This document shows, one piece after another, positions 1-64,000 of a stretch of DNA of 64,000 bases. The DNA comes from Pedobacter psychroterrae (GTDB lineage: Bacteria > Bacteroidota > Bacteroidia > Sphingobacteriales > Sphingobacteriaceae), in the NCBI RefSeq assembly GCF_004331695.1, contig NZ_SJSL01000001.1:1054001-1118000 (forward strand), written 5' to 3'. Each line of letters opens with the position of its first letter. The first letter of the stretch is position 1. Both the position numbers and the translations under genes were made by a program. Below the pieces are notes generated by a model. The model was not told the DNA's origin, searched no databases, and saw only the letters and a list, made by a program, of their open reading frames with translations.

Positions 1-135
1 GATCAGCATACGCTGATTGCCAGCAATATGAGAAACGTAAGGTTTGACAGCTTTGTGAGCATCAAAACGGATAGCAGGCTGGCAGGTCCAGTAGTGGTGA
101 AGGCAGATAGCTTGAGCGCATCAATTGGAAAATAA
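1..135 (+). CDS. C-terminal end of an unidentified protein (partial)
   Basis: Frame 1 is open from the window edge to a TAA at 133-135, giving 44 residues that end SLSASIGK. The fragment alternates short hydrophobic strands with polar turns (NMRNVRFDSF, GPVVVKADSL), which resembles the last coils of a right-handed beta-helix such as those of polysaccharide lyases or glycosidases; this is a weak inference. It is followed by a strong terminator and then the fucose-type operon, so it may be the last gene of a carbohydrate-degradation unit. No function can be assigned from this tail. Confidence 0.55.
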   Translation, partial: DQHTLIASNMRNVRFDSFVSIKTDSRLAGPVVVKADSLSASIGK

Positions 136-165
136 CAAAACGAACATATACGGGGACGTAGGGGT

Positions 166-200
166 AAGGGCTGCAGATTTTAATATCTGCAGCCCTTTTT
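166..200 (+). terminator. Intrinsic terminator after the partial first gene
   Basis: A perfect 13-bp inverted repeat, AAGGGCTGCAGAT (166-178) with ATCTGCAGCCCTT (185-197), encloses a 6-nt loop and runs into a T tract. It lies 30 bp past the stop of the partial gene and separates it from the fuconate dehydratase operon. The stretch 201-375 holds no gene and no clear TAnnTTTG box. Confidence 0.88.
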
Positions 201-375
201 ATGCTATGCCTGGCAAAGGGGAAAGAAAACCTCTACCCCTGGCCGAACCGAAGGGAGCTGCCATAATAGAATAATACATTAAAACAGAAGCATAATTCAT
301 TGTATATACATGTGGAAGGTTTTATTTTAGACCTCCATAGCCATACACAAATATAAACCAAAATGAATATGAATT

Positions 376-1605
376 ATGATACAGAAAATCCGGGTAAATG
401 ACGCCAGGTTTCCGCTGGCCAAAGGTGCCGGCAGTGATGCAATTCACCGGGACCCTATCTATTCTTATGCGGTCACTAGTTTAATAGATGATAGCGGCAT
501 CGTAGGAACAGGTTTTGCCTTTACGCTGGGTGAAGGAAATGACCTGGTGTGTAAAGCTGCAGAGTTTTATGCAATGCAGCTGAAGGGCAGGGATATTGAA
601 GAACTGATGGCTGATTTTGGAAGCGTATTTAACCAACTTAGCAACGAACAGCAGTTTAGATGGCTTGGCCCGCATAAGGGAATAGTGCATCTCGCCCTTG
701 CTTCAGTGACAAATGCCTGTTATGATCTGTGGGCAAAAAAGAGAGGCCTTCCGCTTTGGAAATTGCTGAATGATCTTTCGGCTGAAGAGGTGGTGAGCAC
801 ACTAGACTTGTCGTACCTGGAAGATGAACTGACAGCTGGACAGGCGATACACTTGCTTAAAGAAAACCTGGCCGGTAAGGATAAACGGGAACGAATCTTG
901 CAGACTGGCTATCCGGGTTATGATACTTCGATAGGCTGGTTTAACTACAGTGATGAAAAAGTACGCGAAAACTGTAAGAAAGCGATAGCTGAGGGATTTA
1001 CGGCTATGAAACTGAAAGTAGGCAGCACTGATCCGGAAAGGGATATCCGCAGGTCCCATATAGTAAGGGAAGAGGCGGGAGACAGTGTAAAAGTAATGCT
1101 GGACGCCAATCAGCAATGGACCCTGCCCCAGGCACTAAAGATCTGTAAGGAACTGCAGGGCATGAACCCTTATTGGATTGAGGAACCTACCCACCCTGAT
1201 GATATACTGGCACATAAAGTATTGGCAGATGCCATCGCTCCGACCAAGCTGGCCCTGGGAGAGCATGTGCCCAACAGGATCATCTTTAAGAATTACCTGC
1301 AGACGGGTTCTGCCGGTTTTATACAAGCAGATGCAGTAAGGGTAGGTGGTGTGAGCGAGTTTATCACCATCAGTTTGCTTTGCCGCAAGTATGGCATTCC
1401 AGTGGTGCCACATGTGGGGGATATGGGACAGCTGCATCAGCACCTGGTTTTGTTTAATCATATTTCGATGGGACATGAGGCCTTGTTTCTGGAGCATATC
1501 CCCCATTTGCAGCAGCACTTTGTACATCCGGTTAAAGTAACAGGCGGGGTGTATCAGACACCAATGGAACCTGGAAGCAGTTGTGATTTAAAATCCTTAA
1601 ATTAA
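376..1605 (+). CDS. L-fuconate dehydratase (enolase superfamily)
   Basis: A 409-residue enzyme of the mandelate racemase subgroup, expected to dehydrate L-fuconate to 2-keto-3-deoxy-L-fuconate in the non-phosphorylated L-fucose pathway. Visible signatures are the KLK catalytic lysine motif (212-214), the metal ligand D243 in DANQQW, E269/E270 in EEPTHPDD, E296 in GEHVPN, and the catalytic-type H346 in PHVGDMG. The long insert before the barrel and the GDMGQLHQH motif match the fuconate dehydratase/ENOSF1 family rather than galactonate or mandelate enzymes. The ATG at 376 follows a short out-of-frame ATG at 363. It is the first gene of an operon with symporter, mutarotase and dehydrogenase, which supports a fucose or related 6-deoxysugar substrate. 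A closely related aldonate cannot be excluded. Confidence 0.85.
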   Translation: MIQKIRVNDARFPLAKGAGSDAIHRDPIYSYAVTSLIDDSGIVGTGFAFTLGEGNDLVCKAAEFYAMQLKGRDIEELMADFGSVFNQLSNEQQFRWLGPHKGIVHLALASVTNACYDLWAKKRGLPLWKLLNDLSAEEVVSTLDLSYLEDELTAGQAIHLLKENLAGKDKRERILQTGYPGYDTSIGWFNYSDEKVRENCKKAIAEGFTAMKLKVGSTDPERDIRRSHIVREEAGDSVKVMLDANQQWTLPQALKICKELQGMNPYWIEEPTHPDDILAHKVLADAIAPTKLALGEHVPNRIIFKNYLQTGSAGFIQADAVRVGGVSEFITISLLCRKYGIPVVPHVGDMGQLHQHLVLFNHISMGHEALFLEHIPHLQQHFVHPVKVTGGVYQTPMEPGSSCDLKSLN

Positions 1606-1611
1606 GCGGAA

Positions 1612-3255
1612 ATGTTAAAATCTTTAGATTTAGGTATCAGCGTTTTTTACATCCTTGGCATCCTGGCTATAGGATTGTGGGCGGGTATCAGCCATCGCAG
1701 GAAAAGTAAAGCCAGTGCTGCGGGTGAATACTTTCTGGCGGGTAAGTCTTTGAAATGGCCGGCCATCGGACTGGCGCTGTTTGCCACGAATATCTCTACG
1801 GTGCACCTGGTAAGCCTGGCGCAAAGCGGTTTTGACAGCGGACTGCTGAACGGAAACTTTGAATGGATGGCAGCTTTTACCCTGATCTTGCTGGCACTGT
1901 TCTTTGTGCCTTTTTATATTAGATCTGGCGTGGCCACATTACCTGATTTTCTGGAAAAGCGGTATGACAGGTCCAGTCGCGACTGGCTGACCATCATCTC
2001 CATTGTATCTGCAATCATCATACATATCGCTTTTTCTATGCTGGCAGGCGGAATTGTACTGCAAACTTTGTTTGGCCTGAATATGTATGTAAGCGTGATT
2101 GTAATCTGTATCATCACTGCGATTTATACAATCATTGGCGGTCTGAAGGCGGTAGTGGTAACGGAATCTATCCAAACTGTTGTTTTACTTACTGGCGCAT
2201 GCATTATCAGCTATGCTGCATTTAGTAAAATGGGCGGATGGGAGCCAATGACACAAGTGCTGAAAGATAATGGCCAAATGGATAAGCTATCGATGCTGCG
2301 CCCGCATGGAGATAGCAGCGGGATGGCTTGGTATACGGTGTTTTTAGGCTATCCGATATTAGGGATCTGGTACTGGTGCGCTGACCAGACGATTGTACAG
2401 CGCGTATTGGGTGCTAAAGATGAAAACCATGCAAGGGTGGGGCCATTGTTTTGTGGCTTTATCAAGATCCTTCCGGTATTTATTTTTGTATTGCCGGGTC
2501 TCTTTGCTTATACGTTGGCAAAATCTGGTTACCTGGATGTAAGCAGTTTGGGGGTAGATTCAAATGGACAGGTAAACTCCAAAGGTATTTATACACTAAT
2601 GATCACGCAGCTATTGCCTTCAGGACTGGTAGGTGTACTGGTGGCGGCATTACTGTCAGGTCTGATGAGCCAGGTATCGGGAGCGCTCAATTCTATCTCT
2701 ACCATGGTAAGTTATGATGTGTACCAGCGGTACCGTCCGCAGGCTTCAGATAAGCAGCTGATCATGGCGGGGAAAATCTCTGCAGGACTGGCGCTCGTGT
2801 TTTCGCTAGGCTTGCTGCCCCTGTTAAACCGGTATGAGAGTATATTTAACGGGCTGAACGACATCATTGCGCACATAGCGCCTCCGATAACCTGTGTGTT
2901 TTTGCTGGGCGTATTCTGGAAAGGAGCTTCAGCTGCATCGGCCAAACTGACGTTATGGATCGGATCTGCGCTTGGGGTGATCGTATTTGCCATTAATAAG
3001 CTGTACCCGGAAACGACCATTGGCCATATTCCTTTTATGATGATGGCTTTTTATCTGTTCTGTACCTGTGTGGTGATGCAGGTGGGTTTTTCGAAGCTAT
3101 ATCCGGTAAAACATACTGCTGAAAGTGCTATGCTCTACTGGAAGACACCCTGGGAGCCTCTGGAAGGTGCCGGATGGAAAGGCATTGGAAACTATAAAGT
3201 GCTTTCTGTACTGTTATTGCTCCTGACCGGGGTGTTGTATTATGTATTTAGGTAA
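1612..3255 (+). CDS. Sodium:solute symporter family (SSS) sugar transporter
   Basis: A 547-residue inner-membrane protein with about 13-14 hydrophobic segments and the SSS-family pattern: N-terminal GEYFLAGKSLKWPAIGLALFATNIST, where the unwound first helix binds Na+ and solute in SGLT-like proteins, and GLMSQVSGALNSISTM in the second half. SSS proteins bring sugars or organic acids into the cytoplasm with sodium. It starts 6 bp after the fuconate dehydratase stop, so it is co-transcribed, and L-fucose or a similar deoxysugar is the likely substrate by context. The length matches SGLT-type members of Bacteroidota. Confidence 0.85.
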   Translation: MLKSLDLGISVFYILGILAIGLWAGISHRRKSKASAAGEYFLAGKSLKWPAIGLALFATNISTVHLVSLAQSGFDSGLLNGNFEWMAAFTLILLALFFVPFYIRSGVATLPDFLEKRYDRSSRDWLTIISIVSAIIIHIAFSMLAGGIVLQTLFGLNMYVSVIVICIITAIYTIIGGLKAVVVTESIQTVVLLTGACIISYAAFSKMGGWEPMTQVLKDNGQMDKLSMLRPHGDSSGMAWYTVFLGYPILGIWYWCADQTIVQRVLGAKDENHARVGPLFCGFIKILPVFIFVLPGLFAYTLAKSGYLDVSSLGVDSNGQVNSKGIYTLMITQLLPSGLVGVLVAALLSGLMSQVSGALNSISTMVSYDVYQRYRPQASDKQLIMAGKISAGLALVFSLGLLPLLNRYESIFNGLNDIIAHIAPPITCVFLLGVFWKGASAASAKLTLWIGSALGVIVFAINKLYPETTIGHIPFMMMAFYLFCTCVVMQVGFSKLYPVKHTAESAMLYWKTPWEPLEGAGWKGIGNYKVLSVLLLLLTGVLYYVFR

Positions 3256-3263
3256 TCTTTAAA

Positions 3264-3692
3264 ATGAATATACAAATTAAAAAAAGCGTGCTTGCTTTGC
3301 TGCTGAGCAGTATGTTGTTTTCTGCTTGTGCTGATCGCCCTGCTAAAACCGAAGTGAAAAGATTTGGATCGGTAACTGGCCTTAAGCATGAAAAACTTGC
3401 GTACTATAAAAAACTTCATGCAGATGCATGGCCTGAGGTGCTGAAAAAGATCAAGGAATGCAACATCCGTAACTACTCTATCTATCTTCAAAAGATCGGC
3501 AATGAATACTACCTGTTTAGCTATTTTGAGTATGCAGGAAAAGACTTTGATGCCGACATGAAAAAGATGGCGGCAGATCCGGCTACGCAGCGATGGTGGA
3601 AAGAGACAGACCCATGCCAGCAGCCATTGCCGCAGGCGGCAGTGAAAAACCAGATATGGACTGATATGGAAGCCGTGTTTCATACCGATTAG
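3264..3692 (+). CDS. Lipoprotein of the L-rhamnose/L-fucose mutarotase family
   Basis: 142 residues. The N-terminus is a lipoprotein signal (basic MNIQIKK, hydrophobic core, lipobox LFSAC with Cys22). The mature part matches the RhaM-type mutarotase fold (DUF718): GLKHEKLAYYKKLHADAWPEV contains the family's active-site histidine (H52) and tryptophan (W56), followed by SIYL, the FSYFEY strand and the WWKETDPCQ motif. The family interconverts alpha and beta anomers of 6-deoxyhexoses. Most characterised members are cytoplasmic; this one should be lipid-anchored in the envelope. It starts 8 bp after the symporter gene, so it probably presents the right anomer to the transporter. Confidence 0.8.
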   Translation: MNIQIKKSVLALLLSSMLFSACADRPAKTEVKRFGSVTGLKHEKLAYYKKLHADAWPEVLKKIKECNIRNYSIYLQKIGNEYYLFSYFEYAGKDFDADMKKMAADPATQRWWKETDPCQQPLPQAAVKNQIWTDMEAVFHTD

Positions 3693-3746
3693 CGGTATGA
3701 AACTATTATTAATTAACCGAATATAAAAAATCATAGAATAAAAAGA

Positions 3747-4517
3747 ATGCAATTATTAACTGATAAAGTCATTTTCCTGACAGGAGGATCTACGGGGATC
3801 GGGCTGGAATGTGCAAAGGCATATGCGGCTGAGGGAGCTAAAGTGGTCTTGCTGGCTTCTTCTGAGGGGCCGGTACAAGCTGCCGCTAAAACACTGGGGG
3901 ATGAGCATATGGGCATTGTGTGTGACGTGGCCAATGCCGGAGAAGTAGAAAAGGCTATGCAAGCAACACTAAGCCGGTATGGAAAGATAAATGCAATACA
4001 TAATAATGCAGGCATTGCTGCACCTTCCAAACCCCTGCATGAAACAACTGATGAGGAATGGGACAGGGTGATGAATGTGAACTTGAAAAGTGTATTGTAT
4101 ACCACCAGGTTTGGTTTTGAAGCGCTTAAAGAATCTAAAGGGTGTATTTTGAATACGAGTAGCCTGGTTGGTGAAATAGGGCAGGACAACCATGCGGCGT
4201 ATACTGCAACAAAAGGGGCGCTGAATGTACTGACAAAATCGATGGCACTGGACTATGCTCCTTATGGCATTCGTGTAAATGCTGTGTTGCCGGCGGGTGT
4301 ATGGACACCTATGCTGAGGAGTTGGAGCAGGGAGCAGCCTGATCCGGTTTCAATAGAGAAATACCTAAACGATATACATCCTATGGGCTATTGTCCTGAT
4401 GGAGATGTGATAGCGGATGCCTGTGTTTTTCTGATTTCGGACAAGGCGAGGTTTGTCACAGGTGCCAATCTGCCAGTGAGCGGAGGCGCGGAACTGGGCT
4501 ACAGATCTGTGCGGTAA
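3747..4517 (+). CDS. SDR-family dehydrogenase, probably of the fucose pathway
   Basis: A 256-residue classical short-chain dehydrogenase/reductase: TGGSTGIG (12-19) for NAD(P) binding, NNAG (86-89), catalytic S139, Y152 and K156 (YTATK), and a C-terminal FVTGANLPVSGG typical of the family. In the non-phosphorylated L-fucose route SDR enzymes oxidise either L-fucose or 2-keto-3-deoxy-L-fuconate. The position next to fuconate dehydratase fits either step, and the sequence alone does not decide. It follows the mutarotase by 54 bp on the same strand. No lactonase or aldolase-type gene is visible downstream, so the pathway is incomplete in this window. Confidence 0.75.
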   Translation: MQLLTDKVIFLTGGSTGIGLECAKAYAAEGAKVVLLASSEGPVQAAAKTLGDEHMGIVCDVANAGEVEKAMQATLSRYGKINAIHNNAGIAAPSKPLHETTDEEWDRVMNVNLKSVLYTTRFGFEALKESKGCILNTSSLVGEIGQDNHAAYTATKGALNVLTKSMALDYAPYGIRVNAVLPAGVWTPMLRSWSREQPDPVSIEKYLNDIHPMGYCPDGDVIADACVFLISDKARFVTGANLPVSGGAELGYRSVR

Positions 4518-4533
4518 AATATTTCCTCAACTC

Positions 4534-4564
4534 TTTGACAATTAAAGATTTTAATCTATCTTTG
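4534..4564 (+). promoter_or_regulatory. Bacteroidota promoter of the rplM operon
   Basis: TTTG (4534-4537) and TATCTTTG (4557-4564), spaced 19 bp, match the published Bacteroidota consensus TTTG-N19-TAnnTTTG. Transcription should start near 4570, giving a leader of about 50 nt before the rplM GTG. This is the best promoter match in the window. Confidence 0.85.
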
Positions 4565-4619
4565 CAGTCCCTAAAATTACGGGGGATAAATAATTGTTTA
4601 ACAAATTAAATACAAGCAA

Positions 4620-5063
4620 GTGAATACGTTAAGTTACAAAACTGTCTCTGCCAATGCTAAAACTGTTAACAAACAGTGGGTTGTTGTTGACGCACAAGGC
4701 GAGATTTTGGGGCGCTTGTCATCGAAGATCGCAATGATCATCCGTGGTAAAAACAAGCCTGAGTACACCCCACACGTAGACTGCGGTGATAACGTGATCG
4801 TTATTAATGCAGACAAGATTAAGTTGACCGGAAGTAAGTTTACTGATAAAGTATACACTTCTTATACCGGATACCCAGGTGGTCAGCGTTTCATTTCTCC
4901 TAAAGAGTTAATGGCGAAACATCCTAAGCGTGTTATCGAGAAAGCGGTACGTGGTATGCTTCCTAAAACTAAACTTGGTGCTAAATTGTACACCAACCTT
5001 TATGTTTACGCAGGAACAGAGCATCCACATGCGGCACAATCACCAAAAACCATTACACTTTAA
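4620..5063 (+). CDS. rplM: 50S ribosomal protein L13
   Basis: 147 residues, the normal length for uL13. Family segments are WVVVDAQGEILGRLSSKIA, the GDNVIVINADKIKLTG strand, YTGYPGG and RAVRGMLPKTKLGAKLY-like text (AVRGMLPKTKLG). It binds 23S rRNA early in large-subunit assembly. The start is GTG at 4620, the only start in frame before the conserved N-terminus. It begins the rplM-rpsI-rpsB-tsf operon behind a consensus promoter, with rpsI 10 bp downstream. Confidence 0.97.
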   Translation: MNTLSYKTVSANAKTVNKQWVVVDAQGEILGRLSSKIAMIIRGKNKPEYTPHVDCGDNVIVINADKIKLTGSKFTDKVYTSYTGYPGGQRFISPKELMAKHPKRVIEKAVRGMLPKTKLGAKLYTNLYVYAGTEHPHAAQSPKTITL

Positions 5064-5073
5064 TTAAGAAGAG

Positions 5074-5460
5074 ATGTCAGTTACTAATACTTCAGGAAGA
5101 AGAAAGACAGCTGTTGCACGTATCTATTTAAAAGATGGCAATGGCACTATTACCGTAAACGGTAAAGACCACAAAGAATATTTCCCAACCTTACCTTTAC
5201 AATACATCGTTAACCAATCGTTCGAAGTTTCTGAACTTGTTGGCCAGTATGATGTAAAAGTAAATGTAGCAGGTGGTGGTGTTAAAGGTCAGGCAGAAGC
5301 AGTTCGTTTAGCTATCGCTAAAGCTATTGTTGAGTTGGATGCTGAGAAAAAACCAGCATTGCGCGCTAAGGGGTTAATGACCCGTGATATGCGTATGGTT
5401 GAGCGTAAGAAACCAGGACGCAAGAAAGCACGTAAGAAATTCCAATTCAGTAAACGTTAA
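5074..5460 (+). CDS. rpsI: 30S ribosomal protein S9
   Basis: 128 residues, standard length for uS9. It has the N-terminal GRRKTAVARIYLKDG motif, the central VAGGGVKGQAEAVRLAIAKA helix and the basic C-terminus GRKKARKKFQFSKR, whose terminal Lys-Arg reaches the P-site tRNA in the 30S subunit. It is co-transcribed with rplM, the usual bacterial pairing. Confidence 0.97.
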   Translation: MSVTNTSGRRKTAVARIYLKDGNGTITVNGKDHKEYFPTLPLQYIVNQSFEVSELVGQYDVKVNVAGGGVKGQAEAVRLAIAKAIVELDAEKKPALRAKGLMTRDMRMVERKKPGRKKARKKFQFSKR

Positions 5461-5464
5461 TCTT

Positions 5465-5470
5465 AAGGAG
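5465..5470 (+). promoter_or_regulatory. Strong Shine-Dalgarno sequence before rpsB
   Basis: AAGGAG lies 8 nt before the rpsB ATG. Bacteroidota ribosomes sequester the anti-Shine-Dalgarno sequence and most genes here lack such a site, so a near-perfect motif is unusual. A weaker AAAGGA (6395-6400) precedes tsf. Confidence 0.6.
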
Positions 5471-5478
5471 ACAAAACA

Positions 5479-6309
5479 ATGGCAAGAACTACATATCAAG
5501 ACTTACTGGATGCAGGTGTACACTTTGGTCACCTTACCCGTAAATGGAACCCAAAAATGGCACCATATATTTTTATGGAACGCAATGGTATCCACATTAT
5601 AGATTTAAATAAAACTTTAACTAAAACTGAAGAAGCTGCTTCAGCGATCAAACAGATCGTAAAATCAGGTCGTAAGATCTTATTTGTAGCGACTAAGAAA
5701 CAAGCTAAAGAAATCGTTGCTGAACAAGCTAAAAAAGTAAACATGCCTTTCGTAACCGAACGTTGGTTAGGTGGGATGCTTACCAACTTTGCTACGGTAC
5801 GCAAGTCAATCAAAAAGATGGTTACCATCGATAAAATGACTAAAGACGGTACTTATTCAATCCTTTCTAAAAAGGAGCGTTTAATGATCCAGCGTGAACG
5901 TATCAAATTGGAAAGCTTATTAGGCGGTATCGCGGATTTAAACCGTTTACCTGCTGCGATCTTTTTAATTGATGTTAAAAAAGAACATATTGCTGTCAGC
6001 GAAGCGTTGAAATTGAACATTCCAACTTTTGCAATGGTAGATACTAACTCTGATCCTTCTAACATCGATTTCCCAATCCCTGCGAACGATGATGCTACTA
6101 AATCTATCTCTTTAATCTGTGATGTAATCATCAAAGCAATCGAAGAAGGTTTGGACGAGCGTAAACGCGAAAAGGATGATGAAACTGAAAAAGAAGCTGT
6201 AGCTGCTAAAGCTGCTGCTGATGCTCCGGAAGCTGCTGCTCCTGGCGCAAGAAGAAAAAAAGTAAGTGCTGATGCTGAAACCGAAGAAGGTACAAGCGAA
6301 GAAGCTTAA
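5479..6309 (+). CDS. rpsB: 30S ribosomal protein S2
   Basis: 276 residues of uS2. The core (1-230) includes LLDAGVHFGHLTRKWNPKM, ILFVATKKQAKEIV, RWLGGMLTNFATV and the C-terminal NDDATKSISLICDVI. Beyond residue 230 there is an Ala/Glu/Lys-rich low-complexity tail (EKEAVAAKAAADAPEAAAPG and on) of about 45 residues, longer than in E. coli S2 (241 residues). The tail is likely disordered. It lies between rpsI and tsf. Confidence 0.97.
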   Translation: MARTTYQDLLDAGVHFGHLTRKWNPKMAPYIFMERNGIHIIDLNKTLTKTEEAASAIKQIVKSGRKILFVATKKQAKEIVAEQAKKVNMPFVTERWLGGMLTNFATVRKSIKKMVTIDKMTKDGTYSILSKKERLMIQRERIKLESLLGGIADLNRLPAAIFLIDVKKEHIAVSEALKLNIPTFAMVDTNSDPSNIDFPIPANDDATKSISLICDVIIKAIEEGLDERKREKDDETEKEAVAAKAAADAPEAAAPGARRKKVSADAETEEGTSEEA

Positions 6310-6319
6310 ATAATATAAT

Positions 6320-6380
6320 ATGGGTTGTATGGTGCGTTGAAGGATTACTTACAACAATACTGTACGACCCATAATTTTTT
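6320..6380 (+). terminator. Possible terminator/attenuator hairpin between rpsB and tsf
   Basis: ATGGGTTGTA (6320-6329) can pair with TACGACCCAT (6363-6372), ten pairs including one G-U, around a 33-nt loop, and TTTTTT follows at 6375-6380. This could reduce read-through from rpsB into tsf. The long loop makes the terminator call uncertain; it could also be a protein-binding or processing site. Confidence 0.45.
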
Positions 6381-6407
6381 AAATAATAACTTAAAAAGGA
6401 AATAAAG

Positions 6408-7244
6408 ATGTCAGTACAAATTACTGCTGCAGATGTAAATAAATTACGCCAACAGACCGGTGCCGGTATGATGGACTGCAAAAAAGCATTAGTGGAAGCA
6501 AACGGAGATTTTGAAGCAGCCGTTGATTATTTACGTAAAAAAGGTGCTAAAGTAGCAGCTTCACGTCAGGATCGCGATTCTAATGAAGGTGTTGTGGTTG
6601 CTAAAGCTACTGCTGATGGCAAACGTGGTGTAGTAGTTGAATTAAACTGCGAAACTGATTTCGTTGCTAAAAATGCTGATTTTGTTGCGTTGGCTAACAA
6701 ATTCACAGATCTTGCAATCGATAAAAACCCTGCTTCTCTTGAAGAACTTTTATCAATGGAGATCGATGGTCAGAAGGTTTCTGACATAATCGTTGAAAAC
6801 ACTGGTAAAATCGGCGAGAAGATCGGTATCTCTAAATTTGAAACGGTATCTGGCGAGAAAGTAATTCCTTATATCCACGGTAACTACCGTTTAGGTGTAT
6901 TGGTTGCTTTGAACCAGGATGTGGCTGGCGCAGATGAGGCTGGTAAAGACATAGCAATGCAAATTGCTGCTATGAACCCGGTTGCTTTAGATAAGGATGA
7001 TGTGGATGCTACTGTTATAGAGCGTGAAACTGAAATTGCTAAAGAAGTAATACGAGCTGAAGGTAAACCTGAAGCAATGGTTGAAAAAATCGCTGCTGGT
7101 AAATTGAATAAATTCTACAAAGACAGTACTTTATTAAACCAGGAATTTGTAAAGGATTCTTCTAAAGATGTTCGTAAGTTTTTAGATGAAACTGCAAAAG
7201 GTTTAACTGTTGTTGCATTTAAACGTGTACAATTGGGCGCTTAA
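6408..7244 (+). CDS. tsf: Elongation factor Ts
   Basis: 278 residues, normal length for EF-Ts, the nucleotide exchange factor for EF-Tu. The N-terminal domain contains VNKLRQQTGAGMMDCKKAL, then the core NCETDFVAKN motif (TDFV contacts EF-Tu), VIPYIHG and IAMQIAAMNP. It follows rpsB by 98 bp and is closed by a strong terminator. Confidence 0.97.
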   Translation: MSVQITAADVNKLRQQTGAGMMDCKKALVEANGDFEAAVDYLRKKGAKVAASRQDRDSNEGVVVAKATADGKRGVVVELNCETDFVAKNADFVALANKFTDLAIDKNPASLEELLSMEIDGQKVSDIIVENTGKIGEKIGISKFETVSGEKVIPYIHGNYRLGVLVALNQDVAGADEAGKDIAMQIAAMNPVALDKDDVDATVIERETEIAKEVIRAEGKPEAMVEKIAAGKLNKFYKDSTLLNQEFVKDSSKDVRKFLDETAKGLTVVAFKRVQLGA

Positions 7245-7262
7245 TACCCACCCTGTTCAAAT

Positions 7263-7294
7263 AAAAAAGGCCTCTTTTATAAGAGGCCTTTTTT
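7263..7294 (+). terminator. Intrinsic terminator after tsf
   Basis: A 14-bp perfect stem (7263-7276 with 7281-7294; core GGCCTCTT/AAGAGGCC) with loop TTAT and a T-rich 3' arm. The A-rich 5' arm means it could also work on the other strand. It ends the ribosomal protein operon before nagA. Confidence 0.93.
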
Positions 7295-7314
7295 ATTGCC
7301 TTATATTAGTAGTT

Positions 7315-8424
7315 ATGATAGCGATTGTAAATGGTAAGTTTTTTATTGATGATAACCTGATCACAGGCCAAAGCATTTTCATAAAGAATGGAAAAATAGT
7401 CAAGATAAGTGCTGATCAGATTCTGGATAGATACGAAGTAGTGGATGCTAAGGGTGGTTATATCACTCCGGGCTTTACTGACTTGCAGATCTATGGAAGT
7501 GGGGGAAACCTGTTCTCTGCCTACCCTATGGCAGATACATTAAGGCAGATGGATAATGACCTGTCGGCTAAAGGAACTACAGGATTTCTGGCCTGTGTAG
7601 CAACGAATAGCAAGGAAATAGTAAGTAAGTGCATTGAAGCAGCAAAAGCCTATAGAAATGAAGCCAGGGGATTTTGGGGGCTACACCTGGAAGGTCCTTA
7701 CATCAATTCCAAAAGGAGAGGGGCACATATTGAAGCATATGTTCGCAAAGCATCGCTGGACGAAGTAAAGGAGCTGCTGGACCGGGCTGAGGGGACAGTA
7801 AAAATGATGACACTTGCTGCGGAACTTCAGGATGATTCGGTGATCAATTATTTACTCGACAATAAGGTGGTACTTTCTCTGGGTCATAGTGATGCAAATT
7901 TTGAGGAGGCAACAGCAGCTTATAACAAAGGATTTAAAACGACTACGCACTTATTTAATGCAATGTCTGCTATACACCACAGGGCTCCGGGACTTCCTGT
8001 TGCTGCTTTCAGTCACCCAGAGGCAATGGCAAGTATCATCGTCGACGGAAGCCATGTTGATTTTGAAGTGATTAAGATGAGCCATAGATTGATGACCGGC
8101 AGGTTGTTTTTAATCACCGATGCGGTGACAGAATGCCAGGTTGGGCCGTATCAGCATCAGCTATCAGGTGAGAAATTTATTACTCCTGATGGTACGTTGT
8201 CGGGTTCGAATATAACGATGCTGCAGGCGGTAAGTAATTGCGTAAGGCACTGTGACATCTCCTTAAATGATGCTTTTAAAATGGCTTCTTTGTATCCTTC
8301 GCGATTGATGGGAATCAGCAGTAAAACGGGTAGTTTGACTGTTAACAGCAGTGCAAATCTGCTACTGCTATCTGACAGTTTAGAGTTGGGAAAGGTTTTT
8401 GCATATAAAAGCAATTTTATCTAA
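7315..8424 (+). CDS. nagA: N-acetylglucosamine-6-phosphate deacetylase
   Basis: 369 residues from ATG 7315; the frame is open further upstream but that would cross the tsf terminator. It belongs to the amidohydrolase superfamily and removes the acetyl group from GlcNAc-6-P in amino-sugar catabolism and cell-wall recycling. Motifs seen: [27 protein letters not shown] (metal-ligand Glu), LSLGHSDA (metal His), [16 protein letters not shown] (substrate and metal His) and ITDAVT (catalytic Asp). nagB is not in the window. It sits between a terminator and pyrH, an unusual place for this gene. Confidence 0.9.
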
Positions 8425-8434
8425 GTTTGAGGTC

Positions 8435-9142
8435 ATGAAATATAAACGCATCCTACTGAAGTTAAGTGGCGAATCGCTGATGGGCGAAAAGCAATATGGT
8501 ATTGATAATGAGGTTGTAAGGCAATATGCTGAAGACATTAAGGCGGTACACGATGAAGGTCTCCAAATAGCAATAGTTATAGGAGGAGGTAATATTTTTC
8601 GCGGTTTAAGTGCTGAAAAGTCCGGGATGGACCGGGCCCAGGCTGATTATATGGGCATGCTAGCCACAGTGATCAACAGTATGGCACTGCAGGATGCTCT
8701 TGAAAAAGTAGGGCTTAAGACAAGACTGCTTACAGCAATTAAAATGGAACAAATCTGCGAACCGTTTATCCGCAGAAGGGCTGTGCGCCACCTTGAAAAG
8801 GGGCGTGTGGTCATCTTCGGCGCAGGTACAGGCAATCCGTATTTTACTACCGACTCTGCGGCAGCTCTGCGTGCAATAGAGATTAAAGCCGATGTGGTAT
8901 TGAAAGGTACAAGGGTGGATGGTATCTATACCGCAGATCCTGAGAAAGATCCAACTGCTACTAAATATTCAGAAATTACTTTTAAAGAGGTGTATGCCAA
9001 TGGTTTAAATGTAATGGACATGACGGCTTTTACGCTTTGCGAAGAAAACCAGTTGCCTATTATCGTGTTTGATATGAATAAGCATGGCAATTTTATGAAA
9101 ATTGCGAATGGCGAGGCAATCGGAACATTAGTAAGGAGTTGA
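8435..9142 (+). CDS. pyrH: UMP kinase
   Basis: 235 residues of the amino-acid kinase fold. It phosphorylates UMP to UDP. Motifs: [15 protein letters not shown] at the start, [30 protein letters not shown] and [12 protein letters not shown]. The ATG at 8435 is chosen because the conserved family N-terminus begins there, although the frame is open from 8399 inside nagA. It follows nagA by 10 bp and precedes frr, the standard bacterial pyrH-frr pair. Confidence 0.96.
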
Positions 9143-9168
9143 TCTAAAATTTTTTATATTTAAGTTTG
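9139..9168 (+). promoter_or_regulatory. Possible promoter for frr
   Basis: TTG (9139-9141, within the pyrH stop region) and TAAGTTTG (9161-9168) are separated by 19 bp, matching the Bacteroidota pattern. The start would lie near 9174, about 10 nt before the frr ATG, so frr may be transcribed on its own as well as with pyrH. Confidence 0.5.
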
Positions 9169-9184
9169 GTAAATTTTACAAATT

Positions 9185-9748
9185 ATGAATGATCTCATAA
9201 AGAAACAATTACAGGATGCGCAGGCAACTATGGACAAAGCCATTTTGCACTGTGAAGCTGAACTCACGAAGATCCGTGCAGGTAAAGCTTCGGCAGGGAT
9301 GCTGGATGGTATCATGGTTGATTATTACGGAGCTGCTACAGCTTTAAGTCAGGTAGCCAGTATCAATACTCCTGATGCAAGAACAATAATTATACAACCC
9401 TGGGAAAAGCAACTCCTGGTTCCCATAGAACGTGCGATCATGGAGGCTAATATTGGTATCAATCCACAGAACGATGGAATCATCATCAGACTAGTAGTAC
9501 CTCCGCTTACTGAAGAACGCAGAAAGGACTTGGTTAAGAAGGTTAAAGAAGAAGCTGAGAGAGGTCGGATTACTGTTCGTAATATCCGTAAAGATGCCAA
9601 CGAAAAGATTAAAAAGCTGAAAGGCGAAAGTATTTCTGATGATGAGATCAAGACAGGTGAGGCTGAAGTTCAGAAGATAACGGATGCATATATTATCAAA
9701 GTGGATAAGCATGCAGAAGCCAAAGAGAAAGATGTTATGACAGTTTAA
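9185..9748 (+). CDS. frr: Ribosome recycling factor
   Basis: 187 residues, normal length. With EF-G it splits post-termination ribosomes. Family motifs: IRAGKASAGMLDGIMVDYYGA, IQPWEKQLLVPIERAIMEANIGINPQNDG, PPLTEERRKDLVKKVKEEAE and VRNIRKDANEKIKKL. It follows pyrH by 42 bp and is closed by an intrinsic terminator. Confidence 0.97.
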   Translation: MNDLIKKQLQDAQATMDKAILHCEAELTKIRAGKASAGMLDGIMVDYYGAATALSQVASINTPDARTIIIQPWEKQLLVPIERAIMEANIGINPQNDGIIIRLVVPPLTEERRKDLVKKVKEEAERGRITVRNIRKDANEKIKKLKGESISDDEIKTGEAEVQKITDAYIIKVDKHAEAKEKDVMTV

Positions 9749-9776
9749 TCTGCGGATTATAATCTACTTGTAAATT

Positions 9777-9818
9777 AAAGGGAACGAAGCGAATGCTTCA
9801 TTCCCTTTCTTTATTTTT
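9777..9818 (+). terminator. Intrinsic terminator after frr
   Basis: AAAGGGAA (9777-9784) pairs with TTCCCTTT (9801-9808), then after one mismatch GAAGC (9786-9790) pairs with GCTTC (9795-9799) around a GAAT loop. The T-rich tail runs to 9818 and overlaps the -7 box of the next gene. Confidence 0.85.
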
Positions 9819-9819
9819 G
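9812..9819 (+). promoter_or_regulatory. -7 box of the ABC exporter gene, overlapping the frr terminator tail
   Basis: TATTTTTG matches TAnnTTTG and is 19 nt before the ATG at 9839. No -33 match is seen because the terminator hairpin occupies that region. T-rich sequence could create the match by chance. Confidence 0.4.
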
Positions 9820-9838
9820 CCACTCTAATTATAAAAAA

Positions 9839-11578
9839 ATGAATTTACTGCTACAATATTTAAAAACACATAAATGGGTAGTTGTTCTGGCTCTGGTACT
9901 TGCGGCATTCAATATAGGGTTTTCACTGCTGGATCCATATTTTACGGGTAGAATTTTAGACAGGTATATAAACAGGCACAATGAATTAAGCAGAACTGAA
10001 TATATTTGGGGTGTTCTTGGTCTAGTAGGTCTGGCAGTCGGTGCAGCCATGGTATCGAGAATTGCCAAAAACTTTCAGGATTATTTCACTAATATTATTG
10101 TACAAAAAGTTGGCGCAAAAATGTATGCTGATGGTTTGAAGCACTCTCTGGAATTGCCTTACCAGGTATTTGAAGACCAAAGAAGCGGGGAAACTTTGGG
10201 GATCTTACAGAAAGTAAGGCTTGATAGCGAGAAGTTTATCACTTCTTTTATCAGTATTCTTTTTGTGAGTTTGATCGGGTTGATATTTGTAATTGTTTAT
10301 TCGCTGTCTGTTAGTTATAAAGTATCATTGATCTACGCTGCTTCGATTCCAATTATAAGCTTTTTAAGCTGGTTTTTAAGCCGGAAGATCAAAACCATAC
10401 AACGTTCTATTGTTGCAGAAACTACCGCGTTGGCGGGCTCAACGACAGAGTCTTTGCGTAACATTGAACTGGTGAAAAGTTTGGGCCTTGCCAGTCAGGA
10501 AATCGACAGGCTGAATAAAACCACATACAAAATTCTAGGACTGGAACTAAGAAAAGTAAAATACGTACGGAGCATGAGTTTTGTACAGGGCACTACGGTT
10601 AACCTGGTACGCAGCACCATGGTGGTGGTATTGCTGATGTTAATTTTCGATAAGGCCATTACGCCTGGCCAGTATTTCTCATTTCTCTTCTATTCTTTCT
10701 TTCTGTTCGGACCTTTGCAGGAATTAGGAAATGTGATTTTGGCCTGGAGAGAAGCTGAGGTATCATTGGGTAATTTCAAAAACATTTTAAATACGCCTGT
10801 AGATAAAAAACCTCTGAATCCGATCCAGTTGGAAAAAATAGAAACAGTGGCATTTTCTAATGTGAGTTTTAAACACCTTTCTGGTAAGACCAATGCCTTA
10901 AACCATGTAAACTTTGAAGTAAATAATGGTGAAACCATTGCATTTGTAGGCCCCTCTGGATCCGGAAAGACAACTTTGGTTAAATTACTCGTAGGCCTTT
11001 ATCAGCCGATAGAAGGACAGGTTTTATACAACAGAAATTCAGGGACAGAAATAGATTTAGACTTGTTGAGGGAAAAAATCGGGTTTGTCACACAGGATAC
11101 CCAATTATTTTCTGGTACGATCAGGGAGAATTTACAATTCGTGAAACCTGGAGCAAGCGATGAAGACTGCATGCGGGTACTGCACCAGGCCGCTTGTCAG
11201 AATTTACTGGCCAGAGCAGACAAAGGTTTGGACACAGTAATCGGAGAAGGTGGTGTCAAGGTTTCAGGCGGTGAGAAACAACGTTTGTCTATTGCCCGGG
11301 CATTGCTGCGCAATCCGGATATCCTGGTATTTGATGAAGCTACTTCATCTTTGGATTCCTTAACCGAAGAAGAAATTACTGCGACTATCCGTGATGTATC
11401 TGTACTTACAAGTCATGTCACTATTTTAATTGCCCACCGTCTATCCACCATCCGCCATGCAGACAGGATTTATGTTTTAGAAAAAGGTTATATTATTGAG
11501 CAAGGTAAACATGAAGATTTACTGGCTGAGAAAGGACTGTACTTTGCCATGTGGAGACAGCAGGTAGGTGAACGATAA
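9839..11578 (+). CDS. ABC-type exporter, fused membrane and ATPase domains
   Basis: 579 residues. An N-terminal six-helix exporter domain (about 1-310) is followed by a nucleotide-binding domain with Walker A GPSGSGKTT, Q-loop VTQDTQLF, signature VSGGEKQR, Walker B ILVFDEAT and H-loop IAHRLST. This is the half-transporter form that dimerises in the inner membrane (MsbA/multidrug/lipid exporter group). The substrate cannot be read from sequence. It has its own likely -7 box, and the GH43 gene follows after 11 bp, perhaps in the same transcript. Confidence 0.88.
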   Translation: MNLLLQYLKTHKWVVVLALVLAAFNIGFSLLDPYFTGRILDRYINRHNELSRTEYIWGVLGLVGLAVGAAMVSRIAKNFQDYFTNIIVQKVGAKMYADGLKHSLELPYQVFEDQRSGETLGILQKVRLDSEKFITSFISILFVSLIGLIFVIVYSLSVSYKVSLIYAASIPIISFLSWFLSRKIKTIQRSIVAETTALAGSTTESLRNIELVKSLGLASQEIDRLNKTTYKILGLELRKVKYVRSMSFVQGTTVNLVRSTMVVVLLMLIFDKAITPGQYFSFLFYSFFLFGPLQELGNVILAWREAEVSLGNFKNILNTPVDKKPLNPIQLEKIETVAFSNVSFKHLSGKTNALNHVNFEVNNGETIAFVGPSGSGKTTLVKLLVGLYQPIEGQVLYNRNSGTEIDLDLLREKIGFVTQDTQLFSGTIRENLQFVKPGASDEDCMRVLHQAACQNLLARADKGLDTVIGEGGVKVSGGEKQRLSIARALLRNPDILVFDEATSSLDSLTEEEITATIRDVSVLTSHVTILIAHRLSTIRHADRIYVLEKGYIIEQGKHEDLLAEKGLYFAMWRQQVGER

Positions 11579-11589
11579 TCTTGTTTTTT

Positions 11590-12588
11590 ATGAAAACATT
11601 GGTATTGCTATTTCTTTTGATATATGCTTCTGAAGCGGCCTCGCAGGAGCTGCAAAAAGAGATATCTGTTCATGATCCGGTAATGATCAAACAAGGAAAC
11701 ACATTTTATGTATTTGCGACAGGACGGGGAATCAATGTTTGGAGCAGTAAAGATCAGGTGAACTGGAAGCGGGAGAGACCTGTTTTTTCTGAAGGGCCAC
11801 AATGGGCGATAAAGGTAGTTAAGGGTTTTAAGGATTTTATATGGGCTCCGGATATCCAGTTTATAAATGGTAAGTATTACTTGTACTATTGTGTATCTAC
11901 GTTTGGAAAGAATACATCAGCAATAGGCGTAGCTACAAATGTGACGCTGGATGAGGAATCAGCTTCTTTTAAATGGGAAGACAAGGGTTTGGTACTTGAA
12001 TCAATTCCTGGGAAAACGAACTGGAATGCTATTGATCCGAATGTTTTTATAGATGCAAAAAAAAATGCCTGGCTTACTTTTGGGTCTTTTTGGGGCGGGA
12101 TTCAACTGTTGAAACTTAATAAGGACCTCGTAAGCGTTTCGGTGCAAAATCTTAAAGCGATAAAGACCATAGCAAACTATGAGAGGGCAGCAAATGCCGA
12201 CGCGGAAGAAACGCAAGCCAATGCGATAGAGGCTCCATTTGTCTTTAAAAAAGGTAAGTATTACTATTTGTTTGCTTCAGTTGGCTTTTGCTGCAGGGGA
12301 AGTAAAAGTACTTACAGGATGATTGTAGGAAGGTCAAAGCAAGTATCGGGTCCCTATTTAGATGAAAAAGGCAGGGATATGAACGATGGCGGTGGACTCC
12401 TGGTTATGAAAGGGAATGCGTATTGGTACGGTGTTGGCCACAACGCTGCTTACACTTTTGATGGCGCAGATTTCCTTGTATTTCATGGGTATGATGCCAA
12501 AGATAAAGCAAAACCCAAGCTTAGAATAGAACAGATCACCTGGAAAAACGGATGGCCTTCTGTAGCAAGTGCCCTCCGGCTTAACTAA
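11590..12588 (+). CDS. Secreted GH43-family glycosidase (arabinanase-like)
   Basis: 332 residues from ATG 11590; a TTG at 11581 in the same frame is less likely. A cleavable signal peptide (MKTLVLLFLLIYASEAASQ) precedes a five-bladed beta-propeller. The three GH43 acidic residues are visible: D29 in HDP (base), D149 in IDPNVF (pKa modulator) and E214 in EAPFVF (acid). Motifs such as WAPDIQFINGKYYLYYCVS, WLTFGSFWGGIQL and GVGHNAAYTFDG match endo-1,5-alpha-L-arabinanases, so arabinan hydrolysis in the periplasm is the best guess. The 3' end overlaps the convergent MFS gene by 8 bp. Confidence 0.85.
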   Translation: MKTLVLLFLLIYASEAASQELQKEISVHDPVMIKQGNTFYVFATGRGINVWSSKDQVNWKRERPVFSEGPQWAIKVVKGFKDFIWAPDIQFINGKYYLYYCVSTFGKNTSAIGVATNVTLDEESASFKWEDKGLVLESIPGKTNWNAIDPNVFIDAKKNAWLTFGSFWGGIQLLKLNKDLVSVSVQNLKAIKTIANYERAANADAEETQANAIEAPFVFKKGKYYYLFASVGFCCRGSKSTYRMIVGRSKQVSGPYLDEKGRDMNDGGGLLVMKGNAYWYGVGHNAAYTFDGADFLVFHGYDAKDKAKPKLRIEQITWKNGWPSVASALRLN

Positions 12589-13879
12589 GCTTTTGCTCGT
12601 TTATTTCCTGTAAACTAAGCTTAATCATGCCTTTGGTCTTGAGATAGGTAATGCCTGCTACCAGGATGGTCATGCTTCCTCCAAAAACTACCGCAGGTAC
12701 AGTTCTCATCAGTTTGGCAGTTAGGCCTGATTCAAAAGCCCCAATTTCATTGGATGAGCCAATAAACATGCTGTTCACAGCCGAAACCCTTCCGCGCATT
12801 TCATCGGGTGTAAGCAGCTGCATGATGGTAGACCTGATGATTACACTAATACTATCGAAAGCGCCTTCGGCAAAGAGGAACACAAGAGTAAGATAGAAAT
12901 TCTTTGAGAGCCCGTAGCAGATGATGCTTGTACCGAACCCGGTGACAGCGATCAGCAGGTTTCGCCAAGGCTTGCCCATAGGCGAAAAACGCGTCATGGC
13001 CAGCATGGTGACTACCGCTCCGGCGGATGCTGCAGCACGCATAAATCCGAGTCCTTCAGATCCTACCTTGAGAATGTCATTTGCAAAGACCGGAAGGAGT
13101 GCTACTGCTCCTCCAAAAAATACGGAGAACAAATCCAGGCTCATTGCACCGAGCATCATTTTGCTTTTAAACACAAATTGTACCCCTTCAGTAAGGCTTT
13201 TGACAATGCTCTCTTTTGGGATAAATGCAGGTGGGTGCGGTTTAAGGAAGAAGATGCAAACTAAGGCAATTGAGATAAACAGGATGATAATGATATAGGT
13301 GACAGTGATCCCATAAAAACCGTAGATCAAACCTCCGGCCGCCGGACCTAAAATAGATGCCATTTGCCAACTCGAACTGTTCCAGGTACTGGAATTTGGA
13401 TAGAGTTTTTTGGGCACTATTTGCGCCATCAGTGAAAAGGTGGCAGGTCCGAAAAACCCGCGTGCAAGTCCGATTCCGAAGATCATGCAGTACATGATCG
13501 GGACGATGTAACTGGAGGGTACGTAATTGCGCATCTGTTTGGTCGTGACAATCAGCATGATGAGGGAGCATATAAAAACCCCGGTAAAGATTTTTAACAA
13601 CAGACCTCTTTTTTCAGATTTGTCTGCAATGTAGCCTCCATATAACGCGATGCTAATGGCGGGAATGGCTTCGCAAAGGCCTATAAGGCCCAGTGCCAGC
13701 GGATCTTTCGTAAGGTGATAGATATGGAAACCGATGATGACGGCCTGCATTTGGTACGCAAAGGTGAAGAAAAAGCGCATGCCCAGATAAGAACGAAACT
13801 CCCTGTAGCGCAGGGCAGCATAAGGGTCTGGCTTTTCAATAAAATTTTGGTTTTCCAAAGGGGGAAATATTTTTTGCAC
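12581..13879 (-). CDS. MFS transporter, EntS/MFS_3-type exporter
   Basis: 432 residues with about 12 membrane segments and the MFS cytoplasmic loop motif GGYIADKSEKRGLLL after the second helix. The order IGLCEAIPAISIALYGG, NSSSWQMASILGPAAGG and LTPDEMRGRVSAVNSMFIGSSNEIG is typical of the MFS_3 exporter group that includes the enterobactin exporter EntS. The substrate is unknown. The start used is GTG 13879, but a -7 box overlaps it, so TTG at 13858 (425 residues) may be the true start. It lies downstream of the ThiE-like gene on the same strand, behind its own operator-like palindrome. Confidence 0.82.
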   Translation of the reverse strand: MQKIFPPLENQNFIEKPDPYAALRYREFRSYLGMRFFFTFAYQMQAVIIGFHIYHLTKDPLALGLIGLCEAIPAISIALYGGYIADKSEKRGLLLKIFTGVFICSLIMLIVTTKQMRNYVPSSYIVPIMYCMIFGIGLARGFFGPATFSLMAQIVPKKLYPNSSTWNSSSWQMASILGPAAGGLIYGFYGITVTYIIIILFISIALVCIFFLKPHPPAFIPKESIVKSLTEGVQFVFKSKMMLGAMSLDLFSVFFGGAVALLPVFANDILKVGSEGLGFMRAAASAGAVVTMLAMTRFSPMGKPWRNLLIAVTGFGTSIICYGLSKNFYLTLVFLFAEGAFDSISVIIRSTIMQLLTPDEMRGRVSAVNSMFIGSSNEIGAFESGLTAKLMRTVPAVVFGGSMTILVAGITYLKTKGMIKLSLQEINEQKLS

Positions 13880-13900
13880 AAATGTATGTCAAGTGACATA
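13879..13900 (-). promoter_or_regulatory. Palindromic operator overlapping a -7 box before the MFS gene
   Basis: TATGTCA-AG-TGACATA (13885-13900) is a perfect 7-bp inverted repeat. On the minus strand it is followed by, and overlaps, TACATTTG (13879-13886), a match to TAnnTTTG. A dimeric repressor on the repeat would block this promoter. Confidence 0.5.
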
Positions 13901-13918
13901 AAACTGTATAAAAAGATG

Positions 13919-14551
13919 TTACATGATTTTGTCATAAAATGACCTGTATGCCTCGTTCATATCTGCTGCCTGGTTGATGGCAGAAGATACTGCAATTCCG
14001 AAAATTCCCGCACCAAATAGATCATCCAAATCTTCCAGTTTTACACCGCCAACAGCCAGTATCGGAAGATCTAATCCTTGATCTCTTAAGACCATTACGG
14101 CCTGGTGGTACTGAGACAGGTCGATATGAGGGTAGCTGTTTGGTTTAGTTCTGGTCTCCGCAAATGGCCCGAAGCCCGCATAGTCTGCACCTTCCTGTGC
14201 AATGCGCAGCAGGTTTTCTATGGTATTGGAAGAACCCCCAAGCGTGATGTCTTCTCCTACAAGATTGCGGATGTCGGTGAAATCGGCCGACATGTTCTCG
14301 ATATGAAAACCCTGAATGTCAGCTTTGCCATTTAAATGGATATGATCTGTGACGATCAGGGTAGCCCCCCAATCGTCACAGATTTCAGCAATCACATGGA
14401 TGTCTTTCAGAAGTTCATCATCATTTTTGCTCAGACAGCGGTACTGAATCCATTTTGCACCAGCTTCGCAAGCCATTTGTGCCTGTTCGATATGGGTTAA
14501 ATGGTTAATATCGTGCGTGATAAAATGTAATTTCTCGATAAACTTCTTCAT
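13919..14551 (-). CDS. thiE: Thiamine phosphate synthase-like protein (ThiE/TenI)
   Basis: 210 residues of the ThiE TIM-barrel family, which joins HMP-PP and thiazole phosphate to give thiamine phosphate. Signatures: GAKWIQYRCLSKND (the usual QLR is QYR), DWGATLIVTDHIHLNGKADIQGFHI, GGSSNTIENL, GADYAGFGPFAETRTKPN (phosphate-binding GP) and ILAVGGV near the C-terminus. It starts 6 bp after the TonB receptor stop, inside a transcript headed by a TPP riboswitch, which strongly supports a thiamine role. No thiC, thiG or thiD is in the window, so it may act in salvage or be a paralog of a biosynthetic copy. Confidence 0.82.
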   Translation of the reverse strand: MKKFIEKLHFITHDINHLTHIEQAQMACEAGAKWIQYRCLSKNDDELLKDIHVIAEICDDWGATLIVTDHIHLNGKADIQGFHIENMSADFTDIRNLVGEDITLGGSSNTIENLLRIAQEGADYAGFGPFAETRTKPNSYPHIDLSQYHQAVMVLRDQGLDLPILAVGGVKLEDLDDLFGAGIFGIAVSSAINQAADMNEAYRSFYDKIM

Positions 14552-14556
14552 GGCGA

Positions 14557-16827
14557 CTAAAATTTAATGTTCAGCGAAAGTAGGAAATTTGTACCTGCCT
14601 GCGGGAAATAAAAATTTTCTGTCAGTGTTCCTGAAGGGTAAATGGAACTGTAGGTATAGCCGTTGCTTTCATACTTCTCGTTCAGCAGGTTGTTGACCAA
14701 TACACCGATATTAACATTTTTTATCCCTTTTATCGGAAGGTCATATCCCAGCCTGGCATTGTTCACAAAATAGGCATCCAGCTTGCGACTATCGTTTTGT
14801 GTATTGTCCATAAACTGCTTACTGACATATTTACTTTGCCATGCAAGAGCAAAACCTGCAATAGGCTTGTAAACCAACTCGCCGAAAAGCACGGCATTTG
14901 GCGAGAAGGAAATGTCCGGATCAGCGTAGTTCGTTGCCTGTACGTCGACCAGGTCATAATTGTCATCATAAACCGATACATAGTCTATGTAGTTTTTGAT
15001 CTTATTCCTGCTCAATGCAGCATTGGCGTTGATAGCAAACTTAGTATTGATCACATATGAAGCGTCCAGTTCGATTCCGATACGGTAGCTCTTGTCTACA
15101 TTCTGACGATATGCATCAGAATATTCATTGATCTCACCAGTAAAGATCAGCTGATCTTTATAGAACATACCATATACATTTAGTCCCCCCGTAAAACGCT
15201 CGTTTTGCACACGGTAACCAGCTTCCACATTATTTAAACGCTCTGCTTTTGGGACTAACAAGCCAGTCTTTAAATTGGTGAAGTCATCGCGGTTGGGTTC
15301 CTTATTGGCTACACTGAATGAGGCGTAAAGGTTGCTCTGCTCGTTCAGGAAATACGTAGCGCCTACTTTTGGATTGAAAAAGTTATAGTTGTTGCGGAAG
15401 TCCTGCACTTTGCGGTTCTTGTCAGTTCCACTGATGTCGTACTGGACATTCCTGTACTGAAGGTCTACAAATAGGTTGAATTGTTCTGCAGGACTGTAGT
15501 TCACCTTAGCATACGTGTTAAAATCATCTTTGTCACCTTTGCCATCATAATAATGATAGTCTTTAGCTGCTGTAGAAGCATATTCAGCCCAGATCACCTC
15601 TCCGAAGTGCTTGCCGCGATATTGATTGTAGGCCCCACCCAATGTGAAGTTTAAGGCATTACTTTCCTGGTAATTGAATGCATAGGTCAATCCGTAAAAG
15701 TCATTGTCCAGCCAGCGGCGACGGATCAGGTTGGTCCGACTGATGGTAGTACCACCTACCACAACATTCGGCAAGCCATACTCGCTAAACTTGCGGTCGT
15801 TCTTGTATTCTTCAAAAAATCCCTTTCCATCGGTATAGTGCAGGGCACCATTGAAGGAGAACTTTTCGCTGAATTGCTTGGCATAAAGAGCCTGGTAGTG
15901 GCTTTGGGTGTAGTCGTCGTTTTGATCTTTAAATAAAAACTGATTGTACTTTCTGTTGTTAGCATTGAACAGATTGAGGGAATCCGCGGGGGTATTGTAT
16001 AAGTAACCGAGGTTGTTGTAATAATGATCGGTCAGTGCGGACTGGTCTCCTCTTAGTTTTGCTTCAGGGACTCCGTTCCAGGCCTGATAAGTTTGTTCTG
16101 AGCCACCAAATACGTTGAAGCGCAACAGATCTGTCTTGCCGTGATAAGCACCTGAGAGGAAAAAAGATTTAAGATTGGATGCCGCACGGTCGATGAAGCC
16201 GTCCGACTGTATGCGCGATAAGCGCCCGTCTATACTCCACTTATTGTCTATCAGACCAGTTCCGACTTTAACCGTATTTTTATTTGTATTGAACGAGCCG
16301 AATGTATTGTTAAGTTCTGCATAGGCTTTATCAGAAGGGGATGCGGTCTGGATATTTACGCTTCCGCCAAAGGCTCCTGCACCATTTGTGGAGGTGCCGA
16401 CGCCGCGCTGGATCTGGATATTGTCTACCGAAGACGCAAAATCAGGCATGTTTACCCAAAATGTTCCCTGGCTTTCGCTGTCATTATACGGAATGCCATT
16501 GATGGTGATGTTTACTCTGCTTGCATCACTGCCCCTGATCCTTATCCCTGTGTAGCCAATACCCGCACCGGCATCAGAAGTGATTACCACACCGGGAGTA
16601 TTGTTTAAGATAAAAGGAAGGTCCTGTCCAAAGTTATTGGTTTCAATCTCCTTTTTACTGATGTTTTTATAGGTTGTTGCTGATTTGGCATCGGCTCGGG
16701 TTGCCTTTACAGTAATTTCATCTAGTATGATAGAGGTATCCCTACTGGACTTGACAAGAGGTTTGGTTTGCGCATTTAATACAGCAGGCGCAAGCAGCAC
16801 GATCAGTGCAAAGATTAATTTTTTCAA
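14557..16827 (-). CDS. TonB-dependent outer-membrane receptor, TPP-regulated (probable thiamine receptor)
   Basis: 756 residues: signal peptide MKKLIFALIVLLAPAVLNAQ, plug domain with ITVKATRADAKSATTYKNIS, VRIRGSDASRVNITINGIPYND-type text and IQRGVGTSTNGAGAFGGSVNI, then a 22-strand barrel ending LLSLNIKF with the terminal Phe expected for Bam insertion. The start is TTG at 16827; no ATG is in frame before the signal peptide. A TPP riboswitch directly upstream and a ThiE-like gene directly downstream identify the likely cargo as thiamine or a precursor, as for the OMR1 receptors described in Bacteroidota. The ligand itself cannot be read from sequence. Confidence 0.9.
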   Translation of the reverse strand: MKKLIFALIVLLAPAVLNAQTKPLVKSSRDTSIILDEITVKATRADAKSATTYKNISKKEIETNNFGQDLPFILNNTPGVVITSDAGAGIGYTGIRIRGSDASRVNITINGIPYNDSESQGTFWVNMPDFASSVDNIQIQRGVGTSTNGAGAFGGSVNIQTASPSDKAYAELNNTFGSFNTNKNTVKVGTGLIDNKWSIDGRLSRIQSDGFIDRAASNLKSFFLSGAYHGKTDLLRFNVFGGSEQTYQAWNGVPEAKLRGDQSALTDHYYNNLGYLYNTPADSLNLFNANNRKYNQFLFKDQNDDYTQSHYQALYAKQFSEKFSFNGALHYTDGKGFFEEYKNDRKFSEYGLPNVVVGGTTISRTNLIRRRWLDNDFYGLTYAFNYQESNALNFTLGGAYNQYRGKHFGEVIWAEYASTAAKDYHYYDGKGDKDDFNTYAKVNYSPAEQFNLFVDLQYRNVQYDISGTDKNRKVQDFRNNYNFFNPKVGATYFLNEQSNLYASFSVANKEPNRDDFTNLKTGLLVPKAERLNNVEAGYRVQNERFTGGLNVYGMFYKDQLIFTGEINEYSDAYRQNVDKSYRIGIELDASYVINTKFAINANAALSRNKIKNYIDYVSVYDDNYDLVDVQATNYADPDISFSPNAVLFGELVYKPIAGFALAWQSKYVSKQFMDNTQNDSRKLDAYFVNNARLGYDLPIKGIKNVNIGVLVNNLLNEKYESNGYTYSSIYPSGTLTENFYFPQAGTNFLLSLNIKF

Positions 16828-16891
16828 TTTATTGATTCTTTAGTTAAACCACTATAAGTAAGGGGTACTTACAGCATAGTTAAACTCCATA

Positions 16892-17006
16892 ACTCCAATC
16901 CCTCCGCCGGCATTATCCGGATCAGGTGTATACATCTGCAAGCAAATGTAATGGGTATGTTCTCAGCCCGTTTTTGTGTTTCTTTCAAAACAAGGCACCC
17001 CTTTTT
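16892..17006 (-). ncRNA. TPP riboswitch (THI element)
   Basis: On the minus strand the conserved THI-box parts occur in order: GGGGTGCC (17001 downward), GGGCTGAGA, ACCCAT, then ACCTGATCCGGATAATGCCG and GGCGGAGGGA. These form the pyrimidine-binding and pyrophosphate-binding arms of the TPP aptamer. The variable stem is short and P1 looks weak. About 65 nt separate the aptamer from the receptor start. In that gap AAGTACCCCTTACTTA-type sequence (16862-16872 region) can form its own hairpin and its ACCCCTT can pair with AAGGGGT of the aptamer 5' strand, a possible switching helix. The expected effect is repression when TPP is plentiful. Confidence 0.95.
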
Positions 17007-17013
17007 GATGCTA

Positions 17014-17044
17014 CAAAGATACACAAAATAATCGGATTTTGAAA
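17014..17044 (-). promoter_or_regulatory. Promoter of the riboswitch-receptor-thiE transcript
   Basis: Minus-strand TATCTTTG (17014-17021) is preceded after 19 bp by TTTC (17041-17044), one mismatch from TTTG. The predicted start, near 17008, falls right at the 5' end of the TPP aptamer. Confidence 0.65.
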
Positions 17045-17061
17045 GAAATTAGGGGTTAAGA

Positions 17062-17589
17062 TTACTTCAAAAGAAAGTTGTCTACTGCATTTATTGCATT
17101 CTGCAGCCTGTTTTCAACACCTTCTATCACTACATAATTGGCATTTAATGCTTTAAGTTCCTGATGCCACACCTGCATAAAATGCTCACGCTTGTGCGGA
17201 AAGTCTCGTAGAGGATCTTCCTGCCAGGGAAGGTCTATGTCCATCAATAAATACAGGTCATAATGGTAAAGGGGCAGTGCCTCAAGTACTACGGGAGGGG
17301 TTTCACCAAACATTTCATCACTCCATATTTTCACTGTAAGGAAAGTTGTATCACAAAATAAGAGTTCCCTTTCCGTTATCGCTAAAATGGAATCTTCCAG
17401 TGCACACTGTCCGTGAAACATATTGATCTCATCCTGAAGGTCACATGACCTGGTAAGAGCGGCGCAATAATATCTTGCATATTCCGGAACCCAAAGCGTT
17501 TGGTAATGCCTTGCCAGCTGTTGCGTAATGGTAGATTTGCCGGTGCTTTCCGGGCCCACTATGGCTATTTTCTTAATGTATTTGTTCAC
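17062..17589 (-). CDS. NadR-like ATP-binding kinase (AAA_28)
   Basis: 175 residues. Walker A GPESTGKST (13-21) and the WVPEYARYYC motif match the ribosylnicotinamide-kinase domain of NadR and related AAA_28 proteins. YDLYLLMDIDLPWQEDPLRDFPHKRE is the family's mobile substrate region. It has no nucleotidyltransferase domain, so this is a stand-alone kinase. It starts with GTG at 17589, overlapping the pnuC 3' end by 17 bp, so the two are translated together. In this setting it should trap the PnuC substrate by phosphorylation: nicotinamide riboside by family, or thiamine by neighbourhood. Confidence 0.78.
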   Translation of the reverse strand: MNKYIKKIAIVGPESTGKSTITQQLARHYQTLWVPEYARYYCAALTRSCDLQDEINMFHGQCALEDSILAITERELLFCDTTFLTVKIWSDEMFGETPPVVLEALPLYHYDLYLLMDIDLPWQEDPLRDFPHKREHFMQVWHQELKALNANYVVIEGVENRLQNAINAVDNFLLK

Positions 17590-18190
17590 GATATGTTTTT
17601 CTCCAGTCCAGATAGCCTTTTATTGCCAGGCCTACCAGAAATGTATAAAATATGGCACTGAGGTTTAGCTGCTTATAAATATATAAAGGTACATAACAGA
17701 TGTCTACGATAATCCATAGTACCCAGTTCTGCAGGATCTTTCTAGTCAGCAGTACCTGCGCCACAAAGCTCAGAGCTGTACAGAAGCCATCGGCAAACGG
17801 AACGTCAGTGTCTGTAAACCGGTCGAGAAAGAAGCCAAGTATAACAGAAAGGATCATCACGGCTGCGATCACCGCTATCCACTCTTGATTTGTCAATATG
17901 GTTACAGGCTTGTTGTCGGCCTCTTTTTTCCTGAGCCAGAAATACCAGCCATAAAATGCTGTAAATAAAAAATAGAACTGCAAGGCCATGTCGCCATACA
18001 TTTTAGCTGTAAAAAACACCCAGGCATAGGCTACAACGCTGATAATTGACACAGGCCAGTTGAGTATGCTTTCCTTGGTAGCCAGGTATATACATATAAA
18101 ACCGCTGATCACACCAATCCATTCTGCCCAGGTAGTGTGCTTAAACTGATCTGTTATTAACTGAAAAAAAGAGGTCTCTAGAAGGAGCAT
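17573..18190 (-). CDS. pnuC: PnuC-family vitamin/nucleoside transporter
   Basis: 205 residues from ATG 18190 with seven hydrophobic segments. TWAEWIGVISGFICIYLATKE, NWPVSIISVVAYAWVFFTAKMYGDM and FYGWYFWLRKK are PnuC-family segments, the last being the first half-repeat with its WxxW-like core. The frame is open to a TTG at 18250, but that would include a terminator hairpin, and the ATG gives the usual family N-terminus. PnuC proteins take up nicotinamide riboside; the PnuT branch in Bacteroidota takes up thiamine. The adjacent TPP-regulated genes favour PnuT, the NadR-like kinase favours nicotinamide riboside; the sequence alone leaves this open. Confidence 0.82.
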   Translation of the reverse strand: MLLLETSFFQLITDQFKHTTWAEWIGVISGFICIYLATKESILNWPVSIISVVAYAWVFFTAKMYGDMALQFYFLFTAFYGWYFWLRKKEADNKPVTILTNQEWIAVIAAVMILSVILGFFLDRFTDTDVPFADGFCTALSFVAQVLLTRKILQNWVLWIIVDICYVPLYIYKQLNLSAIFYTFLVGLAIKGYLDWRKTYREQIH

Positions 18191-18193
18191 CAC

Positions 18194-18201
18194 CAAAAGT
18201 A
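18194..18201 (-). promoter_or_regulatory. -7 box directly before pnuC (leaderless promoter)
   Basis: Minus-strand TACTTTTG matches TAnnTTTG and ends 3 nt before the pnuC ATG, so transcription would start at or next to the start codon. It overlaps the tail of the terminator hairpin at 18210-18235. Confidence 0.45.
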
Positions 18202-18235
18202 AAAAAAAATCCGGCAGGGATGATTCCGCGCCGGA
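18201..18235 (-). terminator. Terminator hairpin abutting pnuC
   Basis: On the minus strand TCCGGC (18235-18230) pairs with GCCGGA (18215-18210). The inner arms GCGGA and TCCCT extend the stem with one mismatch, and nine T residues follow. It ends the upstream lipoprotein transcript, or could attenuate read-through into pnuC, whose ATG is only about 10 nt further on. Confidence 0.8.
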
Positions 18236-18287
18236 CAATAAACCAAACAAACTATTTATGAAGATTCTCCCCGGAGGGATATTTTTA

Positions 18288-18812
18288 CTATTGTGTTTTA
18301 GGTGAGGAGATAAAGCTTAACGATGTTCTAACGCTCACATCCATTGTTGCACTGTTTCGAAGTACATATTCCAATCTTACACGCATGCTGCTGCCTTTAA
18401 TGTAATCATCTACAAACCGTGAATTATCTATATCTAGTACAAGTTCTGAGCCAATATTTTCCTGAACATCATTTCTTGACGCAACCATTACCTCGCTGTT
18501 GCTGTTACTACTTGATATATAGAGCTTTATAGATTTAAACATGCCCAAGCTTTTATTGTTAGGATTGCTCGCTACGATCTTGGCTGATGCAATTCTGATC
18601 TCTTTTACATAGTTGTTACCGTTCTGATTTCCAAACACTTCATCTATACTGGTAGCCGAAGAGGTCGCTGAAATAGGTGTGTTACTTTTGGAAGCAGCGG
18701 GAACTATAATTGTTGCAGTGTATGGAAAAGTGGATTTGATGATAGATTGTACTGTGGCGCATCCAGAAATTACAATGATAAAAGCAAACAAAATTGGAAA
18801 TGTCTTTTTCAT
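18288..18812 (-). CDS. Putative lipoprotein of unknown function
   Basis: 174 residues from ATG 18812, chosen because it begins a clean lipoprotein signal (MKKTFPILFAFIIVISGCATVQ, lipobox ISGC, Cys18); an open frame to 18872 would bury it. The mature part has a Ser/Thr/Ala-rich linker followed by beta-strand-rich sequence (IRIASAKIVASNP, SIKLYISSS, RVRLEYVLRNSATMDVSVRTSLSF). The pattern resembles small late-embryogenesis-like or beta-sandwich lipoproteins, but I do not recognise a family. It is monocistronic, with a terminator downstream. Confidence 0.65.
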   Translation of the reverse strand: MKKTFPILFAFIIVISGCATVQSIIKSTFPYTATIIVPAASKSNTPISATSSATSIDEVFGNQNGNNYVKEIRIASAKIVASNPNNKSLGMFKSIKLYISSSNSNSEVMVASRNDVQENIGSELVLDIDNSRFVDDYIKGSSMRVRLEYVLRNSATMDVSVRTSLSFISSPKTQ

Positions 18813-18971
18813 AGCAGAACAAATACAAATCTTGTTCCATATGCTAAAACAGACATCCACCTGCATTTCCAATGATAAATGTAGTCATTAGCAGACAGCT
18901 GATTCTGATTTTTAAAACAAATTGGCTGATTTAAATAAATTAGGTGTCAAATTTGTATAGGTTGAAATAGA

Positions 18972-19289
18972 ATGAAAAAAATAAGCTTGAATTTTGTAGT
19001 CATGCTGGCGTTGCTGGCCGGTCTTTTTGCTTTCACATCATCCAGATCGGGAGGCATTCAGGGAAAGATAATACCCGCAAACGGAGTAGAGAAAGTAGTT
19101 GCCGTATCCGGAAAGGATACATTAACTGCGGAAATCAAGGGCGGCAACCTTACTTTTCACGGCGCTAAAGCGGATACCTACCTGATACTGATCAAAGCCA
19201 AGTCGCCCTATAAAGATACTTCGGTGGAGAATGTTGCGGTGATAGACAGCACGATCACTGATATAGGGGAGATTAAATTGCTGAAATAA
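18972..19289 (+). CDS. Small exported protein with carboxypeptidase-like beta-sandwich
   Basis: 105 residues: a signal peptide (MKKISLNFVVMLALLAGLFAF) and a mature domain GGIQGKIIPANGVEKVVAVSGKDTLTAEIKGGNLTFHGAKADTY, which follows the pattern of carboxypeptidase regulatory-like domains (G-x-V/I-x-G...T-x-A...G-x-Y). Such domains are usually periplasmic or surface exposed. The exact role is unknown. It stands alone on the + strand between a minus-strand gene and carB. Confidence 0.65.
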   Translation: MKKISLNFVVMLALLAGLFAFTSSRSGGIQGKIIPANGVEKVVAVSGKDTLTAEIKGGNLTFHGAKADTYLILIKAKSPYKDTSVENVAVIDSTITDIGEIKLLK

Positions 19290-19384
19290 TTTCTTGTTAA
19301 GGCAAATTTATAGACTGTCGTACGCCCCTTTTTTTATTAAAGAGGGTTTTTGAAAAAATACCTGATTTATAATGTTCAAAAACG

Positions 19385-19413
19385 TAACTTTGCATCCCGA
19401 CAGAAGAGTCGGG
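19385..19413 (+). promoter_or_regulatory. carB -7 box and leader hairpin
   Basis: TAACTTTG (19385-19392) matches TAnnTTTG; no clear -33 box is seen. Immediately after it CCCGAC-AGAAGA-GTCGGG (19396-19413) forms a 6-bp hairpin at or next to the predicted 5' end of the carB mRNA. The leader to the ATG is about 105 nt. Confidence 0.5.
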
Positions 19414-19505
19414 AACTTTAATCATTGTTAAAGAAATCTCCTGGACGATTCTAGTCTGCAATAAAGCATTTTTCACTAATATAACATTTGACTTTTTAAA
19501 GCCTT

Positions 19506-22322
19506 ATGCCTAAAGACACCTCCATACGCTCAGTACTGATTATCGGATCCGGACCTATCATTATTGGCCAAGCTTGTGAGTTTGATTATTCTGGTTCTCA
19601 AGCCGCCTTATCTTTGAAAGAAGAAGGTATTGAAGTTTCCATTATCAACTCCAATCCCGCAACTATTATGACCGATAAAGTGATCGGTGATCACGTTTAT
19701 TTATGGCCATTGACCGTAGATTCCATCGAGCAGATCTTAAAAGAGAGAAAGATCGATGCAGTATTGCCTACTATGGGTGGACAAACGGCACTTAATCTTT
19801 GCATCGAGGCTTCTGAACGCGGAATCTGGGATAAATATAATGTTAGGGTAATTGGTGTGGATGTAGCTGCAATCGAGAAAACAGAAAACCGTGAAGCCTT
19901 CCGCCAGTTGATGGTTGATATAGGTGTGGGTGTTGCTACTTCAAAAATAGCCAACTCTTTCCTTGAAGGTAAAGAAGCTGCGCAGGAAATCGGTTATCCA
20001 TTGGTGATTCGTCCTTCTTATACACTGGGTGGTTATGGCGGCGGGTTCGTACACAAGAAAGAAGAGTTTGATCAGGCTTTGCAACGTGGATTAGAAGCTT
20101 CTCCAACACACGAGGTTTTGGTAGAGCAAGCGGTTTTAGGTTGGAAGGAATATGAATTAGAGTTATTAAGGGATAGTAATGACAATGTAATTATCATCTG
20201 TTCTATTGAAAACTTTGATCCAATGGGTATCCACACTGGTGATTCTATCACCGTGGCACCAGCAATGACATTGTCTGATCGTTGCTACCAGGATATGCGT
20301 AATCAGGCGATTAAAATGATGCGTGCAATAGGAAACTTTGCCGGTGGTTGTAATGTTCAGTTTTCAGTAAATCCTGATAATGATGAAATTATCGCAATTG
20401 AGATTAATCCAAGAGTCTCTCGTTCATCAGCACTGGCAAGTAAGGCCACAGGCTACCCAATTGCTAAGATAGCCGCCAAACTGGCCATCGGTTATAATCT
20501 GGATGAACTGGAAAATCAGATTACAAAAACTACTTCCGCTTACTTTGAGCCAACATTGGATTATGTAATTGTTAAAGTGCCAAGATGGAACTTTGATAAG
20601 TTCAAAGGCGCAAATACCGAACTAGGGTTGCAGATGAAATCTGTAGGTGAGGTAATGGCCATCGGACGTACTTTTATAGAAGCAATACAGAAAGCTTGTC
20701 AGAGTTTGGAAATTGGCAGGGCGGGATTAGGTGCTGATGGCAAACATAATCGCAGTATCGAAGAGATCATGTACGGCCTTGAGCACGCAAGCTGGAATCG
20801 TTTATTCCTGATCAAAGATGCAATGAGCATGGGCGTGCCACTAGAGTCCATCCGTAAAGTAACCCGCATTGATAAATGGTTCCTTTCTCAGATCCAGGAG
20901 CTTGTTCAACTGGAAACAGAGCTTAAAAGATATTCACTTAATAATATTCCTAAAGATTTCTTTTTTACCTTAAAACAGAAAGGCTTCTCAGATATTCAGA
21001 TCTCTTACCTGCTTGGAAATGTAACGGAAGACGAAGTGTATGACCGCAGGCAGTCATTAGGCATAAAGCGCGTTTACAAAATGGTCGATACCTGTGCTGC
21101 AGAGTTTGCTGCACAGACTCCTTACTACTATTCAACATTTGAAGAGGAAAATGAATCAGTTTCGTCAGATAAGAAGAAAGTGATTGTATTGGGGTCTGGT
21201 CCCAACCGAATCGGTCAGGGTATAGAATTTGACTATTCTTGTGTACACGGGCTGCTTGCAGCAAAGGAGACTGGTTTTGAAGCGATCATGATCAACTGTA
21301 ATCCGGAAACGGTATCTACAGATTTCAACATGGCTGATAAACTATACTTTGAGCCAGTGTTTTGGGAGCATGTCCGTGAGATTATTGAACTGGAGAAACC
21401 TGAGGGTGTAATTGTTCAGTTAGGTGGTCAGACGGCCTTGAAAATGGCTGAAAAGCTTCAAGAGCATGGTATCAAGATCATCGGCACTTCATATAATGAT
21501 ATGGATGTCGCTGAAGACAGGGGGCGTTTCTCTGATCTGTTAAAAGAGCTTGACATTCCGTATCCTAAATACGGTGTTGCAGAAAATGCAGAAGAGGCAA
21601 TTATTGTTGCTAATCAAGTAGGGTATCCAGTGTTGGTACGTCCAAGTTATGTATTGGGTGGTCAGGGCATGAGCATCGTGATCAACGATGAAGATCTGGA
21701 GAAAGCCGTTGTGAAATTGTTAGGTGACCTTCCTGGAAACAGGGTGTTGATTGATCACTTCCTGGATAGGGCAGAGGAAACTGAGTCTGATTCCATTTGT
21801 GATGGAGAGGATGTGCATATCGTAGGATTAATGGAGCACATTGAGCCTGCGGGTATTCACTCTGGAGATTCATTCGCTGTGTTACCGCCATTTAGCTTGT
21901 CTGAAAAAGTGATCAGCGATATGGAGACTTACTCTAAAAAGATTGCCAGGGCATTAAATGTAATCGGTTTGCTGAACATTCAGTTCGCCGTTAAAAATGA
22001 GAAAGTATACGTTATTGAGGCCAACCCAAGGGCTTCAAGGACTGTTCCTTTTATTGCTAAAGCTTATGATGTCCCATATATAAACATCGCCGCGAAAGTT
22101 ATGCTGGGCGTGAATAAACTGAAAGACTTTACAATTGTGCGTAAACTGGAAGGTTTTGCTATCAAAGAACCGGTATTTTCTTTCTATAAATTCCCTGAGG
22201 TAACCAAAGAATTAGGTCCGGAAATGAAGTCGACAGGAGAAGCCATTAGATTTATTAAAGACACTGAAGATCCATATTTCAGAAAGCTTGTCAAAGACAA
22301 GTCGATGTATTTATCTAAGTAA
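19506..22322 (+). CDS. carB: Carbamoyl-phosphate synthase large subunit
   Basis: 938 residues, shorter than the about 1070 of E. coli CarB because the C-terminal allosteric MGS-like domain is missing or reduced: the protein ends soon after EMKSTGEAIRFIKDTEDPYF. Two ATP-grasp halves are visible, each opening with a nucleotide-binding text (VLIIGSGPIIIGQACEFDYSG; VIVLGSGPNRIGQGIEFDYSC) and containing the VRPSYxLGG motif. It makes carbamoyl phosphate for pyrimidines and arginine. carA is not adjacent. It is monocistronic with its own promoter and terminator. Confidence 0.95.
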   Translation: MPKDTSIRSVLIIGSGPIIIGQACEFDYSGSQAALSLKEEGIEVSIINSNPATIMTDKVIGDHVYLWPLTVDSIEQILKERKIDAVLPTMGGQTALNLCIEASERGIWDKYNVRVIGVDVAAIEKTENREAFRQLMVDIGVGVATSKIANSFLEGKEAAQEIGYPLVIRPSYTLGGYGGGFVHKKEEFDQALQRGLEASPTHEVLVEQAVLGWKEYELELLRDSNDNVIIICSIENFDPMGIHTGDSITVAPAMTLSDRCYQDMRNQAIKMMRAIGNFAGGCNVQFSVNPDNDEIIAIEINPRVSRSSALASKATGYPIAKIAAKLAIGYNLDELENQITKTTSAYFEPTLDYVIVKVPRWNFDKFKGANTELGLQMKSVGEVMAIGRTFIEAIQKACQSLEIGRAGLGADGKHNRSIEEIMYGLEHASWNRLFLIKDAMSMGVPLESIRKVTRIDKWFLSQIQELVQLETELKRYSLNNIPKDFFFTLKQKGFSDIQISYLLGNVTEDEVYDRRQSLGIKRVYKMVDTCAAEFAAQTPYYYSTFEEENESVSSDKKKVIVLGSGPNRIGQGIEFDYSCVHGLLAAKETGFEAIMINCNPETVSTDFNMADKLYFEPVFWEHVREIIELEKPEGVIVQLGGQTALKMAEKLQEHGIKIIGTSYNDMDVAEDRGRFSDLLKELDIPYPKYGVAENAEEAIIVANQVGYPVLVRPSYVLGGQGMSIVINDEDLEKAVVKLLGDLPGNRVLIDHFLDRAEETESDSICDGEDVHIVGLMEHIEPAGIHSGDSFAVLPPFSLSEKVISDMETYSKKIARALNVIGLLNIQFAVKNEKVYVIEANPRASRTVPFIAKAYDVPYINIAAKVMLGVNKLKDFTIVRKLEGFAIKEPVFSFYKFPEVTKELGPEMKSTGEAIRFIKDTEDPYFRKLVKDKSMYLSK

Positions 22323-22327
22323 TATTG

Positions 22328-22350
22328 AAAGTCCCGAAAGGGACTTTTTT
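22328..22350 (+). terminator. Terminator after carB
   Basis: AAAGTCCC (22328-22335) and GGGACTTT (22340-22347) form an 8-bp stem on a GAAA tetraloop followed by T residues. It lies between convergent genes and the A-rich 5' side may also serve the minus strand. Confidence 0.9.
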
Positions 22351-23311
22351 ATTGCTTTGTCCAGATCCTGGTGTTCAGGTCCAGTTCTGCTATGATCCCG
22401 TACATAAACCGGATGATCTCCAGGTCTTCCATTAGAGACTTCTGATCCAGCAGGCTTTTAAATACAGGGGGCTCAAAGTAGTCTTTGTCCAGCGGAAAAG
22501 CAATGTATACATAGCTACCGATAAATGAAACAGAGATGCTGTAATGGCTGCTGTCGTCAAGGTTACATAACCGTTCCATCATACTAGGCGTTAGGATATA
22601 GCGCGCCTCTACCTGGTCGGTAGAGTAGGTGATGAATTTCTTGTCAAAAACAGGGCTCTCCAGTTTAACAACATCGCTGCCAGATGAGAAAAGCGGCATT
22701 TTTTCAGAGATCCAGGCACCCAAAGCACTTCCCATATCTTTAGGTCGTACTACAGTTGTACCATTGAAATGCTTGTTAAAATCCGCGCAAAAAACGATGC
22801 CTTTAAGAATCGTATGCCAATGCTCCTGTTTGCCATTTTTAGTTTGCGTTACAGTTTTGTACTCAGCATGTACTTCTGAAAAGGAGAATTTAGTTTTTCC
22901 CGCGGCACCATAGATCTGGTCCTGGCTGGAATACCTGTCCGGACGATTGGTAAAGAGCTGTGAATACACGAAGTCATTTTCCGACATCCCTGACTGGTAG
23001 TCAATATCCATGCTTTGATCAATAGACTTCAATGCGGCAGAAATAACCCGCTGTTTAAACGCATGGCGGTATTCGTTAAACAGTTGCCCGGCTTTGTTGA
23101 GAAAATAAAAGCCGGCAATCAGCCCTAGGCCTCCCGCTATGGCCGTGGCTACAATAGGAACACCAAAGTATACACCTGCAGCTGCACAAACAATCCCAAC
23201 TAAAATCAACAGGTAACTTTTTGTTTTTAGGCGGGAAATTATTTTCCGCTGATCCTCAAGTTCCGCAAGTGTAGCCTGGAGCGCGGTATTGGATTGAATG
23301 TCTTCGGCCAT
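22349..23311 (-). CDS. DUF3137 membrane protein, LemA partner
   Basis: 320 residues. After a coiled-coil-like N-terminus (about 8-30) come two adjacent membrane helices (SYLLILVGIVCAAAGVYF and PIVATAIAGGLGLIAGFYFL), then a soluble domain with FVYSQLFTNRPDRYSSQDQIYG, HWHTILKGIVFCADFNKHF and FDKKFITYSTDQVEARYILTP. This is the DUF3137 (Galanin-like) layout, whose genes commonly follow lemA. The function is unknown. It overlaps the lemA stop by a base, so translation is coupled. Confidence 0.8.
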   Translation of the reverse strand: MAEDIQSNTALQATLAELEDQRKIISRLKTKSYLLILVGIVCAAAGVYFGVPIVATAIAGGLGLIAGFYFLNKAGQLFNEYRHAFKQRVISAALKSIDQSMDIDYQSGMSENDFVYSQLFTNRPDRYSSQDQIYGAAGKTKFSFSEVHAEYKTVTQTKNGKQEHWHTILKGIVFCADFNKHFNGTTVVRPKDMGSALGAWISEKMPLFSSGSDVVKLESPVFDKKFITYSTDQVEARYILTPSMMERLCNLDDSSHYSISVSFIGSYVYIAFPLDKDYFEPPVFKSLLDQKSLMEDLEIIRFMYGIIAELDLNTRIWTKQ

Positions 23312-23868
23312 TAGCTGTTAAAAAGTTCTTTGGCACTTATGTTTTTACGTTCTTCCTCTGTATTTGCTAATACTGCTATCTGCTGATAATTTAACATGCC
23401 GGCAAATATGCTTCCCGGAAACATCATGATCGCATTGTTATAATCTGTTACTGCGGCATTATAATTCCTTCGGGCAGCTGCTATCTGTTCTTCACTTTCC
23501 GTCCAGGTATTTTGAAGATTGAGGAAGTTTTGGTTAGCTTTTAAATCGGGGTAATTCTCTACTGTCACCATCAGGCTTTTTACACCTGAGCTCAATTGCC
23601 TGTCTATATCCAGCTTTTGGTCATTTGTCAAATCAGTATTATTGGCTTTAGCCCTTAGCTCTACAACTTTTGTTAAAGTATCACCCTCATACTGGGTGTA
23701 CTGTTTTACGGTTTCTATTAAATTCGGTAAAAGGTCAAACCGCTTTTTTAACATTACGTCAATGGCAGAAAAGGCATTGGTAACCTGATTCTTCTTACCA
23801 ATTAAGGAATTATATATCCCTATTCCAATGATGAGCAATACAGCAACTACTATGGCAATTAGTATCAT
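23311..23868 (-). CDS. lemA: LemA family protein
   Basis: 185 residues: one N-terminal membrane helix (ILIAIVVAVLLIIGIGIYNSL) and the LemA helical domain with NQVTNAFSAIDVMLKKRFDLLPNLIETVKQY, FLNLQNTWTESEEQIAAARRNYN and the family motif YNNAIMMFPGSIFA. LemA proteins are membrane-anchored helical-bundle proteins of uncertain role. It forms a two-gene unit with the DUF3137 gene. Confidence 0.92.
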   Translation of the reverse strand: MILIAIVVAVLLIIGIGIYNSLIGKKNQVTNAFSAIDVMLKKRFDLLPNLIETVKQYTQYEGDTLTKVVELRAKANNTDLTNDQKLDIDRQLSSGVKSLMVTVENYPDLKANQNFLNLQNTWTESEEQIAAARRNYNAAVTDYNNAIMMFPGSIFAGMLNYQQIAVLANTEEERKNISAKELFNS

Positions 23869-23913
23869 GTTTCTTTTTTTAAGAGGTTATTTAATAGCTA
23901 AATATAGGAAATT

Positions 23914-23921
23914 CAAACTTA
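23914..23921 (-). promoter_or_regulatory. Possible -7 box of lemA
   Basis: Minus-strand TAAGTTTG matches TAnnTTTG 45 nt before the lemA ATG. There is no convincing -33 box. Confidence 0.4.
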
Positions 23922-23984
23922 ATTTCATCAATAGCAAGTTTAGCTTTTAGAGGTAATGCTCTTTTAAAAGTTACAGGGTATTGC

Positions 23985-24019
23985 AAAAAAAATCCTCGCT
24001 ACCTTACGATAACGAGGAT
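23985..24019 (-). terminator. Intrinsic terminator downstream of radA
   Basis: Minus-strand ATCCTCG (24019-24013) and CGAGGAT (23998-23992) pair, with two further pairs after one mismatch, and a run of T residues follows (23991-23985). It lies about 200 nt past the radA stop. Confidence 0.82.
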
Positions 24020-24131
24020 AATCATCCCTATTGTTTGTTACTAATCATAAATGAATGGCAACGTAGATGTATATACAACTAACACGCCATTTTGCAGATG
24101 CTATTTAATGTGCTTATTATCAATGAAATAC
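23985..24131 (-). ncRNA. Candidate small RNA between radA and lemA
   Basis: The 357-bp gap 23869-24225 has no reading frame. On the minus strand a near-consensus box TTCCTTTG (24138-24145, one mismatch) could start a transcript near 24131. An imperfect dyad follows, AATGGC (24090-24085) with GCCATT (24058-24053) around TGTATATACA, and the stretch ends in an intrinsic terminator at 23985-24019. The RNA would be about 147 nt. It could instead be an untranslated tail of the radA transcript. Confidence 0.35.
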
Positions 24132-24167
24132 ATCGTGCAAAGGAAATATAAATGTATTTATTAGGGG

Positions 24168-24196
24168 AATTATTTCTACATTATGTAGAAATAATT
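24168..24196. repeat. 29-bp perfect palindrome just past radA
   Basis: AATTATTTCTACAT and ATGTAGAAATAATT form a perfect 14-bp inverted repeat around a single T, 29 bp beyond the radA stop. Neither strand has a following T run, so it is either a protein-binding site or a hairpin that protects or ends the radA mRNA. Confidence 0.75.
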
Positions 24197-24225
24197 ACTT
24201 ATTTTTCTTCACTCAACTAGTTTTA

Positions 24226-25602
24226 TTAACCAAAAAGTATAGAAAATACACCTTCAATTTTACGTACCGCAATCAATTCAATTTTGTATTTTTCTACAAC
24301 CAGTCCTTTCCTGTTATAATTGGAAATAAAGATCTTTTCAAAGCCTAATTTTTCTGCTTCTGTTATCCGTTGTTCAATACGGTTTACAGCCCTTATTTCC
24401 CCCGACAGGCCCACCTCTGCAGCAAAGCATATCTTGGATGATACCGGGATGTCCTCGTGAGAAGAAATTATCGCTACCAGTATGGCCAGGTCAATTGCTG
24501 GGTCTTCCACTTTGATACCACCGGCGATATTTAAAAACACATCTCTGGTACTCAGCCTGAAGCCACATCTTTTTTCCAATACGGCAAGCAGCATATTCAT
24601 TCGCTTGGTGTCAAAGCCATTTGCAGAGCGCTGAGGCGTGCCATAGGCTGCTGCACTAACGAGTGCCTGTGTTTCAATAAGCATGGGTCTTGCACCTTCC
24701 AGCGTGGCCGATATCGCAATACCCGTCAGTTCCTCATCTCTTTGCGACAATAAGATCTCTGAGGGGTTAGAAACTTGCCTCAAGCCATTTCCATGCATGG
24801 CATATATCCCCATTTCAGCAGCCGCGCCAAAACGGTTCTTGATAGACCTGAGTATCCGGTAAACGTGATGTCTGTCCCCTTCAAACTGTAAGACAGTGTC
24901 TACCATATGCTCTAGTATTTTAGGGCCTGCAATCGTTCCGTCTTTGGTAATATGGCCGATAAGGAATACGGGGGTATCTGTTTCTTTTGCAAAACGCAAT
25001 AGTTCAGCAGTACATTCTCTAACCTGCGATACGCTACCCGGGGTAGAATCTATGTGTGCAGAGTGCAGGGTCTGGATCGAATCGACCACGACAATATGAG
25101 GTTCAAGTGTCTCAATCTGCTTAAATATATTCTGGGTGGATGTTTCTGTAAGGATATAGCACTCCGCTGTCGGCACAGCTGTTATCCTTTCCGCCCTCAT
25201 TTTAATCTGTTGCTCGCTTTCTTCTCCTGAAATATACAGGATTTTCTTTCCTGAAATATTGAGCGCTAACTGGAGCATCAGCGTAGATTTTCCTATTCCA
25301 GGTTCTCCACCTATCAGGATTACTGATCCAGCTACAAGCCCTCCGCCCAACACTCTGTCGAGCTCCTGGTCGCCGGTAAGCAGCCGTTCCTCCTTTATCG
25401 ATTGAATATTGTCAACCCTGGTCGGCTTACTTAGGCGCTGTGAACCTGAGGATGTTTTCCAGGAAGGTACTTTAGCATTTGATTTCTCTATTATTTCCTC
25501 AACAAAGGTGTTCCACTCGTTGCAGGAAGGACATTTACCCAACCACTTTGCTGATTCATATCCGCAGCTCTGACAGAAATATGCTGATTTACTTTTAGCC
25601 AA
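24226..25602 (-). CDS. radA: DNA repair protein RadA
   Basis: 458 residues. N-terminal C4 zinc finger (CQSCG...CPSC), RecA-type ATPase with Walker A GEPGIGKST, the RadA-specific KNRFG motif (IKNRFGAAAEMGIYAM region) and a C-terminal Lon-like domain (DIPVSSKICFAAEVGLSGEIRAV). It is a branch-migration helicase of homologous recombination. The start is TTG at 25602: a stop lies four codons upstream and no ATG precedes the zinc finger. No SD is visible. Confidence 0.95.
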   Translation of the reverse strand: MAKSKSAYFCQSCGYESAKWLGKCPSCNEWNTFVEEIIEKSNAKVPSWKTSSGSQRLSKPTRVDNIQSIKEERLLTGDQELDRVLGGGLVAGSVILIGGEPGIGKSTLMLQLALNISGKKILYISGEESEQQIKMRAERITAVPTAECYILTETSTQNIFKQIETLEPHIVVVDSIQTLHSAHIDSTPGSVSQVRECTAELLRFAKETDTPVFLIGHITKDGTIAGPKILEHMVDTVLQFEGDRHHVYRILRSIKNRFGAAAEMGIYAMHGNGLRQVSNPSEILLSQRDEELTGIAISATLEGARPMLIETQALVSAAAYGTPQRSANGFDTKRMNMLLAVLEKRCGFRLSTRDVFLNIAGGIKVEDPAIDLAILVAIISSHEDIPVSSKICFAAEVGLSGEIRAVNRIEQRITEAEKLGFEKIFISNYNRKGLVVEKYKIELIAVRKIEGVFSILFG

Positions 25603-25627
25603 TTTGATCTGTATTTATTTAACCCTT

Positions 25628-25759
25628 TCGTCGTCCTGAATTTATTTCAGAATCCAGTACCTGCAATGCCGTTTTTCTCTTCCGGGATCCTGAAATTAAC
25701 CACGAAGTGCACTTGAATACCAAAATCAATGCGCACTAATGAAAAATTCAGGACGACGA
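25628..25759. repeat. Nested palindromic repeat element (copy 1)
   Basis: A 132-bp unit in the 300-bp gap between radA and rng. The outer arms TCGTCGTCCTGAATTT (25628-25643) and AAATTCAGGACGACGA (25744-25759) are perfect 16-bp inverted repeats. Inside, TTATTTCAGAATCC and GGATCCTGAAATTAA are a second, imperfect pair. The core TCCTGAATTnATTTCAG recurs at 30552-30590, so this looks like a dispersed intergenic repeat without coding capacity. Confidence 0.8.
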
Positions 25760-25848
25760 GGCACTAAATGACAGCATTACAACTTTCTAAGGACTTACAA
25801 ATTTACTTTTTAATTCTAAATAAAGGGAGTAAATTGATCTATATAAAC

Positions 25849-25885
25849 AAACAGGCCTGCTTTCATTTTGAGAGCAGGCCTGTTT
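25849..25885 (-). terminator. Terminator after rng
   Basis: AAACAGGCCTGCT (25849-25861) and AGCAGGCCTGTTT (25873-25885) form a perfect 13-bp stem 18 bp past the rng stop. On the minus strand the 3' side continues TGTTTATAT, moderately T-rich. Confidence 0.82.
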
Positions 25886-25902
25886 AGCTAATAAGTTAAT
25901 TT

Positions 25903-27453
25903 TTACAATTTAATCTCTTCTTCTTTGGAAGAAAGTACATGAAATTCGGTAAGATTATAAGAAGACATTGCTTTGATCTTTATCCTTTGTCCAAATTTAA
26001 AGAACCACTTCCATTTTAGGGAAATAAGTCCTTTATTGATGAATGCTTCAATGTATGGATGCACACAAAGTGTAATGTTTTTTTCATTTTGCTCCTGCAA
26101 AATATAGGTCAGGTTATTTTCAATGTCATCCATCAAAACAATGCTAGCCTTAATTTCCCCGGTACCATCACAGGTAGGGCATTTTTCGCTGGTCACGATG
26201 TTCATCTCCGGTCTTACACGCTGACGCGTAATCTGGACAAGGCCAAATTTGCTTGGAGGTAATATCGTGTGTTTCGCACGGTCCAGCAGCATTAGGTCCT
26301 TAAGATAATCAAATAACATTTTACGGTTAACGGGCTTGTGCATATCAATAAAATCGATTACCACAATGCCACCCATATCACGCAAACGCAGCTGGCGTGC
26401 AATTTCTTTTGCCGCCTCCTTGTTTACCTGCAATGCATTTTCTTCCTGATTTTCCTTACTCGCCGTTCTATTTCCGCTGTTTACGTCAATAACATGCAGC
26501 GCTTCAGTATGTTCTACTACAAGATAAGCACCACCTGCAAGGTTTACAGTTTTACCAAATGAATTCTTGATTTGCTTTTCAATACCAAAATGTTCAAAAA
26601 TATGCTCCTTATGCTTATAAAGCTTAACGATCTTCTCCATTTCCGGAGAAATTTCATGTACATAGGAGCGGATATCCTCAAAAAGATTGGCGTCATTTAC
26701 ATAAACATTTGTAAAGTCGGTACTCAGGATGTCACGTATTAAAGTAGATGTACGGTCCATTTCACCCCAGACACGTTTCGAAGGCTCTGCATCGGGTAAT
26801 TTTTTTATGAAATTCTCCCATTTTGTTACAGAGTCCAAAAGGTCTTTTTGAAGCTCAGCTACACCTTTACTTTCAGATACGGTTCTGATAATAACACCAA
26901 AGTTTTTTGGTTTAATACTTTCAATAATCTTTTTTAACCGATTACGTTCCGTATTACTTTTAATTTTTTTAGATATTGAAATTACATTGGAAAAAGGCAC
27001 CAATACGATGTAACGTCCCGCTATAGAAAGATCAGAACTTAAACGCGGGCCTTTTGTTGAAATTGGCTCTTTTGCGATCTGAACAGGAAGAACAAGGTTT
27101 TTGCTCACCACTTCAGAAATTTTTCCGGCTTTGTTTATATCTCCCTCTAATTTGAAATTATCCAATAAGGTGCCATTAACAGAGCCATTACGCTTGATTT
27201 TAGTAAGCTTTATTAAAGATTGTACTTGTGGTCCAAGATCAAAATAATGCAGGAATGCATCTTTCTCATAACCAACATCAACAAACGCAGCGTTTAGGCC
27301 CGGCATAATTTTCTTTATACGGCCTAAATAAATATCGCCAACGGCGTAGTTGGTATTGATCTGTTCTTTGTGAAGTTCTACAAGCTGTCTGTCTTCAACT
27401 AAAGCTATGGTTACTCCCAGGGGAGATGAATCTATAATTAATTCTTTTACCAA
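25903..27453 (-). CDS. rng: Ribonuclease E/G family endoribonuclease
   Basis: 516 residues, RNase G size. S1 domain near the start (GDIYLGRIKKIMPGLNAAFVDVGYEKDAFLHY), then the catalytic core with Mg-binding aspartates in LHVIDVNSGNRT and VVIDFIDM, and the Zn-link CPTCDGTGEI. It processes rRNA and decays mRNA. The start is TTG at 27453; TAG two codons upstream rules out extension. It is the last gene of the HU-TPR-small protein-rng run. Confidence 0.95.
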   Translation of the reverse strand: MVKELIIDSSPLGVTIALVEDRQLVELHKEQINTNYAVGDIYLGRIKKIMPGLNAAFVDVGYEKDAFLHYFDLGPQVQSLIKLTKIKRNGSVNGTLLDNFKLEGDINKAGKISEVVSKNLVLPVQIAKEPISTKGPRLSSDLSIAGRYIVLVPFSNVISISKKIKSNTERNRLKKIIESIKPKNFGVIIRTVSESKGVAELQKDLLDSVTKWENFIKKLPDAEPSKRVWGEMDRTSTLIRDILSTDFTNVYVNDANLFEDIRSYVHEISPEMEKIVKLYKHKEHIFEHFGIEKQIKNSFGKTVNLAGGAYLVVEHTEALHVIDVNSGNRTASKENQEENALQVNKEAAKEIARQLRLRDMGGIVVIDFIDMHKPVNRKMLFDYLKDLMLLDRAKHTILPPSKFGLVQITRQRVRPEMNIVTSEKCPTCDGTGEIKASIVLMDDIENNLTYILQEQNEKNITLCVHPYIEAFINKGLISLKWKWFFKFGQRIKIKAMSSYNLTEFHVLSSKEEEIKL

Positions 27454-27572
27454 AAGCTACAGATTTTAAGGCATTAAAGCCTTATAAACAATGGACAATA
27501 AAAAACAGTGCAAATGCCAAATAAGGCAAGAAAAATCATAGCCTTATCTGGTGGGCAGCACATTAAGAAAAA

Positions 27573-27662
27573 CTATTTTTTCTTATGTCTGTTTTTTCTT
27601 AAACGCTTTTTGCGTTTATGGGTGGCCATTTTATGTCTCTTTCTTTTTTTACCACTTGGCAT
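27573..27662 (-). CDS. 29-residue basic protein, mS38/COX24-like (probable ribosome-associated)
   Basis: ATG at 27662 to TAG at 27573 encodes MPSGKKRKRHKMATHKRKKR then LRKNRHKKK: 18 of 29 residues are Lys, Arg or His. The KRKRHKMATHKRKKRLRK pattern is that of the C-terminal AURKAIP1/COX24 domain of mitochondrial ribosomal protein mS38 and of the very small bacterial proteins annotated with that domain in Bacteroidota. The gene lies between the TPR protein gene and rng in the same direction, so it is probably co-transcribed. It is short enough to be missed by standard gene calling. A ribosomal location is inferred from the family. Confidence 0.78.
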   Translation of the reverse strand: MPSGKKRKRHKMATHKRKKRLRKNRHKKK

Positions 27663-27698
27663 AACTTTGAATTTTAAATATTTTTATAAATCTGTTTA

Positions 27699-28568
27699 TT
27701 AAATTTTGTTTTTTAGCTCCAATACCTTGCTATCTATAAACTTAGATAATGTAGGGTTAGCTGCTAAATCTTTGCTTTTTACGTAGGCATCTATGGCCTC
27801 GGCATTCTTGCCCAGGTTTTCATATGCTGTAGCCAGATAGAAATAAGCATCCGGTGAGGGCTTTATCGCTATGATATCAATAAATCTGGTAATTGCCTTG
27901 TCAAACTGACCTGATTTAATTGCAAAAGTCCCCAGGCTCATGTTTGCCTTTAAGTTCTTAGGATCTTTTTTAACCACATCAAGCAGCATCGCAATACCCT
28001 GCATAGGTGCTCCCATTCCGTTGACAATAGAAATCCCCATTCCTGTTTTGGCATCGAGATTTGTAGAGTCAATTTTTAATGCATTTGAATAGGCAATATT
28101 TGCACGTTGCAATAGCGCAGGTTGCATTAAACTGTCACGGCTATTGTCAAAAGCTTTCAGAAACATCTCCCCGGCTTTAAGCCAGTTAGGCAATAACTGA
28201 GATTCTTTTGCCACAATTTCCAGGTATAGTGCACTCGGAACGGATTGTTCCAGGTCATCCCATTTTTGGGCAAGTAATTTGGCCGCTGCTACTTTGTCTT
28301 TATCAGCGGCCTTATTATATGCATTTTCAAGTGAGGTGATCTCGGCAGCTAAACCCGCATTGATCATATTCTTTCCAATAGTTGAAACCTCAGTCAGGCT
28401 GATTTGCTGTTCCGCAGCTTCAGACATCATTTGTCCTCCCGCCGGAACATTGCTGGTTTCTTCTTTTGGTTTAACCAAGCCTTTAATATCCCGTGAAAAC
28501 AAAAAAGCAACGAGCAATACGATTGCTGCGGTCACTATAATTTGTTTAGATCGGATACTTTTTAACAT
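27699..28568 (-). CDS. Membrane-anchored TPR protein
   Basis: 289 residues. One N-terminal membrane helix (QIIVTAAIVLLVAFLFS) anchors a helical domain. TPR-like units are clear from about residue 150 onward: LLQRANIAYSNALKIDSTNLDAKTG, LKANMSLGTFAIKSGQFDKAITRF and DAYFYLATAYENLGKNAEAIDAYVKS. Its role is probably protein-protein interaction at the inner membrane. It follows the HU gene by 6 bp, an arrangement common in Bacteroidota. Confidence 0.85.
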   Translation of the reverse strand: MLKSIRSKQIIVTAAIVLLVAFLFSRDIKGLVKPKEETSNVPAGGQMMSEAAEQQISLTEVSTIGKNMINAGLAAEITSLENAYNKAADKDKVAAAKLLAQKWDDLEQSVPSALYLEIVAKESQLLPNWLKAGEMFLKAFDNSRDSLMQPALLQRANIAYSNALKIDSTNLDAKTGMGISIVNGMGAPMQGIAMLLDVVKKDPKNLKANMSLGTFAIKSGQFDKAITRFIDIIAIKPSPDAYFYLATAYENLGKNAEAIDAYVKSKDLAANPTLSKFIDSKVLELKNKI

Positions 28569-28574
28569 GCTGGA

Positions 28575-28877
28575 TTAAGCTTCTACGCTTACTTTTTTTG
28601 AATTGTTCTTTACTTTGTCAACAAAAACTTTTGCTGGCTTAAAACTTGGAACAAAGTGCTCAGGGATAATGATTGCAGTGTTCTTAGAAATATTTCTAGC
28701 AGTTTTTTGTGCTCTCTTTTTTACAACAAAACTACCAAAACCTCTCACATATACATTTTCTCCGCCGATCATGCTATTCTTGATCACTTTGAAAAATGCT
28801 TCAACGGTCTCTTGTACATCTACCTTTTCAATTCCTGTTTTCGTTGATATTTCGGAAATAATATCTGCCTTAGTCAT
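28575..28877 (-). CDS. HU-family DNA-binding protein
   Basis: 100 residues, HU/IHF fold: MTKADIISEISTKTGIEKVDVQETVEAFFKVI, VYVRGFGSFVVKKR, then the DNA-intercalating arm ARNISKNTAIIIPEH. The arm lacks the usual RNP proline tip, having RNISKNT instead. The C-terminal tail KNNSKKVSVEA is a short lysine-rich extension. It heads the minus-strand operon HU-TPR-small protein-rng and is divergent from mutY. Confidence 0.92.
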   Translation of the reverse strand: MTKADIISEISTKTGIEKVDVQETVEAFFKVIKNSMIGGENVYVRGFGSFVVKKRAQKTARNISKNTAIIIPEHFVPSFKPAKVFVDKVKNNSKKVSVEA

Positions 28878-28931
28878 ATTCTTCTATTATTTATTTACAG
28901 TGTGTTATATTTATAAGTGTTTTGGGGTTGC

Positions 28932-28962
28932 AAAAGTATTGCTTTTTAATGAGATAGGAAAA
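28932..28962 (-). promoter_or_regulatory. Promoter of the HU-rng operon
   Basis: Minus-strand TACTTTTG (28932-28939) with TTTC (28959-28962) 19 bp upstream, one mismatch from the -33 consensus. The leader to the HU ATG is about 50 nt. Confidence 0.55.
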
Positions 28963-29034
28963 TAAAAGATGATTTATTTATTGGCCATTTTATCACCTGA
29001 TTGCAAGTTTTGTGAAATATCAGATTATAGCATG

Positions 29035-29042
29035 TATTTTTG
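29035..29042 (+). promoter_or_regulatory. -7 box directly before mutY
   Basis: TATTTTTG matches TAnnTTTG; TTTG at 29009-29012 is a possible -33 box at 22 bp, slightly long. The ATG at 29048 is 6 nt after the last G, so the mRNA would be leaderless. This supports ATG 29048 over the upstream ATG at 29012. Confidence 0.5.
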
Positions 29043-29047
29043 TACCT

Positions 29048-30097
29048 ATGACTTTTCAGAATGAGATCTTAAATTGGTATCAGCAGAATAAAAGAATGTT
29101 GCCCTGGCGGGATACAACAGATGCATATGTGATCTGGCTTTCAGAAATTATCTTACAGCAAACAAGAGTCGAACAAGGATTGCCATATTTTTACCGCTTT
29201 TTGGAGGCTTATCCTACCGTGTCTGATTTTGCAAATGCCAGCGAAACCCAGATCTTAAAGTTATGGCAAGGCCTGGGTTATTATTCGCGTGGACGCAATA
29301 TGCTGTTCACCGCCCGGCAGGTAATGGAAGCCCATCATGGAGTTTTCCCTACCAGCTATGACAGCCTCATCCGCTTAAAAGGTATCGGAGATTATACAGC
29401 GGCCGCAATTTCATCATTCTCTGCCAACGAGTCAAGACCAGTACTTGATGGCAATGTATTTAGGTTACTGTCCAGGTATTTCGGTATTGAAACCCCGATC
29501 AACAGCAGTAAGGGAAAAAAGCAATTTATGGAACTTGCCCAGGCACTGATCGCCGGGCAACTTCAGCCTTCCGACTACAATCAGGCCATCATGGAGTTTG
29601 GGGCTTTACAATGCAAACCCAAACCTTTATGTCACTCCTGTCCGCTACGTTCAGATTGCTATGCAATAAAGAACGACCTCACAACTACACTTCCCGTCAA
29701 AGAAAAGAAATTGAAAAAACGAAACAGGCATTTCAATTACTTTGTGTGCATTAAGGATGATGAAATACTTATAAATAAAAGAAACGCAGGCGATATATGG
29801 CAGGAACTCTATGATTTTCCACTTATTGAAACAACTACAAGCTATGCCGATCAGCACAATGAGTTCCTGAATATGGTCAGAATGGTGTTTGGGCCAGATT
29901 GTACAATCAAGCCGCTGATACATAAAAAACATTTATTGACTCACCAAACAATATATGTTCAATTTTTTGCTTTAGACAATTATATCATTAACTTTAATCA
30001 GAATGCAGAAATAAAATGGGTTACTTTAGCTTTGTTCGACGAATTGCCACAACCTAAAGTTATTGCCGATTTTATGGATGCTATTCCGGTAAATTAG
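29048..30097 (+). CDS. mutY: A/G-specific adenine DNA glycosylase
   Basis: 349 residues from ATG 29048. It removes adenine mispaired with 8-oxoguanine. The N-terminal helical domain has WYQQNKRMLPWR and LQQTRV (the catalytic Glu comes just before, in LSEIILQQTR), then the HhH motif LKGIGDYTAAAISSF with the catalytic Asp in PVLDGNVFR. The 4Fe-4S ligands are CKPKPLCHSCPLRSDC. A C-terminal NUDIX-like domain recognises 8-oxoG. An ATG at 29012 in frame is less likely because a -7 box lies between the two. Confidence 0.94.
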   Translation: MTFQNEILNWYQQNKRMLPWRDTTDAYVIWLSEIILQQTRVEQGLPYFYRFLEAYPTVSDFANASETQILKLWQGLGYYSRGRNMLFTARQVMEAHHGVFPTSYDSLIRLKGIGDYTAAAISSFSANESRPVLDGNVFRLLSRYFGIETPINSSKGKKQFMELAQALIAGQLQPSDYNQAIMEFGALQCKPKPLCHSCPLRSDCYAIKNDLTTTLPVKEKKLKKRNRHFNYFVCIKDDEILINKRNAGDIWQELYDFPLIETTTSYADQHNEFLNMVRMVFGPDCTIKPLIHKKHLLTHQTIYVQFFALDNYIINFNQNAEIKWVTLALFDELPQPKVIADFMDAIPVN

Positions 30098-30111
30098 TAA
30101 AAACAGAATTC

Positions 30112-30534
30112 ATGTCAGGTATTAACAAAGTTATTTTAGTCGGACATTTAGGCAAAGATCCTGAAGTCAGACATTTAGATGGTGGTGTAACGGTGGCTAG
30201 CTTTCCTTTGGCAACCTCGGAAACCTATAACAAAGACGGTAAACGAATAGAACAAACAGAATGGCATAACATTGTTTTATGGAGGGGGCTTGCAGAAGTT
30301 GCATCAAAGTACCTGCAAAAAGGGAAACTGGTCTATATAGAAGGAAAACTTCGGACCCGGTCTTTTGAAGATAAAGAGCGGATAAAGAAATATGTTACGG
30401 AAATAGTAGCAGAGAATTTTACCATCCTTGGCAGGAAAAGCGATTTTGAACCTACTCCAGCAAGTACAGAACATGCTACTCCAAAAAGCGAAACTGATTA
30501 TATTGATGGTCCTGCCGGCGATCTGCCGTTTTAA
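30112..30534 (+). CDS. ssb: Single-stranded DNA-binding protein
   Basis: 140 residues: OB-fold starting MSGINKVILVGHLGKDPEVRH, TEWHNIVLWRGLAEVASKYLQKGKLVYIEGKL, then a linker and an acidic tip DGPAGDLPF that replaces the usual DDIPF and binds partner repair proteins. It follows mutY by 14 bp, the mutY-ssb order seen across Bacteroidota. Confidence 0.95.
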   Translation: MSGINKVILVGHLGKDPEVRHLDGGVTVASFPLATSETYNKDGKRIEQTEWHNIVLWRGLAEVASKYLQKGKLVYIEGKLRTRSFEDKERIKKYVTEIVAENFTILGRKSDFEPTPASTEHATPKSETDYIDGPAGDLPF

Positions 30535-30551
30535 AAATCATTGGTATTTGT

Positions 30552-30590
30552 CTTCATGTCATCCTGAATTAATTTCAGGATGACATGAAG
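30552..30590. repeat. Perfect 17-bp hairpin, repeat copy 2 (bidirectional end of ssb and DUF4270 genes)
   Basis: CTTCATGTCATCCTGAA (30552-30568) and TTCAGGATGACATGAAG (30574-30590) are exact inverted repeats on a 5-nt loop, lying between convergent genes. The core TCATCCTGAATTAATTTCAGGAT resembles the element at 25628-25759. No T run follows on either strand, so a simple terminator is not certain. Confidence 0.82.
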
Positions 30591-30604
30591 CATAAATGAA
30601 GTAA

Positions 30605-32050
30605 TTAATTCACTAACGTATAATAGATCTTTAGCTCAATGCCTTTATTGCCTGTGGAAGGCGATTTTGTATTGATTACACTTCTGGCAGCCGAACTGAC
30701 AGCGGGGCTAAGGTTAAATTCAGTAAGTGAACTGGCTGCTAAATAAGTTCCATAGTCCTCCGTCTTGCCATCGACCAGGTCTTGAAGATAGCTGGTAACT
30801 GTAAATACATATCTTTTATTTGCCGTCTCATAAAAGCCACCAAAAGCAAGTTCTGACCCCGCATACCTGTATGGATCTCCCGAAGTTTGTGTAGGTACAT
30901 CATTGTCCGGAATATTGGCCCTTTGTCCGGCTATATCAAGCCTATACAATGCCAGACGTGGCGCCGCTGTAAAAGGTGCCACATCAGTTCCGTTGCTTAG
31001 GTTCACCACCAGTTCTGCCTTATTAATGACAATTTTAGCCCGTGCATTTCCACCTTTCACTCTTTCAATGAACTTGCTTAATGAAGGAAAAGAAATCTTG
31101 TTCCTTACACCGCCCAAAGCCTGGAGATAAGTAACATTATATGGAGTAGCTGGATTAGGGGCATCTAACTGCGTTTTAACAGGAGTCCCGGTATAATCAT
31201 GCAGCACTGTAGCAGCAATTGGCCCCGTGGTTGACGCAATGGGAAAACTTACCGCTATTGTATCCTTCTCAGTAGTCGCAGCTGCATTTTGTTTCTTGTA
31301 GTAAATCTGGACATTTGCATTGGCCCCTGTAAAATCAAAAAACATAATGCCACCCTTACCGGTAGAATTTGTCTTGTTAACACTCACATGCAAGCCTTTA
31401 AACGCTGCCGCAAATTTTCCGTTTTTGGACCTTGTCGCAGAATCCAGGTCGATAATATTGTTTTTAATGAAATCGTTGCTCAGCTTGATCCTTAAATGAG
31501 GAGGCAACGTTACAATGGTGTCTGTCTTTCCTGTTACAATATCAAAGACTTTTACAGGCGTTTTAGGCATGATCTTGCCCGTAAAAGTACCTAGCACATC
31601 CGTTTCTACCGGCCATACCTTATTGCTTAAAAAGGACTTTTCAAGTGACAGGTCGTTTTTAAGCTGATGCACATTAAAGCTGTATATAGAAGAAGTTGTA
31701 TCGCCATAAAACTGAGTAGAATACGGAAGTAAAAGCACGGCAGAATCTACTACTGGACTAATCCCGAAGCCATAACCTCCAGCCGGTAAAGTTACCGACA
31801 TGGCAAGACTTGCTTCTGTATTTCCAAAAATGGGGTCCCCGTTTATATAACCTAACGGATGTCTGGGAAAGCCCAGGGTAGATTTGATCTCCTCGGGAAC
31901 TGTTTTTGACTCAACCAGAACCGTGTCAAGCGCTCCTTTGATAACCAGATCAGGATCAGGGGTGATACCAATACTGTTAGAACTTTTACACGAAGCAAAA
32001 AGAAAAAGACCTATCAACAGGGTCAATAAGTCTTGTTTAATAAATTTCAT
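30605..32050 (-). CDS. DUF4270 family outer-membrane lipoprotein
   Basis: 481 residues. Lipoprotein signal MKFIKQDLLTLLIGLFLFASC (Cys21), then the DUF4270 layout: LPAGGYGFGISPVVDSAVLLLPYSTQFYGDTTSSIYSF, where two structural properties of the ligand are usually named, a run of beta-strand-rich repeats, and a C-terminal KGIELKIYYTLVN. The family is restricted to Bacteroidota and has no known biochemical role. It starts 18 bp after the glycogen-synthase-like gene, so both are one transcript. Confidence 0.85.
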   Translation of the reverse strand: MKFIKQDLLTLLIGLFLFASCKSSNSIGITPDPDLVIKGALDTVLVESKTVPEEIKSTLGFPRHPLGYINGDPIFGNTEASLAMSVTLPAGGYGFGISPVVDSAVLLLPYSTQFYGDTTSSIYSFNVHQLKNDLSLEKSFLSNKVWPVETDVLGTFTGKIMPKTPVKVFDIVTGKTDTIVTLPPHLRIKLSNDFIKNNIIDLDSATRSKNGKFAAAFKGLHVSVNKTNSTGKGGIMFFDFTGANANVQIYYKKQNAAATTEKDTIAVSFPIASTTGPIAATVLHDYTGTPVKTQLDAPNPATPYNVTYLQALGGVRNKISFPSLSKFIERVKGGNARAKIVINKAELVVNLSNGTDVAPFTAAPRLALYRLDIAGQRANIPDNDVPTQTSGDPYRYAGSELAFGGFYETANKRYVFTVTSYLQDLVDGKTEDYGTYLAASSLTEFNLSPAVSSAARSVINTKSPSTGNKGIELKIYYTLVN

Positions 32051-32068
32051 ATTTTAATATACCTGAGT

Positions 32069-32899
32069 TTATGCTATTGAAACCAATTCTTCGTTCGAAA
32101 TTTCTTCATACAATGAATAGAAGTTTTCGAAATCTTCGGTTAAATTAAAAGCTAAAGTTGGTTTATTGGAATCTTTAACAAATTTTAACACATCTGCATT
32201 CAGGTTTTCATCAGCTAACACTACTGCATCTGAGTAAGTTACGGCTCCTATGTGCAGTGCTGAGCAATCTGCCTTTTCAAAGGCTTTGGTGTCCTCAATT
32301 GTCATTGAGTTCATCACAGCCTTTTTATACATGTCGGTATTAAGTGTTTCAGAAAAACAGTTTTCATAAATAGAATACACAACTTTAGAATTCTTAAAAG
32401 TTGGGTCGTTTTTGTAAACGGTCTTGATATACGCAGGAACCAGTGAGGTCATCCAGCCATGACAGTGTACAATATCCGGAGACCAGCCTAATTTTTTCAC
32501 AGTTTCAAGCGCACCTTTGCAAAAGAATATAGTCCTTTCATCATTGTCTGCATAAAACTTATCCTCTTTGTCCCGGAATACATATTTACGCTGAAAATAA
32601 TCTTCGTTATCCAGGAAATATACCTGCATACGTGCGGCAGGAATAGAAGCAACTTTGATGATCAGCGGATTGTCATTGTCATCAATGATGATGTTCATGC
32701 CCGAAAGGCGGATCACCTCGTGCAACCTGTTCCTTCTCTCATTGATATTACCGAACCTTGGCATTAAAATGCGGATCTCAAATCCTTTGTCCTGCATCGC
32801 CTGTGGTAACTGACGGGTAATTTCAGAAATCTTTGTGAGTTCAAGGAAAGGCGACATCTCGTGTGTAACAATCAGTAGCTTCGTTTTTGCCATCTCCAT
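32069..32899 (-). CDS. Short glycogen/starch-synthase-like protein (N-terminal GT5 domain)
   Basis: 276 residues from ATG 32899 (ATG 32893 gives MAKTKLLIVTHEM). The sequence matches only the first Rossmann half of GT5 synthases: HEMSPFLELTKISEITRQLPQAM, MPRFGNINERRNRLHEVIRLSGM, ARMQVYFLDNEDYFQRK and DIVHCHGWMTSLVPAYI. The ADP-glucose-binding lysine motif KTGGL is absent (TKISE instead) and the C-terminal catalytic half is missing (usual length about 480). It is probably not an active synthase. The gene is divergent from panC and upstream of DUF4270. Confidence 0.75.
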   Translation of the reverse strand: MEMAKTKLLIVTHEMSPFLELTKISEITRQLPQAMQDKGFEIRILMPRFGNINERRNRLHEVIRLSGMNIIIDDNDNPLIIKVASIPAARMQVYFLDNEDYFQRKYVFRDKEDKFYADNDERTIFFCKGALETVKKLGWSPDIVHCHGWMTSLVPAYIKTVYKNDPTFKNSKVVYSIYENCFSETLNTDMYKKAVMNSMTIEDTKAFEKADCSALHIGAVTYSDAVVLADENLNADVLKFVKDSNKPTLAFNLTEDFENFYSLYEEISNEELVSIA

Positions 32900-32941
32900 A
32901 TTCGAATAAAAATTTATGTTAAAGAAAAGATTATCAAGGGG

Positions 32942-32972
32942 CAAAGGTAAGCAAAATAATAACATTTATCAA
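32942..32972 (-). promoter_or_regulatory. Promoter of the GT5-like/DUF4270 operon
   Basis: Minus-strand TTG (32972-32970), a 20-bp spacer and TACCTTTG (32949-32942) fit the Bacteroidota consensus. The transcript would start near 32936, so the open frame upstream to 32965 cannot be translated from it. Confidence 0.65.
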
Positions 32973-33044
32973 TATAATACGCAAGATGTTTTGCTGGTAA
33001 TGTATAATTAACCAACTTTACCCCCAAAAATTTTATAAGCTGGT

Positions 33045-33905
33045 TTGGAAGTTATAAATACGATTGCGGCGTTAAAGTCGCTGCTTGGCCCAATTAAATT
33101 GGCCGGACAGAAAATTGCTTTGGTGCCTACAATGGGCGCATTGCACAAAGGACATGTATCGCTGATCGAGGCCGCCAGGTCTGAGGCAGACATCGTTGTC
33201 TGCAGCATTTTTGTAAATCCTACACAATTTACTGACCCAAAAGATTTGGAAAGATACCCCAGGCCCCTTGAGCATGACATGGCCATGCTTAGTGCGTCAG
33301 GATGTAATGTCGTATTTATGCCTTCTGTTAAAGAGATGTATCCTGTGCCAGAGCATTGGCATATTGACCTCGGACCGGCTGAGTTCCTGCTGGAGGGTGA
33401 ATTCAGAAAGGGGCATTATCAAGGCGTTACACAGATCGTAAAGAAACTATTCGATGCGGTAGGTCCTGACCTGGCTTTTTTCGGACAGAAAGATTATCAG
33501 CAGGTACTGATGATTGAAAACATGGTCGCCTATTTCGATTTGCCTGTTAAGATCGTCACCTGTCCCATTATCAGGGAAGAGGATGGCCTGGCCATGAGCT
33601 CCAGAAATATTCATCTCAATCCTGAAGACAGGAAGCACGCCGTAGTCCTGTGCCAATCACTTGAATATATAAAAGGTTATTTTGAAAAGGCGGAAAATCA
33701 GTATAGTAAAGATAAGCTGCACCTGCTGGAGGAAGCTGCAAAACGAATGATTCAACAAACACCCGGGGTAGCACTGGATTATTTTGTAATAGCAGACGGT
33801 AAGACGCTAATGCCCCCAACAGCGGATCATGGTTCCGGTCTTGTCGTTCTTGTGGCCGCTAAAGTAGGCGAAACCAGGCTGATTGATAATATGATACTAA
33901 GCTGA
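33045..33905 (+). CDS. panC: Pantothenate synthetase
   Basis: 286 residues, normal length. It joins pantoate and beta-alanine with ATP. Motifs: [15 protein letters not shown] (HIGH-type HKGH), [16 protein letters not shown] and GLAMSSRN (KMSKS equivalent). The start is TTG at 33045; a TAA three codons upstream excludes earlier starts. panD follows after 46 bp with its own -7 box. Confidence 0.95.
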
Positions 33906-33939
33906 ACAAGAGGTAAAGGTATTCCTCCGCAAAAATAGT

Positions 33940-33947
33940 TACCTTTG
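33940..33947 (+). promoter_or_regulatory. -7 box directly before panD
   Basis: TACCTTTG matches TAnnTTTG and ends 4 nt before the panD ATG (33952), implying a leaderless mRNA. No -33 match is seen. Confidence 0.45.
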
Positions 33948-33951
33948 CAAA

Positions 33952-34302
33952 ATGATTATCGAGCTATTAAAATCGAAAATACACCGTGTTAAAGTAACAC
34001 AGGCAGAATTGAATTATGTTGGAAGCATTACCATAGATGAAGATCTTATGGATGCCGCCCAGATCATCGCAAATGAAAAGGTACAGATCGTTAACAATAA
34101 CAATGGTGAACGTTTTGAAACATATGTTATAAAAGGCGAACGTGGAACAGGTACCATCTGTTTAAATGGAGCTACCGCCCGCAAAGTTCAGGTAGGCGAT
34201 ATCCTGATCATTATGTCTTATGGCTCTTTGCCAATAGAAGAGGCTAAGAAATATCACCCAATCCTCGTATTTCCGGACGACAATAATAAACTGCTGAAAT
34301 AA
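33952..34302 (+). CDS. panD: Aspartate 1-decarboxylase
   Basis: 116 residues. It makes beta-alanine for pantothenate. The pro-enzyme self-cleaves between G24 and S25 (NYVGSITID), creating the pyruvoyl cofactor on the alpha chain. Also seen: K9 region [23 protein letters not shown] and [14 protein letters not shown]. It pairs with panC. Confidence 0.96.
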
Positions 34303-34328
34303 GTAAAAATAAATATTATTTAAAAAAT

Positions 34329-34371
34329 ACTATGCAAACATAGTGTTGCCCTCCAGAATTAACTAAATTTG
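34329..34371 (+). promoter_or_regulatory. Dyad and -7 box before the acyl-CoA dehydrogenase gene
   Basis: ACTATG-CAAA-CATAGT (34329-34344) is a perfect 6-bp inverted repeat placed where the -33 element of TAAATTTG (34364-34371) would be. It looks like an operator or activator site. Confidence 0.4.
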
Positions 34372-34400
34372 GCGGTACGTATTTTTAGATAGATAATATT

Positions 34401-35540
34401 ATGTTATTTCAACTAAGTGAAGAACAATTGATGATCCAGCAGGCTGCCAGGGATTTTGCACAAACTGAACTAAAGCCGGGGGTTATCGAAAGAGATGAAC
34501 ATCAGAAATTTCCTGCTGAGCAGGTAAAGAAGCTGGGAGCGCTAGGCTTTCTCGGTATGATGGTTTCAGCAAAATACAATGGAAGCGGACTTGATGCAGT
34601 TTCTTATGCATTGGTGATGGAAGAACTGTCCAAAATAGACGCTTCTGCTTCGGTAGTAGTATCTGTAAACAATTCCCTTGTCTGCTTTGGACTGGAAGCT
34701 TATGGCACAGAACAGCAGAAAGAGAAATACCTGAAGCCACTCGCTTCTGGTGAAGTGATCGGTGCATTTTGCCTATCAGAACCTGAGGCGGGCTCTGATG
34801 CTACTTCTCAGCAAACAACGGCAGAAGACAAAGGGGATCATTATCTGCTCAATGGAACCAAGAACTGGATCACCAATGGCAGTACAGCTTCCACCTATCT
34901 AGTAATTGCACAGACTGACCGGGCCTTAAAACATAAAGGTATCAATGCTTTTATCGTTGAAAAGGGCATGGAGGGATTTACCGTGGGGCCTAAAGAAAAC
35001 AAATTGGGCATCCGTGGTTCCGATACCCACTCCCTCATGTTTAATGATGTTAAGGTACCAAAGGAGAACCGGATAGGAGAAGAGGGCTTTGGATTTACAT
35101 TTGCCATGAAAACGCTGGAAGGCGGCCGCATAGGGATTGCGGCTCAGGCATTGGGCATAGCTGCAGGCGCCTACGAACTGGCCCTTGCCTATTCCAAGGA
35201 ACGCAAATCGTTTGGAAAGCCGATTGCCGAGCATCAGGCCATTGCATTTAAACTGGCAGACATGGCAACCAATATAGAGGCAGCCCGCATGCTTGTTTAT
35301 AAAGCTGCCTGGTTAAAAGACCAGGGGCTACCTTATACCCTTGCAGGCTCTATGGCCAAAGTCTATGCTTCTAAAGTAGCCATGGATGTAACTATAGAAG
35401 CTGTTCAGATCCATGGTGGCTATGGCTTTGTAAAAGAGTATCATGTAGAGCGCCTGATGCGCGATGCAAAAATTACTCAGATCTATGAAGGTACTTCAGA
35501 AATTCAAAAAATGGTGATCTCAAGGGAAATCTTGAGATAA
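34401..35540 (+). CDS. Acyl-CoA dehydrogenase
   Basis: 379 residues of the short-chain acyl-CoA dehydrogenase fold, FAD-dependent. Motifs: AFCLSEPEAGSDA (FAD/CoA contact), NWITNG, the R-x-F-G-K-P-I helix (RKSFGKPIAEHQAIAF), QIHGGYGFVKEYHVER and the catalytic Glu in IYEGTSEIQ. It catalyses alpha-beta desaturation of short acyl-CoA (butyryl type likely). It is monocistronic. Confidence 0.93.
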   Translation: MLFQLSEEQLMIQQAARDFAQTELKPGVIERDEHQKFPAEQVKKLGALGFLGMMVSAKYNGSGLDAVSYALVMEELSKIDASASVVVSVNNSLVCFGLEAYGTEQQKEKYLKPLASGEVIGAFCLSEPEAGSDATSQQTTAEDKGDHYLLNGTKNWITNGSTASTYLVIAQTDRALKHKGINAFIVEKGMEGFTVGPKENKLGIRGSDTHSLMFNDVKVPKENRIGEEGFGFTFAMKTLEGGRIGIAAQALGIAAGAYELALAYSKERKSFGKPIAEHQAIAFKLADMATNIEAARMLVYKAAWLKDQGLPYTLAGSMAKVYASKVAMDVTIEAVQIHGGYGFVKEYHVERLMRDAKITQIYEGTSEIQKMVISREILR

Positions 35541-35561
35541 GCGTTCGTTATAGTTACTTTA

Positions 35562-35906
35562 CTAATCTTTGGTACCCGCAATGGCGCCAAAGATTGCTTT
35601 AATAATCGCAACCACGATCGCCAGTATTGCCGCAGCAAGGAATCCGGTGGTGCTAAACCCCGTCATCAGGTTATCTACCAGTAAAATCATTAAAACACTG
35701 ATGATGAAGGAAACAAGCCCTAATGTCAGAAAATTGATCGGGAAAGTGAGTACCCTCAATATAAAACCTATGGTGGCATTTGCGAGGGCAATCAATATCG
35801 CTGCGATTATTGCCGTTCCGTATCCGTCTACGGCTACTCCCGGTACAATGTAGGCACCAAGCAGTACCGCAAGGCCCATCAATAAAATTTCTACAATCAG
35901 TCTCAT
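35562..35906 (-). CDS. Phage holin family 4 / YvlD-type small membrane protein
   Basis: 114 residues with four hydrophobic segments (MGLAVLLGAYIVPGVAV, IIAAILIALANATIGFILR, FLTLGLVSFIISVLMILLVDNL, GFLAAAILAIVVAIIKAIFG) and the LTFPINFLTLGL motif of PF04020. Despite the name these are chromosomal membrane proteins of unknown function, with no phage genes nearby. Confidence 0.85.
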   Translation of the reverse strand: MRLIVEILLMGLAVLLGAYIVPGVAVDGYGTAIIAAILIALANATIGFILRVLTFPINFLTLGLVSFIISVLMILLVDNLMTGFSTTGFLAAAILAIVVAIIKAIFGAIAGTKD

Positions 35907-35924
35907 AATGTTTAATTTAGTGGT

Positions 35925-36380
35925 ATGGTTAAATATCGTATTAAATTTTCCGGCATCCGGCTTTTTCTGCCTGTTATGTATTTATTTTTCTGCATTCAGG
36001 TTGCTTGTTCCACAACAAATAGCAAGCCACTTTTAATTGATTTTTCGGCAGACAGTACCTGTATCGTGTTTAGTAATATTGACCGGCCGGGCCTGCTCCA
36101 GCTTACCGGTGTAGCGACTCAGGATTCAGTACTGAACAGCCTGATCTCGGTTTTGCAAACGCCGTCCGAAACAGATAGTTTAACTAAAGAAACACCTTTA
36201 GCAGGAAAACTAACAATCACAGATACGAACATTGTTTTTAAACCATTCCGGCCTTTTTTGCGTGGGAATGACTACCTGGTGATCACGTATTTAAACGCCA
36301 GGTTTGGAACGGAGGAACAAATACTAAAATCCCAATTGAATACTGCAGTAAGACCACACCAGGTGGTGCTGACAAGATGA
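35925..36380 (+). CDS. Putative lipoprotein, unknown family
   Basis: 151 residues. The N-terminus IRLFLPVMYLFFCIQVACSTTN carries a lipobox-like VAC (Cys28). The rest suggests an extracellular beta-sandwich (IVFSNIDRPGLLQL, GKLTITDTNIVFKP, YLVITYLNARFG). No family is recognised. It is convergent with the AsnC-type regulator gene, 7 bp apart. Confidence 0.6.
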   Translation: MVKYRIKFSGIRLFLPVMYLFFCIQVACSTTNSKPLLIDFSADSTCIVFSNIDRPGLLQLTGVATQDSVLNSLISVLQTPSETDSLTKETPLAGKLTITDTNIVFKPFRPFLRGNDYLVITYLNARFGTEEQILKSQLNTAVRPHQVVLTR

Positions 36381-36387
36381 GCGCTGG

Positions 36388-36867
36388 TTACAAAAGGCTT
36401 TCCAGTGGATAGCCAAGCTCTCTTTTTGTCTCGGTAAGGACAAAATGACTTTCCAGGGCGCCTATATTTTGAAGTCGGGCAAGCTTTTGAACAAGAAAAT
36501 TATTATATGCCGGCATATCAATTACTACTATCTTTAACAAAAAATCATACGCTCCCGTCATCTGATAACATTCCAAAACTTCAGGGAAATGGACCACATT
36601 TTTCTGAAAAGCGGTTAGTGCTTCACAGCTGTGATTGGTTATGTTAACCTGAGTAAATGCAATTAGCATATCTCCGAATTTTTTTCGGTCTATAAGCGTC
36701 ACACTACCGGTTATATACCCAAGTGTCTTCATACGGGTTACCCTGGCAAATATAGTCGTGTTCCCTTTACGTAGTTTGTACGCAAGTTCTTTACTTGTTA
36801 GCCGGGCATCTTGCTGTAGCAGGCTAAGGATATTAAGATCAATTTGATCCAAAGTGTGGGCATTCAT
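36388..36867 (-). CDS. Lrp/AsnC family transcriptional regulator
   Basis: 159 residues from ATG 36867 (MNAHTLDQIDLNILSLLQQDAR), the usual start for the family. The N-terminal winged HTH is LTSKELAYKLRKGNTTIFARVTRMKTLGYI; the C-terminal RAM domain has VLECYQMTGAYDFLLKIVVIDM. It senses an amino acid or small molecule. Target and ligand are unknown. The 663-bp stretch upstream is non-coding. Confidence 0.88.
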   Translation of the reverse strand: MNAHTLDQIDLNILSLLQQDARLTSKELAYKLRKGNTTIFARVTRMKTLGYITGSVTLIDRKKFGDMLIAFTQVNITNHSCEALTAFQKNVVHFPEVLECYQMTGAYDFLLKIVVIDMPAYNNFLVQKLARLQNIGALESHFVLTETKRELGYPLESLL

Positions 36868-37099
36868 ATAACCATTTGTTACTGTTAATAAAAAAACATA
36901 CAATATTTAGGTCAATAAAAGCCGGCAAGGGGTAATGCCTGCAATACAAATTAATAACATTCTTGTGACATTCACAAATTTTCTGAAATGAATTTTTTTT
37001 ACATGGTATTACCTCCATTTTATACAAAATTTAATTTTGGCAACAAAGGGCCGTTTAGAATAATTTTCCGGTTTTCACAAAAGTCAATATTTTTTCATA

Positions 37100-37409
37100 C
37101 CTCTGTGCAACTTTTATAGCTTAGATGCGTCTTATAGACAAATAATACCCTGAGCTCACAAAGCCCGGTTATAGATTTGTCGGTGCGGACAGGATGTAAC
37201 ATGCGGCTTTGAGTTCAGTCTTAATAATATGATTGGAAATGATTATATCCATAAAAATACTTATCCGAGACCGATCATCCCGGGTTTCTGTAAGTGCACC
37301 GGAAGTAGTTAGCCGGTATGCATTCAAATCATTCTTTCATAAAGATGATTAAAATTTAGGTTAAACAGCAGGATTGTCCGGATGGAAATCCTGCTGTTTT
37401 GTTTTTGTC
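37100..37409 (+). ncRNA. Candidate structured non-coding RNA
   Basis: The stretch 36868-37530 has no credible reading frame but contains a chain of stable helices on the + strand. Helix A: CTGAGCTC (37150-37157) with GAGTTCAG (37211-37218), AAAGCC (37160-37165) with GGCTTT (37205-37210), GTTATA (37168-37173) with TGTAAC (37195-37200), and TGTC/GACA at the tip. Helix C: ACTTA/TAAGT and GAGACC/GGTTTC (37259-37295). Helix D: TGCACCGG with CCGG-TA-TGCA (37295-37322). AATCAT (37327-37332) can pair either with ATGATT (37239-37244) or with ATGATT (37345-37350), so two folds exclude each other. A terminator ends the unit. Three helices contain G-U pairs that fit only + strand RNA. The 5' end is not fixed; a TAATTTTG box is at 37032-37039 and TACCTCTG at 37098. 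Confidence 0.6.
37363..37407 (+). terminator. Strong intrinsic terminator of the candidate RNA
   Basis: AAACAGCAGGATT (37363-37375) and AATCCTGCTGTTT (37387-37399) form a 13-bp perfect stem, followed by TGTTTTTG. No protein-coding gene precedes it on the + strand for nearly 1 kb. Confidence 0.92.
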
Positions 37410-37530
37410 TATTTTTGGCATTATTTGCGGATGTTTCATGTCTCAGGCGCATTTTAATCGCAGTTTGTTCGGAAATTGCGTGCTTTTTGCGAAGGAGTAC
37501 TGACCCAGGTCCGATGAAGTACCGAATTTA

Positions 37531-38133
37531 TTACAGTTTATCGAGTTTGAAGTATCCAAGGTGCACCTGATCGGCAGGTAGTCCCGCATTTGCGACGATC
37601 TCAATATGAAAATTCTCTTTAAGAGCAGGATCGAGAATTTCTTCTATTTTATAGATGTCGTCGACATCAATGCCGTACTTTTCATCTATATGAGAGTTGG
37701 CGCCTTTGATTTTATTGCTTTTGAAAAAGATTGTTTTTTTTGCCTCTTGCACAGCCTGCGCGCGATCTGTTTTTACTGATAATACCGTATAGTGCTGCTC
37801 TTCGAGTTTGCCTGTCTGATACCCACCAAGGTTGATGAAAAATAGCTTTTCCGGGAATGCAGGTTGAGCTTTTTCCGCGGTTAGAAAACTTTGCGTGCGT
37901 GGCACTACCTTTACTTCATAGCCATCTACCACGTTTACCTCACGCCAGCCATCTATGTGCAGACTATCGCCCGCCTCCGGCCAGAATGCGCGCATCTGGG
38001 GTATCAGTTCTTTCAGACTGTCCGCTATGCCAAAGAAATAGTCATGTTGTTCTACATTTCGCCGGGGAGCTTTGGAACCTAATAAGACCATGTAAAGCCT
38101 GGGAGTTCCTGGCTGAAGCTGTAGTTCATTCAT
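37531..38133 (-). CDS. DUF1543 domain protein
   Basis: 200 residues with two related halves: LYMVLLGSKAPRRNVEQHDYFFGIADSLKELIPQMRAFWPEA and KLFFINLGGYQTGKLEEQHYTVLSVKTDRAQAVQEAKKTIFF, each with the H-(D/Y)-x-F/V pattern of DUF1543. Cytoplasmic and of unknown function. No operon partner; it converges on the candidate RNA terminator. Confidence 0.8.
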   Translation of the reverse strand: MNELQLQPGTPRLYMVLLGSKAPRRNVEQHDYFFGIADSLKELIPQMRAFWPEAGDSLHIDGWREVNVVDGYEVKVVPRTQSFLTAEKAQPAFPEKLFFINLGGYQTGKLEEQHYTVLSVKTDRAQAVQEAKKTIFFKSNKIKGANSHIDEKYGIDVDDIYKIEEILDPALKENFHIEIVANAGLPADQVHLGYFKLDKL

Positions 38134-38252
38134 AATTTGTATAGGCCTGCATTTGGCGGCATTTTTTTACAAAGTTATAAGTTAAATGGTTTGTCTCCTC
38201 TTATTAAAACAATTTGACCTTCAATTGGGTATATATGCCAGATAATTAGAAA

Positions 38253-39977
38253 ATGGGTAACACAACGGTGAAAAAACGTATTGCGATACTTGGCGGCGGG
38301 CCGAGCGGTCTGTTTATGTACAAGCGGCTAATAGAGTCTGAACTACAAAATATAGAAATAGAGATCTTTGAACGTAAAAATTATCTTGGTGCCGGTATGC
38401 CTTACAGTAACGAAGGTGCCAGTGAAGAGCACATTACCAATGTTTCTGATAATGAAATCCCTGTGATATTCAACACCATTGAAGAATGGGTTAAGGAAGC
38501 CCCGCCTGCAGTGCTCAAAAAGTTTAACATTAATGCTGAGAATTTTAATGAATATAAGGTGCTTCCAAGATTGTTCTTTGGGGAATATCTTTCTGCCCAG
38601 TTCGGGCTATTGCAGCAAGTAGCCGAAAAGAAGGGCATTGTTACTGTTGTCCATTTAAATACAAAAGTCACAGATCTTCATGATAAAGCAGCCAACGGCA
38701 CTGTTTTAGTAACGGTTGATACACTGGGCGAACTGATATTTGATCATGTGGTTGTTTGCACCGGGCATAACTGGCCGAAGAAACACGAAGGTCGCATACC
38801 TGGTTATTTCGATTCTCCCTATCCTCCCCGGAAGCTTGCAATGACGCTAAACCATCCAGTTGGCATAAAAGGAGCTTCCCTGACGGCTATTGATGCGCTG
38901 AGGACGATGGCAAGAAAAAACGGAACCTTTGAAGAAGCAGATGGAAAGATTTGTTATCAGCTGGATGCTGATTGTAAAGACTTTAAAATAGTGATGCATT
39001 CACGGAATGGACTTTTACCTGCTATCAGGTTCCACCTGGAAGATTCACATCTTGGAAAAGATGCGCTGATCGGCCGGAAAGAAATTGAAAAGAACATTGC
39101 AGAAAATGGCGGGTTCCTGTCTTTGGATTTTGTATTTGAGAAAAACTTTAAAGACATGTTTCCGGAAAAAGACCCTGAGTTCTACTACCTTATTAAGGAC
39201 ATGGACATTGAAAGCTTTGTAGCAGCCATGATGGAAATGAGGGAGAAAATATCCCCTTTTGAACTGTTCAGGAAAGAATATGTAGAAGCAGAGCTGTCGA
39301 TAAAAAAGCGGGAATCAATTTATTGGAAGGAAATGCTGGCGGTGCTTAGTTTTGCCATGAACTACCCGGCCAAATACCTTTCGGCCGAGGATATGCAGCG
39401 ACTGCAGAAAGTGCTGATGCCGCTGATCTCCATTGTGATTGCTTTTGTTCCCCAAAGTTCCTGTCGCGAACTAATGGCCCTTCATGATGCGGGGGTTTTA
39501 GACCTGGTTTCGGTAGGCGATGACAGCCGTATCCTGCCGGTAGATTCAGGCGGGGCTGATTACCATTATACAGATGAAGACGGTGAAACTGTGGTTCAGC
39601 ATTTCGAGACGTTTGTAGACTGTGTGGGACAGCCACATCTCTCCATGGAAGATTTTCCTTTTAAAGGACTATTGGAAGGCAATACGGTTAGTCCGGCCAG
39701 GCTTAGATTTCAGTCGGCAGCCATAGCGAAGGAAGAAGTTGATTCAGGCAATGAGCTGGTGGAACAGGATGATGACGGGGCATTCTTTTTGAAAGTTCCG
39801 GGGATTACCATCAACGACAATTTCCAGGTGGTAGATGGAAAGGGGATTGCCAATGAACGGATTTATATCCTGGCGGTGCCGTATATAGGCGGGTATAACC
39901 CGGATTACTCGGGCATTGATTTTTGTGAGGCGGCATCTGATAAGGTCGTGAAGGCAATAAAAACGGTTGAAATATAG
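38253..39977 (+). CDS. FAD/NAD(P)-binding protein (NAD_binding_9 type)
   Basis: 574 residues. A Rossmann dinucleotide-binding motif starts at residue 8 (RIAILGGGPSGLFMYKRLI), followed by GAGMPYSNEGASEEHITNVSDNE and VVCTGHNWPKKHEG, the pattern of the large FAD-NAD(P)-binding family PF13454, which includes SidA/lysine-N-oxygenase relatives. The long central helical part and C-terminal YILAVPYIGGYNPDYSGIDFCE are consistent with a soluble oxidoreductase. The substrate is unknown. Confidence 0.75.
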   Translation: MGNTTVKKRIAILGGGPSGLFMYKRLIESELQNIEIEIFERKNYLGAGMPYSNEGASEEHITNVSDNEIPVIFNTIEEWVKEAPPAVLKKFNINAENFNEYKVLPRLFFGEYLSAQFGLLQQVAEKKGIVTVVHLNTKVTDLHDKAANGTVLVTVDTLGELIFDHVVVCTGHNWPKKHEGRIPGYFDSPYPPRKLAMTLNHPVGIKGASLTAIDALRTMARKNGTFEEADGKICYQLDADCKDFKIVMHSRNGLLPAIRFHLEDSHLGKDALIGRKEIEKNIAENGGFLSLDFVFEKNFKDMFPEKDPEFYYLIKDMDIESFVAAMMEMREKISPFELFRKEYVEAELSIKKRESIYWKEMLAVLSFAMNYPAKYLSAEDMQRLQKVLMPLISIVIAFVPQSSCRELMALHDAGVLDLVSVGDDSRILPVDSGGADYHYTDEDGETVVQHFETFVDCVGQPHLSMEDFPFKGLLEGNTVSPARLRFQSAAIAKEEVDSGNELVEQDDDGAFFLKVPGITINDNFQVVDGKGIANERIYILAVPYIGGYNPDYSGIDFCEAASDKVVKAIKTVEI

Positions 39978-40223
39978 CTATCTTAGTCCTGTGGAGAGAA
40001 TTGTGATCAATGCGATCCAATAGACCGCTATTCCAATAAGCAGAAGGTATTTATTTTTAAGGACAATGCCGGCCATCAGCCCTGTCAGGCACAGGAATAT
40101 ATACAATGAATGGAGGTGTATTCCCTTAAAGTAGAGGAGATAAAGGAGGTGTATAAGCGCTGCATTGGCTGAAATGAGGGCAAAAGGGATCAGCCAGTGC
40201 TGTACTAAACGAAATGCCTTCAT
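39978..40223 (-). CDS. Small integral membrane protein of the iron-uptake operon
   Basis: 81 residues with three hydrophobic helices (LIPFALISANAALIHLLYLLYF, LYIFLCLTGLMAGIVL, YLLLIGIAVYWIALITIL). Its ATG overlaps the stop of the PepSY gene (ATGA), so it is translationally coupled. Such short proteins follow PepSY/siderophore-receptor genes in Bacteroidota; the function is unknown. Confidence 0.7.
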   Translation of the reverse strand: MKAFRLVQHWLIPFALISANAALIHLLYLLYFKGIHLHSLYIFLCLTGLMAGIVLKNKYLLLIGIAVYWIALITILSTGLR

Positions 40224-41566
40224 GATACGGGTAAGCTAGCTTTAGGGTTCATTTTTTTAAGAATGTATTTCCACAGCGAATAAACAAGAAATATTGCCAG
40301 ACCGCCATTAATGATATAGGCTGCCAGTGTCGATGCCTGCCGGTAACCGATAAACATGCTGATCATTGCGATCAGTATCAGTACAAAAAGAATGAGCATA
40401 GAATAGATGAAAGTCGTTTTTAACGGACTGGTCTTTCTTTTCTCCTTTTTGTTTGTACGGGACAGGTAAACTACAAATCCGCTGATAGATAGGAATGCAC
40501 TTACAAGACCCAGTATGGTATAGACGATCTTTAGTCCGAGGCCACCAAAATCTCCAAAATGAAGCGCCTCCTGTACGGAATAGAATTTGTCTATAAAAGA
40601 AGCATTTCGCAGATCACATTTAAAAACAGGCTGGTACGTTTTCTTCGCGATCACTAATGTATTGATGTTCTTCTCATAAATCTGGCCCTCTATACTTCCG
40701 TGTATTTCAATCGTGGCAGTACCGTCTTCTGAAGCACGGATGTAGCCGGGTTTGAGTCCGGGGAATTCTTGCCGCACTGCTTTAAATACTTCGTCCCAGT
40801 CGACGGTAATTTTTGCATCCTCTTTAGGGTCCATGACTTTATCAAATTCATGGTCATTGGGAGCTTTGATGTCAAACCATTGCATCAGCTTTGGCTGCAA
40901 TCCCAGCCAGGCACCTGAACAGGCGATCACAAAGTTAAAAGCCAATGCGGTTATGCCCAATATTTTATGCCAGTCGGCCATTAAAATGCGGGTGTTCTTT
41001 TTTCTGATCTTAGGGTATGGCTGCTTTTTCATGAATTTGCCATAGATCAGGAAACCGGTAACGGTGACTACAATGAATGCAATACCGCCTAAGCCTACCA
41101 GTTGCCTGCCCCAAAAGCCTTCATAGAGTCTGACATGCATCTGCCTCAGGTAGTTGGCCAGTGAATTTTGCCGGTCCCGGCTACCCAGTATTTTATCTTT
41201 TACAGGGTCTATAAAGAGATAATAGAACTTGTTGTCTGATTTTTTTTCCCCTTTCACCGAAAAGCTAAAAGTAGCCACTTGTCCGGCCTTTTCTGGCATG
41301 TCTATTAACAAGCCACTCATTTTAGGGTATTGTTTCTTCGTTTCGGCCAGCGCATTATTAATACTTGGCAAGGCCGAGGGATCAGATATCGTCGAGGACG
41401 AAACCGAATAATAGTTTTTGAGGATTAGAGAATCTATTTCAGGAATGAACACAGCCACAGCACCGGTGAAGCACAATATGCCAATGATGATTCCTGCATA
41501 AAGTCCTGTCCAGTGGTGTATCCGCCAGAGCAGCTTTTGATCCTTATCCTTATTATCCGGTGCCAT
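40220..41566 (-). CDS. PepSY-associated transmembrane protein
   Basis: 448 residues. The N-terminal WRIHHWTGLYAGIIIGILCFTGAVAVFIPEID and GFLIYGKFM/WHKILGITALAFNFVIACSGAWLGL segments, with paired His residues at the helix ends, fit the PepSY_TM family of putative inner-membrane ferric-siderophore reductases. Four main helices and a large periplasmic PepSY loop are visible. It lies 14 bp downstream of a siderophore receptor gene, so it probably reduces or releases imported iron. Confidence 0.85.
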   Translation of the reverse strand: MAPDNKDKDQKLLWRIHHWTGLYAGIIIGILCFTGAVAVFIPEIDSLILKNYYSVSSSTISDPSALPSINNALAETKKQYPKMSGLLIDMPEKAGQVATFSFSVKGEKKSDNKFYYLFIDPVKDKILGSRDRQNSLANYLRQMHVRLYEGFWGRQLVGLGGIAFIVVTVTGFLIYGKFMKKQPYPKIRKKNTRILMADWHKILGITALAFNFVIACSGAWLGLQPKLMQWFDIKAPNDHEFDKVMDPKEDAKITVDWDEVFKAVRQEFPGLKPGYIRASEDGTATIEIHGSIEGQIYEKNINTLVIAKKTYQPVFKCDLRNASFIDKFYSVQEALHFGDFGGLGLKIVYTILGLVSAFLSISGFVVYLSRTNKKEKRKTSPLKTTFIYSMLILFVLILIAMISMFIGYRQASTLAAYIINGGLAIFLVYSLWKYILKKMNPKASLPVS

Positions 41567-41580
41567 CTTTGCTTTATTGA

Positions 41581-44019
41581 TTAGAAAGTATACCCAATAC
41601 CGATCAGGAAATTCCTTGGAGCACCAGGATATAAGCGGTTGTAGTCATACCCGCCCACCCAATGCGTTTTGTTGAACACATTGTTCAGATTTCCAGATAT
41701 TTTAAATTTATCGATGTTGTAGTACAGGGCAGCCGTAAACACAGTATATTCAGGTAGTTCCAAGGCCACATTCAAGGTGTTGCGTTTGCCGGTATAATTT
41801 ACACCAGCTCCTACGCCAAGACCTTTCAATTCAGGGTTTAGGAACGTATACTTAGCCCATAAACTACCTTGCGCCTTAGGGGCGTTGGGATTTAGCAAGC
41901 CGATTTTACTTTCGTCTTCATCCTTGGTAGTTTCCGCTCTGCTGATCGCAAAATTAGCAGAAACGCTCAGGTTGGTAAGGATTGAACCATTGATATCCAA
42001 CTCGATGCCTTTTGAGGTTTGCTGACCGATTGCGTCAAGTAATTCTGGGTTTCCTTCACTTCCGGCATTCTGCAGTATGTTGTTCTGTTTGATTTGATAA
42101 AATGAAATATTTGCGGCAAGACGTTTTTCGAACCATTCCGTTTTTGCCCCAACTTCATACATGTTGCTTGTCAGCGGGTCAAATGGCCCTCCAAACCGTG
42201 CCGGATCTCCGATCTGAGCAGCACCCTGTGGCTGGTATCCCTCTGTATATGTTCCATAGAAGCTTGCCTGATCAAAAGGAGTGTACACTAAACCGATCCG
42301 TGGAATTAACGCATTTTGTTCTACCGTTTTTTCGTCGGTTTTCTTGTAGCTGGTAACATCAGTATAGTACTCCTGTCTGAGTCCGAGCAAGGCCTGGAAT
42401 TTGCCAATGCTGATTTGATCCTGAATATAAACACCATTTACATAATATTTTGAAGGCTCTGTCTGTGAAGAAGCATTTATATAGCCGGAGATTTCAGAGA
42501 TGGAATAATCTGGATTGATCAAGTCAAAGTGCGGAACATTAGGGACCGGAACTCCGCCTTTCATGACGAAAAGAGCGGGAGTATTTTTGTTGTAGTTTCC
42601 AACTGTTCCGTCGACTTTGCGATAGCCGGTAGCGTTATAATTTGAGTTTCCTATCGGTGTTTCGTTTTGTATGTAGTCATAACCCGTTACTATTTTATGA
42701 GTAAGTGGGCCAGTTTTAACATCCGTAATGAAATATCCGGTGAGATTGTCGCTATAATTCTTTCCTTGTCTGCGAATGGTCTGCATTTCCATCTTTGTTG
42801 GAATGGAATTGCCGGCTGCATCTACCGCATACCGGTTAGAAGTACGGTGCTCCAGTAGATCTTCCTCATACATGAATTTCATATAAGAAGCATTGAAAGT
42901 AATATAGCCGGTGATCTTTCTTTGCATTGAAGTCGTTACATATAGGTTGAGTTCATTTTCAAAGTCATTTCTTTTTCCGAGAGCAAATGAGATCGGAGTA
43001 GAATTTAGGTTTGTTCCGGCAGTAGCACCAAAAATTGGCTGACCACGATCCAGGCGGCTTTTGGTTTTGGAGTACACAAAGTCAAAGTTCACCTGCGTCT
43101 TATCGTCTGGTATAAAAGAAATAGAAGGAGCAATTACTACATCTTCACCACCTTGCAGCACACGGAAAGATTCTGCGTTTTGATAAGCAAGGTTTAGGCG
43201 GTAGAGTAATGTTTTATTCTCATTCATGGGACCGGTGAAGTCTGCAGTAAGCCTATTGGTATTAAAGCTTCCTGTAGCGAAGTTGATGGATTTACGTGCC
43301 TCATCAAGAGGTTTTTTCGTTACCGTATTTACAGTACCCCCCGGATCGGTATTTGCAAATAAGGCAGATGCAGGTCCTTTGATCACTTCGACACGTTCAA
43401 CATTTGGCAACAGCGGCTGACTCCAGCTACTGGTAGGTGTTCTCAATCCGTTGATTAAAGCATTACCGGAGCGGTAGCCCCTTAGTGCAATGTCATTGTT
43501 GTAAAAAGAAAAGTGGGTAGCACCACTGATGTTTTTAATGATATCACTTGCTTTGAAGGCTAGCTGATCATCAATTACCTCCTTGGTGACGTAACTGATG
43601 GACTGAGGTACATATCTCAAGGGCGTTTCAGTTTTTGTGCCTGAAAATGATTTGGTGTTTTTATAGGCCTGTTCTTTTCGTCCGGTTATTTCCACACCTT
43701 GCAGATCGTTGTCGTCTTCCCGGATGACGATTATTAATGACTGACTATTATTTTTAAAATTATATTTAACCTGTTTGGTTTCAAAGCCTATATAAGAAGC
43801 AGAGATGTTGTAAGTTCCTGTTTCCATACTTTGAAAGGAAAATTCTCCCTCAGCGTCAGTGCTTGTGGTAGCATTCTTTTCAAGTAATTTTACGGTAACA
43901 CCAGCTATAGGTTTGTTAGATTGATCCAGAATCTTTCCGGTCAGAACGGACTGCGCATAAACAGATTGAGCTAAGATGCACAGAAAAAACAAAGAGAGCG
44001 AACGGTAGAATATCTTCAT
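41581..44019 (-). CDS. TonB-dependent siderophore receptor
   Basis: 812 residues: signal peptide (MKIFYRSLSLFFLCILAQSVYAQ), a carboxypeptidase-like domain (SVLTGKILDQSNKPIAGVTVKLL to GFETKQVKY), plug domain (LRYVPQSISYVTKEVIDDQ; ALRGYRSGNALINGLRTP; VEVIKGPASALFANTDPGGTVN) and a barrel ending in RNFLIGIGYTF with terminal Phe. These match ferric-siderophore receptors of the TIGR01783 type. It heads an operon with the PepSY protein and a small membrane protein. No ECF sigma factor or anti-sigma gene is adjacent. Confidence 0.92.
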   Translation of the reverse strand: MKIFYRSLSLFFLCILAQSVYAQSVLTGKILDQSNKPIAGVTVKLLEKNATTSTDAEGEFSFQSMETGTYNISASYIGFETKQVKYNFKNNSQSLIIVIREDDNDLQGVEITGRKEQAYKNTKSFSGTKTETPLRYVPQSISYVTKEVIDDQLAFKASDIIKNISGATHFSFYNNDIALRGYRSGNALINGLRTPTSSWSQPLLPNVERVEVIKGPASALFANTDPGGTVNTVTKKPLDEARKSINFATGSFNTNRLTADFTGPMNENKTLLYRLNLAYQNAESFRVLQGGEDVVIAPSISFIPDDKTQVNFDFVYSKTKSRLDRGQPIFGATAGTNLNSTPISFALGKRNDFENELNLYVTTSMQRKITGYITFNASYMKFMYEEDLLEHRTSNRYAVDAAGNSIPTKMEMQTIRRQGKNYSDNLTGYFITDVKTGPLTHKIVTGYDYIQNETPIGNSNYNATGYRKVDGTVGNYNKNTPALFVMKGGVPVPNVPHFDLINPDYSISEISGYINASSQTEPSKYYVNGVYIQDQISIGKFQALLGLRQEYYTDVTSYKKTDEKTVEQNALIPRIGLVYTPFDQASFYGTYTEGYQPQGAAQIGDPARFGGPFDPLTSNMYEVGAKTEWFEKRLAANISFYQIKQNNILQNAGSEGNPELLDAIGQQTSKGIELDINGSILTNLSVSANFAISRAETTKDEDESKIGLLNPNAPKAQGSLWAKYTFLNPELKGLGVGAGVNYTGKRNTLNVALELPEYTVFTAALYYNIDKFKISGNLNNVFNKTHWVGGYDYNRLYPGAPRNFLIGIGYTF

Positions 44020-44190
44020 GCTTATTTAGATTTGTTAAAAATAAACCGCAATGATAGATATTTTACTGATAAATCCGTAATTATTTATAATAAATCTTAA
44101 TAGCGTTCCCTGTCTTGAAAGACCGCTTTTTGCATTGTGTGCGTTTGATTTGCGTTTGATCTGACACCCTTTGAGCATCGGACGAGCTTC

Positions 44191-44266
44191 GGGCCAGGTT
44201 CGGCTCAGGTTCGGCTCAGGTTCGGACAAACCCGCTCATGAGCCGAACCTGGGCCGAACCTGGCCC
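44191..44266. repeat. Long hairpin built of 11-bp tandem units
   Basis: The left arm carries three direct copies of CAGGTTCGG(CT) (44195-44225); the right arm carries two inverted copies (44240-44263). Pairing is GGGCCAGGTTCGG (44191-44203) with CCGAACCTGGCCC (44254-44266) and CAGGTTCGGCTC (44206-44217) with GAGCCGAACCTG (44240-44251): 25 pairs with one 2-nt mismatch and a 22-nt loop. It is much GC-richer than its surroundings and lies in the 496-bp gap between the siderophore receptor and rimP. Confidence 0.85.
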
Positions 44267-44446
44267 AGAGGTAATCCGGAAGACAAAAGTACACAGATAA
44301 AGGACGGTTAGAAGCCAAAGCGATTAAGTGTCTTATGTCTTCCATGTCTTATACTGAAGAGGCAGAATTCTCAATAGGTCATTTTAACAGGTTTTGTGCA
44401 GATGATACAGTTGCGTTCCTGATTTTTATTTTACCAAAATTATTCT

Positions 44447-44454
44447 TATCTTTG
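44447..44454 (+). promoter_or_regulatory. -7 box of the rimP-nusA-infB operon
   Basis: TATCTTTG matches TAnnTTTG; TTTT at 44424-44427, 19 bp upstream, is one mismatch from the -33 box. The leader to rimP is about 56 nt and contains the hairpin at 44470-44493. Confidence 0.6.
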
Positions 44455-44469
44455 CACTGTAATAGAGGT

Positions 44470-44495
44470 AAGAGGGGGCAGGTGTCCCCTCTTTT
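44470..44495 (+). terminator. Leader hairpin with T run before rimP (possible attenuator)
   Basis: AAGAGGGG (44470-44477) and CCCCTCTT (44486-44493) form an 8-bp stem followed by TTCTGTT. It sits between promoter and the rimP ATG, where premature termination could adjust expression of the operon that encodes NusA, itself a termination factor. Confidence 0.55.
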
Positions 44496-44515
44496 CTGTT
44501 ACTGGCTAATTCATT

Positions 44516-44980
44516 ATGCAAGTAGAAAAGAGAGTAAAAGAACTGGTTGAAGAGAAAATCGCCGACAGACCTGAGCTGTTTTTGGTTGACATAAAAATGC
44601 TGCCAAATAACAAGCTTATTATCCATGTTGACGGTGATGAAGGGATCAATATTCAGGATTGTGCAGCCATTAGCAGACATGTGGGTTTCCATCTGGAGGA
44701 AGAGAGTGTGATTGAAAAAGCATACAATCTGGAAGTTTCATCGCCGGGTATAGGTGAGCCACTAAAACTGACCAGGCAATACCACAAAAATATTGGCCGG
44801 GAGCTGAGCGTTAAGCTGGAAGGCGGTGAGGTGAAAGAGGGTAAGTTGCTGAGTGTAGATGACAATGGGATTGTCATAGAAGCTAAAGTAAAAGTAAAAG
44901 GTAAAAAGGCGGAACTGGCAGAAACCAGTGTCGGCTTTAATAACATAACAGAAACAAAGGTGTTAATTTCATTTAAATAA
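44516..44980 (+). CDS. rimP: Ribosome maturation factor RimP
   Basis: 154 residues, normal length. N-terminal domain: LVEEKIADRPELFLVDIKMLPNNKLIIHVDGDEGINIQDCAAISRHV and the signature YNLEVSSPGIGEPLKL; C-terminal SH3-like domain follows. It assists 30S maturation. It starts the canonical rimP-nusA-infB operon. Confidence 0.95.
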   Translation: MQVEKRVKELVEEKIADRPELFLVDIKMLPNNKLIIHVDGDEGINIQDCAAISRHVGFHLEEESVIEKAYNLEVSSPGIGEPLKLTRQYHKNIGRELSVKLEGGEVKEGKLLSVDDNGIVIEAKVKVKGKKAELAETSVGFNNITETKVLISFK

Positions 44981-44983
44981 CAA

Positions 44984-46219
44984 ATGAGCAATATTAATTT
45001 AATCGATTCATTTCAGGAGTTTAAGGACTTCAAGAACATCGACCGTCCTACAGTGATTAGTGTGCTGGAAGAGGTATTTCGTAGTATGCTGCGCAAGAAA
45101 TACGGTACTGATGAGAATTGCGACGTAATCGTTAATCCGGATAACGGGGATTTGGAGATCTGGAGAACCAGAAAAGTGATGGAAGATGGCTTTTCTGAGG
45201 ATGATGATCTGGAAATTGAACTTGCAGAAGTTAAAGCACTTGACGCGGATATGGAAGTCGGCGACGATTACATTGAGCAGATCACTTTGGAAAGCTTTGG
45301 CCGCAGGGCTATTTTAGCTGCCCGTCAGACACTGGTATCTAAGGTACTGGAACTGGAAAAAGACGAGATCTTTAAAAAATATAAGGACAGAGTGGGTGAG
45401 ATCGTAACTGGTGAAGTATACCAGGTATGGAAAAAGGAAACTTTGGTGCTTGACGATGAAGGCAATGAGCTGATGATGCCTAAGACGGAACAGATTCCTG
45501 CAGATTATTTCAAAAAAGGGGATACTGTGCGTGCTGTAATCCTTAAAGTGGATATGGTAAATGCTACGCCTAAGATCATTATTTCAAGAATTGCCCCTGA
45601 GTTTTTACAGCGGTTATTTGAAATTGAGGTTCCTGAGATCTTTGATGGCCTGATTACGATCAAAAAGATTGTAAGAGAGCCAGGAGAAAGAGCCAAAGTT
45701 GCGGTAGAATCTTATGATGACAGAATTGATCCGGTAGGAGCATGTGTGGGTATGAAGGGATCGAGGATACATGGTATCGTAAGAGAGCTTAAAAATGAGA
45801 ACATTGACGTAATTAACTTTACCAATAATATTTCACTATACATTACCAGGGCATTGAGCCCTGCCAAGATCACTTCGATCAAACTGGATGATGACACTAA
45901 ACATGCTGCGGTTTATTTAAAACCGGACCAGGTTTCACTGGCCATTGGCCGTGGTGGACACAACATCAAACTGGCAGGTAAATTGACAGGTTATGAGATA
46001 GATGTATACCGTGAAGCAGGTGAAGAAGATGAGGATGTGGATATAGAAGAATTCTCGGATGAAATTGATAGCTGGATCATTGATGAACTTAAAGCTATTG
46101 GTTGTGATACGGCTAAGAGTGTATTGGCGCTTTCTATCGATGAATTGGTAAAACGTACCGATCTGGAAGAGGAGACTGTGAAAGAAGTGATGAGCATTTT
46201 AAAATCAGAGTTTGAGTAA
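44984..46219 (+). CDS. nusA: Transcription termination/antitermination protein NusA
   Basis: 411 residues, with the N-terminal RNA-polymerase-binding domain, S1 domain (GEIVTGEVYQVWKKETLVL), KH1 (DPVGACVGMKGSRIHGIVRELKNENIDVI) and KH2 (VSLAIGRGGHNIKLAGKLTGYEIDVY). One C-terminal HhH-like region (DELKAIGCDTAKSVLALSIDEL) replaces the two acidic repeats of E. coli NusA (495 residues). It starts 3 bp after rimP. Confidence 0.96.
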   Translation: MSNINLIDSFQEFKDFKNIDRPTVISVLEEVFRSMLRKKYGTDENCDVIVNPDNGDLEIWRTRKVMEDGFSEDDDLEIELAEVKALDADMEVGDDYIEQITLESFGRRAILAARQTLVSKVLELEKDEIFKKYKDRVGEIVTGEVYQVWKKETLVLDDEGNELMMPKTEQIPADYFKKGDTVRAVILKVDMVNATPKIIISRIAPEFLQRLFEIEVPEIFDGLITIKKIVREPGERAKVAVESYDDRIDPVGACVGMKGSRIHGIVRELKNENIDVINFTNNISLYITRALSPAKITSIKLDDDTKHAAVYLKPDQVSLAIGRGGHNIKLAGKLTGYEIDVYREAGEEDEDVDIEEFSDEIDSWIIDELKAIGCDTAKSVLALSIDELVKRTDLEEETVKEVMSILKSEFE

Positions 46220-46263
46220 TACAAAAACTGCGCTTCACACATGAAATAAACAAGAATAAACGT

Positions 46264-46271
46264 TACTTTTG
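46264..46271 (+). promoter_or_regulatory. Possible internal -7 box before infB
   Basis: TACTTTTG matches TAnnTTTG in the 84-bp nusA-infB gap, 32 nt before the infB ATG. No -33 match. infB may be transcribed separately as well as from rimP. Confidence 0.35.
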
Positions 46272-46303
46272 TAATAAGAATTAAAAGAAAAATAGGATAA
46301 TCA

Positions 46304-49300
46304 ATGTCAGACGACAAACCAATAATTTTATTTAAGGCAGTTAAGGAACTTAACGTAGGGATAGCTACGGCCGTTGAGTTTCTGGAAAAGAAAGGCTTTT
46401 CTGTTGAGAATAAACCCACTACTAAGCTCTCTCGCGACATGTATAATGCATTGTTGAAGGAGTTTCAGGGCGATAAAATCGTAAAAGAAGAAGCCAATCA
46501 GATTGTTATTGGTAAAATTCGTCGTGATGAACCTGAAGTAACTGAAAAAGTTGCTGAGGCACCTAGAAAAAATGTTGAATTCGAAAATGAAGGGATCTTA
46601 ATTAAGAACCTGAATGCTTATACGCCTCCTGTTGAAAAGGTAAAAGAAGAGCCTGTAAAACCTGCTGCACCAGTTTCTCCGGTAGCGGAGCGCGTGGAGA
46701 AAGTAGGGAACGCTGAGAGCGTTGAGAGCGTTTTGAGCAAGGATGACAGGCAGGAGGAAGGCGGATTGCCGGGAGTTAAAATAGTAGGAAAGATAAATCT
46801 TGATGATTTAAATTCGAAGACCCGGCCTGTGAGAAGGGAAGATACTCCTGTACCAGCATCTGAGCCTAAAGCTCCAGTAGTGCAGGAAACTGCTAAACAG
46901 GAAGAAGCTGCGGCAAAACCAGCAGAAGCTGTTAAGCCTGTGGAGGAAGCTCCTAAACACGAGGAGATTGCAAAGCCAGTTGTGGCAGAGCAGCCTAAGC
47001 CAGTGGAAGAACCAGTGGTTAAACAGGAGCCGGCCGTAACGCCTGCCCCAGTTGCTGCGACGCCAGTTCCAGCCCCTCTAGAAGCTAAACCTGCCGATAA
47101 GGCTGATGATAATGACGTGATCAAAGCACGTTCAGTAAAACTTTCCGGTCCAAACATTATTGGTAAGATTACCTTGCCTGTAACGCCCGACCGTAAATCT
47201 CAGCCCGTTGCCTCTTCAGGTGAGAGTGCAGATGCAAAAAGAAAACGTAAGCGTAAGAAAACTCCTGGAGGAGGACATCCGGGCCAGCAAGGTCCAGGCC
47301 AGCCAGGTCAGGGTCAGCCAAATACGGGCAATCAACAACAAGGTGGTCAGCCTAATCAGCAAAGACCTCCGGTTCCTGTTGGTAACAGACCAGATTTCAG
47401 GAACAATACAAACAATACAGCCAACAGGCCTAATTTCAGAAACAATAAACCGGGAGCCCCGTCTTCAGGCGGTCCGAAAGAAGAGCCTACGGAAAAAGAA
47501 ATACAAGATCAGATCAAAGCGACACTTGCCCGTTTGAGCGGTGCCGGTAAATCTGGTAAATTCGCACAGCGTGCTAAACTACGTCGTGGTAAAAGAGATG
47601 ACGTCGCCCTTTCTGCGGAAGAAGCGGCAATGGAGCAAGAACTTCAGTCTAAAGTTTTGAAGGTTACAGAATTTGTAACGGCAAATGAACTGGCTTCCAT
47701 GATGGACGTACCGGTAACCAAAATTATTGGTACTTGTATGAGTCTTGGTATGTTTGTGTCGATCAACCAGCGTTTGGATGCAGAGACACTGACGATCGTG
47801 GCCGACGAGTTTGGTTACGAGATTCAGTTTGTGAAACCTGACGATGAGAGCGATAGCATCATTGAAGAGGTAGATGCAGATGAGGAATTGCAGCCAAGAG
47901 CACCAGTTGTGACCATCATGGGTCACGTGGATCATGGTAAGACTTCCTTGCTGGATTATATCCGTAAAGCAAATGTGGTAGCAGGTGAGGCCGGTGGTAT
48001 CACCCAGCACATTGGTGCCTATATGGTGACAACTGCGACGGGCAAACAAGTTACCTTCCTGGATACACCGGGTCACGAGGCCTTTACGGCGATGCGTGCA
48101 AGGGGTGCCAAGGTAGCGGATATCGCGATCATTGTGATCGCTGCGGATGACGCGGTGATGCCACAAACAAAAGAGGCGATCAGCCATGCCCAAGCAGCTA
48201 ACGTTCCATTGGTATTTGCCTTTACTAAAATTGATAAACCGGGTGCAAACTCAGAAAAAATACGCGAGCAATTGTCTACGATGAACATTCTTGTAGAGGA
48301 TTGGGGCGGTAACTTCCAGTCGCAGGAAATATCCGGTAAAAGCGGATTAAATGTAGACCTTCTGTTAGAGAAAGTTTTATTGGAAGCGGAATTGCTGGAA
48401 TTGAAAGCAAACCCTGACAAGCGTGCAACAGGTAGTGTCATTGAGGCTACTTTAGATAAAGGGCGTGGTATCGTGACTACGGTCCTGGTACAGGCAGGTA
48501 CATTGAAAGTGGGTGATCCGATCCTGGCCGGAAGCTATAGCGGACGTGTGAAAGCATTGTTCAATGAGCGTGGACAGAAAGTGGATAAAGCAGGCCCTTC
48601 AGTACCGGTACAGGTATTGGGTATGCAGGGTGCGCCAACAGCTGGTGACCGTTTTAACGCGATGGAAAGTGAAGTGGAAGCTAGAGAGATTGCCAACAAG
48701 CGTCTACAGCTGATGCGTGAGCAGGGCCTTCGTACACAGAAACACATCACATTGGATGAGATCGGCCGTCGTTTGGCGATCGGTAACTTTAAGGAGCTCA
48801 ACCTGATTGTGAAAGGTGATGTGGATGGTTCTATCGAGGCATTGTCTGACTCCCTGTTGAAATTGTCTACCCCTGAAATACAGATCAATGTGATCAGTAA
48901 AGCGGTGGGTCAGATCTCTGAATCTGATGTATTGCTGGCCTCAGCTTCTGATGCGATCATCATCGGTTTCCAGGTAAGGCCTTCGCCAGGTGCGCGTAAG
49001 CTTGCTGAAGCGGAACAAATTGATATTCGCTTGTATTCTATCATCTACGATGCGATCAATGAGATCAAAGCGGCGATGGAAGGTATGCTTGCTCCGGAAT
49101 TTGAAGAGAAGATCACTGCCAATGTGGAGATCAGAGATACTTTCAAAATTACTAAGGTGGGTACTATTGCCGGATGTATGGTGCTTGATGGTACGATTAC
49201 ACGTAACAGTAAGATCCGTATCGTTCGTGATGGTGTGGTGATCTATACAGGAGAGCTTGCTTCATTAAAACGTTATAAAGACGATGTTAAAGAAGTGTCG

Positions 49301-49402
49301 AGGGGTTATGAGTGTGGATTGAATATCCATAATTTTAACAACATCGAGGTTGGGGATATAGTGGAGGCTTACGAACAGGTAGAGGTGAAACGAAAATTGT
49401 AA
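46304..49402 (+). CDS. infB: Translation initiation factor IF-2
   Basis: 1032 residues, at the long end for bacteria. An N-terminal IF2-N-like domain ([24 protein letters not shown]) is followed by a long Pro/Ala/Glu-rich linker (about 90-300) and a Gly/Gln/Asn/Pro-rich stretch near 330-390 ([20 protein letters not shown]). A second IF2-N motif and the GTPase domain (G1 GHVDHGKT near residue 540, [15 protein letters not shown]) come next, then domains 2-4 ending [12 protein letters not shown]. It places initiator tRNA on the ribosome. A terminator follows. Confidence 0.96.
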
Positions 49403-49424
49403 TAACTTCTTGTAATTATATTGA

Positions 49425-49464
49425 AAAGCGCATTGGAAGGTTTAAGTTCAATGCGCTTTGTTTT
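49425..49464 (+). terminator. Terminator after infB
   Basis: AAAGCGCATTG (49425-49435) and CAATGCGCTTT (49449-49459) form an 11-bp stem with a 13-nt loop, followed by GTTTTG. It separates the translation operon from the glycan locus. Confidence 0.88.
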
Positions 49465-49513
49465 GTTATCAATATCGAAAGAGAAACCTATCTTTTGATT
49501 AATTTGTGAAAAA

Positions 49514-50434
49514 ATGAATCAGACTGCGCCAATTGTTTTATTCGTGTACAATCGGTTAGACCATACGCGAAAAACTTTGCAGGCTTTACAGGAAAACAAT
49601 CTTGCAGAAGAAAGTGAACTGTATATTTTCTCTGATGGCCCGAAAGATATTGCTGCCGCGACTTCGGTTAGCACACTTAGAAGTTATCTTACCTCAGTTA
49701 CAGGTTTCAAAAAGATTCATATTCGTTTGCGGGAAACTAACTTTGGAGTAGATGACAACATTATTCAGGGCGTAACTGAGGTTGTAAACAGGCATGGGAG
49801 GGTAATTGTGCTGGAAGATGATCTCGTCACCTCCCCCTGGTTTCTCCAGTATATGAATGAGGGATTAAATTATTATGAAACTAATGAAGATGTAATTTCA
49901 ATACATGGTTATATTTATCCCGTTACAGTCAGTTTGAAGCAGTCATTTTTTCTTAAAGGGGCTGATTGCTGGGGTTGGGCTACTTGGAAAAAGGAATGGA
50001 AATTGTTTGAAGCAGATGGCTCTATACTTCTAAGGCAAATAGAGGCACGCGGACTTCAGGAAGAATTTGATTTCAATAATACTTACCCATATACTAAGGC
50101 GTTGGAACAACAGGCTATTGGTAATACAAAGGAATGGGACATTAGATGGTACGCATCTGCATTTCTCTTAAACAAATTGACTCTTTATCCCGGAAAATCT
50201 TTAGTTCATAATATAGGGAATGATGGAAGTGGTACACATTGCGGAGATAGTGAAGAATATGATGTAGAACTGGCACAATCTCCAATATCTGTGGTTGCAG
50301 ATGTAAAGCCTGATTTAGAGGCTTATCAAGCGTTTGCTGAATTTTTAAGGAGAAGGTTGCCAATTGTTGTCAAAAAGGGTGTGTTGTCCCGGTCTTTTAA
50401 AAAAATAAAATCTTTGTTTAGGCCTAAAGTCTAA
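49514..50434 (+). CDS. Glycosyltransferase, GT-A fold
   Basis: 306 residues. The N-terminus APIVLFVYNRLDHTRKTLQAL and VIVLEDDLVTSPWFLQYMNEGL, with EDD as the metal-binding DxD-like site, are typical of family-2-related glycosyltransferases of surface glycan loci. ADCWGWATWKKEW is a conserved acceptor-side motif in this group. It probably acts at the cytoplasmic face of the inner membrane. The last 11 bp overlap the convergent fucosyltransferase gene. Donor and acceptor are unknown. Confidence 0.78.
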   Translation: MNQTAPIVLFVYNRLDHTRKTLQALQENNLAEESELYIFSDGPKDIAAATSVSTLRSYLTSVTGFKKIHIRLRETNFGVDDNIIQGVTEVVNRHGRVIVLEDDLVTSPWFLQYMNEGLNYYETNEDVISIHGYIYPVTVSLKQSFFLKGADCWGWATWKKEWKLFEADGSILLRQIEARGLQEEFDFNNTYPYTKALEQQAIGNTKEWDIRWYASAFLLNKLTLYPGKSLVHNIGNDGSGTHCGDSEEYDVELAQSPISVVADVKPDLEAYQAFAEFLRRRLPIVVKKGVLSRSFKKIKSLFRPKV

Positions 50435-51281
50435 TCCAGGATGTCGGCATTAGTGTAGAAGTATCAAACTCTTCGTCCTGTAACCATCTTTCCGGACCAA
50501 TAACAATCTTATCAGGATGGTTATTTAGCCATGCAGCCCACCAGCTAAAGCTACTGTTAGCAATAATATTGTGTTTGCAGGAACTCATTAACTGCATGTC
50601 TATATAGCTGGACTTACCAGTGTTCCAGGATATAAATTCGGCATCTTCCATGTGTAGATTTTCTATGCACCAATCAATGTCATTAGAGAAGATAAAATAT
50701 GAGGGATTTTCAATGCAACCTTTTATGTAACGTATTGCTTTTTGATAGTACTCTTGTTCGCAGATTCCGCCAAATGATGGATGGTTTACATAATCTCCGC
50801 GTCTTATGTGTATGGAAATGCTGTTTGTATAGTTTATCTTATCTAAAATAGTTATATTTTTTGGGTCAGTAAGTGGCTTAAAAATAAAGTCTTTTCTAAT
50901 TTCTTTTTCTAAGGTTAAGAAATATTGCTGATTTTGCCAGAATCCATAGTAGTAACGCTTCTTGTTGTCTGCAAAAACTTTAGGATCGAACGAATAGTAT
51001 TTTTTTTCTTCTTCATAATATCTGCTCAGATTGAAGATGTTGCTGATTGTCTTATGGAGTTTCTTTTGGTTTTCAATATTATAGATCCTAGCTGAGAATG
51101 AGTTGGCTTTTTTAAGCGTTAAGTCGAATAGTTTTTCCAACTCATATCCATTATGTGACCGATCTGTTTTGTAGCTAGCCAAGTCAACGAGTACATTTGG
51201 GTATTTTTCTTTCATTGCTTTATAAAAAGCATATTGGAACATTTGATTTCCAAGCCCCCCTAAAAAGCGGATGATTTTCAT
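50424..51281 (-). CDS. Alpha-1,2-fucosyltransferase (GT11)
   Basis: 285 residues. GLGNQMFQYAFYKAMK near the start and the GDP-fucose-binding motif HIRRGDYV are diagnostic of GT11; FSNDIDWC and IIANSSFSWWAAWLN are further GT11 motifs. It adds L-fucose in alpha-1,2 linkage to a surface glycan. It is AT-rich compared with neighbouring housekeeping genes, suggesting transfer into the locus. Confidence 0.9.
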   Translation of the reverse strand: MKIIRFLGGLGNQMFQYAFYKAMKEKYPNVLVDLASYKTDRSHNGYELEKLFDLTLKKANSFSARIYNIENQKKLHKTISNIFNLSRYYEEEKKYYSFDPKVFADNKKRYYYGFWQNQQYFLTLEKEIRKDFIFKPLTDPKNITILDKINYTNSISIHIRRGDYVNHPSFGGICEQEYYQKAIRYIKGCIENPSYFIFSNDIDWCIENLHMEDAEFISWNTGKSSYIDMQLMSSCKHNIIANSSFSWWAAWLNNHPDKIVIGPERWLQDEEFDTSTLMPTSWIRL

Positions 51282-51415
51282 TTATAATTTTATATGTTAA
51301 ATATCCGTAAGTTAAAAATGGTATTTACTATGACCTAAGTTACAACTATACCTCACTATATCAAGGATTGAGAGTATGTATAGTATGTTGAGCGTTATTA
51401 TTTATATTTGTATTA

Positions 51416-51584
51416 ATGAGTGTTATAAAGGTAGGGTATCTAATCTCGTACGACTATGAATATGTTAAAACATCGTTATCAAGAGTCTACAATTATGTTG
51501 ATGAAATATATTGCAGTTGATATAGATGGGAAGACATGGGCGGGAAAAGAGTATGCCATTAGTAATTTTCTCCATCAAGCGTAA
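51416..51584 (+). pseudogene. Frameshifted remnant of a glycosyltransferase gene
   Basis: ATG 51416 reads MSVIKVGYLISYDYEYVKTS to a TGA at 51518; shifting one base near 51510 continues IAVDIDGKTWAGKEYAISNF to a TAA at 51582. Together they resemble the start of polysaccharide-locus proteins of the type GYLISYDYEYL...VDKIxLAIDKDRKTWSG. The remainder is gone. The rest of the 422-bp gap 51282-51703 shows no gene. Confidence 0.6.
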
Positions 51585-51703
51585 AAAATGACTTGCTGGA
51601 AATTTTAAAGCGTTAACTGAATGGTCAAGGTAATTTGTGATAGAAAAATGAGGGGGCGAGCTTTGGAGTCCGTTAATCTCTAACTTATAATTAATAGAAG
51701 ATA

Positions 51704-52447
51704 ATGAATAGTGAAGATGGTCTTGGTATAATTCGAAAGCCAGTAATTTTGTTGACCGGTTGCATCAATCCGAAGGGAATGACATTTACTGCATTGCAAA
51801 ATCCTGATTTCAGACGGGCACAATATATTGATGCGATTAATTTCTACTTAAAGGTTACTGACAATGTCATTATTTTCGTTGAAAATTCGGGAGTTGATAT
51901 ATCTGCGGAATTTGAAGGACATAAAGATAGGCTGGAAGTCCTCACATTTTTAGGGAACGATTACCCAAAGGAGCTGGGAAAGGGTTATGGTGAAATGCTG
52001 ATTATTGAGTACGCATTTGAACACTCAAGTCTTGTTAACTTAAGTTCGTCTGTTTGCAAGATCACAGGGCGGTATAAAATTCTAAATATCAATAGCATTT
52101 TAAGGTCGTATTCCGGACATAGATGTGATGTGATGGTAGACTTGACACACAAGATGACGTATGCTGATTCCCGGATTTTTTTAGCAGAGAAGTCATTCTT
52201 TAATGATTATTTGTTTAAGCGTGCAGGGCTAATAAATGATACCAGCGGAGTGCACTTTGAGCATATATTGAACAGATCCGTTTTTCAGGCAATCGTTGAT
52301 AATTATGCTTACTTACCTTTAAAATACAGACCCAGGATCATGGGTCAGTCAGGTACCGACAAAGTAATTTATGATCATTCGTTCTTTCCCTGGTTTAGAA
52401 AGAATTTGCGGAAAATGATTCGCTTTAAACTGTTTTTGAAAGAATAA
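51704..52447 (+). CDS. Unidentified protein of the glycan locus
   Basis: 247 residues, no signal peptide or membrane segment. VILLTGCINPKGMTFTALQNPDFRRAQYIDAINFYL, GKGYGEMLIIEYAFEHS and KITGRYKILN resemble hypothetical proteins found in capsule or O-antigen loci, possibly nucleotide-sugar-dependent transferases of GT-A-like fold. I cannot assign a reaction. It follows the glycosyltransferase remnant. Confidence 0.55.
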   Translation: MNSEDGLGIIRKPVILLTGCINPKGMTFTALQNPDFRRAQYIDAINFYLKVTDNVIIFVENSGVDISAEFEGHKDRLEVLTFLGNDYPKELGKGYGEMLIIEYAFEHSSLVNLSSSVCKITGRYKILNINSILRSYSGHRCDVMVDLTHKMTYADSRIFLAEKSFFNDYLFKRAGLINDTSGVHFEHILNRSVFQAIVDNYAYLPLKYRPRIMGQSGTDKVIYDHSFFPWFRKNLRKMIRFKLFLKE

Positions 52448-52485
52448 AGAAAGGATTCATATTTGGGGTCTTTAAAGCTAATACG

Positions 52486-53211
52486 TTACATTAACCGAAG
52501 CTCAGGTTTAAACTTATTTTTAAGGTTACGGAATGCATACCTTAACCAGAGCTTGATGCCGTAATTCTGGTAGATCATTTTACTTTTATCGGCTTCAAAA
52601 GGGAAATCTTTTGCTACAGCTGATATACCGGTGTCATTATAATAGGCAATCACATAGTCTTTATATTCAAATTTAAAGCTTGCATCTTTATAAAGCCGCA
52701 TGTTTAATGCATAATCGGCCGCTATTTTGTATTTCAGATTGTACTGGTACCTGCGGAATACTGCAGCCGGGTAAATGATGGACTGGTGGAAAATCCCTAG
52801 TTTGGCTTGATGATAAGGTGTGGTATATCCTGAGTGTCTGGCACCTTTATACATTACATTGGCATAATAAATACTCGCTGGATTATGCAATTCAGATAGC
52901 ATTTTTGAAAAGTCTGGTAATAGCAGGTCATCAGCACCCAGGAAGATCACCCAGTCTGTACTGATGTGAGTTAGCGCTTTGTTCATGGCATCATAGATGC
53001 CATTATCCTGTTCGCTCTTCCAATAAGTTATTCTATAGTCGTTTTCCTCCAGTATTTTGATTGTGCCATCTGTACTTGCGCCGTCTATAACGATTAACTC
53101 TATTTGCTTACATGATTGGCTGAAAATGCTTTGAACACACGCTGCAATTGTATTTTCAGCGTTATAGGTAACGATCACTACACTGACTATATTTTGTGCT
53201 GTCTTATCCAT
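52486..53211 (-). CDS. Family 2 glycosyltransferase
   Basis: 241 residues: VSVVIVTYNAENTIAACVQSIFSQSC, ELIVIDGASTDGTIKILEEND and VIFLGADDLLLP contain the GT2 nucleotide-binding D-G-x-S-T-D-G and the metal-binding DD site. It lacks membrane helices. Its first 8 bp overlap the end of the GT4 gene, so the two are translated in tandem. The sugar is unknown. Confidence 0.9.
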   Translation of the reverse strand: MDKTAQNIVSVVIVTYNAENTIAACVQSIFSQSCKQIELIVIDGASTDGTIKILEENDYRITYWKSEQDNGIYDAMNKALTHISTDWVIFLGADDLLLPDFSKMLSELHNPASIYYANVMYKGARHSGYTTPYHQAKLGIFHQSIIYPAAVFRRYQYNLKYKIAADYALNMRLYKDASFKFEYKDYVIAYYNDTGISAVAKDFPFEADKSKMIYQNYGIKLWLRYAFRNLKNKFKPELRLM

Positions 53212-54256
53212 TTAGTGTACTTCTGTAAACTTCCAGATAGGCATGTGCACTGTTTTGCCAGTTGAATCTGCTCGCATGAGCAATGATCTTTTCGGCCGGC
53301 ATAGTCAGTTGATAGTGCTTCATTCCCTCATTGAAAGTCTGCTGCATTGCTGAGGGTTCAAAGCTTTTAAAATAGTAAGCATTATCTCCTCCGATTTCGG
53401 GAAGGGATGTTCTGTCGGACAGAAAAACCGGCTTTCCGTATTTCATAGCTTCAATCGGCGGAATGCCAAATCCTTCTGCCAGTGATGGAAACAGAAATGC
53501 TTCGCAATATTTATAATACCAGTTTTTTTCAACTTCTGATACGGCTCCTATTACCCTTACCCTATTTGCAAATCCGTGTTTTGCTGCTTCAGCCAGGATC
53601 CTGTCCTGATACGTCCCGTCAATTTTCCCGGCGATGATCAGTTCAAAATCGTTGTTGTTAAGTAAAGGGACAAGTACATGAAAATTCTTTTTAGGGTTTA
53701 CTGTCCCCAATGCAAAAAGAAAAGGTCTAACGGGTTGGTATTTAGTGTTTTTCCCTGTTAGAAGTTGCGGCGCAGCACAGCCATTGTAAATAACAGTAAT
53801 AGGTTTGTTGGAAGTATTCAGGTTGTTAAGAATATCATGTTTGGTAAAATTAGAAATGGCCACAATATGGTCGGCCAAGTCTATATTCTGCTGATGTTTA
53901 CGCAGGTATTTCTGAATTTTTGCTTTAGATTTTTCTTCATGTAAAAAGTTCAGGTCATGCACCGTTAATACACGTTTGATCTTTTTGCTGGTTGGGATAT
54001 AGGAGGAGAGCTGATAAGTAGTATGCCACAGGTCTATTCCTTTGTATGCGGGGAAAATAAACTTTTGAAAACCGCGCTGATCAAGGAACTCATCATCGTT
54101 GTTAAAGTGTTTCTGCAGCTCAGGATTAAGGTAATATAAGAGTCTATCTTTTGGATTTTTACCGGCTTTTAATGCCATGCCCAACTGATGGCAATATTCA
54201 AACAGGCCGGTATGGGCATATTTCATTCTTTCACAGTCAAAAACTATCCTCTTCAT
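53204..54256 (-). CDS. Family 4 glycosyltransferase
   Basis: 350 residues, GT-B fold. The C-terminal half has PFLFALGTVNPKKNFHVLVPLL, LIIAGKIDG and FLFPSLAEGFGIPPIEAMKYGKPVF with the EX7E-type E-G-F-G-I-P-P-I-E motif that binds the nucleotide-sugar. It lies 10 bp after the ABC transporter gene in a minus-strand run ABC-GT4-GT2. Confidence 0.9.
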   Translation of the reverse strand: MKRIVFDCERMKYAHTGLFEYCHQLGMALKAGKNPKDRLLYYLNPELQKHFNNDDEFLDQRGFQKFIFPAYKGIDLWHTTYQLSSYIPTSKKIKRVLTVHDLNFLHEEKSKAKIQKYLRKHQQNIDLADHIVAISNFTKHDILNNLNTSNKPITVIYNGCAAPQLLTGKNTKYQPVRPFLFALGTVNPKKNFHVLVPLLNNNDFELIIAGKIDGTYQDRILAEAAKHGFANRVRVIGAVSEVEKNWYYKYCEAFLFPSLAEGFGIPPIEAMKYGKPVFLSDRTSLPEIGGDNAYYFKSFEPSAMQQTFNEGMKHYQLTMPAEKIIAHASRFNWQNSAHAYLEVYRSTLNG

Positions 54257-54266
54257 TTATCAGGTT

Positions 54267-56096
54267 TTATTCTGTGAATGACTGCATGTCAATCAGTTTT
54301 TTATACAATCCGTTTTTTCTAATCAGCTCTGCATGATTCCCGGTTTCTATAACCTGTCCGTTGTCTATTACAATGATGGTGTCTGCATGCTGTATTGTGC
54401 TAAGACGGTGGGCAATGATGATAGATGTGCGGTTTTGCATCAAATGGTTTAGCGCGTCCTGAACAAGTTTTTCTGACTCTGTGTCGAGTGCAGAGGTAGC
54501 CTCATCAAGCAGCATGATGGGAGGGTTGGCCAATACTGCCCTGGCAATGCAAATCCGCTGCTTTTGTCCGCCGGATAATTTGTTTCCCCGGTCGCCCACT
54601 GAAGTTTGGTAACCATGTTCCGTGCTCAGGATGAATTCATGTGCATTGGCTATTTTTGCGGCGGCCATTACTTCCTCTTCGGTGGCATCCGGTTTGGCAA
54701 AGGCAATATTATTAAATATGGAATCGTTAAACAAAATAGACTCCTGGTTGACTATGCCCATTTGTGAGCGGATGCTATCTGTATTGAGTTCGGTATATGG
54801 ATGCCCGTCAATCAGGATCGTTCCTGATTTAGGGTCGTGAAAGCGGGGGATCAGATCCATTAGGGTGCTTTTTCCGCCGCCTGAAGGCCCAACAAGAGCT
54901 ACTGTTTGTCCTTTTCTGACTTCCATTGAAATGTTTTTCAGGATTTCTTTGTCTCCGTAACTGAATGATACGTTTTCGAATACCAGGGCATCTTTAAATC
55001 CATCCAGCGCTTGTGCATTGTGGTTATTCACCAGCTCAGGTTTGGTGTCTATCAGGTCTAAAACCCTTTCTCCTGAGGAAATTCCTGAATGGATTCCGCT
55101 AAAAGAATCTGTAAGAGCTTTAATAGGCTGCATTACCTGTGAGAAGGCTAGGATATATGCAATAAAATCTGCGGGCTTGAGTGCCCCATCTTCCCCGTTA
55201 ATTATGAGGGAACCACCGTAAATGACAATAGTCACTACCACAAGGACACCCAAGGACTGTGATACGGGCGAAGCAGACTGCTGTCGTCTAACCATTTTCC
55301 GTGTCAGGTCGGAATAGAATATATTTTCCTGATGAAATTTGTCCTTTATCCTTTGAGTTGCATTAAAAGCTTTAATGATCTTGATACCTCCAAGGGCTTC
55401 ATCCAGAAATCCGATCATCTTTGCGAAAGATTCCTGTGCCTGAGTGGCCTGACGCTTAAGACGCTTTACTATTTTGCTAATAATAAACCCAGAAATGGGA
55501 ATCACCAATAAGGAGAAAACGGTTAGCTTTACAGAAATGGAAAGCAGGAATGCTATGTAAAAAAGCAACTGAACAGGTTCTTTAAACACTACCTGCAGCG
55601 TATTGGTTACAGTAAACTGAACTACTTGTACGTCTGATGCAACTTTAGAGATAATGTCTCCTTTTCGTTCATTGTTAAAGTAACCAATATGCAGATCCAT
55701 CACGTTGTTAAAGACTGTTTTCCGCAGATTTAAAAGTGTATGTACCCGAAGGTCCTCCATGAAACGCTGAGAAAAATAACGAAAAAAATTGGAAAGTAAT
55801 ACGGATACCAGGATCACTCCACAAATGAGATATAGTGTTTTGATTTCTCCGTTGGTGTTAATAGAGTGTTCTATATAAGTTCTGAACTTCGCAAGTATAT
55901 CAAATGAACTGGCTACTTCCCCCTTTAATGATGAAGCAGGCGCTTTGTCTTTGTAAAAAAGAGTCTCCAGCAGGGGAGACATCAGTGCAAAATTAAAAGT
56001 ATTAAAAAAAATAGCCAGCAGCGTAGCTATGACATATGGTATAGCAAACTTTTCGATCGGTTTTGCAAAGGATAAAAGTCTAAAGTAAATTTTCAT
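54267..56096 (-). CDS. MsbA-like lipid/glycan flippase ABC transporter
   Basis: 609 residues from ATG 56096 (MKIYFRLLSFAKP); an ATG at 56117 would add seven residues. Six membrane helices, then Walker A GPSGGGKST, signature LSGGQKQR, Walker B IMLLDEAT and IAHRLST. The position inside a glycosyltransferase run suggests export of a lipid-linked glycan, while the sequence also fits lipid A flippase MsbA. Confidence 0.9.
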   Translation of the reverse strand: MKIYFRLLSFAKPIEKFAIPYVIATLLAIFFNTFNFALMSPLLETLFYKDKAPASSLKGEVASSFDILAKFRTYIEHSINTNGEIKTLYLICGVILVSVLLSNFFRYFSQRFMEDLRVHTLLNLRKTVFNNVMDLHIGYFNNERKGDIISKVASDVQVVQFTVTNTLQVVFKEPVQLLFYIAFLLSISVKLTVFSLLVIPISGFIISKIVKRLKRQATQAQESFAKMIGFLDEALGGIKIIKAFNATQRIKDKFHQENIFYSDLTRKMVRRQQSASPVSQSLGVLVVVTIVIYGGSLIINGEDGALKPADFIAYILAFSQVMQPIKALTDSFSGIHSGISSGERVLDLIDTKPELVNNHNAQALDGFKDALVFENVSFSYGDKEILKNISMEVRKGQTVALVGPSGGGKSTLMDLIPRFHDPKSGTILIDGHPYTELNTDSIRSQMGIVNQESILFNDSIFNNIAFAKPDATEEEVMAAAKIANAHEFILSTEHGYQTSVGDRGNKLSGGQKQRICIARAVLANPPIMLLDEATSALDTESEKLVQDALNHLMQNRTSIIIAHRLSTIQHADTIIVIDNGQVIETGNHAELIRKNGLYKKLIDMQSFTE

Positions 56097-56158
56097 TAAA
56101 AGGCATAAATTTCCCAAATGTACGTATTTACAAGCTTACTCTGATTAAGGGAAAGTGG

Positions 56159-57037
56159 CTACTTAGAGACGATAATATAGTTTTTATGTTCGCCAATCCT
56201 GATTCTGGTCAGTTCAAAGACTTTTTGCAGCACTTGCTGTCTGAATGAGTGACTGCTTTTAATGTTGCTGATGTTGCCGTCGAAATTCCAGTTTGCACGC
56301 TCAATTCTGCTTTTCATCACTGCAGGATGCGTTGCTTTAAAAGGAATTAAGTTGTCCGCATTGCCATAGTCGAATGAAGCATTGGGAGGCACTTCAGTTT
56401 TTACTGCGTTTTTATCATAAAACTGCCTGAAGTTCTGGCCTTTTTCAACAAGGTTATTTGGCGGTTTTACCCAACCATAGTGGTTAACAAATGCTTTTAT
56501 GAGTCTTACTCTGATCTTTCTGTTGTCAATTCTGAATCCCTGTGCATCTTTGTATGACTTTACGTTTAGGTGTCTTCTGATAATTCTGATCTCTCTGCGG
56601 TACCACTTTCTTGATTCGGCAAGGAAATTATAAGATCCGTAAAAATGGTGGTAATTAAATAGCAGTCCCTCTATTCTTTTGTCGTCTAATCTATCTTCCA
56701 TTTCCTTTTTGATCAATGGAAGGTCCTGTTCATGAACACATTCATCGCCCTGAATGTAAAAGGCCCAGTCAACATCGGCTGATATCGCGTCAAAAGCCTT
56801 GTTGGTTTCGCTCGCAAAGACAGAGCCACCCTCTTTAAGGCGCTCATCCCAAACGGTTTCGACAATCCTGATCTTTGGGGATTCGAGGTTTTTCATCATC
56901 AGGAGTGTGTCGTCATCAGATTTGCCGACAGCAATTACAAATTCATCACATATAGGAAGAATGGAGAGGATTGCCTCCGTAATTGGGTAATCGTTTATGA
57001 TTGCATTTCTTATGAAGGTAAAGCCTGCGACTTTCAT
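56159..57037 (-). CDS. Glycosyltransferase, GT2-like
   Basis: 292 residues from ATG 57037 (MKVAGFTFIRNAIINDYPITEAILSI). The open frame goes on upstream through meaB, but a -7 box at 57067-57074 makes 57037 the best start. DEFVIAVGKSDDDT and AFYIQGDECVHEQD (GDE in place of DxD) fit a GT-A fold family found in Bacteroidota glycan loci. It starts the divergent, minus-strand part of the locus. Confidence 0.75.
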   Translation of the reverse strand: MKVAGFTFIRNAIINDYPITEAILSILPICDEFVIAVGKSDDDTLLMMKNLESPKIRIVETVWDERLKEGGSVFASETNKAFDAISADVDWAFYIQGDECVHEQDLPLIKKEMEDRLDDKRIEGLLFNYHHFYGSYNFLAESRKWYRREIRIIRRHLNVKSYKDAQGFRIDNRKIRVRLIKAFVNHYGWVKPPNNLVEKGQNFRQFYDKNAVKTEVPPNASFDYGNADNLIPFKATHPAVMKSRIERANWNFDGNISNIKSSHSFRQQVLQKVFELTRIRIGEHKNYIIVSK

Positions 57038-57066
57038 CTGAGATTTAATTAACAATGGAATCTCCA

Positions 57067-57074
57067 CAAAGATA
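57067..57074 (-). promoter_or_regulatory. -7 box of the 57037 glycosyltransferase gene
   Basis: Minus-strand TATCTTTG matches TAnnTTTG, with the start expected near 57061, about 24 nt before ATG 57037. No -33 match. Confidence 0.5.
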
Positions 57075-57133
57075 GTTTTAGAAGATGTAGAATGTTGCAT
57101 AAATTCTATTTCTTTGTACCAAGATTTTAAACA

Positions 57134-58036
57134 ATGATTAGCTACCAGCAACTTATAGCAGAAATAGCGAAGGGAAATTTTAATGCATTGGCAAGGGCAA
57201 TAACCCTGGTGGAAAATGACATTGCTCCTGCAGCCCAACTGCTTAGGGCAATGCATGTAAATACCAAAGTTCCGGTAGTAGGCATTACCGGTCCTCCGGG
57301 TGCAGGCAAGAGTACGCTGGTAAATGCCATTACCGATCATATTGTAAAGCAGGGAAAGAAAATAGCTATTCTGGCTGTAGATCCGACTTCTCCATTTAAT
57401 TTCGGATCGCTACTGGGCGACAGAATCCGGATGGCCCAGCAATTTAACAATCCAAATGTTTATATCAGATCCCTGGCCACACGAGGTGCGCTTGGCGGTA
57501 TTTCGGCAAAGACTATTGAGATTTCAGATGTGCTTAAAACTGCGGGATTTGATATGATATTGATTGAAACTGTGGGGGTAGGGCAATCTGAAATAGACAT
57601 AGCAGGATTGGCTGATAAGACGGTGGTAGTTCTGGTGCCGGAATCGGGGGATGAGATTCAACATATAAAGTCAGGACTTATGGAGATCGCCCAGGCCTTT
57701 GTGGTAAACAAGGCCGACAGAGCAGGTGCAGATAGCTTTGCCAATAATTTAAAGAAACTCGTACATCAGCAGCAAGAACCGGTTCCCATATTTAAGACTG
57801 TTGCAGACAAAAATGAAGGAATCACTGAACTATGTGACTGGCTAATTGATCCTGTTCTGGTAAGCAACGAGCGAAAAGCCCTGATGTTGGCAGAGAAAGC
57901 ATTTAAAATCATACAGCATTATAGAATGGAGGAAATCTCTAAAAGAATGTTATACGAAAAACTAAATGAGGCGTTAAAAACACCGGATTTTAATATTTAT
58001 CGTTTTGCGGACCGATGGATTAATCGAACTGAATAG
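57134..58036 (+). CDS. meaB: Methylmalonyl-CoA mutase-associated GTPase
   Basis: 300 residues of the MeaB/ArgK G3E P-loop family. Walker A GPPGAGKST; MeaB-type GSLLGDRIRMAQ, RSLATRGALGG, ETVGVGQSEIDIAGLAD and NKADRAGAD (G4). It guards and reloads adenosylcobalamin in methylmalonyl-CoA mutase. No mutase gene is next to it. Confidence 0.92.
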   Translation: MISYQQLIAEIAKGNFNALARAITLVENDIAPAAQLLRAMHVNTKVPVVGITGPPGAGKSTLVNAITDHIVKQGKKIAILAVDPTSPFNFGSLLGDRIRMAQQFNNPNVYIRSLATRGALGGISAKTIEISDVLKTAGFDMILIETVGVGQSEIDIAGLADKTVVVLVPESGDEIQHIKSGLMEIAQAFVVNKADRAGADSFANNLKKLVHQQQEPVPIFKTVADKNEGITELCDWLIDPVLVSNERKALMLAEKAFKIIQHYRMEEISKRMLYEKLNEALKTPDFNIYRFADRWINRTE

Positions 58037-58419
58037 AAAAAAATAAAAATGTCTTAAAAAATAGACTCTTTTTTTGAGCCAATAGGACAATACTGCCAAT
58101 TCAGGTATAGTTTTGGCAGGTAATTCAAAGATTCATTAAATCTTAATTTAGCATTTCTTTTAAGTGTTTTAATTTGCTTTGTCCCTTTAAATCAGGTTTT
58201 TATATATTTTTAGCAGATGTTAATTTTAGTTAATAAACTTTTGGAAATCTGTTATTCCTGAAAGATTTATGTAATTCTGTTAATTGAACATAAATCATGA
58301 ATTGGAAAAAGTTTGGAACGGAGTTTGTACAACAGTTTTCAGAAATTAAAAATTTGTTTAATTTCGCTGTACAAAAAAAATACACGATTAAAATTTGTTT
58401 AACCTTAAAAAAGAAAATT
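58037..58419. other. Gene-free AT-rich leader region before the OmpA-like gene
   Basis: 383 bp without a credible gene or tRNA. An open frame from ATG 58297 joins the porin but its sequence is not signal-like. T-rich runs are frequent and no box matches TAnnTTTG exactly. A long mRNA leader is likely. Confidence 0.5.
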
Positions 58420-59772
58420 ATGAATTATTCTACATTTAAAAAAGGCTTGGCATTGTCCTTTGTCGCATTAATGGGAGCTGTAACGCTTACTAATGCACAG
58501 GATGCTGCTACGACTTCATCTTCTGCTAAGGTATTTGGTGGAAGAGCCCAATACCGGACATGGTCACTTGGCGTTAACGCAGGTGTTTTAACTCCATTCT
58601 CTAACGATTTCCAAAATGCTGACATCAACCTTGGTTATGGATTGAGCTTAAGAAAACAATTGGGTCATGCTTTCGGTATTGAAGTCAATGGTTTCCGTGG
58701 TAAAGTTGGCGGTACTAATAAAGATGCTCCAGGTGGATTTGTAACTGTACCAGTAGGAGGTATTCAAACTGCTATATATGGCTTCGAAACTGAAATCAAC
58801 TGGGCTGCTGACATCAGAGGTGTTGTAAACGTGGCTACTGTAGATTTCCTTCGTCGTGAAAATAGTGTAAATTTCTTTGTAACTGCTGGTTATGGAGTTG
58901 CTAATTATTCTGCAGTTCGTAACCCTGCTGGTGGTGGTGGTGAAGAATTTGTATACAAGTATGGCGATGGTGGTGTAGACGATAATAAAACGCAACCATA
59001 TGTTCCAATTGGAGCTGGTGTTAAATTTAAAGTATCTGACCGTGTTTCATTTAACTTAGGTTATACTGTTCACTTTGTAGATACTGATGATTTCAATGGT
59101 CTTCCTGATGAGCTTAAAAACTATACTAAAGATAAATTTGCTTATGGATACGGTGGTTTAGAATTCTCTTTGGGTTCTTCTGCTAAACCGTCTCTTGACT
59201 GGGTTAATCCACTTGCTTTGATGTATGATGAATTGAAAGATCCTTCACTACGTCAAGAAGTTGAAGCTTTGAAAAGCCGTGTTGCTAACGTTGAGAAATC
59301 AATCGAAGATCTTAAAAAAGATTCTGATGGTGACGGTGTTTCTGATCAGTTTGACAAATGTCCTGGAACTCCAGCAGGTACTGCAGTAGACGGTTCAGGA
59401 TGTCCGCTTCCTAAAGCTGCTGAACCAGTAGCTGTATCTAGCGTAAGTGGTTTTGAAACTATCCAATTTGAATTTAACTCATCAGTTTTAAAAACTGAAG
59501 CTTATCCTGTATTAGATAAACTATCTTCAGTATTGCGTGAAAGCGGTGGTAAAGTAACTTCTAATGGTTACGCTTCAAGTGAAGGTACTGCTGCATACAA
59601 TTTGAAATTATCTAAAGACAGAGCTAATTCTGTTAAAACTTATTTAGTAAACTCTGGTGTAAGTGCTAGTCAGGTTGTAACTAAAGGTAATGGTGAAGCT
59701 AACCCAATTGCTTCTAACGATACTGAAGAAGGTCGTATCCAGAACCGTCGTGTTGAAACTGCAAGGAACTAA
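58420..59772 (+). CDS. OmpA-family outer-membrane protein
   Basis: 450 residues from ATG 58420, which begins a clear signal peptide (MNYSTFKKGLALSFVALMGAVTLTNAQ). An eight-strand-type beta-barrel (about 28-270) is followed by a coiled-coil (EALKSRVANVEKSIEDLKK), a thrombospondin type-3 calcium repeat (DSDGDGVSDQFDKCPGTPAG) and a C-terminal OmpA domain binding peptidoglycan (AYNLKLSKDRANSVKTYL, NRRVE). It anchors the outer membrane. The codons and a strong terminator suggest high expression. Confidence 0.93.
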   Translation: MNYSTFKKGLALSFVALMGAVTLTNAQDAATTSSSAKVFGGRAQYRTWSLGVNAGVLTPFSNDFQNADINLGYGLSLRKQLGHAFGIEVNGFRGKVGGTNKDAPGGFVTVPVGGIQTAIYGFETEINWAADIRGVVNVATVDFLRRENSVNFFVTAGYGVANYSAVRNPAGGGGEEFVYKYGDGGVDDNKTQPYVPIGAGVKFKVSDRVSFNLGYTVHFVDTDDFNGLPDELKNYTKDKFAYGYGGLEFSLGSSAKPSLDWVNPLALMYDELKDPSLRQEVEALKSRVANVEKSIEDLKKDSDGDGVSDQFDKCPGTPAGTAVDGSGCPLPKAAEPVAVSSVSGFETIQFEFNSSVLKTEAYPVLDKLSSVLRESGGKVTSNGYASSEGTAAYNLKLSKDRANSVKTYLVNSGVSASQVVTKGNGEANPIASNDTEEGRIQNRRVETARN

Positions 59773-59793
59773 TCCTTTCTGATATTAAATAAT

Positions 59794-59830
59794 AAAAAAG
59801 AGGGCTTCCAATAGGAGGCCCTCTTTTTTT
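59794..59830 (+). terminator. Strong terminator after the OmpA gene
   Basis: AAAAAAGAGGGCTTCC (59794-59809) pairs with GGAGGCCCTCTTTTTT (59814-59829), 16 pairs with one G-U, loop AATA, T run to 59830. Confidence 0.95.
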
Positions 59831-59831
59831 G

Positions 59832-59839
59832 TAACTTTG
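59832..59839 (+). promoter_or_regulatory. -7 box of ridA, right after the terminator
   Basis: TAACTTTG matches TAnnTTTG and begins 2 nt after the terminator T run, so the hairpin fills the -33 region. The leader to ridA is about 50 nt. Confidence 0.5.
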
Positions 59840-59892
59840 TTTTAAGTAAATACAAATATTAACATTATGCATAATTTACTGGATTTTATAAA

Positions 59893-60273
59893 ATGAACAA
59901 AATAATTAACACATCGAATGCGCCCGCTCCTATCGGGCCCTATAGCCAGGCGGTGATTGCCAATGGCTTTTTGTTTTTGTCAGGACAGGTAGCCATAAAT
60001 CCTGAGAATGGACAGGTGATCCAAACATCCATCGCTGAAGAAACGCATCAGGTAATGAGGAATATAAAAGCAGTACTGCTTGAAGCCGAATATGGATTTG
60101 AAGATATTGTTAAAACAACTATATTCCTGTCAGATATGGCTTTGTTTGCCGAGGTTAATGACATCTATGGCGCTTATTTCGAAAGCATTTTCCCTGCGCG
60201 TGAAACAGTGGCTGTAAAGGGTCTTCCTAAGGGTGTGAATGTAGAGATTTCAGTTACAGCTTACAAAAGCTAA
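59893..60273 (+). CDS. ridA: Reactive intermediate/imine deaminase RidA
   Basis: 126 residues, YjgF/YER057c/UK114 family. INTSNAPAPIGPYSQAVIANGFLFLSGQ, the conserved Arg in PARETVAVKGLPKG and VEISVTAY mark the active site between trimer subunits. It deaminates reactive enamines/imines. recG follows after 5 bp. Confidence 0.93.
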   Translation: MNKIINTSNAPAPIGPYSQAVIANGFLFLSGQVAINPENGQVIQTSIAEETHQVMRNIKAVLLEAEYGFEDIVKTTIFLSDMALFAEVNDIYGAYFESIFPARETVAVKGLPKGVNVEISVTAYKS

Positions 60274-60278
60274 ATCCT

Positions 60279-62384
60279 TTGCTTGCGCCTACGTTAGATA
60301 CTGCTATAGAATTTCTTAAAGGTGTGGGGCCTAAACGTGCCGAGCTTTTACAAAAGGAGTTGGGCATCTTTACGTGCGAGCAGCTGCTGAATTATTTTCC
60401 CTTCCGGTATATAGACCGCACGAGGTTCTATAAAATAAATGAGCTTGACCCTGATCTACCATATGTACAGATTCTGGGAAGGATTACCAGCAAGGAAGTG
60501 ATTGGGGAAAAGCAAAAGAAGCGGCTTGTAGCCCGCCTTACAGATGAAACGGGCTCAATAGAGCTGGTGTGGTTCCAAAGTTTGAAATGGGTGGACGAGC
60601 ACCTTATGAAGGGCAAGGTCTACATTGTTTTTGGCAAGCCTGCTGTTTTCAATGGCTCCTTTAGCATATCCCATGCAGATCTTGAAAGCTACCCAAGGCC
60701 TGCTACTATCACAGGTAATCTAAGGCTGCAACCTGTTTACAACTCTACAGAGAAACTAAAGAAATTTTTTCTTGACAGCAAGGGCATTCAAAAGCTGGTA
60801 ACGCTGGTAATCGAACAGCAGATCAGGGAAGTGAAAGAGACGCTCCCGCTTTATATACTTCAAAAATACCACATGCTAAGCCGTCGGGAAGCCTTGCTGA
60901 ACATACATTTTCCAAAGGATGTACAGGCATTGAAAGAAGCAGAGAAGCGGTTGAAATTTGAGGAGCTATTTTTCATACAGCTTCAGCTGCTGCACAATAA
61001 GCAGCTTAGGGAGCTTCGCTTTAAAGGGCATTCTTTTGATACCGTAGGCGAAAAGGTGAATGTCTTTTACAAAGAGCTGCTTCCTTTTAAACTGACCAAT
61101 GCGCAGAAGAGAGTTATAAAAGAGATCAGAACAGATACCCAAAGGGGTATACAGATGAACAGACTGGTACAGGGCGATGTAGGCAGTGGCAAAACAGTAG
61201 TGGCCCTGATGAGTATGTTACTGGCTTGTGACAATGGGTTTCAGGCCTGTATGATGGCTCCTACGGAAATACTGGCCCGCCAGCATTATAGTTCTATCCT
61301 ATCGCTTTTAAAAGACAGGCTGGTAAAAGTCGCTATTCTTACAGGAAGTACCACCCGCAAGCAACGTACCCTATTGCATAAAGAACTGGAGGCAGGGGAA
61401 ATAGATCTGCTGATTGGCACGCATGCGCTTATAGAGGATAAGGTAGTTTTCAAAAACCTCGGTATGGTGGTGATAGATGAGCAGCACCGTTTTGGTGTGG
61501 AACAAAGGGCCAGATTGTGGAGAAAGAACACAATACCCCCTCATATCCTGGTAATGACAGCCACGCCCATCCCGCGCACTTTGGCCATGACCCTCTATGG
61601 GGACCTCGATGTATCTGTTATTGATGAATTGCCTGCGGGAAGAAAGCCTATTGAGACCCGGCATTTATACGAAGGCCAGCGCCTGAGAATGTTTGGCTTC
61701 ATGAAGCAGGAAATAGCTAAAGGAAGACAGGTATATGTGGTGTATCCATTGATTAAAGAAAGTGAGAAGCTGGACCTTTTACACCTGGAGGCCGGGATAG
61801 AACAGATGAGTTATCAGTTTCCTTTGCCGGAGTATCAGATCAGTATTGTTCATGGAAAGATGCGCAATGCCGATAAGGAATACGAGATGCAGCGGTTTAT
61901 AAAAGGGGTAAGCCAGATCATGGTGGCTACTACCGTGATTGAGGTGGGTGTCAATGTACCCAACGCATCCGTAATGGTGATTGAAAATGCGGAACGCTTC
62001 GGGCTGTCGCAGCTGCATCAGTTGCGGGGGCGTGTAGGAAGGGGGGCAGAGCAGTCTTTTTGTATCCTGATGTCAGGTAATAAGTTAAGTGCCGACGGAA
62101 AGCTTCGTCTGGAAACCATGGTCAAAACGAACAATGGTTTTGAGATCTCGGAGATCGATCTGCAGCTTCGCGGACCAGGAGATATCACCGGGACACAGCA
62201 GAGTGGGGTGCTGGAGCTAAAGCTGGCGGATCTGGCCAAAGATCAGCTGATCTTGCAGGAAGCACGAAATACCGTTATCGATATCCTTTCAGAAGACCCA
62301 ATGCTGGATGATCCGAAAAGCAGTCTGTTGAGAACCTATCTGAGCAAAAGAAGCCGTGGTATTGCTTTTGATAAAATATCCTAA
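60279..62384 (+). CDS. recG: ATP-dependent DNA helicase RecG
   Basis: 701 residues, normal length. The N-terminal wedge/OB domain (LKGVGPKRAELLQKELGIFTCEQLLNYFPFRYID) precedes a helicase core: Walker A GDVGSGKT, DEQH (Walker B), ATPIPRT (motif III), QLRGRVGRG (motif VI). It reverses stalled forks. The start is TTG at 60279, five bases after ridA; no ATG precedes the conserved region. Confidence 0.95.
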   Translation: MLAPTLDTAIEFLKGVGPKRAELLQKELGIFTCEQLLNYFPFRYIDRTRFYKINELDPDLPYVQILGRITSKEVIGEKQKKRLVARLTDETGSIELVWFQSLKWVDEHLMKGKVYIVFGKPAVFNGSFSISHADLESYPRPATITGNLRLQPVYNSTEKLKKFFLDSKGIQKLVTLVIEQQIREVKETLPLYILQKYHMLSRREALLNIHFPKDVQALKEAEKRLKFEELFFIQLQLLHNKQLRELRFKGHSFDTVGEKVNVFYKELLPFKLTNAQKRVIKEIRTDTQRGIQMNRLVQGDVGSGKTVVALMSMLLACDNGFQACMMAPTEILARQHYSSILSLLKDRLVKVAILTGSTTRKQRTLLHKELEAGEIDLLIGTHALIEDKVVFKNLGMVVIDEQHRFGVEQRARLWRKNTIPPHILVMTATPIPRTLAMTLYGDLDVSVIDELPAGRKPIETRHLYEGQRLRMFGFMKQEIAKGRQVYVVYPLIKESEKLDLLHLEAGIEQMSYQFPLPEYQISIVHGKMRNADKEYEMQRFIKGVSQIMVATTVIEVGVNVPNASVMVIENAERFGLSQLHQLRGRVGRGAEQSFCILMSGNKLSADGKLRLETMVKTNNGFEISEIDLQLRGPGDITGTQQSGVLELKLADLAKDQLILQEARNTVIDILSEDPMLDDPKSSLLRTYLSKRSRGIAFDKIS

Positions 62385-63613
62385 TCCTCGTCACTTCCCG
62401 GTAATGAACCAGCGCCTGAATAGGCGCCTTTTCTTATGACCGGCATTTTTAAATATTTGAACAATTCATCCAGGTGTAATAAACTACCATTGGTCAAATT
62501 GCCTAAAAAGATCACTACAATATCCTTATCCAGATCACGGATATAAATGTGACGGAAACCATGCCACCAACCGGTATGGTAAACTACTTTGTCCATCCCT
62601 TTGCCATCAAACATACGCCATCCGTAACCATAATTAAAATGTCCATTAACGGGTTTATTGCGGCCTTTGTAAGCAGAATCCAAGCTGTTTTTTTTCAGCA
62701 GGCGGCCGTTTTTTAAATATTTGTCATACAATACCAGGTCATGCAGCGTACTGTAAATCCCTTTATCACCCACCGGCCCGTCCAGAAAGTTCTGGGCCAC
62801 AGAATAGCGCCAGGTACGGTCATGCCCAACTACGTCAACGGGGATTTTTTCATATTCACTGGTGGAATAAACATGCGTGTTTTTAAGCCCTGCAGGTTTA
62901 AAAACATGCTCCATCATGTATTGGGAAAACCGCTGTTTGGTTACTTTTTCTACGATGGCAGCCAGTACCATAAAATTAGAATTGTTGTAATGGAACACAC
63001 GGTCTGGCCTGGTGTATGGATTGGGCTTTTTGTCGGCTATAACCTGCATTACCTCCTGATTGGAAACCCCTTTTTTCATGTTGCGCTTTTCCTTTCGCCA
63101 TATGTCGTCGATAAAATAAACATAGTTCATCATCCCGCTCCGGTGCGACAATAACAAGCTTATCGTAATCCCATCATAAGGAAAATTAGGATAGAATTTC
63201 TTCACATCATCCGTTAACTTAAGTTTCCCGGCTTCAACCAACTGCATTACCGCTACACTGGTAAAAGTTTTGGTGATGGATGCGAGTTCAAATTCAGAAC
63301 TGATCTTTAAGCTGTCACGATGCAGGTAGTCTGCCCAGCCAATGGCTTTTTGATACAGGATCTTTCCCTTTCTTGCCACCAGCATGTTTCCGTTAAAGCC
63401 TGATTTTTTATGCAGGTTCTGTACGAAACCAGCAATCCATTTATCTCCTTTTGCAGGATCATATGCTAATAAAAGGCTGTCGGTTTTATCGTCTTCCTTG
63501 ATTCTTACTTTTTTGTCAGCTTCAGCTTTTTTAGCTTTTTCTTCCGGACTGGAACAGGCTGATAATGAAAAAATGGCAAGCGAAATGGTTAAGGTCAGCA
63601 GATTAAACTTCAT
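62381..63613 (-). CDS. Beta-lactamase-family serine hydrolase lipoprotein
   Basis: 410 residues. Lipoprotein signal with lipobox LSAC (Cys20). Class C/DD-peptidase motifs: S112-I-T-K115 (SxxK), YNN in FHYNNSNF (YxN) and HTGWWHG near the C-terminus (KTG-equivalent). The fold acts on peptidoglycan, esters or small peptides; whether it hydrolyses beta-lactams is unknown. It overlaps the recG end by 4 bp, convergent. Confidence 0.88.
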   Translation of the reverse strand: MKFNLLTLTISLAIFSLSACSSPEEKAKKAEADKKVRIKEDDKTDSLLLAYDPAKGDKWIAGFVQNLHKKSGFNGNMLVARKGKILYQKAIGWADYLHRDSLKISSEFELASITKTFTSVAVMQLVEAGKLKLTDDVKKFYPNFPYDGITISLLLSHRSGMMNYVYFIDDIWRKEKRNMKKGVSNQEVMQVIADKKPNPYTRPDRVFHYNNSNFMVLAAIVEKVTKQRFSQYMMEHVFKPAGLKNTHVYSTSEYEKIPVDVVGHDRTWRYSVAQNFLDGPVGDKGIYSTLHDLVLYDKYLKNGRLLKKNSLDSAYKGRNKPVNGHFNYGYGWRMFDGKGMDKVVYHTGWWHGFRHIYIRDLDKDIVVIFLGNLTNGSLLHLDELFKYLKMPVIRKGAYSGAGSLPGSDED

Positions 63614-63749
63614 TGATTGGGTAGATACTTGTTAAAAAGTCGAAAATTAAGGATTTTTAACACTTTAAACGCAAAAGAGTTTTAAACATTGCTTTAGGTA
63701 GAAGTAAATTGGTCTTATGCTAAGCAAGCATATTTATAGAAGTTATTAC

Positions 63750-64000
63750 TTATAGCTGTTGCAAGGCTTGTTTTACAGTGTCCTTGTTGGGCTTAGAAAC
63801 GGGTATTTTTTCTCCGGATATTAAAAGTAGAATACCACCGTCTTCTTTTAACCAGCTTTTTACATATTTTGGATTTACTAAATGGCTTTGATGAGTTCTT
63901 AGAAATCCTTTGGGGCGCAGTAAATCTGCATATTCTTTAAGGGACTTAGAAACCAGTATTTTTTCATCACCCGAAAGGAAGAAGTGTGTATACGTATTGT
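63750..64000 (-). CDS. C-terminal part of a LytTR response regulator (partial)
   Basis: 83 residues from the window edge to TAA at 63750-63752, ending KQALQQL. KSLKEYADLLRPKGFLRTHQSHLVNPKYVKSW is the LytTR DNA-binding core, normally preceded by a receiver domain. It is probably a two-component regulator paired with a histidine kinase beyond the window. Confidence 0.85.
   Translation of the reverse strand, partial: NTYTHFFLSGDEKILVSKSLKEYADLLRPKGFLRTHQSHLVNPKYVKSWLKEDGGILLLISGEKIPVSKPNKDTVKQALQQL

Follow-up and report, generated by a model that had tools for sequence, protein, structure and literature searches.

Genomic context and predicted structure

The window analysed here is the whole 64,000-nucleotide stretch of Pedobacter psychroterrae contig NZ_SJSL01000001.1 (forward strand), and all coordinates refer to it. 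The features in and around the interval of interest are as follows.

Start at 36867 (or 36903), minus strand: Lrp/AsnC gene
36904-37530: interval containing no protein gene
37105-37134, plus strand: putative ECF-sigma-type promoter, GTGCAAC-N-GCGTCTTA, with -35 box GTGCAACTTTT and -10 box TGCGTCTTA (sequence motif)
37138-37405, plus strand: putative transcript of about 268 nt
37150-37218, plus strand: long imperfect 5' hairpin of 28 pairs (z -4.2 for 37146-37222 alone)
37259-37295, plus strand: hairpin H1 (UACUUA.../...UAAGUG), recurring in the MFE folds of homologs
37298-37317, plus strand: hairpin H2 (ACCGG/CCGGU) with the conserved loop AGURGUUA
37327-37350, plus strand: hairpin H3, exposing UUUCAUAAA, which is antisense to a start-codon region
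37350-37363, plus strand: unpaired seed UAAAAUUUAGGUUA, the antisense of UAACCUAAAUUUUA in the leader of susC
37365-37407, plus strand: intrinsic terminator ACAGCAGGAUU/AAUCCUGCUGU with a GGAU tetraloop (37380-37383) and a U-tract; folded stem 37363-37399
37531-38133, minus strand: DUF1543 gene

The initial annotation had read 37100-37409 as a probable structured RNA on the plus strand, closed by a strong terminator and lying within a gene-free stretch. The gap is confirmed, and the two genes flanking it are on the minus strand. Because 37105-37134 is a probable promoter, the transcript is likely to start near 37138, and the first ~35 bases of the annotated extent are excluded from the RNA. 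A candidate closing helix (37117-37126/37351-37360) was dropped, as its 5' arm falls inside the promoter.

An independent MFE fold of 37138-37407 contains helices 37150/37218, 37259/37295 and 37296/37321, a hairpin at 37327/37350 and the terminator at 37363/37399. It reproduces the helices originally drawn at 37150-37218, 37259-37295 and 37295-37322 and the strong terminator, along with all three of the G-U pairs that had been singled out (37154/37214, 37172/37196 and 37269/37286). The fold energy is -91.4 kcal/mol, against -65.6 +/- 5.2 for shuffled sequences (z -5.0; 0 of 200 shuffles as good), and the minus-strand fold is weaker (z -3.4). The seed has an unpaired probability of 0.55-0.98 across 37351-37362, and the terminator stem begins at 37363. 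This terminator is real and was overlooked by a terminator scan because the loop limit of that scan is 8.

Neither the 64-kb window nor 15 related loci gave any Rfam match at the gathering threshold, and no known RNA was matched. The near-matches in a search of the region (mir-2813, sraA, SpF43 and Bacteroidales-1) are all far below cut-off and at chance level; the first three rest on the terminator hairpin and that to Bacteroidales-1 does not.

Homologs and covariation

Exact matches to the core of the RNA among 84,980 named species come from Pedobacter metabolipauper, P. ginsengisoli and Pedobacter sp. JY14-1. The first was found by a DNA search of relatives and the other two by a second search from the P. 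metabolipauper sequence, which also returned shorter forms located after an NAD-epimerase gene. Viral contigs gave no copy of the core. Hairpins H1, H2 and H3, the single-stranded stretch and the terminator are common to the window RNA and all three homologs, with a conserved core made up of the hairpin exposing UUUCAUAAA, the single-stranded UAAAAUUUAGGUUA and the terminator with its GGAU loop. At the seed, AAATTTAGGTT is invariant in the homologs. H3 keeps its position in all four sequences, with stems that differ. H1 has few compensatory changes; MFE folding gives the same hairpin for P. ginsengisoli and Pedobacter sp. JY14-1 and a version shrunk to ACUU/AAGU for P. metabolipauper. None of the three homologs has sequence related to the 5' hairpin upstream of its core, and about 460 kb of DNA from the window's own genome contains no further copy, so that this hairpin is specific to this genome among the data examined.

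Compensatory base changes in the three species fall in H2 and in the terminator. In H2, 7/7 pairs are changed on both sides in an 11-sequence structure-fitted alignment and 5/7 in an unfitted 4-sequence MAFFT alignment; in the terminator, 7/10 pairs have two-sided changes. Over both helices, the unfitted alignment has 7/17 two-sided pairs, compared to 1-3 when the partner is slid, and the 11-sequence alignment has 14/17, with fitting that leans towards structure. The annotated structured plus-strand RNA is thus backed by fold energy, homologs and covarying pairs.

At loci L010 and L030, the epimerase reading frame overlaps the RNA: in Pedobacter sp. JY14-1 it continues into H1/H2, and in a further genome, G032, into the upstream part. 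This overlap suggests that the sRNA arose from the 3' end of the epimerase gene.

Predicted susC target

Outside the homologs, the BLAST matches are antisense to susC leaders. The RNA core is antisense to UAACCUAAAUUUUA...AUGAA, and the 13-base sequence TAACCTAAATTTT has two exact copies in the 5.1-Mb genome: the antisense copy in the sRNA and one that begins 20 bases ahead of the ATG of a susC-type TonB-receptor gene, in its leader. The H3 loop UUUCAUAAA extends this complementarity over the start codon (duplex energy -22.1 kcal/mol). A search of 11 genomes found the pattern TAACCTAAATTTTA-N-ATGAA in 8 of them (0 in controls), and 8/9 sense copies precede a susC gene of the MKKLLQSLF type. 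When one mismatch is allowed in the 13-base sequence, its own genome has 24 copies vs 39 in the control, which is not an overall enrichment, so only the position before susC starts is informative. The leader also occurs in genomes in which no window-type RNA was found, a distribution that gives no sign of co-evolution and counts against the proposed explanation.

When seed duplexes were computed against 222 leaders, the best two partners were both susC. A broad susC enrichment does not hold for this seed: the two genes had been preselected by exact or near-exact match, and the energy test is not significant without them, as 49/150 shuffled seeds do at least as well as the window seed against the other 54 susC leaders. 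The target set is therefore likely to be narrow.

A sister family across Pedobacter

A covariance model of the four homologs has matches in 87 of 145 genomes of the genus, many of them weak. The weak matches inspected belong mostly to a second, undescribed sRNA family consisting of a UUCAUA-loop hairpin, a seed (UUUAUAUUUGGUUAG) and a terminator with a GGAU tetraloop. The tetraloop is invariant in 23 family members and its closing pairs covary (8/10 pairs). The sister seed, UAUAUUUGGUUAG, is antisense to CUAACCAAAUAUA leaders (for example at loci L075, L103 and L046). The R1 match G000:C8:852162 was discarded as a similar terminator only.

The sequence CTAACCAAATATAAA is present in 58/60 genomes, with two control matches in the whole list; the copies inspected are mostly sister sRNAs in antisense, and the sense copies are leaders just before an ATG. 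In the genome of the window, TAACCAAA occurs in 12/56 susC leaders and in 1/166 others (p 2.6e-7), and the duplex energies of the sister seed with susC leaders beat 150/150 shuffles. CTAACCAAATATAAA leaders were also seen before HppA-like, oxidoreductase-like, sodium-symporter-like and GH43-like genes (named by eye; L051, L059, L070 and L078), so the targets of the sister family may extend beyond susC.

A second model, R2, was built from the sister family alone, with window-type sequences excluded. Its best match in the window is 37330-37404 (37.1 bits, E-value: 1.8e-5), and it has five matches in the genome, namely the window RNA and four further copies. Many weak R2 matches outside the family (L209-L219) look like plain terminators and were set aside. 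Sister genera have multi-copy forms with TCTCATAATTTAGGTTTATAATTGGTTAG. Like the window RNA, the sister RNAs have a UUCAUA-loop hairpin, a single-stranded anti-leader seed and a GGAU-loop terminator, and one covariance model finds both. Unlike it, they carry seed UAUAUUUGGUUAG, are shorter, lack H1/H2 and have TAnnTTTG promoters or lie in the 3'UTRs of gapA-type or other genes. In several genomes (L046, L109, L118 and L231), the sister sRNA directly follows a gapA-type gene (C-terminus ...FVEYYGxLK) and is apparently 3'UTR-derived. As part of the overall explanation given below, the window RNA probably belongs, as a divergent paralog, to a Sphingobacteriaceae sRNA family that exists in multiple copies and targets CUAACCAAAU-type leaders.

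Probable promoter and alternative explanations

The most conserved block upstream of the RNA, GTGCAACTTTTATAGCTTAGATGCGTCTTA, resembles an ECF sigma promoter; in a flavobacterium, a CGT -10 box has been taken to mark ECF promoters (PMC9723704). The pattern GCAACN13-16GCGTCTTA has exactly 4 copies in the 5.1-Mb genome, and the reversed control has 0. The remaining three lie 70-71 bases before the start codons of DUF2807/GIN-domain genes and have the same 28-base span. A related pattern, TGCAACN14-17GCGTCTA, has no match in this genome because the window promoter reads GCGTCTTA. DUF2807 was verified by Pfam for two of the three promoter-sharing genes, the two on which Pfam was run. These three paralogs are at loci L198, L199 and L201, and the L199 gene ends at approximately window position 135. 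The element common to the window RNA and the DUF2807-type genes is of the type GCAAC-N-GCGTC, not sigmaABfr (TAnnTTTG). The same box precedes the homolog in P. metabolipauper. Upstream of the P. ginsengisoli and Pedobacter sp. JY14-1 homologs it was not seen, so that ECF control would be lineage-limited; in these two the RNA may come from a 3'UTR.

The window RNA could be a trans-acting member of the family that is constitutive or made from another promoter, with the 37105-37134 box being an operator or a chance occurrence. Other family members do have TAnnTTTG promoters or lie in 3'UTRs. However, this explanation is unlikely given that three further sites, and no more, carry the box with identical sequence and spacing, each before a DUF2807-type start, that the reversed control has no match and that the box is kept in P. 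metabolipauper.

Less likely still is a cis-acting element or 3'UTR relic, whose antisense match to susC would be a drift remnant or an inverted leader copy with no regulatory role. The overlap of the H1/H2 part with the end of the epimerase frame in Pedobacter sp. JY14-1 and the short forms in the epimerase-gene 3'UTR of other genomes fit such an origin, but the most conserved parts of the RNA are the seed, the anti-AUG loop and the GGAU terminator, the stems covary, there are five paralogs in the genome and the RNA has a promoter and terminator of its own with no same-strand gene upstream.

A riboswitch or other ligand-sensing RNA with two alternative folds, as implied by the annotated pairing of AATCAT (37327) with either of two ATGATT segments, is very improbable: the sequences are present as described (ATGATT at 37229, 37239 and 37345) and the 5' hairpin is strong, but the exclusive folds lack comparative support because only the 37345 partner is conserved, the upstream ATGATT copies being absent from the homologs, and there is no Rfam match and no same-strand gene downstream (DUF1543 is on the other strand). 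Taken by itself, the hairpin at 37227-37248 folds no more stably than expected by chance (z 0.0). Altogether, a trans-acting antisense sRNA from a multi-copy family fits the evidence better than a riboswitch or housekeeping RNA.

Proposed model

The best explanation, to which a probability of roughly 0.7 is given, is that 37138-37405 encodes a trans-acting sRNA of a FopS-like multi-copy family that has an ECF-type promoter and represses susC translation. It builds on the conserved and covarying structure, the promoter motif census, the target complementarity and the paralogy; transcription, ECF control, repression and a role in stress can be inferred from these. The proposed model is as follows. 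An ECF-type sigma factor would start the RNA from 37105-37134, such that the sRNA is made together with the DUF2807/GIN-domain surface proteins, presumably under envelope stress. The 3' part of the RNA would expose the seed UAAAAUUUAGGUUA and the anti-start-codon loop UUUCAUAAA. The predicted partners of these two elements are the MKKLLQSLF-type susC mRNA, at its leader and AUG, and one further susC. Pairing would block ribosome entry, leading to decreased synthesis of the outer-membrane transporter.

In Enterobacteriaceae, MicA and RybB are sigmaE-dependent porin-repressing sRNAs, by which an envelope-stress ECF sigma factor blocks translation of outer-membrane protein mRNAs. The regulatory logic proposed for the window RNA is similar, although there is no sequence relation and its predicted targets are TonB-dependent SusC-type transporters. 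It is conceivable, at somewhat less than even odds, that Bacteroidota have their own ECF-controlled counterpart of sigmaE-MicA/RybB, an sRNA repressing outer-membrane proteins that was derived from a FopS-like family by acquiring additional hairpins and an ECF promoter and by retargeting of its seed. More broadly, these data suggest that multi-copy anti-leader sRNAs against susC-type transporters extend through Pedobacter and its sister genera, in which distinct seeds match distinct classes of leader, and that an ECF sigma promoter controls at least one of the copies. If true, stress sensing would be tied to outer-membrane transporter synthesis in a phylum in which most sRNA circuits are unknown, and the proposed reading provides testable targets and a shared promoter motif.

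Comparison with FopS and related sRNAs

The FopS sRNAs of Bacteroides thetaiotaomicron, described in 2025 as conserved within Bacteroidaceae, repress translation of susC at its start and have the RRM protein RbpB as a binding partner; their R1 seed is shared with GibS (PMC11697453). The Rfam FopS consensus (RF04319) reads GUGUUUUUCAUgGUAUUAGAUUUAAGGUUAA followed by a terminator, and the order of its parts is as in the window RNA: an anti-start-codon stretch (UUUUUCAU in FopS), then an anti-leader seed with GGUUAA, then the terminator. Further likenesses are the multi-copy paralogs in one genome (the window RNA being one of the five R2 matches), the single-stranded seed directly before an intrinsic terminator, seed complementarity to susC translation-initiation regions (the top two of 222 leaders) and the three RRM proteins encoded in the genome, RRM being the class of RbpB.

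The two RNAs differ in several respects. The window seed is UAAAAUUUAGGUUA, compared to AUUUAAGGUUAA in FopS, and is located at the 3' end after the hairpins, about 210 nt into the predicted transcript, whereas the FopS seed is at the 5' end. The anti-AUG stretch is inside a hairpin, H1/H2 and the 5' domain are additional, the terminator has a GGAU loop and the promoter appears to be ECF-type rather than sigmaABfr (TAnnTTTG). The FopS model (gathering cut-off 56 bits) has no match in the window, nor any at E-values up to 10 in 36900-37560. Because the model, promoter and seed position all disagree, the RNA is best read as a FopS-like variant that would be under ECF control, and not as FopS.

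A minimal member of the sister family (L104, L108 and L117), in which TAATGCTCGTTTAATTTATATTTGGTTAGAG and a terminator directly follow a TAnnTTTG promoter, has a FopS-like 5'-seed layout. The L104 copy is weakly matched by the model for the Bacteroides sRNA BTnc231 (RF04180; 22.8 bits vs a cut-off of 80.4); this score is below the curated cut-off, and the promoter and layout of GibS and BTnc231 are different. In a genome of another family (f29), L205 has a sub-threshold FopS match at 1501-1562 (36.9 bits, E-value: 1.4e-4), which suggests that FopS-like RNAs exist outside Bacteroidaceae.
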